DNA from: Patescibacteria group bacterium
GTDB taxonomy: Bacteria > Patescibacteriota > Minisyncoccia > Phycocordibacterales > GWA1-40-21
Length of the DNA: 37,474 nucleotides
Reading direction: 5' to 3'
NCBI GenBank assembly: GCA_003142075.1
Contig: PLOL01000012.1
Span: forward strand, 1 to 37,474
The position numbers and the translations under genes were made by a program. Shown piece after piece: positions 1 to 37,474 of the stretch. How positions within the stretch are numbered: position 1 is the stretch's first letter; every line of letters starts with the position of its first letter. The notes beneath the pieces are model-generated. The model was not told the origin of the DNA. It searched no databases and worked only from the letters and a program-made list of their open reading frames with translations.

Positions 1-49
1 AAAAAGAAAAAGGGCGGATTTGCGAAGCAAATCCGCCCTTTTTCTTTTT
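1..49. terminator. Bidirectional rho-independent terminator after argS
   Basis: A perfect inverted repeat: bases 1-23 pair with 27-49 around a GAA loop (24-26). The GC core is gggcggatttgc / gcaaatccgccc, flanked by A-rich and T-rich arms that supply the T tract on either strand. It lies just past the argS stop codon on the minus strand. Confidence 0.9.
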
Positions 50-51
50 TG

Positions 52-1734
52 TTACATTTTTTCCGGTGCTTGTATACCAAGCAAGTTTAATCCATTTTTC
101 AAAACAATAGAAAAAGCTTCGGTAAGCGCAACTTTATATGGAGAATTTGAATCTGTTTTGTCGACAATTTTCCCTTGTCCATAAAAATTATTGAAAGCTG
201 ATGCAAGCTCAATAAGATAAGTTGCAATGTAATGTGGCGAATATTCCGCTCCTGCCCTTTCGACGACTTCAGGAAATCTGTAAAGAATTTTTTCCAAATT
301 AGTTGCTTCGTTTTCCTGAATTTTTTTCCAATCAACTTTTTTAATTTTTTCCTCTTTTGCTTTTCGCAAAATTGATTTTGCGCGAGCATACGAATATTGC
401 AGATATGGTCCGGAATCGCCTTTTAGATTCAAGGCTTCATCCCAACTGAAAATTATATCCTTTGAACTTTCTCTTTTTAAATCATTAAATTTTATTGCTC
501 CAATACCGACAGCTTCAGCGGTGTCTTTATCAAAAACTTTTGCTTTTTCTACCGCTTCATCAAGAACTTCCTCCAGCCAAATACCATTTCCTTTTCTTGT
601 ACTCATTTTTCCTTCAGGAAAACGATAAAAACCATGTTTAACATGTATTCTGTCGTGACCATTTGAATAGCCGAGTAATTTTTCTGCTTCTATAACCTGC
701 TGGAAATGCAAACTTTGTTCCATTCCAACTTCATTTATAATGACAACATCTTTTCCATATTTTTCTTTTCTAAATTTGTCCGTCGCAAGATCACGAAGCG
801 CATAAATAGTTGAACCGTCTTTTTTTAAAACCATCATCGGAGGATATTTATCATCTTTGAAAAAAATTAGATAAGCCCCCTCACTTTCTTTCGCAAGTTT
901 AAGCTTATTTATATCTTTCAAAACTTCCTGCATTTTCTTTTCAAAAAAACTTTCGCCGTAGGCGGTATCAAACTTTACGCCAAGTCTCTCATATATCTTT
1001 TCAAATTCTTTCAATGAAAGTTTAACGCAGATATTCCAAATATTTTTGGCTTCTTTATCGCCATTTTCAAGTTTTGTAAACCAATCTCGAGCTTCATTAT
1101 CAAGTGCCAGATCTTTTTCAGCTTCGTCATGAAATTTTACATACAAAGCTACCAAATCTTTTATAGGCTCGGCAGATTTCTGTATTTTTTCAATTGATGA
1201 CCAATTTTTTATGGCAACAATCAGCTTGCCAAACTGAGTTCCCCAATCGCCTAAATGATTATCGCGAATCACTTCATATCCCGAAAAATCCAGAATATTT
1301 GCGATTGCATCGCCGATGACAGTGGAGCGAAGATGTCCGATTGTAAAAGGTTTCGCAATATTTGGCGAAGAATATTCAACAATAACTTTTTTCCCTTTTC
1401 CAATTTTACTTCTGCCAAATTCTTTTTCTTCTTTCAATATTTTTCTGTTTTCATCAACAAAAAATTCTGGGGATAAATAAAAATTTATAAATCCTGGGCC
1501 AGCGACTTCAACTTTAGAAATTTCTTTTGGTAAATTTTTATTTATTTCTGCGACAATCTTTTCTGCAAGTTCTCGGGGATTTTTAGCGACTTGTTTTGCA
1601 AGTATCATAGCGATATTGCAAGAATAATCCCCATTGGTTATTTCCTCGGGATGTTCTAAAATTATTTTCCCTTCCTTTATATCAAGTGTAGAAAGCGCCT
1701 GCTTTATTGATTTTTCCAATATGTTTCGAATCAT
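52..1734 (-). CDS. argS: Arginyl-tRNA synthetase
   Basis: Class I aminoacyl-tRNA synthetase that charges tRNA-Arg in the cytoplasm. The 560 residues are full length. An N-terminal Arg-tRNA-synthetase additional domain (about 1-100) is followed by the catalytic Rossmann fold. The HIGH signature reads TIGH at residues 131-134 (context NIAKPFTIGHLRS), and the KMSKS loop reads KMSTRKGN near residue 380. A DALR anticodon-binding domain follows, beginning around the YSYARAKSIL segment. The ATG at 1734 is preceded by a good -10 hexamer (TATTAT, 1742-1747) with exactly 7 nt between it and the ATG, so the mRNA is probably leaderless. It is divergently oriented from the next gene and ends in its own terminator. 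Replacement of the first HIGH histidine by Thr is the only oddity; the rest of the motif context is intact. Confidence 0.97.
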   Translation of the reverse strand: MIRNILEKSIKQALSTLDIKEGKIILEHPEEITNGDYSCNIAMILAKQVAKNPRELAEKIVAEINKNLPKEISKVEVAGPGFINFYLSPEFFVDENRKILKEEKEFGRSKIGKGKKVIVEYSSPNIAKPFTIGHLRSTVIGDAIANILDFSGYEVIRDNHLGDWGTQFGKLIVAIKNWSSIEKIQKSAEPIKDLVALYVKFHDEAEKDLALDNEARDWFTKLENGDKEAKNIWNICVKLSLKEFEKIYERLGVKFDTAYGESFFEKKMQEVLKDINKLKLAKESEGAYLIFFKDDKYPPMMVLKKDGSTIYALRDLATDKFRKEKYGKDVVIINEVGMEQSLHFQQVIEAEKLLGYSNGHDRIHVKHGFYRFPEGKMSTRKGNGIWLEEVLDEAVEKAKVFDKDTAEAVGIGAIKFNDLKRESSKDIIFSWDEALNLKGDSGPYLQYSYARAKSILRKAKEEKIKKVDWKKIQENEATNLEKILYRFPEVVERAGAEYSPHYIATYLIELASAFNNFYGQGKIVDKTDSNSPYKVALTEAFSIVLKNGLNLLGIQAPEKM

Positions 1735-1741
1735 TCAACTT

Positions 1742-1770
1742 ATAATACTATAGTTATAAGCTAAATTAAA
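1742..1770 (-). promoter_or_regulatory. argS promoter, leaderless geometry
   Basis: Reading on the minus strand, a -35-like TTTAAT (1765-1770), a 17-nt spacer and a -10 TATTAT (1742-1747) are followed by 7 nt and then the ATG, placing the predicted start of transcription at or next to the start codon. No Shine-Dalgarno sequence is present. Confidence 0.6.
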
Positions 1771-1802
1771 GGCGGATTTTCGTGAGACATATTATCCGCC
1801 TT
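1769..1802. repeat. GGCGGAT/ATCCGCC hairpin in a divergent intergenic region
   Basis: The arms aaggcggat (1769-1777) and atccgcctt (1794-1802) form a 9-bp stem with the same GGCGG base as the terminators in this window. It sits between two divergent promoters, upstream of both -10 boxes, so neither transcript should contain it. It could be a transcription insulator or a displaced terminator copy. Confidence 0.45.
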
Positions 1803-1810
1803 CCCCATGC

Positions 1811-1816
1811 TATAAT
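1811..1816 (+). promoter_or_regulatory. -10 box for the DUF5671-like gene
   Basis: A consensus TATAAT lies 29 nt before the ATG at 1846. No convincing -35 is seen. The implied 5' UTR is about 22 nt and AT-rich, with no Shine-Dalgarno sequence. Confidence 0.5.
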
Positions 1817-1845
1817 GACTCTATTACTAATTTAACTATTTAATT

Positions 1846-2796
1846 ATGGACAATAAACCAAAAACAACAGCAAAGGATTTCTTTCTCTATTTAGGAATTA
1901 CGATTGGGCTTTACGCCAGCGTCGTAAGTTTTCTCAATCTTGTTTTTACCATCATCGACAAAGTATTTCCGCTTGCGGGCGACTACACCGGAGGATATGA
2001 AAATACAATCAGAATCTGCATTGCTACCCTGATAATTTTCTTCCCCACTTTTTTCTATCTGACATGGCTCATCTACAAAGATTTGAAAGTGAATCCTGAG
2101 AAAAAAGAAATCTGGGTCAGAAAATGGATGATATTCTTGAATCTTTTCATTGCCGGACTTACGGCGGCAATAGATTTGGCAGTTCTAATTTATCAATTTT
2201 TGGGAGCGGAAGATTTAACTTTAAGATTTTTCTTGAAAGTATTTTTCGTCCTTGCATCCGCAGTCACAATATTCGTATTTTATCTTTATAATCTTAAAAG
2301 ACCAATCTTCGAATACAAGGATTATATGAATATTTTTCTTGCTTTTATATCGGCTGTCATTCTCGCAAGTATAATTTATGGAATAATACTCATAGGCTCG
2401 CCCGCTTCACAAAAAGCAAAACAGCTTGACGAACAAAGAATCAGCGATTTGAGCAATATTCAAAATCAGATTGTTTATGTTCAATGGGAAACTAAAGGAA
2501 CTGTCCCAACCAGCTTGAGCGAATTAAATGATCCAATCAGTGGCTTCATTGTTCCGACAGATCCTCAAACCGGCGAAAGTTATATTTATAAAATGATTTC
2601 AACAAGTAGTTTTGAACTTTGCGCAAATTTTAAAACTGTCGCAACAACGAGCAATCAAAATACAATAGCAGCGGCACCAGTTTCATACCCTATTCAAACA
2701 AATTCAATAAATGAAAACTGGCAACACGAAGCGACGACTACTTGTTTTACGAGAGTGATAGATGCGACGCTTTATCCGGTAAATACGAAAAAATAA
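1846..2796 (+). CDS. DUF5671-like polytopic membrane protein with a pseudopilin-like C-terminal domain
   Basis: 316 residues. The N-terminal two thirds carries five or six hydrophobic segments (roughly 14-37, 56-76, 93-115, 127-147, 160-182), matching the DUF5671-type membrane proteins common in Patescibacteria. After the last segment comes a soluble domain (about 190-316) whose pattern (LSNIQNQIVYVQWETKG, then VPTSLSELNDP, then TDPQTGESYIYKMISTSSFELCANF) resembles the globular part of type II/IV pseudopilins such as GspG/PilA. There is no prepilin cleavage site at the N-terminus. The function is unknown; a display or quality-control role linked to the pilus system is only a guess. It has its own TATAAT and a shared downstream terminator, so it is monocistronic. 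Confidence 0.75.
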   Translation: MDNKPKTTAKDFFLYLGITIGLYASVVSFLNLVFTIIDKVFPLAGDYTGGYENTIRICIATLIIFFPTFFYLTWLIYKDLKVNPEKKEIWVRKWMIFLNLFIAGLTAAIDLAVLIYQFLGAEDLTLRFFLKVFFVLASAVTIFVFYLYNLKRPIFEYKDYMNIFLAFISAVILASIIYGIILIGSPASQKAKQLDEQRISDLSNIQNQIVYVQWETKGTVPTSLSELNDPISGFIVPTDPQTGESYIYKMISTSSFELCANFKTVATTSNQNTIAAAPVSYPIQTNSINENWQHEATTTCFTRVIDATLYPVNTKK

Positions 2797-2847
2797 TAAT
2801 AAATTAAAAGGGCGGCACCTCCGGTGCCGCCCTTTTAATTTATTATT
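2795..2847. terminator. Convergent bidirectional terminator
   Basis: A 25-bp perfect stem (2795-2819 with 2823-2847) and a TCC loop. It has an aaaagggcggcacc core with AT arms that act as U tracts in both directions. It overlaps the stop codons of both flanking convergent genes. Confidence 0.9.
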
Positions 2848-3400
2848 TCAAAAAATGGAAACTACTAATAATTTGATTATTATATTGAGTGATTTGATCA
2901 TTATCTTGAGAACCATTTAAACTAATATCGTATAATTTTTCACCATTCATAACCAACACACCGTACTCATAAATAGTTTCACCCTTTTCTTGTGGTAGCC
3001 CGTATTCATAAGCATCAAATCCATCAATAGTAAATTTCTTCTCAAAAATATTATCGGTATTGTATTGTTTTAGTATCTCATCAATTGTCTGTCCTGGAGT
3101 TGTAACACTTACACCTATTTCCCACATACCGATACCACCATTTTCGCCTCTATCATCTTCATTAAAACTAACCCTATCTTTATAATCTGTTATTGCCTCG
3201 CCACTTGAAAAATCAATCTGAAATCCTAAAACTGTATTTATATAAGTATCCCAAGTTAAAGATGAAGTTGCAGTTGATGTAGAAACTGAACTTTTAGGAG
3301 TAGGCATTTTGTTGGCTAATAAAAAATAAAACGCAAAACCAATAATCAGCAAAAAAATTATGATTAAAAATATCTTAATATATGAAAGTTTTTTGAACAT
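2843..3400 (-). CDS. Membrane-anchored extracytoplasmic protein, PsbP-like
   Basis: The chosen start is the ATG at 3398-3400, giving 185 residues. An upstream in-frame extension would overlap the preceding flavoprotein gene, and the internal start gives a proper N-terminus (MFKKLSYIKIFLIIIFLL). One N-terminal transmembrane segment (about 8-30) is followed by a Ser/Thr-rich linker (PTPKSSVSTSTATSS) and an extracytoplasmic alpha/beta domain. That domain has the pattern seen in PsbP-like or similar small surface proteins of Patescibacteria (LGFQIDF near its start, NNQIISSFHFL at its end). No catalytic motif is visible. It starts 1 nt after the flavoprotein stop codon, so the two are probably cotranscribed, and it ends inside the shared convergent terminator. 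Confidence 0.7.
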   Translation of the reverse strand: MFKKLSYIKIFLIIIFLLIIGFAFYFLLANKMPTPKSSVSTSTATSSLTWDTYINTVLGFQIDFSSGEAITDYKDRVSFNEDDRGENGGIGMWEIGVSVTTPGQTIDEILKQYNTDNIFEKKFTIDGFDAYEYGLPQEKGETIYEYGVLVMNGEKLYDISLNGSQDNDQITQYNNQIISSFHFLK

Positions 3401-3401
3401 T

Positions 3402-4727
3402 TTATAAATTTTTTGCCGCACTCTTTCCCGCAATATATCCCGTAGTCCAGCAAAGCTGTAATGAATATCCGCCGGAATTCCTGTCAAAATCCAAAATATC
3501 TCCAACTAAAAATAAATTATCATAAAGTTTAGATTTCATTTCTTTGAAATCGACTTCGGATAAATCCACTCCGCCGGAAGAAACAATCGCTTTGTCATAG
3601 CCGAGCAAGCTGTCCACTGTCAGCTCAAATTTTTTGAACATTTCAACAATCGCCATTCTTTCCGGCCTTTTGACTTCATTTGCAAACCACTCGCCATCCA
3701 TTCCGATGATATCTAGAATTTTTAAATATATTTTTTCTGGAACTTCCTTGAAAGACAAATTTTTGATTTTCTTTTTTGGATTTGCTTCAAAAAGTTTCAA
3801 AACATTTGCATGCATGACATCAAGACCGACTCCTGGAAAGAAATCAATCGAAACTTTTACTTCGTCTTTCTTGGCAAGCAAATCGCCAATATCTTTACTC
3901 ATGTTCAAAATCGTCGGACCTGAAAGTCCATCGTGAGTGAAAAGTATTCTGCCTTTCTTTGAAATAACTTTTTTATTTTGAAAATTAATTTTATCTACAG
4001 TCCAAACTGAAATTCCGACATCATCGAGCGTAATTCCAGCCAAATCTGAAACCCAATTTTCTTTTACTTTTATCGGGACAAGCGAAGGATTCGGTTCAAC
4101 AACTTTATGCCCGATTTCTTTCAGCCAATTGAAACCGTCGCCAGTCGAACCAGTTTCTGGATGTGAAAGTCCGCCTGTCGCCAAAATAAAATTTTTTCCT
4201 TTTATTTCTCTTCCGTCTGATAGTATCACTGAAACAATTTTATTTTTTTCTTTTTTTATATGAGAAACTTCAGCACCGAGTTCAAGCTGGACTCCGCTTT
4301 GCACTGAATTTTTTGTAAGTGCGAGAAGTATATCAAGTGCATTATCGCTCACCGGGAAAACTCTGAAACCTGCTTCAACTTTCGTTTTAATTCCGAGCTT
4401 TTCAAAAAATCTTATCGTGTCATCAACTCCGAAAATTGAAAGCGGAGTAAAAAGAAGATTTCCTTTTTTGCCGAATTTCGAAATAAAATCTCTTTGATCC
4501 GGATTTGCATTTGTAAGATTGCAGCGTCCTCCGCCGGTGAGAAGTAGCTTCTTGCCCATTACGTCATTCTTCTCAATAAGCAATACTTTAGCGCCCAATT
4601 TGGCAGCTACAGAAGAAGACATAAGCCCCGCAGGCCCTCCGCCGATGACAACTACATCCCAGATATTCGGTTTTACGTCTTTCCTTGCCCCGTGTGAATT
4701 TTTACTTTGTTTTGATTTTAAATTCAT
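3402..4727 (-). CDS. NAD(P)/FAD-dependent oxidoreductase of the HI0933/BaiN family
   Basis: 441 residues. A Rossmann FAD-binding motif lies near residues 25-40 (DVVVIGGGPAGLMSSSVAA), followed by the family hallmark TGGGRCNLTN (about 64-74), a second dinucleotide segment (ILATGGLSHPETGSTGDG) and a C-terminal FAD-contact block ending GGYSLQLCWTTGYIAGKSAA. These match HI0933-like flavoproteins (YhiN/BaiN-type), most of which have no assigned substrate. The ATG at 4727 is preceded by TATAAT at 4740-4745, about 12 nt upstream. The downstream anchored protein starts 1 nt after its stop. It is cytoplasmic and soluble; the identity of the family is firm but the reaction cannot be named. Confidence 0.9.
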   Translation of the reverse strand: MNLKSKQSKNSHGARKDVKPNIWDVVVIGGGPAGLMSSSVAAKLGAKVLLIEKNDVMGKKLLLTGGGRCNLTNANPDQRDFISKFGKKGNLLFTPLSIFGVDDTIRFFEKLGIKTKVEAGFRVFPVSDNALDILLALTKNSVQSGVQLELGAEVSHIKKEKNKIVSVILSDGREIKGKNFILATGGLSHPETGSTGDGFNWLKEIGHKVVEPNPSLVPIKVKENWVSDLAGITLDDVGISVWTVDKINFQNKKVISKKGRILFTHDGLSGPTILNMSKDIGDLLAKKDEVKVSIDFFPGVGLDVMHANVLKLFEANPKKKIKNLSFKEVPEKIYLKILDIIGMDGEWFANEVKRPERMAIVEMFKKFELTVDSLLGYDKAIVSSGGVDLSEVDFKEMKSKLYDNLFLVGDILDFDRNSGGYSLQLCWTTGYIAGKSAAKNL

Positions 4728-4886
4728 ATATTTTCATTAATTATACTCATATTCCGGTGTATCCGGGTCATTCCCCCAAAATTCTTTACGGGGTTTTCAT
4801 TGATTGATATATTAGAGCAAAACTTGATAAAAAGCGAATTTTAAAATTAAAATTGGTCTTTAAAATTAATTTTTGCTAGACTTGAT

Positions 4887-4994
4887 TATACATGTCCCGT
4901 GTGAAATTCAATTCGGTTTAAATATTACAAAATAGATATAGAATCAATAAATTTAAAAGTCGCAGTTATCAAAACATTAAAATTTCTTTACGGG
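4887..4994 (+). promoter_or_regulatory. Structured 5' leader (CCCG...CGGG type) of the HAD nucleotidase gene
   Basis: A -10-like TATACA (4887-4892) runs directly into TGTCCCGT (4893-4900). TCCCGT (4895-4900) is complementary to ACGGGA (4990-4995), whose last base is the A of the start codon. Inside it, GAAATT (4903-4908) pairs with AATTTC (4981-4986). The helix would close a UTR of about 95 nt and bury the start codon. The same layout occurs before the 12436 gene, secE and pilC. Confidence 0.6.
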
Positions 4995-5570
4995 ATGAAA
5001 ATCGGAATAGATTTAGATGAAGTTTTGGGGCATTCTCTGCCGGAACTTATTGCATTTCATAATCACAATTATGGGACAAACTTGAAGACAGAAGATTTCA
5101 CATCTTATAATTTTGAAAAAGTCTGGGGCGGAACTCTCGCGGAAGCGATAGACAAAGTTGAAGAATTCCACAAGACGCAATATTTTAAAAATATAAAACC
5201 GATGGAAGGCGCAAAAGAAGTTCTGAAAAAACTCAAAAAAAATAATGAGCTTTTTGTCATCACTGCAAGAAGAGACAATATAAGAAAAGAAACCGAAGAA
5301 TGGGTGAACAAATATTATCCGAATATTTTTTCAAAAATATATTTTACCGATGAGTTTTCAAATGCCAGTACAAAAAGCACGACCAAGAAAAAAATCTGCG
5401 ATAGTTTGGACATAGATATTTTTATTGAAGATAATATTAAATATGCCCTGGAATGTGCCGGACCAAATAGAAAAGTTTATCTTCTGAATTATCAATGGAA
5501 CCAAACCAAAGAAAAATTGCCGAAAAATATAATTCGCGTCAATTCTTGGAAAGAAATAGATACTAAATGA
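4995..5570 (+). CDS. HAD-family 5'-nucleotidase-like protein (5'(3')-deoxyribonucleotidase/NT5C type)
   Basis: 191 residues of the haloacid dehalogenase superfamily. Motif I is DLDEVL at residues 6-11 (first Asp the nucleophile, second Asp the acid/base), motif II is ITAR near residue 90, a Lys-rich motif III follows around STTKKK, and motif IV is IEDN near residue 150. This set and the length resemble the NT5C (PF06941) deoxyribonucleotidase group, which dephosphorylates nucleoside monophosphates; the substrate is not determined by sequence. The start codon directly follows ACGGG, part of an unusual long-range leader pairing. It is monocistronic with a terminator right after it. A nucleotide-salvage or pool-trimming role fits the nearby thymidylate genes. 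Confidence 0.78.
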   Translation: MKIGIDLDEVLGHSLPELIAFHNHNYGTNLKTEDFTSYNFEKVWGGTLAEAIDKVEEFHKTQYFKNIKPMEGAKEVLKKLKKNNELFVITARRDNIRKETEEWVNKYYPNIFSKIYFTDEFSNASTKSTTKKKICDSLDIDIFIEDNIKYALECAGPNRKVYLLNYQWNQTKEKLPKNIIRVNSWKEIDTK

Positions 5571-5575
5571 AATCT

Positions 5576-5603
5576 AAAGGCGGGCCGTTTACGGTCCGCC
5601 TTT
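5576..5603. terminator. Convergent bidirectional terminator
   Basis: The stem aaaggcgggccgt (5576-5588) with acggtccgccttt (5591-5603) is 13 bp with one G-T pair and a very tight loop. AT-rich flanks lie on both sides. It separates the HAD gene (+) from the glycosyltransferase gene (-). Confidence 0.85.
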
Positions 5604-5605
5604 AA

Positions 5606-6322
5606 TTATTTTCTATATTCTTGTTTTTTATATGGCAGTGGCTTACTTATCTCACTCCAATGTTTATTTTGGTCCAATAAACCTTTTATCCCCAGACCAT
5701 GCGAATGCATGACAGTAAATTTTGCATCCTTGATGGCGATATAACCTTTTTTGAACCAATATCCTGACCAAGCTTGATCTTCCCCTCCCATTCCATAGGC
5801 TTCGTCAATCTTATGCTGTTCCCATAAATTTTTTCTGATTATCGCATGCGTAAAATCCATAACACCAGTACCGAGTTTTCGGTCTATTCTTTTATAATTC
5901 AAAAGACATGCAATTTTTACTTTGAAACCATTCCAAAATAATTTTTCTGCCCATGAGCCATCAGGCAGCGCTTGCATCATTCCATAAACACCGAGAACTT
6001 TATCATTTATGAAATCACTTACGCCGTCTGCCAGCCAAGTTTTTGAAATCGGTATGGAGTGAGCGCTTAAAATAACAAAATATTTTGTAGCTTGAGCTCT
6101 TTCGCAACCATAATTTATCGCATACGGATAAGAAAAATCTTCAGGTTTAATCTGAAAAATTTTTGTGTTAAATTTTTTAGCAATTTCTAAAGTTTTATCA
6201 GTAGAGCCAGAATCAATGATAATAATTTCAAAATCTTTGTAAGTTTGTTCACTTAATTTCTCCAAAACTTTACCGAGCCACTTCTCCTCGTTTTTTGTTC
6301 TTATTATTATTGATGTTTCCAT
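5606..6322 (-). CDS. Family 2 glycosyltransferase
   Basis: 238 residues with a GT-A fold. The N-terminus reads ETSIIIRTKNEEKWLGKVL, and nucleotide-sugar contacts IIIIDSGSTDKT lie at about 34-45. The region that normally carries a DxD metal motif reads VILSAHSIP, a substitution seen in some surface-polysaccharide transferases of this family. FSYPYAINYG precedes it, and a GGEDQAWSGYWFKKGY acceptor-side motif (ED) is near residue 180. It probably transfers a sugar to a cell-surface glycan on the cytoplasmic side of the membrane; donor and acceptor are unknown. It starts 9 nt after the dut stop, and a TAGAAT hexamer (6329-6334) overlapping that stop lies 6 nt from the ATG, so it may have its own leaderless promoter inside the slipin-dut-GT run. 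Confidence 0.85.
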   Translation of the reverse strand: METSIIIRTKNEEKWLGKVLEKLSEQTYKDFEIIIIDSGSTDKTLEIAKKFNTKIFQIKPEDFSYPYAINYGCERAQATKYFVILSAHSIPISKTWLADGVSDFINDKVLGVYGMMQALPDGSWAEKLFWNGFKVKIACLLNYKRIDRKLGTGVMDFTHAIIRKNLWEQHKIDEAYGMGGEDQAWSGYWFKKGYIAIKDAKFTVMHSHGLGIKGLLDQNKHWSEISKPLPYKKQEYRK

Positions 6323-6331
6323 TCTTGTATT

Positions 6332-6766
6332 CTATTTTCCAGTACTACCAAAACCTCCCTCGCCTCTTACAGTATCAGAGAGTTCAGAAACTTCTTCAAA
6401 ATCTACAAATTCTTTTTTCTGAATTACCATCTGCGCGACTTTATGACCTTTTAGAAATGTGTAATCCGCGTCGCTTAGATTTATCATTCCAACAAGTACT
6501 TCACCGCGATAAGTTGAATCAATTACTCCTCCAAGCGTTTTTATTCCATTTTTTATTGAAAGTCCACTTTTGTCCCAAATAAGTCCGACATATCCTTCAG
6601 GTATTTCCATCGCAATTCCCGTTGGCACGCCGATTCTTTCTCCTTTTTTCACGACAATATTTTCCGGTGTGAACAAATCAAATCCCGCATCGTCATGATG
6701 CGAATAAGCTGGCACTTTTGCATCAGCATGAAGTTTTTTTATCTTTAATTTCATTTTTTCACTCAA
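6332..6766 (-). CDS. dut: dUTP diphosphatase (dUTPase)
   Basis: 144 residues, the usual size of a trimeric dUTPase. All five motifs are visible: DAGFDL (motif 1, near 27), DKSGLS in place of the usual RSG-type motif 2 (near 65), GVIDSTYRGE (motif 3, with the catalytic Asp and the uracil-gating Tyr), KVAQMVI (motif 4) and RGEGGFGSTGK (motif 5, the P-loop-like C-terminal arm). It hydrolyses dUTP to dUMP plus diphosphate, keeping uracil out of DNA and feeding thyA. The first ATG (6766) is 2 nt past the slipin stop; a second Met at residue 5 is an alternative start. It is probably cotranscribed with the slipin gene. Confidence 0.95.
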   Translation of the reverse strand: MSEKMKLKIKKLHADAKVPAYSHHDDAGFDLFTPENIVVKKGERIGVPTGIAMEIPEGYVGLIWDKSGLSIKNGIKTLGGVIDSTYRGEVLVGMINLSDADYTFLKGHKVAQMVIQKKEFVDFEEVSELSDTVRGEGGFGSTGK

Positions 6767-6768
6767 AA

Positions 6769-7524
6769 TTAATTCGGCTTCTTCATCGAAGAATAAACAT
6801 CCTGAACTGCATTCATAAGCTGCATCGGGAATAAAATTGTTGTGTTATTCTCATCGCTCATTTCAGCAAGCGTTTGCAAAGTTCTAAGCTGTAAAGAAAT
6901 TGGATGTGCCGCCATTATGTCTGCAGCTTGTCCGAGCTTTTCTGAAGCTTGGAGTTCTCCTTCTGCTGCAACAATCTTCGCTCTTCTTTCTCTTTCCGCT
7001 TCAGCTTCTTTTGCCATCGCTCTTTGCATATTGTCAGGCAGTGTAATGTCTTTAATTTCAACTGCTGTCACTTGAGCTCCCCAAGGTTCTGTATGCAAGT
7101 CTATGACATTTTTAATCTGCGTATTTATTTCTTCAGTCTGAGACAAAAGCTGGTCGAGCATAAATTGTCCGACAACATTTCTCATCGTCGTCTGGCTTAT
7201 CTGATTTACAGCGCTAAAAACATCTTCAATGGCAATGACAGCTTTCTGCGAATCAACAATTTTATAATAAGCGACTCCGGCAATATCAATAGAAACATTA
7301 TCTTTTGTGATGATTTTCTGTGAAGGAATATTCATCGTCACTGTTCGAAGAGAAATCTTAACCATCTTTTGAAACACAGGAAAAACAACGATAAGCCCCG
7401 GACCTTTTACTCCGCCAAATTTTCCAAGTGTAAAAATAACTCCCCTTTCATATTCATTCAAAACTTTCAAACCGGCAAATATGACGATAACTACAAAGAT
7501 GACTATATATATTATTGCTTCCAT
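6769..7524 (-). CDS. Slipin / SPFH (band 7) domain membrane protein
   Basis: 251 residues. One N-terminal membrane segment (about 3-20) is followed by NEYERGVIFTLGKFGGVKGPGL, the start of the SPFH domain, then a conserved core (VSIDIAGVAYYKIVD) and a coiled-coil-forming Ala/Glu-rich helix (MAKEAEAERERRAKIVAAEGE). It ends in a short oligomerisation tail. This is a stomatin/slipin-type protein that forms membrane-associated rings or microdomains. No NfeD partner gene is adjacent, which is worth noting because bacterial slipins are often paired with NfeD. TATAAT lies about 38 nt upstream of the ATG. It is the first gene of the slipin-dut-glycosyltransferase run. Confidence 0.9.
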   Translation of the reverse strand: MEAIIYIVIFVVIVIFAGLKVLNEYERGVIFTLGKFGGVKGPGLIVVFPVFQKMVKISLRTVTMNIPSQKIITKDNVSIDIAGVAYYKIVDSQKAVIAIEDVFSAVNQISQTTMRNVVGQFMLDQLLSQTEEINTQIKNVIDLHTEPWGAQVTAVEIKDITLPDNMQRAMAKEAEAERERRAKIVAAEGELQASEKLGQAADIMAAHPISLQLRTLQTLAEMSDENNTTILFPMQLMNAVQDVYSSMKKPN

Positions 7525-7580
7525 AAATTTTATTATTTAATTATTAAATGTAACGAGGTTCAATTATAGCAGGTTTTATA

Positions 7581-8300
7581 TTATTTTTTTGATATTTTAT
7601 ATTTTAAATATCCTTCCATTAAAAAACGAATAGTATCATTTGTTTTTGCAATTAAATCACCCATTTTATTAAAGTGGCTATCCTCCAGTCCTATTTTCAA
7701 ATGTTCCCTCAAATATGAACCAACTGCTGCATCGCAATAATAAAATTGTGTCGAACGCATATTCATACCAAGAGAATAATATGCATTTTTATTACGTTCA
7801 TCTTTAGGAATTTCAAAAAAATATTTTAAATATTCACGTCTTAGTTCTTTACCCGAATAATGAAATATTATGTTACTTCTTATTCTTGCTATTTTAGATA
7901 AAAAATTATCCGATTCTTTATCATCTAAAACTGATAAAATATTATCCCATTCTTGCTTTACTGTTATATTAAGACCTTTTTCTATTAATTTAAAACGTAT
8001 ATTTGAAAAAATATTTTTATTATTTTTTAAAAATGATAAGAATTCATTCATAAAACCAACCATCAATCTATTTATTTGATTTTGTGTTGAACTATATTGT
8101 CCAGAGTTTGCAGTCAGCTCATCTACAGCCGGTTTTTTATAATTTTCTTGAAACAAATCTAAAAAAAGCATTAACCCTTTTAGGTCATTGTATATTACGC
8201 CCAAAACTAAAAAGAAATCGTCTATTTCATTTACTTCTTCATCTTTGTTTATTATTTTAGATGGACTTATTTTTTTTAATTCACCCTCAAATTCTTTCAT
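7581..8300 (-). CDS. Hypothetical helical protein with an Rx5H (HEPN-like) motif
   Basis: 239 residues, predicted mostly alpha-helical, soluble and Lys/Asn-rich, and more AT-rich than glyA upstream. I do not recognise a family with certainty. Around residues 140-150 the segment ARIRSNIIFHYSGKEL contains R-x5-H with a polar residue after the Arg, similar to the HEPN RNase signature, and the same segment resembles the N/FHY motif of several uncharacterised proteins. It starts 3 nt after the glyA stop codon, so it can be translated from the glyA mRNA. No adjacent antitoxin-like (MNT) gene is visible, which weakens a toxin interpretation. Confidence 0.6.
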   Translation of the reverse strand: MKEFEGELKKISPSKIINKDEEVNEIDDFFLVLGVIYNDLKGLMLFLDLFQENYKKPAVDELTANSGQYSSTQNQINRLMVGFMNEFLSFLKNNKNIFSNIRFKLIEKGLNITVKQEWDNILSVLDDKESDNFLSKIARIRSNIIFHYSGKELRREYLKYFFEIPKDERNKNAYYSLGMNMRSTQFYYCDAAVGSYLREHLKIGLEDSHFNKMGDLIAKTNDTIRFLMEGYLKYKISKK

Positions 8301-8303
8301 ATA

Positions 8304-9503
8304 TTATTTCCTAAGTATTTTATCAATCCTCTTCGCCAATTTAATCATATCTTTTTCTTTAGCTCCGCGAGTTGTTTCTCCTGCAGTACCAAGGCGGATT
8401 CCTGAAGGATCCATCGGGCTTCTTGTTTCGTTAGGAATCGTGTTTTTGTTCACGATTATTCCGGCTTTTTCAAGTTTTGTCGCCGCTTCTTCCCCGCTTA
8501 TGCCTTTGCCTTCCATCCAAGTATCCATCAAAATTAAATGACTGTCTGTTCCGCCGGAAATTATTTTCCAGCCGAGTTTTTTCAATTCTTCTGCGAGAGT
8601 TTTTGCATTTTTCACAACTTGTTTTGCATATTTTTTAAATGCGGGAGTTGCTGCTTCCTTTAAAGCGACTGCGACGGCAGCAACTTGGTTCATGTGTGGT
8701 CCGCCTTGAAGTCCGGGAAAAATCGCTTTGTCTATCAAATCGCCGAAACTTATTTGATTTCCTTTTGCACTCAATTGTGTTTTATCTTTTCTTGAAAAAA
8801 TAAGTGCACTTCTTGGACCGCGCAAAGTTTTGTGAACTGTTGTCGTCACGACATCCGCATATGGAAATGGCGAAGGATATGCTCCGCCTGCAACAAGCCC
8901 GGCAAAGTGCGACATGTCCACCATAAGTATTGCTCCGCATGCATCTGCGATCTCTCTGAACTTTTTAAAATCTACAATTCTTGGATATGCAGTGAAGCCG
9001 GCGATAATCATATTCGGTTTGTTTTCCATCGCAATCTTTTTGAGTTCATTATAATCAATCACTTCAGTATTTTTATTTACTCCATAAGGAACTTGAGTCC
9101 AGATTTTTCCTGTCGCAGAAACTTTGTGTCCATGCGTAAGATGTCCGCCGTGATCAAGCGACATTCCCATAACTTTTCCTCCGATAGGAACAAGTGCAAG
9201 ATACACCGCCAAATTTGCCGGCGAGCCGGAAAGTCCTTGAACATTTACATGCCAGATATTTTTATCCAAACCAAAAGCTTTGGGTGCACGTGCTTGCGCG
9301 AGTTCTTCAAGCTTATCAGTATTTGTCTGGCCTTTGTAATACCTTTTGTGCGGATAACCTTCGGAATATTTGTTGGTGAACTTTGAGCCGAGAGCTTCCA
9401 AGACATCGTCCGAAACATAATTTTCCGATGCGATAAGAGAGATAGTTTTTTTCTGCCTTGCTTCCTCCGCTTTTATGAGCTTTTCGATTTGTTTGTCTTT
9501 CAT
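8304..9503 (-). CDS. glyA: Serine hydroxymethyltransferase
   Basis: Pyridoxal-phosphate enzyme converting serine plus tetrahydrofolate to glycine plus 5,10-methylene-THF, the one-carbon donor used by thymidylate synthase. The ATG at 9503 gives 399 residues starting MKDKQIEKLIKAEEARQ. A longer reading from a TTG at 9554 runs through the palindromic leader and is rejected. Visible motifs are LIASENYVS near residue 25, YSEGYPHKRYYKGQ, DMSHFAGLVAGG (PLP-contact Asp and His) and VVTTTVHKTLRGPR, with the Schiff-base Lys in HKTLRGPR. The C-terminal domain ends normally. The leader is shared with a surface-protein gene at 32774. An AT-rich hypothetical gene follows after 3 nt. Confidence 0.96.
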   Translation of the reverse strand: MKDKQIEKLIKAEEARQKKTISLIASENYVSDDVLEALGSKFTNKYSEGYPHKRYYKGQTNTDKLEELAQARAPKAFGLDKNIWHVNVQGLSGSPANLAVYLALVPIGGKVMGMSLDHGGHLTHGHKVSATGKIWTQVPYGVNKNTEVIDYNELKKIAMENKPNMIIAGFTAYPRIVDFKKFREIADACGAILMVDMSHFAGLVAGGAYPSPFPYADVVTTTVHKTLRGPRSALIFSRKDKTQLSAKGNQISFGDLIDKAIFPGLQGGPHMNQVAAVAVALKEAATPAFKKYAKQVVKNAKTLAEELKKLGWKIISGGTDSHLILMDTWMEGKGISGEEAATKLEKAGIIVNKNTIPNETRSPMDPSGIRLGTAGETTRGAKEKDMIKLAKRIDKILRK

Positions 9504-9504
9504 T

Positions 9505-9553
9505 TTTGATTTTGCAAAATCACGTCGCGCAACCGTCCTTTTAGCGCGACGCA
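9505..9553 (-). repeat. Palindromic leader element, copy 1 (glyA)
   Basis: On the minus strand this is an 8-bp perfect stem CGTCGCGC / GCGCGACG around a 13-nt loop containing AAGGACG. It is followed directly by the 16-nt perfect palindrome TGATTTTGCAAAATCA and then, after AAA, the glyA start. About 42 of 50 positions match copy 2 at 32775-32822, although the downstream genes are unrelated. It is either a dispersed palindromic repeat or a shared RNA leader. Confidence 0.7.
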
Positions 9554-9634
9554 ATCGTATTGTTAATGGCTAATAATTAATTATATGTAGAATATCACTA
9601 AAATACAGGTCATGCACTGTCATTTAATAAATGA

Positions 9635-9706
9635 TATAATCAAGAAAAGAGTTAGTTGATTTTTATTTATAAATGAGTAGCATTACAACTAGACGAAAAG
9701 TTGTAA
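9635..9706 (+). promoter_or_regulatory. thyA promoter and leader hairpin
   Basis: A consensus -10 TATAAT lies at 9635-9640 with no clear -35. The implied leader of about 80 nt contains an 8-bp hairpin, ttacaact (9683-9690) with agttgtaa (9699-9706), ending 10 nt before the strong ribosome binding site. Together with the glyA leader this accounts for the 225-nt gap between glyA and thyA. Confidence 0.5.
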
Positions 9707-9716
9707 AAATAATATA

Positions 9717-9728
9717 AGGAGGAAAAAA
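9717..9728 (+). promoter_or_regulatory. Strong Shine-Dalgarno of thyA
   Basis: AAGGAGG at 9717-9723 ends 5 nt before the ATG at 9729 and is a full match to the anti-SD core. This stands out because most genes here have no recognisable SD; folA and tmk share this feature. Confidence 0.85.
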
Positions 9729-10571
9729 ATGAAACAGTACAATGAAGTTTTGAAAGACATCTTGGAACATGGGGTGGACAGGAAAGGCAGAAATGCAGTA
9801 ACGAGAGCTTTGTGGGCAAAGCAGTTGCGTTTCAATCTGGAAGATGGTTTCCCCGCAGTCACCACAAAACAGCTTGCATTCAATGCTGTCAAAGGCGAAC
9901 TTCTCTGGTTTATCGAGGGTAGCGGAAGCGACATCAGACTGAAAGAGATCATGAGCAAAGATGGTGTGCCGGCAAAACACACAATCTGGACCGACAATGC
10001 CGAAGCACCTTACTGGAAACCAAAAGCAAAATTTGAAGGAGATCTTGGAAGGGTTTATGGTGTTCAGTGGAGACACTGGAAGAGACCTGACGGGAAAGAA
10101 CTGGATCAGTTGACTGAAATCATCGAGAGGATCAAAAAGGATCCGAACGACAGACGTCTCATCGTCACTGCTTGGAATCCTGGCGAGCTCGATCAGATGG
10201 CTTTACCTCCATGTCACATGACTTTCCAGTTTTTCGTTGCGAATGGAAAACTCTCGCTTCACATGCTTCAAAGAAGCTGTGATATGTTTTTGGGAGTTCC
10301 CTTCAACATCGCGTCTTATGCTCTGCTTCTCGCAATGGTCGCACAAGTAACGGATTTGAAACCGCACGAGTGCGTTCTTACTCTCGATGATGCTCATATT
10401 TATCACGAGCACTTTGATGCAGTAAAAGAACAGCTCACGCGCGAGCCGATGAAGTTGCCTAAACTCTGGCTCAATCCGGATATAAAAGATATTGATAAGT
10501 TTACGATGGATGACATCAAACTTGTCGACTACGAACATCATCCAGCAATCAAGGCAGAAATGATCGTCTAA
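9729..10571 (+). CDS. thyA: Thymidylate synthase (ThyA)
   Basis: Converts dUMP plus 5,10-methylene-THF to dTMP plus dihydrofolate in the cytoplasm. The 280 residues are slightly longer than the 264-residue E. coli enzyme, the extra residues being in the region around 85-105. Phosphate-binding Arg lies near residue 22, the catalytic Cys162 is in ALPPCHMTFQF, and the substrate-binding blocks include DRRLIVTAWNP, QRSCDMFLGVPFNIASYALL and LDDAHIYHEH. A strong SD fixes the start. folA follows 41 nt downstream with its own SD, and DHFR regenerates THF from the DHF made here. GC content and use of CTC, ATC and AGG codons are clearly higher than in neighbouring genes, hinting at horizontal acquisition. 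Confidence 0.97.
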   Translation: MKQYNEVLKDILEHGVDRKGRNAVTRALWAKQLRFNLEDGFPAVTTKQLAFNAVKGELLWFIEGSGSDIRLKEIMSKDGVPAKHTIWTDNAEAPYWKPKAKFEGDLGRVYGVQWRHWKRPDGKELDQLTEIIERIKKDPNDRRLIVTAWNPGELDQMALPPCHMTFQFFVANGKLSLHMLQRSCDMFLGVPFNIASYALLLAMVAQVTDLKPHECVLTLDDAHIYHEHFDAVKEQLTREPMKLPKLWLNPDIKDIDKFTMDDIKLVDYEHHPAIKAEMIV

Positions 10572-10612
10572 ATTTAACTGGTCTAAAAAATCAGTTAGAA
10601 AAGGAGAGAGAA

Positions 10613-11107
10613 ATGTTTTCAATAATTGTAGCTATTGCAAAAAATGGAGTAATCGGAAACAAGGGAGAAATTCCATGGTATCTTACCGATGACTTCAAAC
10701 GCTTCGCCAAAATCACAAAAGGTCACACTGTGATAATGGGCAGAAAAACGTATGAGTCCATATTCAAAAGACTGGGCAAACCGCTTCCGGAAAGAACAAA
10801 CGTTGTTATAACAACGCAAAAAGATTTTTCGGCTCCTGGATGCACAGTTCTTGAATCTGTTGACGCAGTAATTCATTTTTTTTCGCAAAGCAAGGAGGAA
10901 ATTTTCGTAATCGGTGGAAGCACTATATACAATCAGTTTCTTCCGATAGCAAAAAAGCTTTACATCACTGAAGTTGATGCAAATTTTGAAGGCGACACAG
11001 TATTCAATTATAATAAAAAAGATTGGACACTGTCTTCAGAAGAACATCACTCGAAAGATGAAAAGCACAAATATGAGTTTGATTATCTTGAACTCGTGAA
11101 AAAATAA
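10613..11107 (+). CDS. folA: Dihydrofolate reductase
   Basis: 164 residues, the usual size. It reduces dihydrofolate to tetrahydrofolate with NADPH. Visible motifs are FSIIVAIAKNGVIGNKGEIPWYLTDDFKRF (folate pocket with IPWYLTDD, Asp27-type acid), VIMGRKTYESI (NADPH site, near 42-52), a GKPLPERTNVVIT block and the NADPH diphosphate loop IFVIGGSTIYNQFLP near residues 95-110. The SD aaggagag sits 7-8 nt before the ATG. It is cotranscribed with thyA and ends at a classic terminator. A short inverted repeat (taactg / cagtta, 10576-10598) lies in the 41-nt spacer after thyA. Confidence 0.96.
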   Translation: MFSIIVAIAKNGVIGNKGEIPWYLTDDFKRFAKITKGHTVIMGRKTYESIFKRLGKPLPERTNVVITTQKDFSAPGCTVLESVDAVIHFFSQSKEEIFVIGGSTIYNQFLPIAKKLYITEVDANFEGDTVFNYNKKDWTLSSEEHHSKDEKHKYEFDYLELVKK

Positions 11108-11116
11108 ATAGAAAAC

Positions 11117-11150
11117 AAAAGAGCGTTACCGAAAGGCAACGCTCTTTTTT
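11117..11150. terminator. Convergent terminator folA / tmk
   Basis: The stem aaaagagcgtt with aacgctctttt is extended by cc/gg around a GAAA tetraloop (one A-C mismatch), followed by a run of six T on the plus strand; the complement serves tmk. It is the only terminator here without the GGCGG base, which agrees with a different origin for the thyA-folA unit. Confidence 0.9.
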
Positions 11151-11167
11151 CTTTGACGAATATTCCG

Positions 11168-11806
11168 TCACTTAAGAGAAGAAATTATTTTTTTGAAATC
11201 CTCGAAGACTTCCTCCTTAGACTTTTCCGCGTCGATAATCACGCTTTTAATGCCATGATTTTTCTGTGCGAAAAATTCTTTGAATCCCTCGCGAAGCCTG
11301 TAGTGAAAATCGAGTTTCCTTTTGTCAAAATGATTTTTCTTTTCATCTTGCTGCATATTTTTCCTAGCAAGACCAACTTCAGGCTTAACATCCAGATAAA
11401 TATAAATATCTGGCTTATATTTCCTAAGATATCTGTCTCTCATCTTCCAGAAAAAACTTTCCAGATCTCTAGCACCCTGAGCCTCTATCTGGTAAGCATA
11501 AGTCGAAGAATCAAATCTGTCGCTCACAACTATCTTCCCGATGTTTAAAGCTGGAATAATAGTATTCTTCAAATGATCCGCCCTGGCTGCCCAGAACAAG
11601 GCAAACATAGTTAAAGCATCAGCCTGCTCCGCATTTGGAGAATTCAATATTAGATTTCTTATTTCCTCCGCATATGGAGAACCTCCTGGTTCCCTGGAGA
11701 TAACAATCTCATCTCCGTAAAAATCTTTGACCATTTTTAACAACGTCGATTTTCCAGAGCCTTCACCACCATCAAGCGCAATTAACAATCCCTTTTTTGC
11801 ATCCAT
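11168..11806 (-). CDS. tmk: Thymidylate kinase
   Basis: Phosphorylates dTMP to dTDP. The start is set at the ATG at 11804-11806 (MDAKKGLLIALDG) because GGAGG (11814-11818) lies 7 nt upstream of it; a Met 5 codons further up would place this SD inside the gene. The 212 residues show the P-loop GGEGSGKST near residue 13, the dTMP-binding REPGGSPYAEEIR, DRFDSSTYAYQ (the DRY/DRF motif) and the LID region around KNMQQDEKKNHFDKRKLDFH. It lies downstream of the dNMP-kinase-like gene after a gap of about 72 nt and faces folA. With dut, dCMP deaminase, thyA and folA it completes the route to dTTP up to the diphosphate. Confidence 0.95.
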   Translation of the reverse strand: MDAKKGLLIALDGGEGSGKSTLLKMVKDFYGDEIVISREPGGSPYAEEIRNLILNSPNAEQADALTMFALFWAARADHLKNTIIPALNIGKIVVSDRFDSSTYAYQIEAQGARDLESFFWKMRDRYLRKYKPDIYIYLDVKPEVGLARKNMQQDEKKNHFDKRKLDFHYRLREGFKEFFAQKNHGIKSVIIDAEKSKEEVFEDFKKIISSLK

Positions 11807-11878
11807 TTTTTTTCCTCCCATTTTTATTTTGTAGGTACTTCTTTCCTTTCTAAAATTAGCACTTCCCGACTTGAAAAG

Positions 11879-12436
11879 CTAGTTTTTTAAAATATCACCA
11901 ATTATCTTGTCTGTCTGATAATAAAGCTCATCTAAAGTTCCGCTATTGTCGATTTTTAATTTTGCAAAATCCATGACGACAGGAATTTCTTTTTCGGCTT
12001 CATTGTTTTGGTCAGCTAAAAATTGTTCATACGTTTTGTCCTTGTCGCCGGCATTCTCATTCCTGTTTTTCATTCTTTCATATCTGATTTGCGGATCGGC
12101 ATCGACTCTTATCAAATAAAAATTCGGCAAGTCTTTCAGATATTTTATATCAGCCATTCTTCTCACGCCGTCCACGATGACAATATCAGAATCGAGATTT
12201 GATGCATCTTTTGCAATAACTTTAGCTAGAAGATCTTCGCCGAAAGCGCCGCGCAATACTGTGGAAATTTTCTGCAAGTTTTCTCTACTTTCAGGAATAT
12301 CAAGTCTTTTTACAACATCGCGAAGCGGAGTAGAAAATCTGCAATCTTCAATATTGTATTTTTGCGCCAAATATTTTTTTGCGGCTCCTTTTCCGCACGC
12401 AATTTGCCCGACAAGTCCGATGATTATTTTTGACAT
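11879..12436 (-). CDS. P-loop kinase, deoxynucleoside monophosphate kinase-like
   Basis: 185 residues. The P-loop GLVGQIACGKGAAKKYLA at about 7-24 resembles the dephospho-CoA kinase/dNMP kinase group. IVIVDGVRRMADIKYL supplies the Walker B-like Asp and an Arg pair near residues 85-97, and FYLIRVDADPQIRYERMKNR is the LID/Arg segment. This layout matches small NMP-kinase-like AAA-family proteins; the substrate cannot be read from sequence. Its position between tmk and a dCMP deaminase supports a deoxynucleotide role. It begins with the unusual context ACTGGGATG, part of the long-range leader pairing described separately. Confidence 0.7.
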   Translation of the reverse strand: MSKIIIGLVGQIACGKGAAKKYLAQKYNIEDCRFSTPLRDVVKRLDIPESRENLQKISTVLRGAFGEDLLAKVIAKDASNLDSDIVIVDGVRRMADIKYLKDLPNFYLIRVDADPQIRYERMKNRNENAGDKDKTYEQFLADQNNEAEKEIPVVMDFAKLKIDNSGTLDELYYQTDKIIGDILKN

Positions 12437-12551
12437 CCCAGTTATATATTTTTAAAGCTGCTAATGTTTAACTTGCTATCACTATTATATTTTCATCTTC
12501 AAATAATTTTTATTATTTGATTCATCTCGTCATATATAACGGGACAAGTAA
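12437..12551 (-). promoter_or_regulatory. Structured 5' leader (CCCG...GGG type) of the dNMP kinase-like gene
   Basis: On the minus strand, ATTACT then TGTCCCG lies at the 5' end. UCCC (12544-12541) can pair with GGGA (12439-12436). After a small internal loop, TTATATAT (12539-12532) pairs with ATATATAA (12449-12442). The enclosed region contains a perfect 9-bp hairpin TCAAATAAT-AAAA-ATTATTTGA. The dCMP deaminase stop codon lies immediately upstream. Confidence 0.6.
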
Positions 12552-13013
12552 TTATTTTTTGCAAGAATATTGCCTTAATGTCACTCCCGCTAATTTGAAC
12601 ATTTTCTTTGATGCTCTTGTGGCCGGAGTTTCTCCATATTTATCGCTGTCGTAAATTACTTCTTTGATTCCATTTTGGATTATTGTTTTTGCGCATTCAT
12701 TGCAAGGAAATAAAGTGCAATATATTTTTCCGCCCTTTGTACTATTGTTTGAATTGTAAACTGCATTTTCTTCAGCGTGACAGACATATGCATATTTTGT
12801 ATCTTCAAGAGAACCTTCCCTGTCCCAAGGCAAATCATTGCTTTCAATTCCTCTTGGCCAGCCATTGTAACCCATTCCAACGACTACATTTTCCGGATTC
12901 ACAATCACAGCGCCTGCCTGAGTTGAAGGATCTTTTGATCTTTCTGCAATAGTAAAAGAAATTCTCATAAAGCATTCATCCCACGATATATGATTTTCTC
13001 TTGGTCCTAACAT
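12552..13013 (-). CDS. dCMP / cytidine deaminase family protein (deoxycytidylate deaminase)
   Basis: 153 residues from the ATG at 13013 (MLGPRENHISWDECFM); an in-frame extension upstream would cross the promoter. The zinc site reads CHAEENAVYN (His ligand and catalytic Glu) and LFPCNECAKTI (two Cys ligands), the pattern of dCMP deaminases, which make dUMP for thymidylate synthase. STQAGAVIVNPENVVVGMGYNGWPRG is the typical N-terminal half. A promoter TTGTTT-16-TAAAAT lies 7 nt from the ATG, so translation is probably leaderless. It lies downstream of the rplK terminator and upstream of the dNMP-kinase-like gene. Confidence 0.92.
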   Translation of the reverse strand: MLGPRENHISWDECFMRISFTIAERSKDPSTQAGAVIVNPENVVVGMGYNGWPRGIESNDLPWDREGSLEDTKYAYVCHAEENAVYNSNNSTKGGKIYCTLFPCNECAKTIIQNGIKEVIYDSDKYGETPATRASKKMFKLAGVTLRQYSCKK

Positions 13014-13020
13014 GCTTATT

Positions 13021-13048
13021 ATTTTAATCCTTTTAAAAAATAAAACAA
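13021..13048 (-). promoter_or_regulatory. Leaderless promoter of the dCMP deaminase gene
   Basis: On the minus strand, TTGTTT (13043-13048), a 16-nt spacer, TAAAAT (13021-13026), then 7 nt to the ATG. Confidence 0.65.
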
Positions 13049-13070
13049 TTGCATCGCGTAGCAGAAACAA

Positions 13071-13099
13071 AAAGGGCGGCCGCGAAGCGGCCGCCCTTT
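13071..13099 (-). terminator. Terminator of the secE-nusG-rplK operon
   Basis: A 13-bp perfect stem, aaagggcggccgc (13071-13083) with gcggccgcccttt (13087-13099), around GAA. T-rich sequence follows on the minus strand. It separates rplK from the dCMP deaminase promoter. Confidence 0.9.
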
Positions 13100-13108
13100 A
13101 TTCATTTA

Positions 13109-13531
13109 TTATTTTACATCAACACCCATTGATCTTGCCGCACCTTCTACCATTTTCATGGCCGCATTTATGTCATTTGCATTCATATCTACCATTTTCT
13201 TTTCGGCAATTTCTCTAATCTGAGCTTTCGTGATTACTCCGACTTTTTCGGTATTTGGCTTTCCAGAACCTTTTTCCTTTCCTATCGCCTTCAATATCAT
13301 GCCGGCTGTCGGAGGAGTTTTTAGTATAAAATCATAAGATCTGTCTTCATAAACTGTAATCACAACTGGAAGAGTATCTCCAATCTGACTCTTAGTCGCA
13401 GTATTGAATTTATTTACGAAATCACCAATGTTTATTCCCGCTTGTCCAAGAGCTGGACCGATAGGAGGAGCTGGTGTAGCTTTTCCCGCTGGAATTTGAA
13501 GTTTTAATTTTTTTAATATTTTTTTGGCCAT
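13109..13531 (-). CDS. rplK: 50S ribosomal protein L11
   Basis: 140 residues, standard length. The N-terminal domain [34 protein letters not shown] carries the Pro-rich switch helix that contacts thiostrepton-region 23S rRNA. The C-terminal RNA-binding domain includes [18 protein letters not shown] and ends [12 protein letters not shown]. It forms the GTPase-associated stalk base with L10. The gene is last in secE-nusG-rplK and is followed by a strong terminator where rplA (L1) is normally found. A 254-nt structured spacer separates it from nusG. Confidence 0.97.
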
Positions 13532-13562
13532 TTTTTTTATTTATTTAGTTAATCAGAGGCTA

Positions 13563-13746
13563 AGAGCTTATTCAATATCTAAACACAATGTAGAGGCATT
13601 GCACTTGTTTACTTGCTTAAACCCCCAAATTTCCGCTGCAAATTATTCATCTTTCGGCGGTATATCTCGATATGCCTTATCAAGCTTCATAATTTTCGCT
13701 GGAAATTTGACGGTTTAATCTAAGTATTAGATATTTCACAAGCTCT
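13563..13746 (-). ncRNA. Candidate structured RNA / rplK leader
   Basis: The nusG-rplK spacer (13532-13785) holds nested inverted repeats, all consistent with one minus-strand RNA. P1: AGAGCTT+AATATCTAA (13746-13727) with TTAGATATT+AAGCTCT (13582-13563), 16 bp across a 4x4 internal loop. P2: 13716-13701 with 13634-13619, 15 of 16 positions pairable. P3: AAATTAT / ATAATTT (13695-13689 with 13646-13640). P4: GGC-ATATC-GA-GATAT with a bulged GCC (13676-13656). P5: CAATG-6-CATTG (13601-13586). I do not recognise a known family. A ribosomal-protein leader is plausible from its position. Confidence 0.55.
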
Positions 13747-13785
13747 ATTAAATTATCAAATATAAGTTTAAAAGTAAAGCTGAAG

Positions 13786-14331
13786 CTATGACTTTCTTAT
13801 TTGCAATAAATCAAGCTCAACAGATGTTTCCCTTCCAAACATCAACACCATGACTCTAGCCTTTCCTTTTTCTCCGTCTATCTCGCTTATTTTTCCTTCA
13901 AGATCTTTGAATGGTCCATCGACTATCTTCACAGTATCTCCGATTCCAAAATCCACTGCATGAGAAACTTTATTGACATCCATGTTTCCAAGGAAGAAAT
14001 CAACTTCTTTTTGAGAAAGTGGAACCGGGTGAACTCCTGTTCCGACAAAACCAGTAACGCGAGGAGTATTTCTGACGACATACCAAGATTCATCAGTAAC
14101 TGTCATATCCACCAAAATATAACCGGGATATATCTTTTCATCTTCCTCAACCCTTTTGTTTCCTTTTATTTTTATTTTTTTCTCGACAGGAACAACGACA
14201 CTGAAAATCTTGTCATTCATATTCAAAGAATCGATTCTCTGCTTGAGATTTCTTGCAACTGCATTTTCATAACCCGCATAAGTATGTATAGCATACCAAT
14301 GTCTGCCTTCTTCAATAGTTTGTTTTGCCAT
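13786..14331 (-). CDS. nusG: Transcription termination/antitermination protein NusG
   Basis: 181 residues, the normal length. The N-terminal NGN domain (HWYAIHTYAGYENAVARNLKQRI, then KIYPGYILVDM and WYVVRNTPRVTGFVG) binds RNA polymerase, and the C-terminal KOW domain (FGIGDTVKIVDGPFKDLEGKISEIDGEKGKARVMVLMFGRETSVELDLLQIRK, taken in parts) contacts NusE or Rho. It begins 6 nt after the secE stop, so it is in the same operon. The ATG is at 14331 and no SD is visible. Confidence 0.97.
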   Translation of the reverse strand: MAKQTIEEGRHWYAIHTYAGYENAVARNLKQRIDSLNMNDKIFSVVVPVEKKIKIKGNKRVEEDEKIYPGYILVDMTVTDESWYVVRNTPRVTGFVGTGVHPVPLSQKEVDFFLGNMDVNKVSHAVDFGIGDTVKIVDGPFKDLEGKISEIDGEKGKARVMVLMFGRETSVELDLLQIRKS

Positions 14332-14337
14332 ATTGTT

Positions 14338-14517
14338 TTAAATTAAATTCTTAAGTCCTAGCGAGAATAAATAATCAAATAATCCAAGATAGGCCGCTAC
14401 TGCTATTGAAATAACAATGACAAGAACAGAAAATATAATTGTCTGATTTCTTGTCGGCCAGCTCATGTGTTTCATTTCTTCTCTTGTCTCTGAAATATAA
14501 TTTGATAGTTTAGACAT
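14338..14517 (-). CDS. secE: Preprotein translocase subunit SecE
   Basis: A 59-codon gene translated by hand from the minus strand: it starts MSKLSNYISETREEMKHMSW and ends LGLKNLI. The amphipathic N-terminal helix with E-E-M-K-H-M-S-W-P-T (about 13-22) is the SecE cytoplasmic signature, followed by one transmembrane helix (about 27-50). This is the minimal single-span SecE that clamps SecY. It directly precedes nusG (6-nt gap), the conserved gene order. The start context AATTGGGATG pairs with a distal CCC in a leader of about 100 nt. The gene is short enough to be missed by length filters. Confidence 0.95.
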   Translation of the reverse strand: MSKLSNYISETREEMKHMSWPTRNQTIIFSVLVIVISIAVAAYLGLFDYLFSLGLKNLI

Positions 14518-14648
14518 CCCAATTGTAAATTAAATTTTTTATAATCTTATTTCGACTTATCTGTCTTGTAAATGATATATACCTCTATCTTTATCTATCC
14601 TCGCTGAATTTACAACGGGACAAGTATATTTTTTATTAATTTGTATTT
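14518..14648 (-). promoter_or_regulatory. secE promoter and structured 5' leader with two competing pairings
   Basis: On the minus strand, TTTAAA, a 17-nt spacer, TATACT, then TGTCCCG. UCCC (14620-14617) can pair with GGGA (14520-14517), and TTGTAAATT (14615-14607) with AATTTACAA (14531-14523), enclosing about 75 nt and touching the start codon. An internal ATTTACAA (14573-14566) can pair with the same 5' strand instead, giving two mutually exclusive folds. Confidence 0.62.
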
Positions 14649-14650
14649 AA

Positions 14651-14668
14651 AAACCCCCGAGGGGGCTA
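14651..14668 (-). terminator. Short GC hairpin with T run upstream of the secE promoter
   Basis: On the minus strand, CCCCC-TC-GGGGG (14665-14654) followed by TTTTTAAA. It lies between the start region of the divergent membrane-protein gene and the secE promoter; the T run merges into the secE -35. Nothing obvious on the minus strand needs terminating, apart from a possible very short transcript from a TACTATAT sequence a few bases upstream. Confidence 0.5.
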
Positions 14669-14729
14669 CCGCGATATAGTAACACAAAATATACTTAAAA
14701 TGCAATAGGCAGTAAAAATTAATTTATGC

Positions 14730-14757
14730 TTTAAAATGAGGCCAAATCTGATATACT
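14730..14757 (+). promoter_or_regulatory. Leaderless promoter of the 14765 gene
   Basis: TTTAAA (14730-14735), a 16-nt spacer, TATACT (14752-14757), then 7 nt to the ATG at 14765. Confidence 0.65.
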
Positions 14758-14764
14758 TTTCGAT

Positions 14765-15598
14765 ATGGACAAAAAAGATGATGCTGAAAAAACTCCAATT
14801 ACTGATGTCAGACAAGCGACATTTGCATATCTTGCGGAACACCCGCTTTATTACGTTTTAATTTTTATAATTGTTTTTGTTGGAACTTATTTGAGTTTTT
14901 ATGCATCTGATACTGTAGCTTTATTTGCTTTAATTGCCCTTTTTGGAATATATATTGTTATTGCAAATAAAATGCGAGGTTACATGATGAAGCAATTTGC
15001 TGATTCACTCGGATACACTTATTCTGACACGGGAGATTTTGCCAGTGTTCAGGGTTCACTTTTCAGCATCGGACACAGTCAAAGAATTTACGATGTTATT
15101 TCTGGCACAGATAAAGATCGTCCAGTTAGGATTTATTTGTATCAATATACTGTGGGTTATGGAAGAGATTCCCACACTTGCAACTATACTATTTTTGAGA
15201 ATACTTTTAGCGGGGAAATTCCACATATAGTGCTTCATAATGTTTCAATTTTTCTTTCTGAAGACGGTCCGAATTTTTCCGGTAGCGAACATATTTCTCT
15301 CGAGGGAGATTTTAATAAATATTTTTCTCTTTCTGTAGAAAAAGGTTTTGAAACTGAGGCATACGAAATTTTCACACCAGATTTTATGGAAGAATTAATT
15401 GAAACATCAAAAACATTAGGATTTGAATTTTCTAAAAATAAACTTTATATTTATATGCCAAAATTTGTTGGTACAAGAGCAGAACTAGATTCCATGTTTG
15501 CTTTGTCCGACAAGCTTTGTACCAAAATTGAACCAGTAATAAATGGAATGAAAGAAGATGTGGAAGATATGGAGGAAGTTGAACAAACAGTAAAATAA
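14765..15598 (+). CDS. Hypothetical membrane protein with a DUF3137-like cytoplasmic domain
   Basis: 277 residues. Two adjacent hydrophobic segments (about 28-47 and 50-68) form a hairpin near the N-terminus, followed by a soluble domain of about 200 residues. That domain contains HISLEGDFNKYFSLSVEKGFETEAYEIFTPDFMEELIE (given here as one family-like block, residues about 178-215), reminiscent of DUF3137-type proteins of Patescibacteria. No catalytic motif is evident. It is monocistronic with a leaderless-type promoter and a terminator that begins inside its stop codon. The function is unknown; it is probably a membrane-associated scaffold or regulator. Confidence 0.65.
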   Translation: MDKKDDAEKTPITDVRQATFAYLAEHPLYYVLIFIIVFVGTYLSFYASDTVALFALIALFGIYIVIANKMRGYMMKQFADSLGYTYSDTGDFASVQGSLFSIGHSQRIYDVISGTDKDRPVRIYLYQYTVGYGRDSHTCNYTIFENTFSGEIPHIVLHNVSIFLSEDGPNFSGSEHISLEGDFNKYFSLSVEKGFETEAYEIFTPDFMEELIETSKTLGFEFSKNKLYIYMPKFVGTRAELDSMFALSDKLCTKIEPVINGMKEDVEDMEEVEQTVK

Positions 15599-15627
15599 TA
15601 GGCGGGGCGCTTCGCGCCCCGCCTATT
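15597..15627. terminator. Convergent bidirectional terminator
   Basis: A 14-bp perfect stem, aataggcggggcgc (15597-15610) with gcgccccgcctatt (15614-15627), and a TTC loop. A second smaller hairpin (aagcct / aggctt, 15635-15653) lies next to the SIMPL gene stop and may help on the minus strand. Confidence 0.88.
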
Positions 15628-15654
15628 GCATTTTAAGCCTATTTCAAAGGCTTA

Positions 15655-16452
15655 TTATTGTATTTCGTAAGTAATGCTTACGCTAGACGTAATCGTATTC
15701 TCTCCCGTTGGCAATACAGCTGCAGTTGGAGCTTTAGCTACAGATCCGACGGCCATCATTTCGTTATAGATAGGCGTAGGATTATTTCCTTCAGAATATC
15801 CAACAATCTTTACAAGTTTCACTCCCAAAGATTTTGCAAGTTTTGATGCCTGAGCTCTTGCATCAACAACCGCTGCATCTCTTGCCTGCAAAATTAAATC
15901 ATCGTACTTGTCTTCAGTAAAATTGAGCCCGCTCATATTTGTCACATTCAATGTTCCGAGATCAGTGACAACCTTGCTGGCTTTTGTAAGATCTCTTATT
16001 TTTACTTCTATGCTTTGTGTCACATCATAACCGGCGAGAACCTGAGTTCCACCTCCATATGGATATATCACTGTCGCATTGTTCACATAATTATACTGTG
16101 GACTTATTTCATAATCCGTAGTTTTTATATCAGCTTCAGCAACTCCATCCGCTTTCAATGCGTCAACTATTTTACTTATCTGAGTATTCACAGCATCGGA
16201 AGCTTTTGAAACATCCATGTTTTCCTGCATAACTGAAAAATCAACAGTTGCAATATCCGGTTTTACAGTCAGCTTGCCTGTTCCGCTGACAACTATAGTG
16301 TCCTGCTGATCAAGTTTAGTTTCTTTATTGCAATCATTATAAATTTTTACTATTAAAAATATAGAAATAAGTATAACGAGTATGCTTAAAGCTATATGAG
16401 CGCACTTATGATTTTTCCATTCTGCACAACAAACTTTTTTATTATCATCCAT
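15655..16452 (-). CDS. SIMPL (DUF541) domain protein, membrane anchored
   Basis: 265 residues. The cytoplasmic N-terminus is Cys-rich (KKVCCAEWKNHKCAH), one transmembrane helix spans about 20-41, and an extracytoplasmic SIMPL domain begins DTIVVSGTGKLTVKPDIATVDFSV and ends ITSSVSITYEIQ. The middle block RDAAVVDARAQASKLAKSLGVKLVKIVGYSEG is the typical SIMPL helix pair. Known homologues (BP26/OMP28, YggE) have oxidative-stress or oligomeric-ring roles, but no enzymatic activity is established. A TATTTT hexamer lies 6 nt before the ATG. It stands downstream of folD with an AT-rich gap of about 55 nt. Confidence 0.88.
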   Translation of the reverse strand: MDDNKKVCCAEWKNHKCAHIALSILVILISIFLIVKIYNDCNKETKLDQQDTIVVSGTGKLTVKPDIATVDFSVMQENMDVSKASDAVNTQISKIVDALKADGVAEADIKTTDYEISPQYNYVNNATVIYPYGGGTQVLAGYDVTQSIEVKIRDLTKASKVVTDLGTLNVTNMSGLNFTEDKYDDLILQARDAAVVDARAQASKLAKSLGVKLVKIVGYSEGNNPTPIYNEMMAVGSVAKAPTAAVLPTGENTITSSVSITYEIQ

Positions 16453-16507
16453 GTTTTTAAAATAGAAAATATTTTTTCTCTCTATTTAAAATTAATTAAT
16501 AACTCCA

Positions 16508-17365
16508 TTATTTTACCATATTTTTCCTTTGTCTGCCGTATGCAATGAGAAGATTTTCAAAAAGTGAAACTACTGTCATCGGACCCACACCCCCCGGAAC
16601 TGGTGTAATAGCGCGAACAATTTTAGACACAGACTTAAAATCCACATCACCTAAAAGGTCATTCCCTACCTTTGTTATTCCAACGTCTATAATAACCTGA
16701 CCTTTCTTAACATAACTTTTATTTATAAATTTTGGTTTTCCAATAGCTACAACAACGATATCGGCATTTTTTATTTCATCTTTCAAATTTTTTGTTTTGC
16801 TATGGCAGACAGTTACCGTCGCATTTCTATTCAAAAAAGCAAAAGCCGTCGGCCTTCCGACAAGAAGAGACCTCCCGACCATTGCAACCTTTTTGCCTTC
16901 TATCGGAATTTTATAAAAATCCAAAAGAGAAAATATTCCTTTCGTCGTCGCAGGAACAAACGCATTATTTTTATCGGTCAGGCCTTCAATAAGAAATCTC
17001 AAATTTTTTGAATTTAAACCGTCGACATCTTTTTCAGGACTTATTGCATCTACAATTTTCAGAGTATCGATATTTTTCGGCAAAGGCAATTGAACAATGA
17101 TTCCGTTCGTGGTTTTATCAGAATTTAAAAATTCAATTCTTGAAATAAGCTCTTCTTCCGATATTTTTTTATCAAACAAAATATGCTCAACAAAAAATCC
17201 GAGCTTTTCTCCAAAATTCTTTTTCTGCTTTACATAGACAGACGCGCGTTCGTCATCTCCGACCTGAATAATAATCAGTTTCGGTTTTTCACCGAGTTTT
17301 TTCAATTTCAATTTTATTTTCTCCGCAATAAAATCGCGGACTTTTTTTCCATCTAAAATTTTCAT
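16508..17365 (-). CDS. folD: Bifunctional methylene-THF dehydrogenase/cyclohydrolase
   Basis: Interconverts 5,10-methylene-THF, methenyl-THF and 10-formyl-THF with NADP. The start is set at the ATG at 17365 (MKILDGKKVRDFIAEK), giving 285 residues, the family norm; an in-frame extension would run through the preceding terminator. Key residues are YVKQKK (catalytic Lys, near 50), VQLPLP (near 95), EKDVDGLN (Asp near 118), the NADP-binding GRSLLVGRPTAFAFLNRNATVTVCHSKT and PVPGGVGPMT near the C-terminus. TATAAT (17370-17375) lies only 4 nt from the ATG. With glyA, thyA and folA it forms the folate cycle. Confidence 0.95.
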   Translation of the reverse strand: MKILDGKKVRDFIAEKIKLKLKKLGEKPKLIIIQVGDDERASVYVKQKKNFGEKLGFFVEHILFDKKISEEELISRIEFLNSDKTTNGIIVQLPLPKNIDTLKIVDAISPEKDVDGLNSKNLRFLIEGLTDKNNAFVPATTKGIFSLLDFYKIPIEGKKVAMVGRSLLVGRPTAFAFLNRNATVTVCHSKTKNLKDEIKNADIVVVAIGKPKFINKSYVKKGQVIIDVGITKVGNDLLGDVDFKSVSKIVRAITPVPGGVGPMTVVSLFENLLIAYGRQRKNMVK

Positions 17366-17393
17366 TTTGATTATAAATTCTATCATAACCGTA

Positions 17394-17440
17394 AATAAAA
17401 AGCCTACCAATACACACATTGTGTAATTAGCAGGCTTTAC
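17394..17440 (-). terminator. Terminator of the NlpC/P60-like gene
   Basis: On the minus strand, AAAGCCTGCTAATTACACA pairs with TGTGTATTGGTAGGCTTT with only small mismatches, followed by TTTTTATTT. It overlaps the stop codon of the gene and isolates folD, which has its own promoter. Confidence 0.8.
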
Positions 17441-17816
17441 TTTCAACAAAATCGTATCTTTTTTCAAACAAATCTTTTAATGAAAAAATAATTACTTTTT
17501 CTCCGTAGAAAAATGAGCAGTGAATGCAATAATTGTCTGGAAGAATAATCGCCACGTGTGTCCACTCCCGATTACGAGAATCATTTCTATCCTTCAAAAA
17601 TATAAGATGTCCAACTGGTGGCTTGGCTAAATCTTCCCTTGTAATATTAAACTCTTTAGGCGGACTACTTGATAGAAGTCTAGGTATAACTACACCTATT
17701 TCTTTATACACTTTCCTAACAAAATCAACACATTTAAATGTTTGACTACGATGTGTACCCAAATATGACAATGCAATCTTAACAACACGACGACTTTCAA
17801 AATCACTAAGATTCAT
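17427..17816 (-). CDS. NlpC/P60-like cysteine peptidase domain protein
   Basis: 129 residues, essentially a single small papain-like domain. ALSYLGTHRSQTFKCVDFVRKVYKEIG contains the candidate nucleophile Cys near residue 28, in the position of the family's DCSGLV motif. PPVGHLIFLKDRN corresponds to the GDLVFF strand and WTHVAIILPDNYCIHC contains the candidate catalytic His near residue 86. No signal peptide or membrane segment is present, so it is either cytoplasmic or exported in another way. The RBS is aGGGGGGacacc before the ATG at 17816. The promoter TTGACA-17-TAGTCT is overlapped by an inverted repeat, suggesting dedicated repression. It may be a stand-alone cell-wall amidase or a phage-derived or effector protein. 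Confidence 0.7.
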   Translation of the reverse strand: MNLSDFESRRVVKIALSYLGTHRSQTFKCVDFVRKVYKEIGVVIPRLLSSSPPKEFNITREDLAKPPVGHLIFLKDRNDSRNREWTHVAIILPDNYCIHCSFFYGEKVIIFSLKDLFEKRYDFVESKAC

Positions 17817-17849
17817 GGTGTCCCCCCTTATATTTTTATATATTAAAGC

Positions 17850-17890
17850 TAGTCTAATACTAGACTAATCAAATAATAAAGATTTGTCAA
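17850..17890 (-). promoter_or_regulatory. Promoter with operator-like inverted repeat for the NlpC/P60-like gene
   Basis: On the minus strand, consensus -35 TTGACA (17885-17890), a 17-nt spacer and -10 TAGTCT (17862-17867). The perfect inverted repeat TAGTCTA-4-TAGACTA (17850-17867) starts exactly at the -10, as expected of a repressor site. This is the only consensus TTGACA noted in the window. Confidence 0.6.
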
Positions 17891-17895
17891 AATAA

Positions 17896-18777
17896 TTATT
17901 TATACCAGCGGACAAAAATACCGCAAGGTAAAAGTCTTTTTCCCTTTGATTCCAAAATAGTAAGCTCGCCAAATTCAAATTGTCCGCCATATTTTTCTGT
18001 TATTGATTTCAAAACATTATAATATGCAATCGAAGAATAACCTGAAGCATAGCCGTTTATTATGAAAAATAAAGGATTGTCAGAAAGGATTTTCTGGCAT
18101 TCATCCAAAAGTTTTATGAAGTCGGTTTCAATTTTCCAAATTTCACCCTTTCCTCCTCTTCCAAAAGATGGCGGGTCCATTATTATTGCATCGTATTTTC
18201 CACCGCGTTTTATTTCTCTCATCACAAATTTTCTTGCATCATCAATAATCCATCTGACTGGTTTATTTATGAGTCCGGAAAGTTCCGCATTTTCTTTCGC
18301 CCAAGTGATTGCAGATTTTGAACCATCAACATGCGTGACTTCCGCTCCGGAAGAAAGCGCGGCAAGCGTCGCACCACCGGTGTAACCGAAAAGATTCAAA
18401 ACTTTTATCGGTTCTGTATTACCTTTAGACTTTCGACTTTGGACTTTCTCCTTAATGAATTGCCAGTTTGATTCTTCTTCAGGAAAAACTCCCGTATGCT
18501 TGAAAGCTGTCGGCTTGATATTAAATTTCAAATCGCCAAAAGAAATCTGCCATTCATTTTGCATGCTTTCATTTTTCTTTTTCCAAGTTTTTCTGTCCGC
18601 GAGAAATATGGCATCCGCATTTTTCCATTCGGTTTCTAGCTGAGACTTTTTCCACAAAGCTTGCGGATCCGGTCTTCTCAAAATATATTTTCCATAACGT
18701 TCGAGCTTCTCTTCGTTTCCGCTGTCGATAAGCTCATAATCCGCGCTTGGTTTTGTTGTTAGTATTTTCGGTTCCAT
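17896..18777 (-). CDS. Class I SAM-dependent rRNA methyltransferase, RlmI-like
   Basis: 293 residues. The SAM-binding motif I is VLNLFGYTGGATLAAL near residue 124, followed by THVDGSKSAITWAKEN, RWIIDDARKF and the catalytic DPPSFGRG near residue 200. These define the Methyltrans_SAM (RlmI/RlmKL C-terminal) group, which methylates 23S rRNA; the exact site is unknown. It lacks the N-terminal PUA domain of the 396-residue E. coli RlmI and instead starts MEPKILTTKPSADYELID. A 7-bp tandem repeat lies in frame at 18424-18448 (KVQSRKSKG, near residue 113). A TATTGT hexamer is exactly 7 nt from the ATG, suggesting leaderless expression. Confidence 0.82.
   Translation of the reverse strand: MEPKILTTKPSADYELIDSGNEEKLERYGKYILRRPDPQALWKKSQLETEWKNADAIFLADRKTWKKKNESMQNEWQISFGDLKFNIKPTAFKHTGVFPEEESNWQFIKEKVQSRKSKGNTEPIKVLNLFGYTGGATLAALSSGAEVTHVDGSKSAITWAKENAELSGLINKPVRWIIDDARKFVMREIKRGGKYDAIIMDPPSFGRGGKGEIWKIETDFIKLLDECQKILSDNPLFFIINGYASGYSSIAYYNVLKSITEKYGGQFEFGELTILESKGKRLLPCGIFVRWYK
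18424..18448. repeat. In-frame heptanucleotide repeat
   Basis: Three tandem 7-bp units GACTTTC, GACTTTG, GACTTTC preceded by a partial unit TTTA on the plus strand, inside the methyltransferase gene. Three units add exactly seven codons, so the frame is kept. Confidence 0.75.
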
Positions 18778-18784
18778 TTCAAAT

Positions 18785-18790
18785 ACAATA
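18785..18790 (-). promoter_or_regulatory. -10 box of the methyltransferase gene, leaderless geometry
   Basis: TATTGT on the minus strand, 7 nt before the ATG at 18777. The -35 region is an A/T run with no clear match. Confidence 0.45.
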
Positions 18791-18816
18791 GCATAAATAT
18801 TTTAATAAAAAAAATG

Positions 18817-19650
18817 TTATTTAAGATTGAAAAAATCTTTTGAATTTTTCAATAATTGCTTGCGAACAGTTTCAAAATCTTCTCCGCGTATTTCAGCAAT
18901 CTTTTTCACGACTTCTATAACATAAATCGGCTCATTTCTCTTTCCGCGATAAGGAATCGGCGCAACAAAAGGCGCGTCGGTTTCTGCGTGCATTTTTTCA
19001 AGCGGAATATTTTTTATAATTTCATCATATTGACGAGCAAAAGTGATTACTCCGGTAAAAGAAATTGTAAAACCGAGTTCAATAATTTTTTTTGCAAAGT
19101 CGAGACTTCCGGCGAAAAAATGCATATTCCCCGTTGTCTTTCCTTCATATTTTTTCAAGATTTCATAAGCGTCTTCATAAGCTTCTCGAATATGAAGCAT
19201 AAGCGGTTTGTCATATTTAATTGCAAACTCTATTTGTTTCTTGAATTCAAACTTTTGTCTTTCCTTTTCTTCTTGAATAAATTCAACCAAGGACTCACCT
19301 CTCACCGCTTCGCTCCTTGAGGAGAGGCCTTTGTTGAATTCATCTTCCATTTTAAAGTAATCCAAACCGCATTCACCTACCGCGACAACTTTCGGATTTT
19401 TCACTAGTTCGGCAAAATCTTTTTCTTCAAAAACAAAATCTCTTTTATCCGCTGGGTGTGCTCCAATACAAGCCCAAATATTTTCATTTTCATCGGTAAT
19501 TCTGACCGCTTCCTTTGAACTTTCCAAATCCGTTCCGACAGTTATTGTCGCCACGCCAAAATTTTCCATCCTTTTTAAAACATCCTTAAAATCATTTTGG
19601 TAATCGCCAAAACCTAAGTGAGAATGAATATCGATATACTTGATTTCCAT
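18817..19650 (-). CDS. TatD-family metal-dependent hydrolase
   Basis: 277 residues of the amidohydrolase superfamily. DIHSHLGFGDY near residue 7 supplies the two metal His, GECGLDYF near 92 the Glu, LMLHIREAYEDAYEIL the third His, MHFFAGS another, and HAETDAPFVAP near 215 the terminal Asp. TatD enzymes are 3'-5' DNA/RNA exonucleases in DNA repair and RNA turnover. Between LDYF and the helix ERQKFEFKKQIEFA there is an extra segment, about residues 100-128, that includes GLSSRSEAVRGES. At DNA level it is an imperfect palindrome (19279-19339) bounded by GAATT on both sides. The start overlaps the spacer next to the metG stop, so it is translationally linked to metG. Confidence 0.9.
   Translation of the reverse strand: MEIKYIDIHSHLGFGDYQNDFKDVLKRMENFGVATITVGTDLESSKEAVRITDENENIWACIGAHPADKRDFVFEEKDFAELVKNPKVVAVGECGLDYFKMEDEFNKGLSSRSEAVRGESLVEFIQEEKERQKFEFKKQIEFAIKYDKPLMLHIREAYEDAYEILKKYEGKTTGNMHFFAGSLDFAKKIIELGFTISFTGVITFARQYDEIIKNIPLEKMHAETDAPFVAPIPYRGKRNEPIYVIEVVKKIAEIRGEDFETVRKQLLKNSKDFFNLK
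19279..19339. repeat. In-frame palindromic insertion in the tatD-like gene
   Basis: The arms attcaac-aagg-cctctc and gagagg-ccttt-gttgaat are inverted around a GCTTCGC-containing centre. It codes for about 20 residues absent from ordinary TatD proteins and keeps the reading frame. Confidence 0.6.
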
Positions 19651-19651
19651 T

Positions 19652-21211
19652 TTATTCTTTTCTTACGAATAAAGGAGTTTCTGGTTTTTTGTTTTCTTCA
19701 ACAAGTTTTTTAATTTTTTCTGCGGTTTCAGGCATAATTGGCTCTAGCATTAAGGATATTCTGTATAGTTCTCCTACTAAAAAATTGATCTTCTTTAACC
19801 CTTCCACCTTATCGGTTTTAATAAGTTTAAATGGTTGTTCAGATTGAATATATCCATCAGAAAATTTAATTGCATCCCATATTGAATCCGTAACTTGTTG
19901 AAGATTATAATTTTCAAAGCCATTTATTGTTCTTGGATCAACTTTCTGTATATTTGAAATATCAAAAGGTGCCTCCAAATTATTTTGTGCCATTGTCATC
20001 ACCCTACTTACAAGATTTCCCAAACCATTCGCCAAATTTGCATTGTAAGCATCTTTGAACATTTCTTTTGTGAAAGGCGTATCTTCAAATGGAGAAACTT
20101 CTCTTAAAACATAATATCTCATCGCGTCGGTGCCGTATTCATTTATTAATTCAACTGGATCAACTACATTGCCGAGCGATTTGCTCATTTTTATTCCGCC
20201 AGCTCCCGTTATAAAACCATCAACGACAATTGTTTTTGAATTTGGCAATCCGGCAGCCATAAGCATCGCCTGCCACATCGCAGACTGCTGGCGAAGATTG
20301 TCTTTCCCGCAATATTGAACCATTCCACCAGTTTCAACTTGCCATTTATTAAATTTTTCCATGTCATCCGGCCAGCCGATTGCAGAAATATAATTTACAA
20401 GCGCATCAAACCAAACATACATAACTTGCGTTTCATCTCCGGGTACTTCTATTCCCCATGGCATTTTTGACTTCAATCTTGAAATACTGAAATCCTGCAA
20501 ACCTCTTTTTACAAAAGCTTTTATTTCGTTGAATCTGAAATCTGGAATTACAAAATCCGAATTTTCATCATAAAATTTCAAAAGTTTTTCTTGAAACGCG
20601 GAAAATTTAAAAAAATAATTTTCTTCATCAATGAGCTCAATTTCCATATTCGGGTGTTCTGGGCATTTGCAATCCACAAGCTCGGAGTCTGATTTTTCAA
20701 GCTCGCAACCGACGCAATATTTTATTTTATAATTTTTCTTGTATGTGAAACCGTTCTTGTCGCAAATTTTCCAAAATTCTTGCGCAGATTTTATGTGGCT
20801 TTGGTCCGTCGTTCTTATGAAATTTCTTGTAAAATTTACATTTTCATCAATTCCTAAAAGTTTTAATAATTCTTTGACTTTTTCGGCATAAAAATCCGCA
20901 TATTCCTGCGGAGTTTTTCCGCTCTCAATCGCTTTATTATAAATTTTTATTCCATGATCGTCCGTTCCGGTATTAAAAAACACTTCGTAACCCTGGAGGC
21001 TCTTATATCTTGCTATTACATCTGCACGGACAAATTCCAATGCGTGTCCCATGTGAGGATTCGCATTAACGTACGGCAATGTCGTTGTTATATAAAAGCA
21101 GCTTGCGCTCTTATTTCGCTCTCCTCGGCTCGAAAAAGAATCCGTAGGATACGGATTCTTTTCGCTCGCACTACGTCGGCGATAGAAATTTTTTGAGCTT
21201 GAATCGGACAT
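19652..21211 (-). CDS. metG: Methionyl-tRNA synthetase
   Basis: Class I synthetase charging tRNA-Met. 519 residues. The catalytic HIGH motif reads PHMGHA (near 54), the zinc knuckle has CVGCELEKSDSELVDCKC and a KMSKS motif is intact near residue 335. The anticodon-binding helical domain is present, but there is no C-terminal EMAP/Trbp111 dimerisation domain, as in short bacterial forms. The N-terminus is unusual: between MSDSSSKNFY and the normal FYITTTLPYVNA there is an extra segment of about 30 residues (RRRSASEKNPYP...RNKSASC) encoded by a palindromic insertion at 21097-21184. It follows the AI-2E permease gene by 23 nt and precedes tatD, giving a permease-metG-tatD operon. Confidence 0.95.
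   Translation of the reverse strand: MSDSSSKNFYRRRSASEKNPYPTDSFSSRGERNKSASCFYITTTLPYVNANPHMGHALEFVRADVIARYKSLQGYEVFFNTGTDDHGIKIYNKAIESGKTPQEYADFYAEKVKELLKLLGIDENVNFTRNFIRTTDQSHIKSAQEFWKICDKNGFTYKKNYKIKYCVGCELEKSDSELVDCKCPEHPNMEIELIDEENYFFKFSAFQEKLLKFYDENSDFVIPDFRFNEIKAFVKRGLQDFSISRLKSKMPWGIEVPGDETQVMYVWFDALVNYISAIGWPDDMEKFNKWQVETGGMVQYCGKDNLRQQSAMWQAMLMAAGLPNSKTIVVDGFITGAGGIKMSKSLGNVVDPVELINEYGTDAMRYYVLREVSPFEDTPFTKEMFKDAYNANLANGLGNLVSRVMTMAQNNLEAPFDISNIQKVDPRTINGFENYNLQQVTDSIWDAIKFSDGYIQSEQPFKLIKTDKVEGLKKINFLVGELYRISLMLEPIMPETAEKIKKLVEENKKPETPLFVRKE
21097..21184. repeat. In-frame palindromic insertion at the start of metG
   Basis: A central hairpin, cgaaaaagaatccgta-gga-tacggattcttttcg (21131-21165, one bulged A), is flanked by GC-rich sequence rich in GCGAGCG/GAGCG words. 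The FY dipeptide appears on both sides in the protein, consistent with insertion into an older MSDSSSKNFY-ITTT N-terminus. Confidence 0.6.
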
Positions 21212-21234
21212 TCCAATTTAAATTTTAAAATAAA

Positions 21235-22404
21235 TTATGCTTTGCTTTTTTCTTCCACTTTCTGCCACTGCATCACTTTCCGTTTACCGACATCGTCAAA
21301 AAATTCCATGAGAGCGGCAACAGCCGGAGCTGACAATACGATTCCCAAAAACCCTGCAAGTTTTGCACCTATAATAAGAGCAAGAATGACTAATATCGGA
21401 GAAACTCCAACAACTTTTTTTACAACCAAAGGATAAATAAGATGGCTTTCAAATTGTTGGACGATTAAATAAAGACCGAGAACTAGAATCGCTGCTGTAA
21501 ATCCTCCGCCTACAAAAGCAATTATTACCGCCGGAACTGCAGCAATTATCGGACCAAATACCGGGATAATTTCCAACAAGCCGGCAAGGACTGCCAAAAG
21601 CAAAGCGTCTTTTACGCCAAGTATCATAAGACCCAAATACAAAAGAACCGCAATAATAATTCCAAGTAAAAATTGCCCTTGCATCCATTGGCCGATTTTT
21701 CTCTGAGATCTTTTCCATAAATCGACGACATATTTTTCATTTCTAAGCGGAGTAATCAATTTCAAAAAGTCGGCAACACCATCTTCCTGAACGAGAAAAT
21801 AAAAAGACAAAACCAAAATCAAAATAAATGAAAGCAGACCTCCGAAAATCGCACTGATTATTTTTATGAAATTTGTAGAGAAGTTTGAAGTAATGCTTTG
21901 GATGCCTTTAATGAGATCTTCCAACCCAAAAGTTCCCGCTGGAGCTGCCACGCTTGTTTGGCCTTGTGTAACAGTCTTCACTAATTGGCCGGTGCCATTT
22001 ATTCCGGCAGACAAAGTATTTACAACTTGCTGAGAAGTTGAAACGCTTTCTGTGCTGACATTTAAAGGATTCCAAAGAGATGTTGTTTCCAAATATTGTG
22101 GCAAATCATTCAAAAAAGATGATGCTTCATCGAGTACTGGCGGCACGAAGAAAAATATCAGCGCGATAAAGATACTGAATATTCCGACGTACGAAATAAT
22201 CGAAGCCGGAAGCCTGCTGACTTTATATTTTTTGAACCAAGTAATAAGAGGTTCCATTCCAGATGCAATTACAACTGAAACTAAAACAACAAGAACGACA
22301 TCCTTTATATAATAAAGAAACCAAACCAGCAAAACTAATCCTATACCCTTAAATATGGAGCTTGGAGTAATATTTATATTTATTGGCTTGTTTTCGATTT
22401 CCAT
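21235..22404 (-). CDS. AI-2E family transporter (permease)
   Basis: 389 residues with about eight transmembrane segments in the usual grouping: two at the N-terminus (15-48), one near 68-90, a Ser/Thr-rich extracytoplasmic loop (about 95-165), one near 185-208, and four in the C-terminal half. The family signature GLLEIIPVFGPIIAAVPAVIIAF lies at about 282-304, and the end reads GFLGIVLSAPAVAALMEFFDDVGKRKVM. Family members include the autoinducer-2 exporter TqsA and Na+/H+ antiporters; the substrate here is unknown. A promoter TTTAAA-16-TATCAT lies exactly 7 nt before the ATG, so the mRNA is likely leaderless. First gene of the unit ending with metG and tatD. Confidence 0.9.
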   Translation of the reverse strand: MEIENKPININITPSSIFKGIGLVLLVWFLYYIKDVVLVVLVSVVIASGMEPLITWFKKYKVSRLPASIISYVGIFSIFIALIFFFVPPVLDEASSFLNDLPQYLETTSLWNPLNVSTESVSTSQQVVNTLSAGINGTGQLVKTVTQGQTSVAAPAGTFGLEDLIKGIQSITSNFSTNFIKIISAIFGGLLSFILILVLSFYFLVQEDGVADFLKLITPLRNEKYVVDLWKRSQRKIGQWMQGQFLLGIIIAVLLYLGLMILGVKDALLLAVLAGLLEIIPVFGPIIAAVPAVIIAFVGGGFTAAILVLGLYLIVQQFESHLIYPLVVKKVVGVSPILVILALIIGAKLAGFLGIVLSAPAVAALMEFFDDVGKRKVMQWQKVEEKSKA

Positions 22405-22411
22405 AAAATAA

Positions 22412-22439
22412 ATGATAGCACTTAATATCGTTTTTTAAA
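22412..22439 (-). promoter_or_regulatory. Leaderless promoter of the AI-2E permease gene
   Basis: On the minus strand, TTTAAA (22434-22439), a 16-nt spacer, TATCAT (22412-22417), then 7 nt to the ATG. The rest of the 158-nt gap to the pilin operon is AT-rich with no firm promoter. Confidence 0.65.
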
Positions 22440-22562
22440 AGCAAACTGAAAAAATATTTTTATGCAAGCTTCCACATTTTTCCATCTATAGAAGTATGAA
22501 ACTAAACATGATAAAATCTATGCTGTAAGCCCATGCAGTATGGAAACTCGGCAAGAAAAAGC

Positions 22563-24365
22563 ATGATTAAAAATAAAAAAAATAACCGCGGATTTTCACT
22601 TGTTGAAAACTTGATTGCTCTTGGAATTTTTGCGGTGCTGGCGGTTGCAATATATCAGACTTCCACCCTGCTAGTTAAAACTGTCGGCGCATATCGCCAA
22701 AATGTCAGCATCTCCAGCCTCGCCGATGAATATATGGAAATAGTCCACAACTTGCCATATTCGAGCGTTGGAACTTTAAGCGGAAATCCGCATGGAAATC
22801 TTCCAGACTTGCCGAATGCGTATAATGTAAATGTAGACAGCATAAAATACCAAATTTATTATGTGGTCAATTATATTGATGATCCAGCAGACGGAACTGC
22901 TTTGGCCGGAACAGATTTTGCTCCAGATGATTATAAGCAAGTCAAACTTTATATAAAAAATTCAAGTTCAGGACAAATATACAATTTTGTCACGAACATT
23001 GTGCCAAAGGGACTGGAAGGTTTAGAAAACGGCGGAGCACTCTCAATCGAGGTTTTTAATGCCGTCGGACAGCCTGTGCCGAATGCCACAATAAATAATA
23101 CAAACACAAGCATAACGCCGAATATAAATCTTACCAGAACAACAGACGCAAATGGAAATTGGATTGAGGTCGGATTGCCTGACAGCGTAAGCAGCTATCA
23201 TATTACAGCGACAAAAGTCGGATACTCAAGCGACCAGACTTATCCAAGCACGCAAAGCAATCCCGATCCAATAAAATCCGATGCAACTATCGCCAACGGA
23301 CAAGTCACGCAGATCAGCTTTTCAATTGATAAATTAAGTTCGCTTTCTTTCACTACACTGGATCAAAATTGCCAGATTCTTTCCAGTATTGGAATGAATA
23401 TTAAAGGTGCAAAACTTATCGGCAGTCCCAATGTGCTAAAATTTAACAATAATTATTCCTCTGATGCCTCTGGTGCGATTTCACTTGGAACAATTGAATG
23501 GGACAATTACACTCCAACTCTGACCGGGGCAAATTATATGATTTACGGTTCATCGCCGATACAGCAAGTCAGCATTCTACCGAATACAAACCAAAACTTT
23601 ACTTTACTTCTCGGACCAAAAACTACAAACAGCTTGCTCGTCATAGTCAAAGATGCGACAAGTTTGAATCCGATTGAAAATGCCAACGTTGAATTGCAAA
23701 ATACTTTCTTGGACACGGATGAAAGCGAAATTACCGGAGGCAGCGTCTGGAGTTCTTCCGATTGGACTGGTGGCAGTGGCCAGATGGATTGGACGGATGA
23801 AACAAAATATTCTGACAGTTCAGGTTTAAGCGCAGATGTTTTGCCGACAGCTTTGCGATTGCTGAGCTATGACGGCGGAGCCACATACACTATGAGCGGA
23901 AGCTTAACTTCTTCAACTTTTGATACTGGAACCGCTTCGACAACTTATACAACGCTAAATTGGCAGCCGACTTCCAATGATCCTGCTACATTAATCGAGT
24001 TTCAAATAGCTGTAAGCAATACCGATAATGCAAGCACGACTTGGAATTTTATCGGACCGGATGGAACAAGCGGAAGCTTTTATACGACTTCTGGAACAAC
24101 AATAAATGCACCAGGCGCAAGATATGTCCGCTACAAAGTTTTTTTGAGCACCAATGATAATTCAAAAACTCCCGTGCTGACAAGCGTAAATGTAAATTAT
24201 GTTTCCGGATGTTATACGCCAGGACAGGTTTTCTTTCCAAGTCTGTCATCATCAAGCAACACTCCATATCAGATAACCGCAAGTGCATCAGGCTACACTA
24301 CTCAAACAATCAGTCCGCTGGTTATCGACGGATATCAAACTTTGGAAATTCTAATGAGCCAATAA
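22563..24365 (+). CDS. Prepilin-like protein with a large multi-domain ectodomain
   Basis: The start is set at the ATG at 22563 (MIKNKKNNRGFSLVENLIALGIF), giving 600 residues; an ORF start 10 codons earlier adds an atypical N-terminus. The class III signal NNRG|FSLVE has Gly at -1 and Glu at +5, then a hydrophobic helix to about residue 35. A pilin-like region (about 40-150) is followed by two carboxypeptidase-regulatory-like (Ig-type) repeats (for example ALSIEVFNAVGQPVPNATI; SLLVIVKDATSLNPIENANVEL), a jelly-roll or discoidin-like domain (WQPTSNDPATLIEFQIAVS to VRYKVFLSTNDN) and a terminal Ig-like tail. It is much larger than standard minor pilins and probably a tip or adhesive pilin. It heads a four-gene plus-strand operon. 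Confidence 0.85.
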   Translation: MIKNKKNNRGFSLVENLIALGIFAVLAVAIYQTSTLLVKTVGAYRQNVSISSLADEYMEIVHNLPYSSVGTLSGNPHGNLPDLPNAYNVNVDSIKYQIYYVVNYIDDPADGTALAGTDFAPDDYKQVKLYIKNSSSGQIYNFVTNIVPKGLEGLENGGALSIEVFNAVGQPVPNATINNTNTSITPNINLTRTTDANGNWIEVGLPDSVSSYHITATKVGYSSDQTYPSTQSNPDPIKSDATIANGQVTQISFSIDKLSSLSFTTLDQNCQILSSIGMNIKGAKLIGSPNVLKFNNNYSSDASGAISLGTIEWDNYTPTLTGANYMIYGSSPIQQVSILPNTNQNFTLLLGPKTTNSLLVIVKDATSLNPIENANVELQNTFLDTDESEITGGSVWSSSDWTGGSGQMDWTDETKYSDSSGLSADVLPTALRLLSYDGGATYTMSGSLTSSTFDTGTASTTYTTLNWQPTSNDPATLIEFQIAVSNTDNASTTWNFIGPDGTSGSFYTTSGTTINAPGARYVRYKVFLSTNDNSKTPVLTSVNVNYVSGCYTPGQVFFPSLSSSSNTPYQITASASGYTTQTISPLVIDGYQTLEILMSQ

Positions 24366-24373
24366 AAAATTAA

Positions 24374-24997
24374 ATGATTGAAAAAAATAAAAAAGAATCA
24401 GGATTCACTTTGATAGAAACTATGGTAGCCATATTAATTTTTACCATTTTGGCACTCGGCGTAAGCACTTTATTCACAAATATATTTATAAATTCAAAAG
24501 GGCGATTTGCAGCAATCAGCGATATAGATCAGGCTCAGATGGTGGCAACGAATTTTACAAATGAAATCCGAATCGCATCAACCGGAAATACCGGCGACTA
24601 TCCGATCAACCAAGCCAGCGACACGCAAATAATTTTTTACTCAAACTACAAGCAAAATCTGGGGATCGTGGCGCGCATACGATATTATTTGTCAGGAAAA
24701 ACATTATACAAAGGAATTGTGATTCCTTCAGGAAGTCCGCTGTCTTACAATTTATCGCAAGAAAAAATCCAGGATGTTCAAAATGATGTTTCAAATAACG
24801 GCAAACCTATATTTTATTATTATGATGGCAACTATAACGGCAGTTCGACTCCCCTTGTCCAGCCGATCAATGTCAACCAGGTAAAATATGTGATAATGAA
24901 TATGAATATTTTGAAACAGGCAAATACATCAACAACAACATTCAACATTTCCGCCGGCGCTTCGATAAGAAATCTAAAAACCAATCTGGGAAATTAA
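24374..24997 (+). CDS. Prepilin N-terminal methylation domain protein (GspJ/PilW-like minor pilin)
   Basis: 207 residues. A short basic leader EKNKKESG precedes the processing site G|FTLIETMVAILIFTILAL, with Glu at +5 and a hydrophobic helix to about residue 35. The ectodomain is beta-rich with a strand pattern typical of PulJ/PilW (TQIIFYSNYKQNLGIVARIRYYLSGKTLYKGIVIPSG, given here as residues about 80-116) and no conserved Cys pair. It is probably assembled into the pilus after cleavage by a PilD-type peptidase (not in the window). It starts 8 nt after the large pilin gene and ends 4 nt before the PilX-like gene. Confidence 0.85.
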   Translation: MIEKNKKESGFTLIETMVAILIFTILALGVSTLFTNIFINSKGRFAAISDIDQAQMVATNFTNEIRIASTGNTGDYPINQASDTQIIFYSNYKQNLGIVARIRYYLSGKTLYKGIVIPSGSPLSYNLSQEKIQDVQNDVSNNGKPIFYYYDGNYNGSSTPLVQPINVNQVKYVIMNMNILKQANTSTTTFNISAGASIRNLKTNLGN

Positions 24998-25001
24998 ATT
25001 T

Positions 25002-26402
25002 ATGGAAAAAAAAATCAATCAAAAAAAAGGTTATGCACTGGTATATCTGCTCATCATTATTTTTATTTTTTCCACAATGCTCATGCCTCTCATAAATTTG
25101 GTAGTAACAGAAATGAAAGTGGCAAATTCTACGATTGACAATGAAGAGGCTCTGCAGATTGCCGATGCTGGAGCAAATTATTATCAGTGGCATCTGGCGC
25201 ATTTTCCATCCGATTACAAAGACGGAGCAAGCACCACTGGACCTTACGTGCATAATTATGTAGATTTTGATACGCAAAAAACTATCGGACAATTCAGCTT
25301 GGTAATAACTCCGCCAACAACCGGCTCAACAATCGTCACCATAAAATCCACGGGCTCGACAATTGATAATCCAAAGATAAAAAGAACCGTCACTGTAAAA
25401 TATGGAATACCGTCTTTAGCTCAATATGCAATATTAAATAATGGCCCGGTTTGGATTTATTATTCTCCATCGGTATTCAGCGGACAAGTCGAATCGAACA
25501 ATGGCGTTCGCTTTGACGTGACGGGAAACGCTCCGATTTCTTCCGCGGAAGCAACTTATACCTGCCCGTCTTGGCAAGACTGTCCGCAAGGAAAAATGCC
25601 CGGAGTCTGGGGTTCGGGCAATTCATCTTTCTGGCAATATCCTATGCCGGCAATTGATTTTTCTGCCTTCACTTCCAATATAGCAAGCATAAAAAATTTG
25701 GCACAAAGCGGAGGAATTTATTTGCCTCCATCAAACAATAAAGGTTATTCGCTAGTTTTCAACAGCGACGGAACAGTAAGCGTCTATAAAGTTACAAGTT
25801 TAAAATCCAATCCGTCCGGCAACACTTATGATGTGAATATGACTTGGATAACTGAAGATGAATGTACGGATTATAATACTAGGACTCTGCAATATAAAGT
25901 TTCCATACCGTCAAATGGAATTATTTATGTTGAAGATAATGTTTGGGTTGAAGGCACAGTAAGCGGAAGAGTCACTGTGGCCGCTGCGACGCTTCCATAT
26001 AATTCTTTATTGGCTCCTACGATTTTTATTCCAAACAATATAGTTTACAAGGCAAAAGACGGTTCGGATGTATTGGGACTCATCGGGCAGAAAGATATTA
26101 TTCCAACTTATTATGCGCCGAACAATCTGGAAATTGATGCCGCAATCATTTCACAAAATAGTAGCATCCAGTTTTTCGATTATGATGGAGACATAAAAAA
26201 TAATATTACAATCTATGGCGCGATTATAGAATTCGGCTGGTGGTTTGACAACTTCGTGTGGACGAACGGCATCAGCACAGATGTCGAATCTGGTTATGCA
26301 AATTCATATTACAACTATGACAGCAATCTTTTATACGGTCCTCCGCCAAGTTTCCCTTTTTCCTCCTCAGGCTATCAGCAGATAAACTGGACCAGCAATT
26401 AA
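25002..26402 (+). CDS. PilX-like pilus assembly protein with a large ectodomain
   Basis: 466 residues. The N-terminus MEKKINQKKGYALVYLLIIIFIFS has a prepilin-like Gly-Tyr junction followed by a hydrophobic helix, and the segment TIDNEEALQIADAGANYYQWHL matches the PilX/PilN-type helix (EALQIADAG) of minor pilins. A beta-rich ectodomain of about 350 residues follows, including a Trp/Cys-rich patch (YTCPSWQDCPQGKMPGVWG near 187-205) and a region like the DUF7305/polymer-forming shells of PilX-like proteins in Patescibacteria. The +5 Glu is absent (GYALVY), as is common for PilX. It is in the pilin operon between the GspJ-like gene and a small membrane protein. Confidence 0.78.
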   Translation: MEKKINQKKGYALVYLLIIIFIFSTMLMPLINLVVTEMKVANSTIDNEEALQIADAGANYYQWHLAHFPSDYKDGASTTGPYVHNYVDFDTQKTIGQFSLVITPPTTGSTIVTIKSTGSTIDNPKIKRTVTVKYGIPSLAQYAILNNGPVWIYYSPSVFSGQVESNNGVRFDVTGNAPISSAEATYTCPSWQDCPQGKMPGVWGSGNSSFWQYPMPAIDFSAFTSNIASIKNLAQSGGIYLPPSNNKGYSLVFNSDGTVSVYKVTSLKSNPSGNTYDVNMTWITEDECTDYNTRTLQYKVSIPSNGIIYVEDNVWVEGTVSGRVTVAAATLPYNSLLAPTIFIPNNIVYKAKDGSDVLGLIGQKDIIPTYYAPNNLEIDAAIISQNSSIQFFDYDGDIKNNITIYGAIIEFGWWFDNFVWTNGISTDVESGYANSYYNYDSNLLYGPPPSFPFSSSGYQQINWTSN

Positions 26403-26408
26403 AAAATC

Positions 26409-26786
26409 ATGACTAAAAAATTAATAATATTATTAATAATATTTTTAATCGGCTTTTCATTTACAGCTGATTGTTCGGCAATCATATTGGAAAATCTTCC
26501 GACAACGAGCGATTCTCCCCGACCGGTTCCACCAGAAATAATATCCAGTATGTCCCACAACTTCGATATCAATGTTTATAAAGCGATTCATTATGCTTCA
26601 AGCACCAGTGATGTCGTTTCGGCAAATGAAATTTCAGCTTCCGGCTCGAACGAAAATGCCAGCCAGAATAATCCTGGTGCAGAAACAACATCGTCCAATA
26701 ATAATTTTTGGTACTGGCTTGCTATTTACGCGCTTATAATAATTTTTGTATTATCTCTATTTTTTAAAAGAAAAAAATCTGAGTAA
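26409..26786 (+). CDS. Small secreted membrane protein with a C-terminal anchor
   Basis: 125 residues. The signal peptide MTKKLIILLIIFLIGFSFTADCSA is followed by a low-complexity Ser/Asn/Glu-rich extracytoplasmic stretch, then a C-terminal membrane helix (about 98-118, FWYWLAIYALIIIFVLSLFF) and a basic tail KRKKSE. This is the layout of a cell-surface protein kept by its C-terminus; the basic tail resembles sortase/archaeosortase-type anchors, but no LPXTG-like or PEP-like motif is seen. Last gene of the pilin operon (6 nt after the PilX-like stop) and converging with pilC, with only 16 nt between. It has no identified family; it may be a pilus-associated membrane subunit. Confidence 0.6.
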   Translation: MTKKLIILLIIFLIGFSFTADCSAIILENLPTTSDSPRPVPPEIISSMSHNFDINVYKAIHYASSTSDVVSANEISASGSNENASQNNPGAETTSSNNNFWYWLAIYALIIIFVLSLFFKRKKSE

Positions 26787-26802
26787 AACTCTTCATCAAA
26801 TT

Positions 26803-28011
26803 TTAGCTTATCGAACTCGTCAAAGAATAAATAGGTTTTATTACGGCTAACGCAAAAAATCCTACGGCAGTTCCTATGACTACCATAAGCACGGGCTCGA
26901 TTATATCCGACATGTTTTTTGTTTTTTGATCCACGGAATCTTCATAAAATGTCGCCACTTCCAAAAGCATGGCTGGAAGTCTTCCTGTTTCTTCTCCGAC
27001 GACCATCATTTCTCCGACAAATGGAGGGCATAATTTTGTGTTTTCTAAAAATACGCTTGAAATCGTTCCGCCTTTTTCAACTTTGCTTTTTGCCGTAGCT
27101 AAAATAGCCTTAAAATAATCATTTTGTATGACATCTCTTGTTATGGAAATCGATTCTTCATAAGCGACTCCGGAAGATAGCAGTGATGATAGCGTTCTCG
27201 TAATTCTCGCAGAATTTGTCTCTTTAATCAGTTCTCCGACTACTGGAATTTTTAAAACTATGAAATCAAAAACATGCTTTCCTAGCTTTGAACGAAGAGC
27301 AAAATATACGCCCAAATAAATAAGAAAGGCTCCGAGCAAAGTCAGCGGAATATTATTTTTCAAGAAGTCGCTCGTGCCGATCAGAACTTTGGTCATAAAG
27401 GGAAGCGGAACGTTCAGATTTGCAAGAGTGGAAGTGATTTGCGGAACGACAAATATCATCATGAGCACGCCGATAACTAGCATCACGGATAATATTACTC
27501 CAGGATATATCATTGCTCCTTTGACCTTTTCTTTTATCTTGTAGCTTCCTTCCATCTGGTTTGCGATAATTTTCAAAGATTCAGATAATTTTCCTGACTC
27601 CTCTCCAGCTTTTACCATTGAAACGAATAATTTCTCGAATACATCTGGATATTCTGCACAAGCTTCGCTCAGCGGTTTTCCTTTTCTTATTTCCAAACCT
27701 AAATCTCCGATGATTCCCCTCAGTTTTTTATTCGTCACCTGATTTTCAAGAATATTCAAACCTTTAGCGAGAGGAAGCCCTGCGTTTATCATTCCGCCCA
27801 AGTTTCTCGCAAAAATTATTTTCTGCAGTTCGGGAACAGAATTAAAAAAAGGAAGATTTATATCCCATTTCGATTTAGAAATTTCAGAAGCGGATATCAG
27901 AGTGTCGCCCTGCTCTTTCAATTCTTCATACAAAGCAAATTTATCGGTAGATTCTTTCGTACCTTCATACTTCTCGCCGTCTTTTTTAATAGCTTTGATT
28001 TTAAATTTCAT
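26803..28011 (-). CDS. pilC: Type IV pilus inner-membrane platform protein PilC (T2SS F family)
   Basis: 402 residues. Two T2SSF domains (about 65-190 and 268-390), each ending in membrane helices (about 166-192, 218-240 and 372-395), form the polytopic platform on which PilB acts. Conserved segments include FARNLGGMINAGLPLAKGLNILE, VKAGEESGKLSESLKIIANQME and the C-terminal GEETGRLPAMLLEVATFYEDSVDQ. A short N-terminal domain (1-60) begins MKFKIKAIKKDGEKYEG, as usual. It starts 143 nt after the pilB stop, behind a long stem that brings CGGGT within 2 nt of the ATG. No terminator separates it from the converging gene downstream. Confidence 0.92.
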   Translation of the reverse strand: MKFKIKAIKKDGEKYEGTKESTDKFALYEELKEQGDTLISASEISKSKWDINLPFFNSVPELQKIIFARNLGGMINAGLPLAKGLNILENQVTNKKLRGIIGDLGLEIRKGKPLSEACAEYPDVFEKLFVSMVKAGEESGKLSESLKIIANQMEGSYKIKEKVKGAMIYPGVILSVMLVIGVLMMIFVVPQITSTLANLNVPLPFMTKVLIGTSDFLKNNIPLTLLGAFLIYLGVYFALRSKLGKHVFDFIVLKIPVVGELIKETNSARITRTLSSLLSSGVAYEESISITRDVIQNDYFKAILATAKSKVEKGGTISSVFLENTKLCPPFVGEMMVVGEETGRLPAMLLEVATFYEDSVDQKTKNMSDIIEPVLMVVIGTAVGFFALAVIKPIYSLTSSIS

Positions 28012-28013
28012 TT

Positions 28014-28151
28014 ACCCGAGAAAATTTTTGCCAATAAAATTGTTTCGACTTTAATTTATAATACAAGTTAATTATAACACGGCTTATTATCTAACAACTA
28101 GACATTCTTTGCTACAATTTTGAAGAAACGTTGGCAAAAACTTTAACGGGT
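28014..28151 (-). promoter_or_regulatory. Long inverted-repeat leader of pilC (CCCG...CGGG type)
   Basis: Bases 28151-28131 (minus: ACCCG-UU-AAAG-UUUUUGCCAA) pair with 28034-28014 (UUGGCAAAAA-UUUU-CU-CGGGU) at 19 of 21 positions, leaving a 2x2 internal loop. A further GUUUC/GAAAC pairing lies inside. The 3' arm ends 2 nt before the ATG. Compared with the other three leaders, the outermost pair is A-U instead of U-A (compensatory). Confidence 0.65.
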
Positions 28152-28154
28152 GAA

Positions 28155-29921
28155 TTATTCTGTCACGACTCTCAAAACTTCCTCAATTGTCGTCATTCCT
28201 GTCACACATTTGAATATTCCATCTTCAAGCATTGTAAGCATTCCCTCTTTTTTTGCTTGATTTTCTATTTCCTGCGAGGTTGAGCCTTTCATAACGAGAT
28301 CTCTTATCGCCGGAGTCATTTTTAATGTTTCATGAATTCCGACTCTTCCGGCATATCCGTCTGGCGCATCAATAGATGCTTTGGCTTTATAAAAATAAAT
28401 ATTTTCCCAGTCGTCAGTCTTCGAAATCAGATTTTCATTCCTTAACGTTTCCAAAACTCTATTCAAATCGACAATTTTTGCGAGCGATGTCAGCTCCGCT
28501 TTGGTCAAAAGATATTTTTCTTTTTCTTTAGTCAATTGTCTGATAAGTCTCTGTGCTAAAACAATATTTATTGTCGAAACGAGAAGAAACGGCTCAATTT
28601 TCATATCCATAAGTCTTGGAATCGCTCCGGCCGCAGAATTCGTGTGCAAAGTCGAGAGCACCATGTGTCCAGTCAAAGCTGCATTCACGGCAAGAGAAGC
28701 GGTTTCATCATCTCTGATTTCTCCAACCATGATAATATCCGGATCTTGTCTGACGAGTGAACGAAGTCCGTTTGCAAAACTGAATCCTATTTCCGGTTTT
28801 ACCTGTGTCTGATTTATTCTCGCAACTTGATATTCAATCGGGTCTTCAATGGTTGCAATGTTTACATCGGGAGTATTCAATACTTCCAAAACTGTGTAGA
28901 GAGTTGTCGTCTTTCCGCTTCCGGTAGGTCCGGTTGTCAAAATCATTCCATTCGCTTCCTTCATTGCGTCATGAATTCTTTCCAAATTGATTCCATGAAA
29001 ACCCATGGATTCCAAAGTGTACGCTCCGACATTTTCTCGTAAAAGACGCATGACAGTTTTTTCTCCGAAATATGTCGGGATAATAGAAACTCTGAAAGAA
29101 ACTTTTTCTCCATTGATATCGATTTTAAACCTTCCATCCTGAGGCAATCTTTTTTCATCAAGCTTTAGGCTTGAAAGAACTTTTATCCTGGCGGTTATGC
29201 TTTCCCCGGCATTTTTTGGAAGAATCATTGCATCATGCAAAAGCCCGTCGATTCTGTATCTGACAAGAATATCATTTTCCAGACACTCAATATGTATGTC
29301 CGAAGCATTCTGCAAAGCTGCGTGTTTCAAAAGAGTTTCTACGATGCGGATGACCGGAAGATCTTCCGCCATATTTTTCAAAGTTTCTTCGAGAGGTTCG
29401 CCTTTATTTCCAATTTCAAGATTTCCCGAGTCTTTCAGAGCTTGAACATCTTTCTGTATCAATTCCCCGAACTCAGCTTTCAAACTTTTTTGATATTGGA
29501 GAAGCGCGCTTTTTATCGAAGCTGTGTCTGTCAGTCTTGGCAAAATTTTCAAGCCGACTTTCTTTTTTATAAATTCTATTTCCGGCAGATCATTTATATC
29601 AAGCATCGCAACTTCGAGAGAATCTGGATTTTTCTTGAAAGCTACTATATTATTTTTTCTGGCAAGTGGTTCGGGAATTATTGAAAGCACAGAAAAATCT
29701 ATCTTTTGATTTTTCAAGTCGACAAAAGGAATTCCGGAAACATAAGCTTGCGCTTTGCGAAGATCATCATCGGAAATTTTCCCCTGACTGACTAAAACTT
29801 TCTCGGGAGTATCTTTCAGCTTCCCATTTTTTATAAGACTTTCAATATCATCATACTCAGTCTTTGTAACAAGACCTGTATCTATCAAAAAATCTTTAAG
29901 TTGTTTGCTTTCTAGTGCCAT
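28155..29921 (-). CDS. pilB: Type IV pilus assembly ATPase PilB (GspE/PulE family)
   Basis: 588 residues. The N-terminal MshEN domain (about 1-145, LKDFLIDTGLVTKTEYDDIESL) is followed by a linker and the ATPase core. Walker A is GPTGSGKTTTLYTV near 325, the Asp box is NIATIEDPIEYQ, Walker B is DPDIIMVGEIRDDETA near 390 and the His box is GHMVLSTLHTNSA. The tetracysteine zinc motif found in many PilB/GspE proteins is absent: the insertion near residues 470-520 has no Cys. It powers pilus extension through pilC. The gene has a TATAAT about 19 nt before the ATG and no SD. PilT is not present in the window, so retraction cannot be judged. Confidence 0.93.
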   Translation of the reverse strand: MALESKQLKDFLIDTGLVTKTEYDDIESLIKNGKLKDTPEKVLVSQGKISDDDLRKAQAYVSGIPFVDLKNQKIDFSVLSIIPEPLARKNNIVAFKKNPDSLEVAMLDINDLPEIEFIKKKVGLKILPRLTDTASIKSALLQYQKSLKAEFGELIQKDVQALKDSGNLEIGNKGEPLEETLKNMAEDLPVIRIVETLLKHAALQNASDIHIECLENDILVRYRIDGLLHDAMILPKNAGESITARIKVLSSLKLDEKRLPQDGRFKIDINGEKVSFRVSIIPTYFGEKTVMRLLRENVGAYTLESMGFHGINLERIHDAMKEANGMILTTGPTGSGKTTTLYTVLEVLNTPDVNIATIEDPIEYQVARINQTQVKPEIGFSFANGLRSLVRQDPDIIMVGEIRDDETASLAVNAALTGHMVLSTLHTNSAAGAIPRLMDMKIEPFLLVSTINIVLAQRLIRQLTKEKEKYLLTKAELTSLAKIVDLNRVLETLRNENLISKTDDWENIYFYKAKASIDAPDGYAGRVGIHETLKMTPAIRDLVMKGSTSQEIENQAKKEGMLTMLEDGIFKCVTGMTTIEEVLRVVTE

Positions 29922-30017
29922 TTTTTTACGATTCCTGATAATTATATCAGAAAATACTTAAGTTCAACAGCAACTGAAAGCTTCACACATAAAAAATTAT
30001 CTCGGCACTGTTTGGCA

Positions 30018-30060
30018 AATTAAAAAGGCGGGTTTGCTTCGCAAACCCGCCTTTTTAATT
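30018..30060 (-). terminator. Terminator of the 902-residue surface protein gene
   Basis: A 20-bp perfect stem (30018-30037 with 30041-30060) around TTC, with core aaaggcgggtttgc / gcaaacccgccttt and AT arms giving T tracts on both strands. Confidence 0.9.
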
Positions 30061-30065
30061 TTATT

Positions 30066-32774
30066 TTAAAATTCCGAGGTTGTCGAAGTCCCCATTTTTA
30101 CGGTAGTTGTACCGGTGCAATATACAGTGTTCCCATCTACTGTTGCTGTGGCACTAATAGATTTTGCGCCTATAGTCGTGTAAATTTTATTATCTATGGT
30201 TCCATTTGATCCATCTGACCACAATACATTGTTTATTCGGCTTCCATCCGAAGCAGATGCAGTCCATGTCATTTGTTTATCTACATATATATTTGTGCTG
30301 CCAGATTGTGAAGGTGTACAAATTAAACCTGCCGACGGTTTAATCGTAGTGGAACTCTTGTTGTTCGTGTTGTCTGTACAAGTCAATGTATACTCAGTAG
30401 AAGAAGATATATCGGCTGCAGTCGTAAAATTTTCAGAATTAATAATACTTTTTTCTTCGTCATTTACAGAACAAGAATAACCTGGATCATTACTTGTTAT
30501 CGGAGAACATGTAATTACAGGCGGATTATCAACACAAACAGGATTTGTTGGAAATTTTCCAACAGTCCGCTGAACATTTACAGTAACCGATGTAGATGAT
30601 AAATATTGTGTATTAGAACAAGTTGCAATAAAAGTTGTATTATCGGTCAAAGGACCTGATTTAACTGAACCTGAAGTATAAGGAGTTACAGAAATATTTG
30701 ATGCTGGTATCGTACAATAATATTTACTAGTAAAAACCGTACCGCTACCATTTATTCCAACAACACCATCGAGATTTGTGCAATAAGTGGTTGCTTGCGT
30801 TTGATTTGTCGTCTCTGAAAAATCTACTCTACAGGTACTAGAAGCTGAATTCCATGACCCAAACAGATTGGTACAACCAGAAATAACATCAACTGGTGTA
30901 ATAAAAGCTTCTCCGTTTTCAGTAATAGTACAAGAATCAGCTCCATATGAACTCCATGAAATAGTCGAACTATCTCCAGACAAAATAGAAGTTGAAGTTG
31001 CACTAAGCTTCATACTGACAGGTGTTGTCACTATGAAAGGTATTGATATGGCTTGATTGCCACTATTTGAATAAGTACAATGTTGCCAACCGCCGGAACA
31101 ATTAGTAGTGCCATAATTATTGTAAACTGTATCCACCCAATATAAGTTAGCAATAAAATTGTAACTTCCATAAGATGTTAGAGTATAAGTTTCGCTTCCT
31201 TTTTTATTATATGGGGTTCCAGTCAAATAATTACTTGAAGATTGTGAACAAACTTGAGAACCACCACAAACGGTCGGTTCATTTATATATGCATTCGTAT
31301 ATCTGACACCGTTACTGTTAGCCCATGCGGAATAATCACCTATTACAGTCATGATATCACCGGTATGATAAGTTGTCAGATCCTTATTAAAATTAATGTC
31401 ATATGTATATCCGGAAACATATCCCACTGAAGAAAATGTGGATCCTCCTACACCGTTAAAAGTATACGTATCTGCTTTAACATTTCCCGCAAAATAGAAT
31501 AAGGAAGCTCCAAAAAAAACAATAATCATACTTTTTATAACGGAGTGATTTTTTTTATAAATAAAATAAAAAAGTATAACTAATAGAATTAAAATTATTA
31601 TTGAAATTAAAATCATTCCGAAACTGCTAGATTGTATTGAAAATGGCGTTGAAGATGAAATATTATTTCCTGAAGATGCCACTTGATAGCTTCTCGTATC
31701 AAGAACTACTCCATTAGCCAAAAGAATTACATTAGCATTAGGATTTACACAATCTTTTATGATTGGAACTTTTATTGTTGTAAAAAAAATCGATGAAGTG
31801 CTTATTTGATTGCTGCATAATTCTCCGGAACCATCATATATCAACAATGATATTGTAGTGGATGAAACATTTGCAGATGTTAAAATTTGAATACTCGCCA
31901 TATCTCCTGCTTTATAGGATGTTTTATCAAATAAAATATTCCTGATCATTCCTGATTCACCTATTATGGAATAATTTAGACCATATGTATTTGAAACGAT
32001 TGAATTGTCTGCTGATGCAAGAGAAAAAGCTACATAATAATTTTGCGGAGACAAGGCTTTTGGAAGTTCTATGGAAATATTATTTTCTCCTTCCTGTATG
32101 GTAATACTTTCAGATGAAGTTCCAGTTGTACTGGCCACGTTTCCAAATTCCGTATTTACCTTAGTAATAAAATTAGGCACTAGGACAACACTTTTTGTAT
32201 AAGTGCTATTCACTGTGCATTTTGCTGTAATAGTTGATGTAGAATCAACAATTGATGATGAAGTTAATAATTCCCCATTCGCGTAAAGCTCGCAAGAATT
32301 TGGAACTATTTCAACCGAGCTTGCGGAACTTTTTGCAATATTCACTTCTCCCAAAGAACTTTGAGCAAGTATCAAATTGCTTTCATTCTCACTCAAAACA
32401 TATAAATTGTATGTTCCAGCCGGTATTGAAGAAGGAACCGTATAATTTATTATTTTGTTTACTGTCGTATTTTCTCCAAGCGAGAGAACTTCATCATACA
32501 CTTTTTCATCGACTATATTTTGATTTGAAGAAGTATCTAATAGTTGAATTGCATATTTTATCTGCGGCTGAGCTCCGATTCTGTTCGAGATGTCAAAAGA
32601 TATTGAAAAATTCCTGTCGTTCTGAGAAACGATTTTTGCATTATAAATATTTACAGTCGCGACAAGCACGCCTCCGGATACAGAAGCAGATGAACTCGTC
32701 TGCGCATTTGCCGTTCCGCAAAAAACAATTCCGATGGCAAATACTGAAAGGAGAGATATAAATATTTTTTTCAT
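30066..32774 (-). CDS. Giant surface protein, paralogue 1, with internal transmembrane hairpin and second signal-like segment
   Basis: 902 residues. A signal peptide (cut predicted after residue 25, GTANAQ|T) is followed by Ig-like extracytoplasmic regions (25-380). A membrane helix at about 386-408 is then followed by a basic 10-residue loop (YKKNHSVIKS) and a second hydrophobic segment at about 416-433 ending NVKADTY, which looks like a signal peptidase I site. The rest (about 436-902) is again extracytoplasmic: Cys-containing Ser/Thr-rich Ig-like domains (SATSTSILSGDSSTISWSSYGADSC near 590) and an ending TTVKMGTSTTSEF without an anchor. The architecture and both termini match the 1509-residue neighbour. 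The leader carries the palindromic element shared with glyA. It is probably an adhesin or contact protein; this is inferred from the pilus context. Confidence 0.75.
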   Translation of the reverse strand: MKKIFISLLSVFAIGIVFCGTANAQTSSSASVSGGVLVATVNIYNAKIVSQNDRNFSISFDISNRIGAQPQIKYAIQLLDTSSNQNIVDEKVYDEVLSLGENTTVNKIINYTVPSSIPAGTYNLYVLSENESNLILAQSSLGEVNIAKSSASSVEIVPNSCELYANGELLTSSSIVDSTSTITAKCTVNSTYTKSVVLVPNFITKVNTEFGNVASTTGTSSESITIQEGENNISIELPKALSPQNYYVAFSLASADNSIVSNTYGLNYSIIGESGMIRNILFDKTSYKAGDMASIQILTSANVSSTTISLLIYDGSGELCSNQISTSSIFFTTIKVPIIKDCVNPNANVILLANGVVLDTRSYQVASSGNNISSSTPFSIQSSSFGMILISIIILILLVILFYFIYKKNHSVIKSMIIVFFGASLFYFAGNVKADTYTFNGVGGSTFSSVGYVSGYTYDINFNKDLTTYHTGDIMTVIGDYSAWANSNGVRYTNAYINEPTVCGGSQVCSQSSSNYLTGTPYNKKGSETYTLTSYGSYNFIANLYWVDTVYNNYGTTNCSGGWQHCTYSNSGNQAISIPFIVTTPVSMKLSATSTSILSGDSSTISWSSYGADSCTITENGEAFITPVDVISGCTNLFGSWNSASSTCRVDFSETTNQTQATTYCTNLDGVVGINGSGTVFTSKYYCTIPASNISVTPYTSGSVKSGPLTDNTTFIATCSNTQYLSSTSVTVNVQRTVGKFPTNPVCVDNPPVITCSPITSNDPGYSCSVNDEEKSIINSENFTTAADISSSTEYTLTCTDNTNNKSSTTIKPSAGLICTPSQSGSTNIYVDKQMTWTASASDGSRINNVLWSDGSNGTIDNKIYTTIGAKSISATATVDGNTVYCTGTTTVKMGTSTTSEF

Positions 32775-32822
32775 TTTGATTTTGCAAAATCACGTCTCTG
32801 CAGTCGTCCTTCCCGCGCGACG
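32775..32822 (-). repeat. Palindromic leader element, copy 2 (surface protein)
   Basis: On the minus strand, CGTCGCGC-GGGAAGGACGACT-GCAGAGACG, then the palindrome TGATTTTGCAAAATCA, then AA and the ATG. It matches the glyA copy except for the loop, the 3' arm and one base before the ATG. The CGTC/GACG ends of the stem are kept while the middle differs. Confidence 0.7.
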
Positions 32823-32896
32823 TAAATTAAATTAATAAATTATTAAATGACGACAAATTTCTTAGACATATTATAACAAATAAAAAAACAAATGAT

Positions 32897-32937
32897 AATA
32901 AAAAATCGGCGATGCAAAGCATCACCGATTTTTTATT
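32897..32937 (-). terminator. Terminator of the 1509-residue surface protein gene
   Basis: The stem aataaaaaatcgg-c-gatgc with gcatc-a-ccgattttttatt around AAA has one C-A mismatch and T-rich arms. It lacks the GGCGG base of the other terminators. Confidence 0.82.
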
Positions 32938-32944
32938 CATCTTT

Positions 32945-35900
32945 TTATATTTCCGAACTTGTTGAAACTCCCAATTTTACAGTTGTCATACATTCTGTTG
33001 AAGCTGGCTTGCCTCCCACTGTTGCCGAGACGGAGAAAGATTTTTGACCTATAGTTGTATAAATTGTGCTATATGAATTTAATCCACCAGTCCATGAAGC
33101 GCCGCTTACTTTGCTTTTATTATTATCCGTAGCTGATAGATTCCATGTCATTTGTTTATTTACATATATATTAGTGTCACCAGTAGCATTGCCGGATTGT
33201 GATGGAGTACATCTCAATCCTGGATAAAGATTCAGTGTTGCACTGGTAGAGTTTCCATCATATAAACATGTGAGAACATAGTTAACGCCGTTATCAAGAT
33301 CATCTTGAGTTGGAGTTACAGTTCCCTGCAATCCTGATATTGGTGGTATTGCTGCGGCACCATTTTTTTCTAAAGAACATGAACCAGCAGTTGCACTCCA
33401 ATTCACGAGTGTTTGTCCTGTTGACGTACTGGAACCAATAAAAACTCCTCCGCCAGTATTAGACGATGAACAAGTTAAAGTTGAATTCCAAACTTTATTA
33501 TTAGAATTATTAGGGACTCCGGAATAATCTACACTTTGAACAGTAGCGGTAATCGGATGCGATTTCCCGTCTTCGAAAACAGAGCCCGAAGGAATATTAA
33601 ATACATAGCTATGATTTGGAAAACCTCCGCAAGATACTGAGGACACATTAGTCGTAGTGCTGGCCACAGATTGCGAAGTCATTATTTTTCCATCGTAAGA
33701 CACTGCAGCAAATATTCCATCATTGTAAGCTACTGAGTCCCAAGAATATTGTCCCGTAGATTTTTGTTCTGTCCAATTTATTCCATCCGGAGAAGTCATC
33801 ACATTACTTTGACCGACTGCAACAAATAATCCATTACCATAAGTTACAGAATAGTCTGAACCTTCCGGTACAGTTTGATCTGTCCAAGTTATCCCATCAG
33901 GAGAAGTCATCAAAAAATTGTCAGCTACAGCGACAAATTGTCCATCAATATAATTTACTGATCTCCACCAAATACTTTCATCATCTTTTGGAATAGTTTG
34001 TGCCGTCCAAGTTATTCCATCTTTAGAAGTCATCACTTTGTTTGTGCCAGAATCTGCAACTGCAACAAATAATCCATTGCCATAAGTTACGGTAGAATTA
34101 CTTAAATCTGGAGAATCGCTTTCTGTCCAAGTTATTCCGTCAGAAGAAATCAGCACATCATAGCCAGTTTTACTGACTCCCCCGGATCCAGTCACAATAA
34201 ACTCTCCATTGCCATAAGCTACTGAATCTACAGCACTGAACGGCAAATTTACACCAATCCAATTTATACCATCTTTTGAAGTCATAATTCCAGTACCAAA
34301 AGAAGCTACGAATAGTCCACCACCGTATGTCACCGAAGTCGCTCCGCTGACTCCAACTCCAGATACCGTTACAGATGTCCAATTTATTCCATCAGAAGAA
34401 GTCATTACATTTGCTGGACCGACAGCGACAAATTTTCCATCGCCATAAACCACCGAACTCCAACCGCTCGTTTTTGGTGATGCTTGATTTACCCAGGAAG
34501 TTCCTATTGGTATCGCAGGAATTACAGATGATGAGGAATACCAATCGGCTTGATTAGCAATTACTGTTCCGAGTGTTGTTGCCCCTGAACTTATTGTAAC
34601 GGGCAATTGGGCAGAATAATCATCAGGATCACAAACCCATCCTTCCACGCGACAGCTTGATGATACAGGAGCGGATACTAAAGCTGGTGTAACTGATTGA
34701 GTTGTTTGGGTTGTTTGGGTTGGTTGAGTTGGATTATTTACTGGAATTGCTACAAAAGTCGCCGATATCGTGTGATTGGCGGTAACATTTGAAAATGTAT
34801 AAGTTGAAATTGCTCCTTTATCGGAACCGTCCACCATTACATCCGCAGTATAATCTGAATTAGGAGTGATAGTAAATGTTTGATAGCTGCCTGCAGGTAA
34901 ATTCCATGTTCCTGCTGAAACTATTGTCCCTCCAGCTCCAGCAGATGCTGTGATTGTGTAAATTTTTGGTACAACAGGAGCAGGTGCAAAAGTTACTGAT
35001 ATGCTGTGATCGGCATAAATTCTTGAGAACGAATAAGACGAAGTTGTTGCTACATAATTTCCGTCCACCAAAACAGAAGATACAACGTTGCCTGAATCTG
35101 GAACAATGCGGACAGGCATCGTAGTTCCTGGATCTACACTTTGACTGCCAGATGGACTTATTAATCCTCCTGATCCTGCGGATAATGTTATTGTATAAGT
35201 TCCTGTCACAGTATTAGTATTAGTATTTCCACCAGTACCAACAGATCCACCACCAGTTGTTCCGCCAGTACTACCACCAGTTGTGCCAGTTCCTCCAGAG
35301 GTTGAACCTGCACCTTGCAAAACGAAAGTTGCCGATATTGTGTGATTTGAAAAATCTGATGGTAGCATATATTCAACAATTGCTCCTTGAGAGACACCAT
35401 CAACCGTTACATTAGATACTCTGTACCCAGAATTGGCTTGAATTGTAAATTCTTGTGTAGCCAACTGCGGTAAGTATATAGTCCCCGATGGATTTATTGA
35501 ACCGTCTGCTCCAGCAGTTGCTGTTATTGTTCTTAAAGTTGAAGCAAAAACATTTTTAGTTCCGATATTTTTTACCTCCGCAATTATATTGTTAAAAAAA
35601 CTTAAAAAATTAGAAGTTTTGCTGTTCGCCATCTGAGTGGTAATTTGATTCAAAGACAATGAACCACTGATAGGATTAAATTCTCCGACAGGAGGCTGAT
35701 CGGCGGAAACAACTGTAAAAGGAATATTACCTGTGATAGACTGACCGCTTGATTCACCAAATTTAAAATTCATAGAATGGCTAGATGTTCCACTTGTTGA
35801 ATATGATGGCAAACTATAAGTATTATTTCCCCAAGGGCTGCTAATATACTGGTAATTGGTGTTATCAAAAGCCATACCGGCAAATGCTGTTGGTTCACTG

Positions 35901-37474
35901 GTGGGACAACTAGGATCTAACCCAATGATTGGGGAATTAATTGAATAAGTTAGACTGATTGTCTGATTTGAATTATAAACAGGTGAAGATGAGTTAACAT
36001 TCGTATTAACATAATAAGTGTCTGTACCTTTAGGCCAAGACCTTCCAGTACAATACAAACCATCTTTTACCATATAAGTAAAATTCATGCTCCAGGAATA
36101 AGTGTCAGCAAAAACTTTATTTAAAAAACCAAACATCATTGATGAACTCAGTAGAAAAATTATCAAAACCTGGATTACAGAATGTTTCCTTTTAATTATG
36201 ATAGCTAATAATATCAGGACAACAATAAGACCAGCAGATATCAAAATAATTGTTTCCGCATTCAATTTTGTCGGACTGTTAGCTTGAGCATTAGGCGTAT
36301 TGATTTGAAAATTTTTTTGATCAAGAACAATTTCTTTACCTGTTGCATCAATCATTGATAAGACAATATTTGCCTGCGGATTTGAACAATCATTAATTAT
36401 TGGCACTTGCACATTTGGAAAATTGGTGAGCTCCATACTTGTTGTACTACCGCAAATTCTTCCTGAATCACTTGTTATGGATATATATATAGAGGTTGAC
36501 GCTAGATTATTTGTTAAAATAGGTTGCACATTGGAAATTGAAGCTATATTTGTAACTAATGATAATTGGATATTAGCTATATCTCCTGCTTTGTAAAAAG
36601 TTTTATTAAAAACGGCATTTTCAATTACTCCACTGTCTCCAACCAAAATATAATCAAAATAAACTTTATTTGACACAACAGATTTATCGCTTGAGATCAA
36701 CGAAAATTCTACATCATAATCTTCCGGCTTTAAAGTCTGTGGCAATTCAACTGATATTCTACTCGTACCATTTTTTATATTTATACTTTCCACCGAACCG
36801 CCAGATGTTGAGACAATGCTACCAAAAACAGTATGTTCCATTGTTACAAAATTTGGTAAAAGTGAAATTTCACCAGAAAAGGAACTGCTAATAATACAAT
36901 TTGCAATAATTTTTTGATCGACAGTTATAGGCAATGGACCATTAGATATATAATCCGTAGTGGTAGAACCACCTTGAACAGTTAATTGACATGAACCAGG
37001 AACTATTTCAACCGTTTGTGTTTTATTTTCCGAAATATTCACTGTACCTAAAGAGATATAGGCTAAAATCAAACCGCTTTCGTTTTTGCTTTCGAGCGAC
37101 AATTCATAGGTTCCAGCGGGTATTGAAGAAGGAACCGTATAATTTATTGTTTTGTTTACTGTGGTATTTTCTCCAAGAGAGAGAACTTCATCATATACTT
37201 TCTCATCTATGACATCCTGACCCGTCGATGAAACTTTTGTCAATTGAACGGCGTACTTTATTTGTGGTTGTGCGCCGATTCTATTTGAAATATCAAAAGA
37301 GATTGAAAAATTTCTGTCATCCTGCGAGACTATTTTTGCATTATCTATATTTACTGTCGCAACAAGCACGCCTCCGGATACAGAAGCAGATGAACTCGTC
37401 TGCGCATTTGCCGTTCCGCAAAAAACAATTCCGATGGCAAATACTGAAAGGAGAGATATAAATATTTTTTTCAT
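32945..37474 (-). CDS. Giant surface protein, paralogue 2, with InlB-type repeats and a nested seven-bladed beta-propeller
   Basis: 1509 residues; the ATG is the last codon of the window, so its promoter is outside. A signal peptide (1-25) identical to paralogue 1 is followed by Ig-like regions, a membrane helix (about 405-428), the loop KRKHSVIQ and a second hydrophobic segment ending NKVFADTYSW (about 432-456). Three InlB B-repeat-like domains follow (about 643-711, 758-829, 835-910), separated by a Gly/Thr-rich linker (about 721-757). A domain starting CRVEGWVCDPDDYSAQLP (about 938) is interrupted by seven repeats of the VTYGNGLFVAV...VMTSPDGINWTEQ type (about 1000-1265) and resumes at SCGGFPNHSYVF (about 1280). 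An Ig-like C-terminal part ends TTVKLGVSTSSEI. A likely adhesin; the ligand is unknown. Confidence 0.78.
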   Translation of the reverse strand: MKKIFISLLSVFAIGIVFCGTANAQTSSSASVSGGVLVATVNIDNAKIVSQDDRNFSISFDISNRIGAQPQIKYAVQLTKVSSTGQDVIDEKVYDEVLSLGENTTVNKTINYTVPSSIPAGTYELSLESKNESGLILAYISLGTVNISENKTQTVEIVPGSCQLTVQGGSTTTDYISNGPLPITVDQKIIANCIISSSFSGEISLLPNFVTMEHTVFGSIVSTSGGSVESINIKNGTSRISVELPQTLKPEDYDVEFSLISSDKSVVSNKVYFDYILVGDSGVIENAVFNKTFYKAGDIANIQLSLVTNIASISNVQPILTNNLASTSIYISITSDSGRICGSTTSMELTNFPNVQVPIINDCSNPQANIVLSMIDATGKEIVLDQKNFQINTPNAQANSPTKLNAETIILISAGLIVVLILLAIIIKRKHSVIQVLIIFLLSSSMMFGFLNKVFADTYSWSMNFTYMVKDGLYCTGRSWPKGTDTYYVNTNVNSSSPVYNSNQTISLTYSINSPIIGLDPSCPTSEPTAFAGMAFDNTNYQYISSPWGNNTYSLPSYSTSGTSSHSMNFKFGESSGQSITGNIPFTVVSADQPPVGEFNPISGSLSLNQITTQMANSKTSNFLSFFNNIIAEVKNIGTKNVFASTLRTITATAGADGSINPSGTIYLPQLATQEFTIQANSGYRVSNVTVDGVSQGAIVEYMLPSDFSNHTISATFVLQGAGSTSGGTGTTGGSTGGTTGGGSVGTGGNTNTNTVTGTYTITLSAGSGGLISPSGSQSVDPGTTMPVRIVPDSGNVVSSVLVDGNYVATTSSYSFSRIYADHSISVTFAPAPVVPKIYTITASAGAGGTIVSAGTWNLPAGSYQTFTITPNSDYTADVMVDGSDKGAISTYTFSNVTANHTISATFVAIPVNNPTQPTQTTQTTQSVTPALVSAPVSSSCRVEGWVCDPDDYSAQLPVTISSGATTLGTVIANQADWYSSSSVIPAIPIGTSWVNQASPKTSGWSSVVYGDGKFVAVGPANVMTSSDGINWTSVTVSGVGVSGATSVTYGGGLFVASFGTGIMTSKDGINWIGVNLPFSAVDSVAYGNGEFIVTGSGGVSKTGYDVLISSDGITWTESDSPDLSNSTVTYGNGLFVAVADSGTNKVMTSKDGITWTAQTIPKDDESIWWRSVNYIDGQFVAVADNFLMTSPDGITWTDQTVPEGSDYSVTYGNGLFVAVGQSNVMTSPDGINWTEQKSTGQYSWDSVAYNDGIFAAVSYDGKIMTSQSVASTTTNVSSVSCGGFPNHSYVFNIPSGSVFEDGKSHPITATVQSVDYSGVPNNSNNKVWNSTLTCSSSNTGGGVFIGSSTSTGQTLVNWSATAGSCSLEKNGAAAIPPISGLQGTVTPTQDDLDNGVNYVLTCLYDGNSTSATLNLYPGLRCTPSQSGNATGDTNIYVNKQMTWNLSATDNNKSKVSGASWTGGLNSYSTIYTTIGQKSFSVSATVGGKPASTECMTTVKLGVSTSSEI

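Follow-up and report, generated by a model that had tools for sequence, protein, structure and literature searches.

What is the folded DNA between nusG and rplK in this small (710 kb) Patescibacteria genome, and does it belong to the operon in which it lies? The window (the whole 37,474-nucleotide stretch of DNA analysed) comes from an organism whose relatives by NusG comparison include named Taylorbacteria and Zambryskibacteria MAGs. A first-pass annotation, made from the letters alone, had noted an overlong spacer filled by nested helices of no recognised family, and had proposed either an autoregulatory ribosomal-protein leader or a small RNA processed from the operon. The structure itself is real: the minus strand of the 184 bp element folds at −62 kcal/mol against −39.9 ± 4.1 kcal/mol in dinucleotide shuffles (z −5.47, with 0 of 200 shuffles as good), its ends are reproduced by covariance-model matches, and the nested helices are all present as described: the closing and second helices, both long, and the inner and side hairpins. 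The plus strand folds more weakly (z −3.84). Rfam returned nothing at the gathering threshold and nothing on the element at lax E-values, so that no Rfam family accounts for it, and a scan of all six frames found no ORF of note. The element is in sense orientation and ends 32 nt from the rplK start; its parts are listed in Table 1. On the other side of rplK, a strong hairpin, GC-rich and flanked by T runs (13071-13099), directly past the gene looks terminator-like on both strands, and the next ORF downstream is deaminase-like, rplA not being directly after rplK.

Table 1. Positions in the window of the element, its parts and the flanking genes
Feature	Positions	Strand	Remarks
nusG	13786-14331	−	TIGR00922; flanks the element
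rplK	13109-13531	−	TIGR01632; flanks the element
Whole element	13563-13746	−	Very probable IS5-type MITE copy with conserved fold; exact ends from covariance-model matches
Inverted repeats proper	13564-13745	−	
Left terminal inverted repeat, 5' arm of closing helix P1, GAGCTTGTGAAATATCTAA	13727-13745	−	17 pairs; 97% of cells paired in 69 copies, double-sided changes at 17/17 pairs
Right terminal inverted repeat, 3' arm of P1, TTAGATATTGAATAAGCTC	13564-13582	−	Same basis as the left arm
P2, long internal arm holding the conserved core	13610-13726	−	Helices 2-9 of the 69-copy model
P2 core, GCGAAAA facing TTTGCAGC	13693-13699 and 13635-13642	−	Conserved in the consensus
P2 terminal hairpin, GGCATATCGAGATATACC	13659-13676	−	Helix 9; 92% of cells paired
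P3, variable side hairpin	13583-13609	−	Helix 10; only 78% of cells paired; length and sequence differ from copy to copy
Right flanking 3-mer, TTA	13561-13563	−	Presumed target duplication
Left flanking 3-mer, now ATA	13746-13748	−	One base off the right-side TTA

The same spacer in relatives was compared as follows (G and L numbers are our handles for genomes and loci). In three members of the genus it is only 53 (G005), 61 (G001) and 63 nt (G002) long and has no element, against 254 nt here; a simple ORF scan recognised no nusG upstream of rplK in G003. As its location is not conserved among relatives, the proposal of a small RNA that is part of the operon finds no support. Two relatives carry other, unrelated palindromes there: a different one of ~100 bp in G004 (L008, ~1365-1460; CCCAGTGAAATA...TATTTCACAGGG), and a third kind in G007, a member of another genus (L013, last 130 bases before rplK; CCCGTAGTAAATTTCAAAT...). 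The spacer therefore tolerates insertions, apparently those of several MITE-like families. Copies 73-75% identical to that in the window are present in G004 and G001 at other sites, beside what we take, from reading the flanks, to be KH-domain-like, pilin-like and lysine-rich protein genes. A different repeat with hairpins, built around GATGCAGAG-TTGGGAAATATCTAATTA, was seen in G003 (L095, L098), where stretches GGAGGTATTCCGACG are common to two sites.

How widespread is the element? A first covariance model built from four copies, in which 22 of 64 pairs had changed on both sides, found it in 37 of 148 related genomes with E-values down to 1e-37 and up to 17 copies per genome. A broader model built from 69 copies detected it in 56 of 380 genomes taken from across the phylum; other classes are among them, and in these classes a ~160-nt form occurs. 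The distribution is patchy and the copy number variable, as for a mobile element. Five copies that differ by few bases occupy five sites in G492, all with matching TAA/TAA or TTA/TTA flanks, which, judged from the sequences, is recent transposition. Diverged copies beside the same gene in two congeners (L262 1251-1434 in G262 and L272 1327-1513 in G357) go back either to a single old insertion that both share or to two independent events. A similar-DNA search of phage, plasmid and viral-contig collections found no element, and a nusG query had no match among viral contigs.

Copies vary in size as well. G024, G033 and G052 contain short ones of 50-126 bp with the ends and no core, as well as long ones of 270-400 bp that nested palindromic inserts have enlarged. 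The core-less copies of 50-75 bp include L188 1090-1139, L189 176-248, L192 215-288 and L201 632-705, most with matching TAA/TTA flanks. Among the enlarged G052 copies of 280-400 bp (L202 193-594, L203 229-509, L204 453-821 and L205 287-635), palindromic units have been inserted in the arms, giving hairpins nested in hairpins.

When copies are printed with their flanks, most start GARCCYRTY...ATCTAAT and end with the complement of that start. The flanking 3-mers, mostly TAA or TTA, are identical in 36 of 88 copies, while re-pairing of the flanks gives an expectation of 16.5 and a maximum of 27 in 10,000 trials; the target duplication is thus a 3-bp TWA. A 3-bp duplication is used by several IS5 subgroups, and IS427-type elements follow a TNA rule. 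The element therefore has the features of a MITE: terminal inverted repeats, a target duplication, a short length without a protein-coding gene, dispersed copies at unrelated sites that are polymorphic between relatives, and ends in common with an autonomous transposon, of which we found one intact and one degenerate example as follows. G203 (L256) carries an intact 852-bp IS with TTA on both sides and two overlapping ORFs, each matching one half of NF033580, IS5 family transposase; one of the ends of this IS, GAGCCTGTTCATAATCTA, is identical (18/18 terminal bases) to element ends in G033 and G024. In G233 (L250), which carries the element, a DDE transposase search uncovered a degenerate IS with ORFs that match DUF4096 and DDE_Tnp_1; it has an end TTA|GAACCTGTTCAAAATCTT and TTA on its far side, and it has 17 terminal bases in common with the elements of the same genome, which end GARCCTGTTCAAAATCTCA. 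Spiroplasma IS relatives (L257, L259) end in AGAACCTGTTTAAA or AGAACCTGTTTAGA, with TTA; the GARCCTATC ends of an ISAba37 copy (L258) resemble those of the G052 elements. Measured against IS5-family members proper, the element has the 3-bp target duplication and, having no ORF, no DDE transposase of its own.

No single genome was found that holds both the element and an intact IS with matching ends: G203 gave no element match with the broader model, autonomous copies sought as end pairs were found neither around the unpaired ends in G033, G024, G052 and G058 nor in G469 or G492, the nearly complete G469 genome has no PF01609 transposase, and PF13586 had no match among 26 genomes. The window's own genome has no match to three transposase models, and its single copy is therefore probably stranded. 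Two other kinds of partner were considered and rejected. The contig ends inside the DDE_Tnp_4 transposase gene adjoining a G058 copy, and the ends of its cyanobacterial relatives had no clear match; for further transposases lying close to copies (G033:C29, and several with TTTGAATTACGAAA ends), the ends are unrelated. Because of the repeats, the duplications, the near-identical dispersed copies and the intact IS with the same ends, we infer both transposition itself and an IS5-type transposase as the enzyme that moves the element; it would most likely recognise the terminal inverted repeats in trans and insert at TWA, duplicating 3 bp.

The element is thus a MITE by all hallmarks, but is its fold simply a by-product of long inverted repeats, with no role as RNA? 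Stable stem loops are common in transcripts of bacterial MITEs (PMC2229807), and movement does not require the core, since there are core-less copies that have the ends and TWA duplications. These points give such a by-product a minor but real chance. Core-less copies also moved, and yet the core is conserved. Against a by-product, among 69 distinct copies, 63 of 63 pairs show the covariation expected of a functional structured RNA (double-sided changes), with 93.9% of cells paired against 31-43% when partners are slid by 1-3 columns, in an alignment that was itself fitted to the covariance model. Clusters below 75% identity, 23 in all, still pair at ~94%, and every pair shows changes on both sides. 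Conservation extends to unpaired loop letters (GYRAAAA facing UUUGYAGC) and to a double GA-n-GA/GA-n-GA loop of tandem G-A motifs, the central pair of which (columns 92/133) is C-G in 33 copies and G-C in 29. Each combination of pair type and sequence cluster being counted once, G-U pairs outnumber A-C mismatches by about 3:1 (110 versus 41 in the core and 33 versus 8 in the terminal helix P1), and the sense strand is more stable than the antisense in 72 of 74 copies. Near equality would otherwise be expected, so these two biases argue for strand-specific use, and they suggest that the interior is under selection on one strand, probably as RNA. The first-pass annotation had named a random or mobile inverted repeat as the alternative that would refute it; we take the element to be such a mobile repeat, missing from the relatives' spacer, but its covariation, far from absent, is strong and strand-biased. 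Strand bias and covariation would suit any single-strand use, including folded single-stranded DNA that serves, for example, as substrate of a strand-specific nuclease or recombinase. Other bacterial mobile elements, namely IS200/IS605 and integron attC sites, do use folded single-stranded DNA, and are a precedent; the 3-base target duplications and IS5-type ends point instead to duplex DNA as the substrate of a DDE transposase, and we regard a DNA-level role of the fold as improbable.

The same interior is also found with other termini (AGAACCCATCTCAAAAATAATG and AGACCCGCTGCGC), which again fits poorly with a by-product of the ends. It might mean that several different miniature transposons carry, as conserved cargo, a phylum-wide structured RNA whose own function, such as acting in trans or recruiting proteins, is selected after insertion. 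We think this rather unlikely. The orthologous copies in G318 and G357, compared with selection after insertion in mind, are highly similar pairs. An autoregulatory rplK leader bound by L11 or another ribosomal protein would agree with the operon position, the sense orientation and the short distance to rplK, but it is scarcely credible, since congeners lack the element in this spacer, copies adjoin unrelated genes, and Rfam gave no leader match. Synteny and orientation likewise contradict such a leader as the origin of the element. Between co-directional genes (n = 43), 23 copies are sense and 20 antisense (p 0.76), an absence of orientation bias that is unlike a cis-acting leader; 14 more copies lie between divergent genes and 8 between convergent ones, a simple, uncurated scan placed 10 of 74 within a long ORF, and the position upstream of a regulated gene that marks ribosomal-protein leaders is not conserved. 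An uncatalogued multi-helix structure with covariation is therefore what survives of the earlier interpretation, and neither of its two identities does.

We are confident that the structure in the window is an IS5-type MITE in the operon with a conserved, strand-biased, branched fold whose likeliest basis is selection on RNA. In the window, the element would have inserted in the coding orientation into the nusG-rplK spacer, and it is presumably transcribed together with the two genes. Copies in transcripts may fold into a compact module, perhaps processed by nucleases or bound by protein, and such a module could make insertions tolerable or tune the stability of the flanking mRNA. That the fold is selected on its RNA transcript for one of these effects is the explanation that we favour, with reserve. 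The ERIC transcript destabilises upstream mRNA, and RNase III cutting has been proposed for Correia/NEMIS (both PMC2229807); by analogy with these two, the likeliest role would be to influence what becomes of the host transcript, insertions thus being tolerated.

Patescibacteria genomes are very small, and the open-access literature searched held no report of MITEs in them, which is not proof of absence. This transposon family, which retains an RNA-like fold throughout a phylum and with different termini, provides a case in which RNA-level selection on a mobile element can be tested. It also cautions that a structured spacer in such a genome may be an insertion and not a riboregulator.

How does the element compare with known systems? 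The IS5-family IS (NF033580 type; L256, L250, L257, L259 and L258) likewise have GARCCTGTTCA-N-AATCT or GARCCTATC ends and TTA or TAA target duplications; they differ in having a transposase, which the element has not, and in having none of its structured core. The bcr1 repeats of the Bacillus cereus group, listed in PMC2267715, are likewise dispersed, of similar size (147-167 bp) and conserved in fold, and the title of the primary paper cited there speaks of mobile-element traits; they are confined to one species group, and the likeness is drawn from their description. ERIC/IRU, Correia/NEMIS, RUP and YPAL (PMC2229807, PMC2267715) are also below 200 bp, mostly intergenic and without protein, and have terminal inverted repeats, short target duplications and transcripts that form stem loops; RUP, like our element, has ends in common with an IS. 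The element is set apart from these four by their published descriptions (the sequence comparison being that with Rfam): it has a branched, loop-rich core that is kept with different termini, a phylum-wide range, IS5-type ends, and a target duplication that is a 3-bp TWA and not TA.
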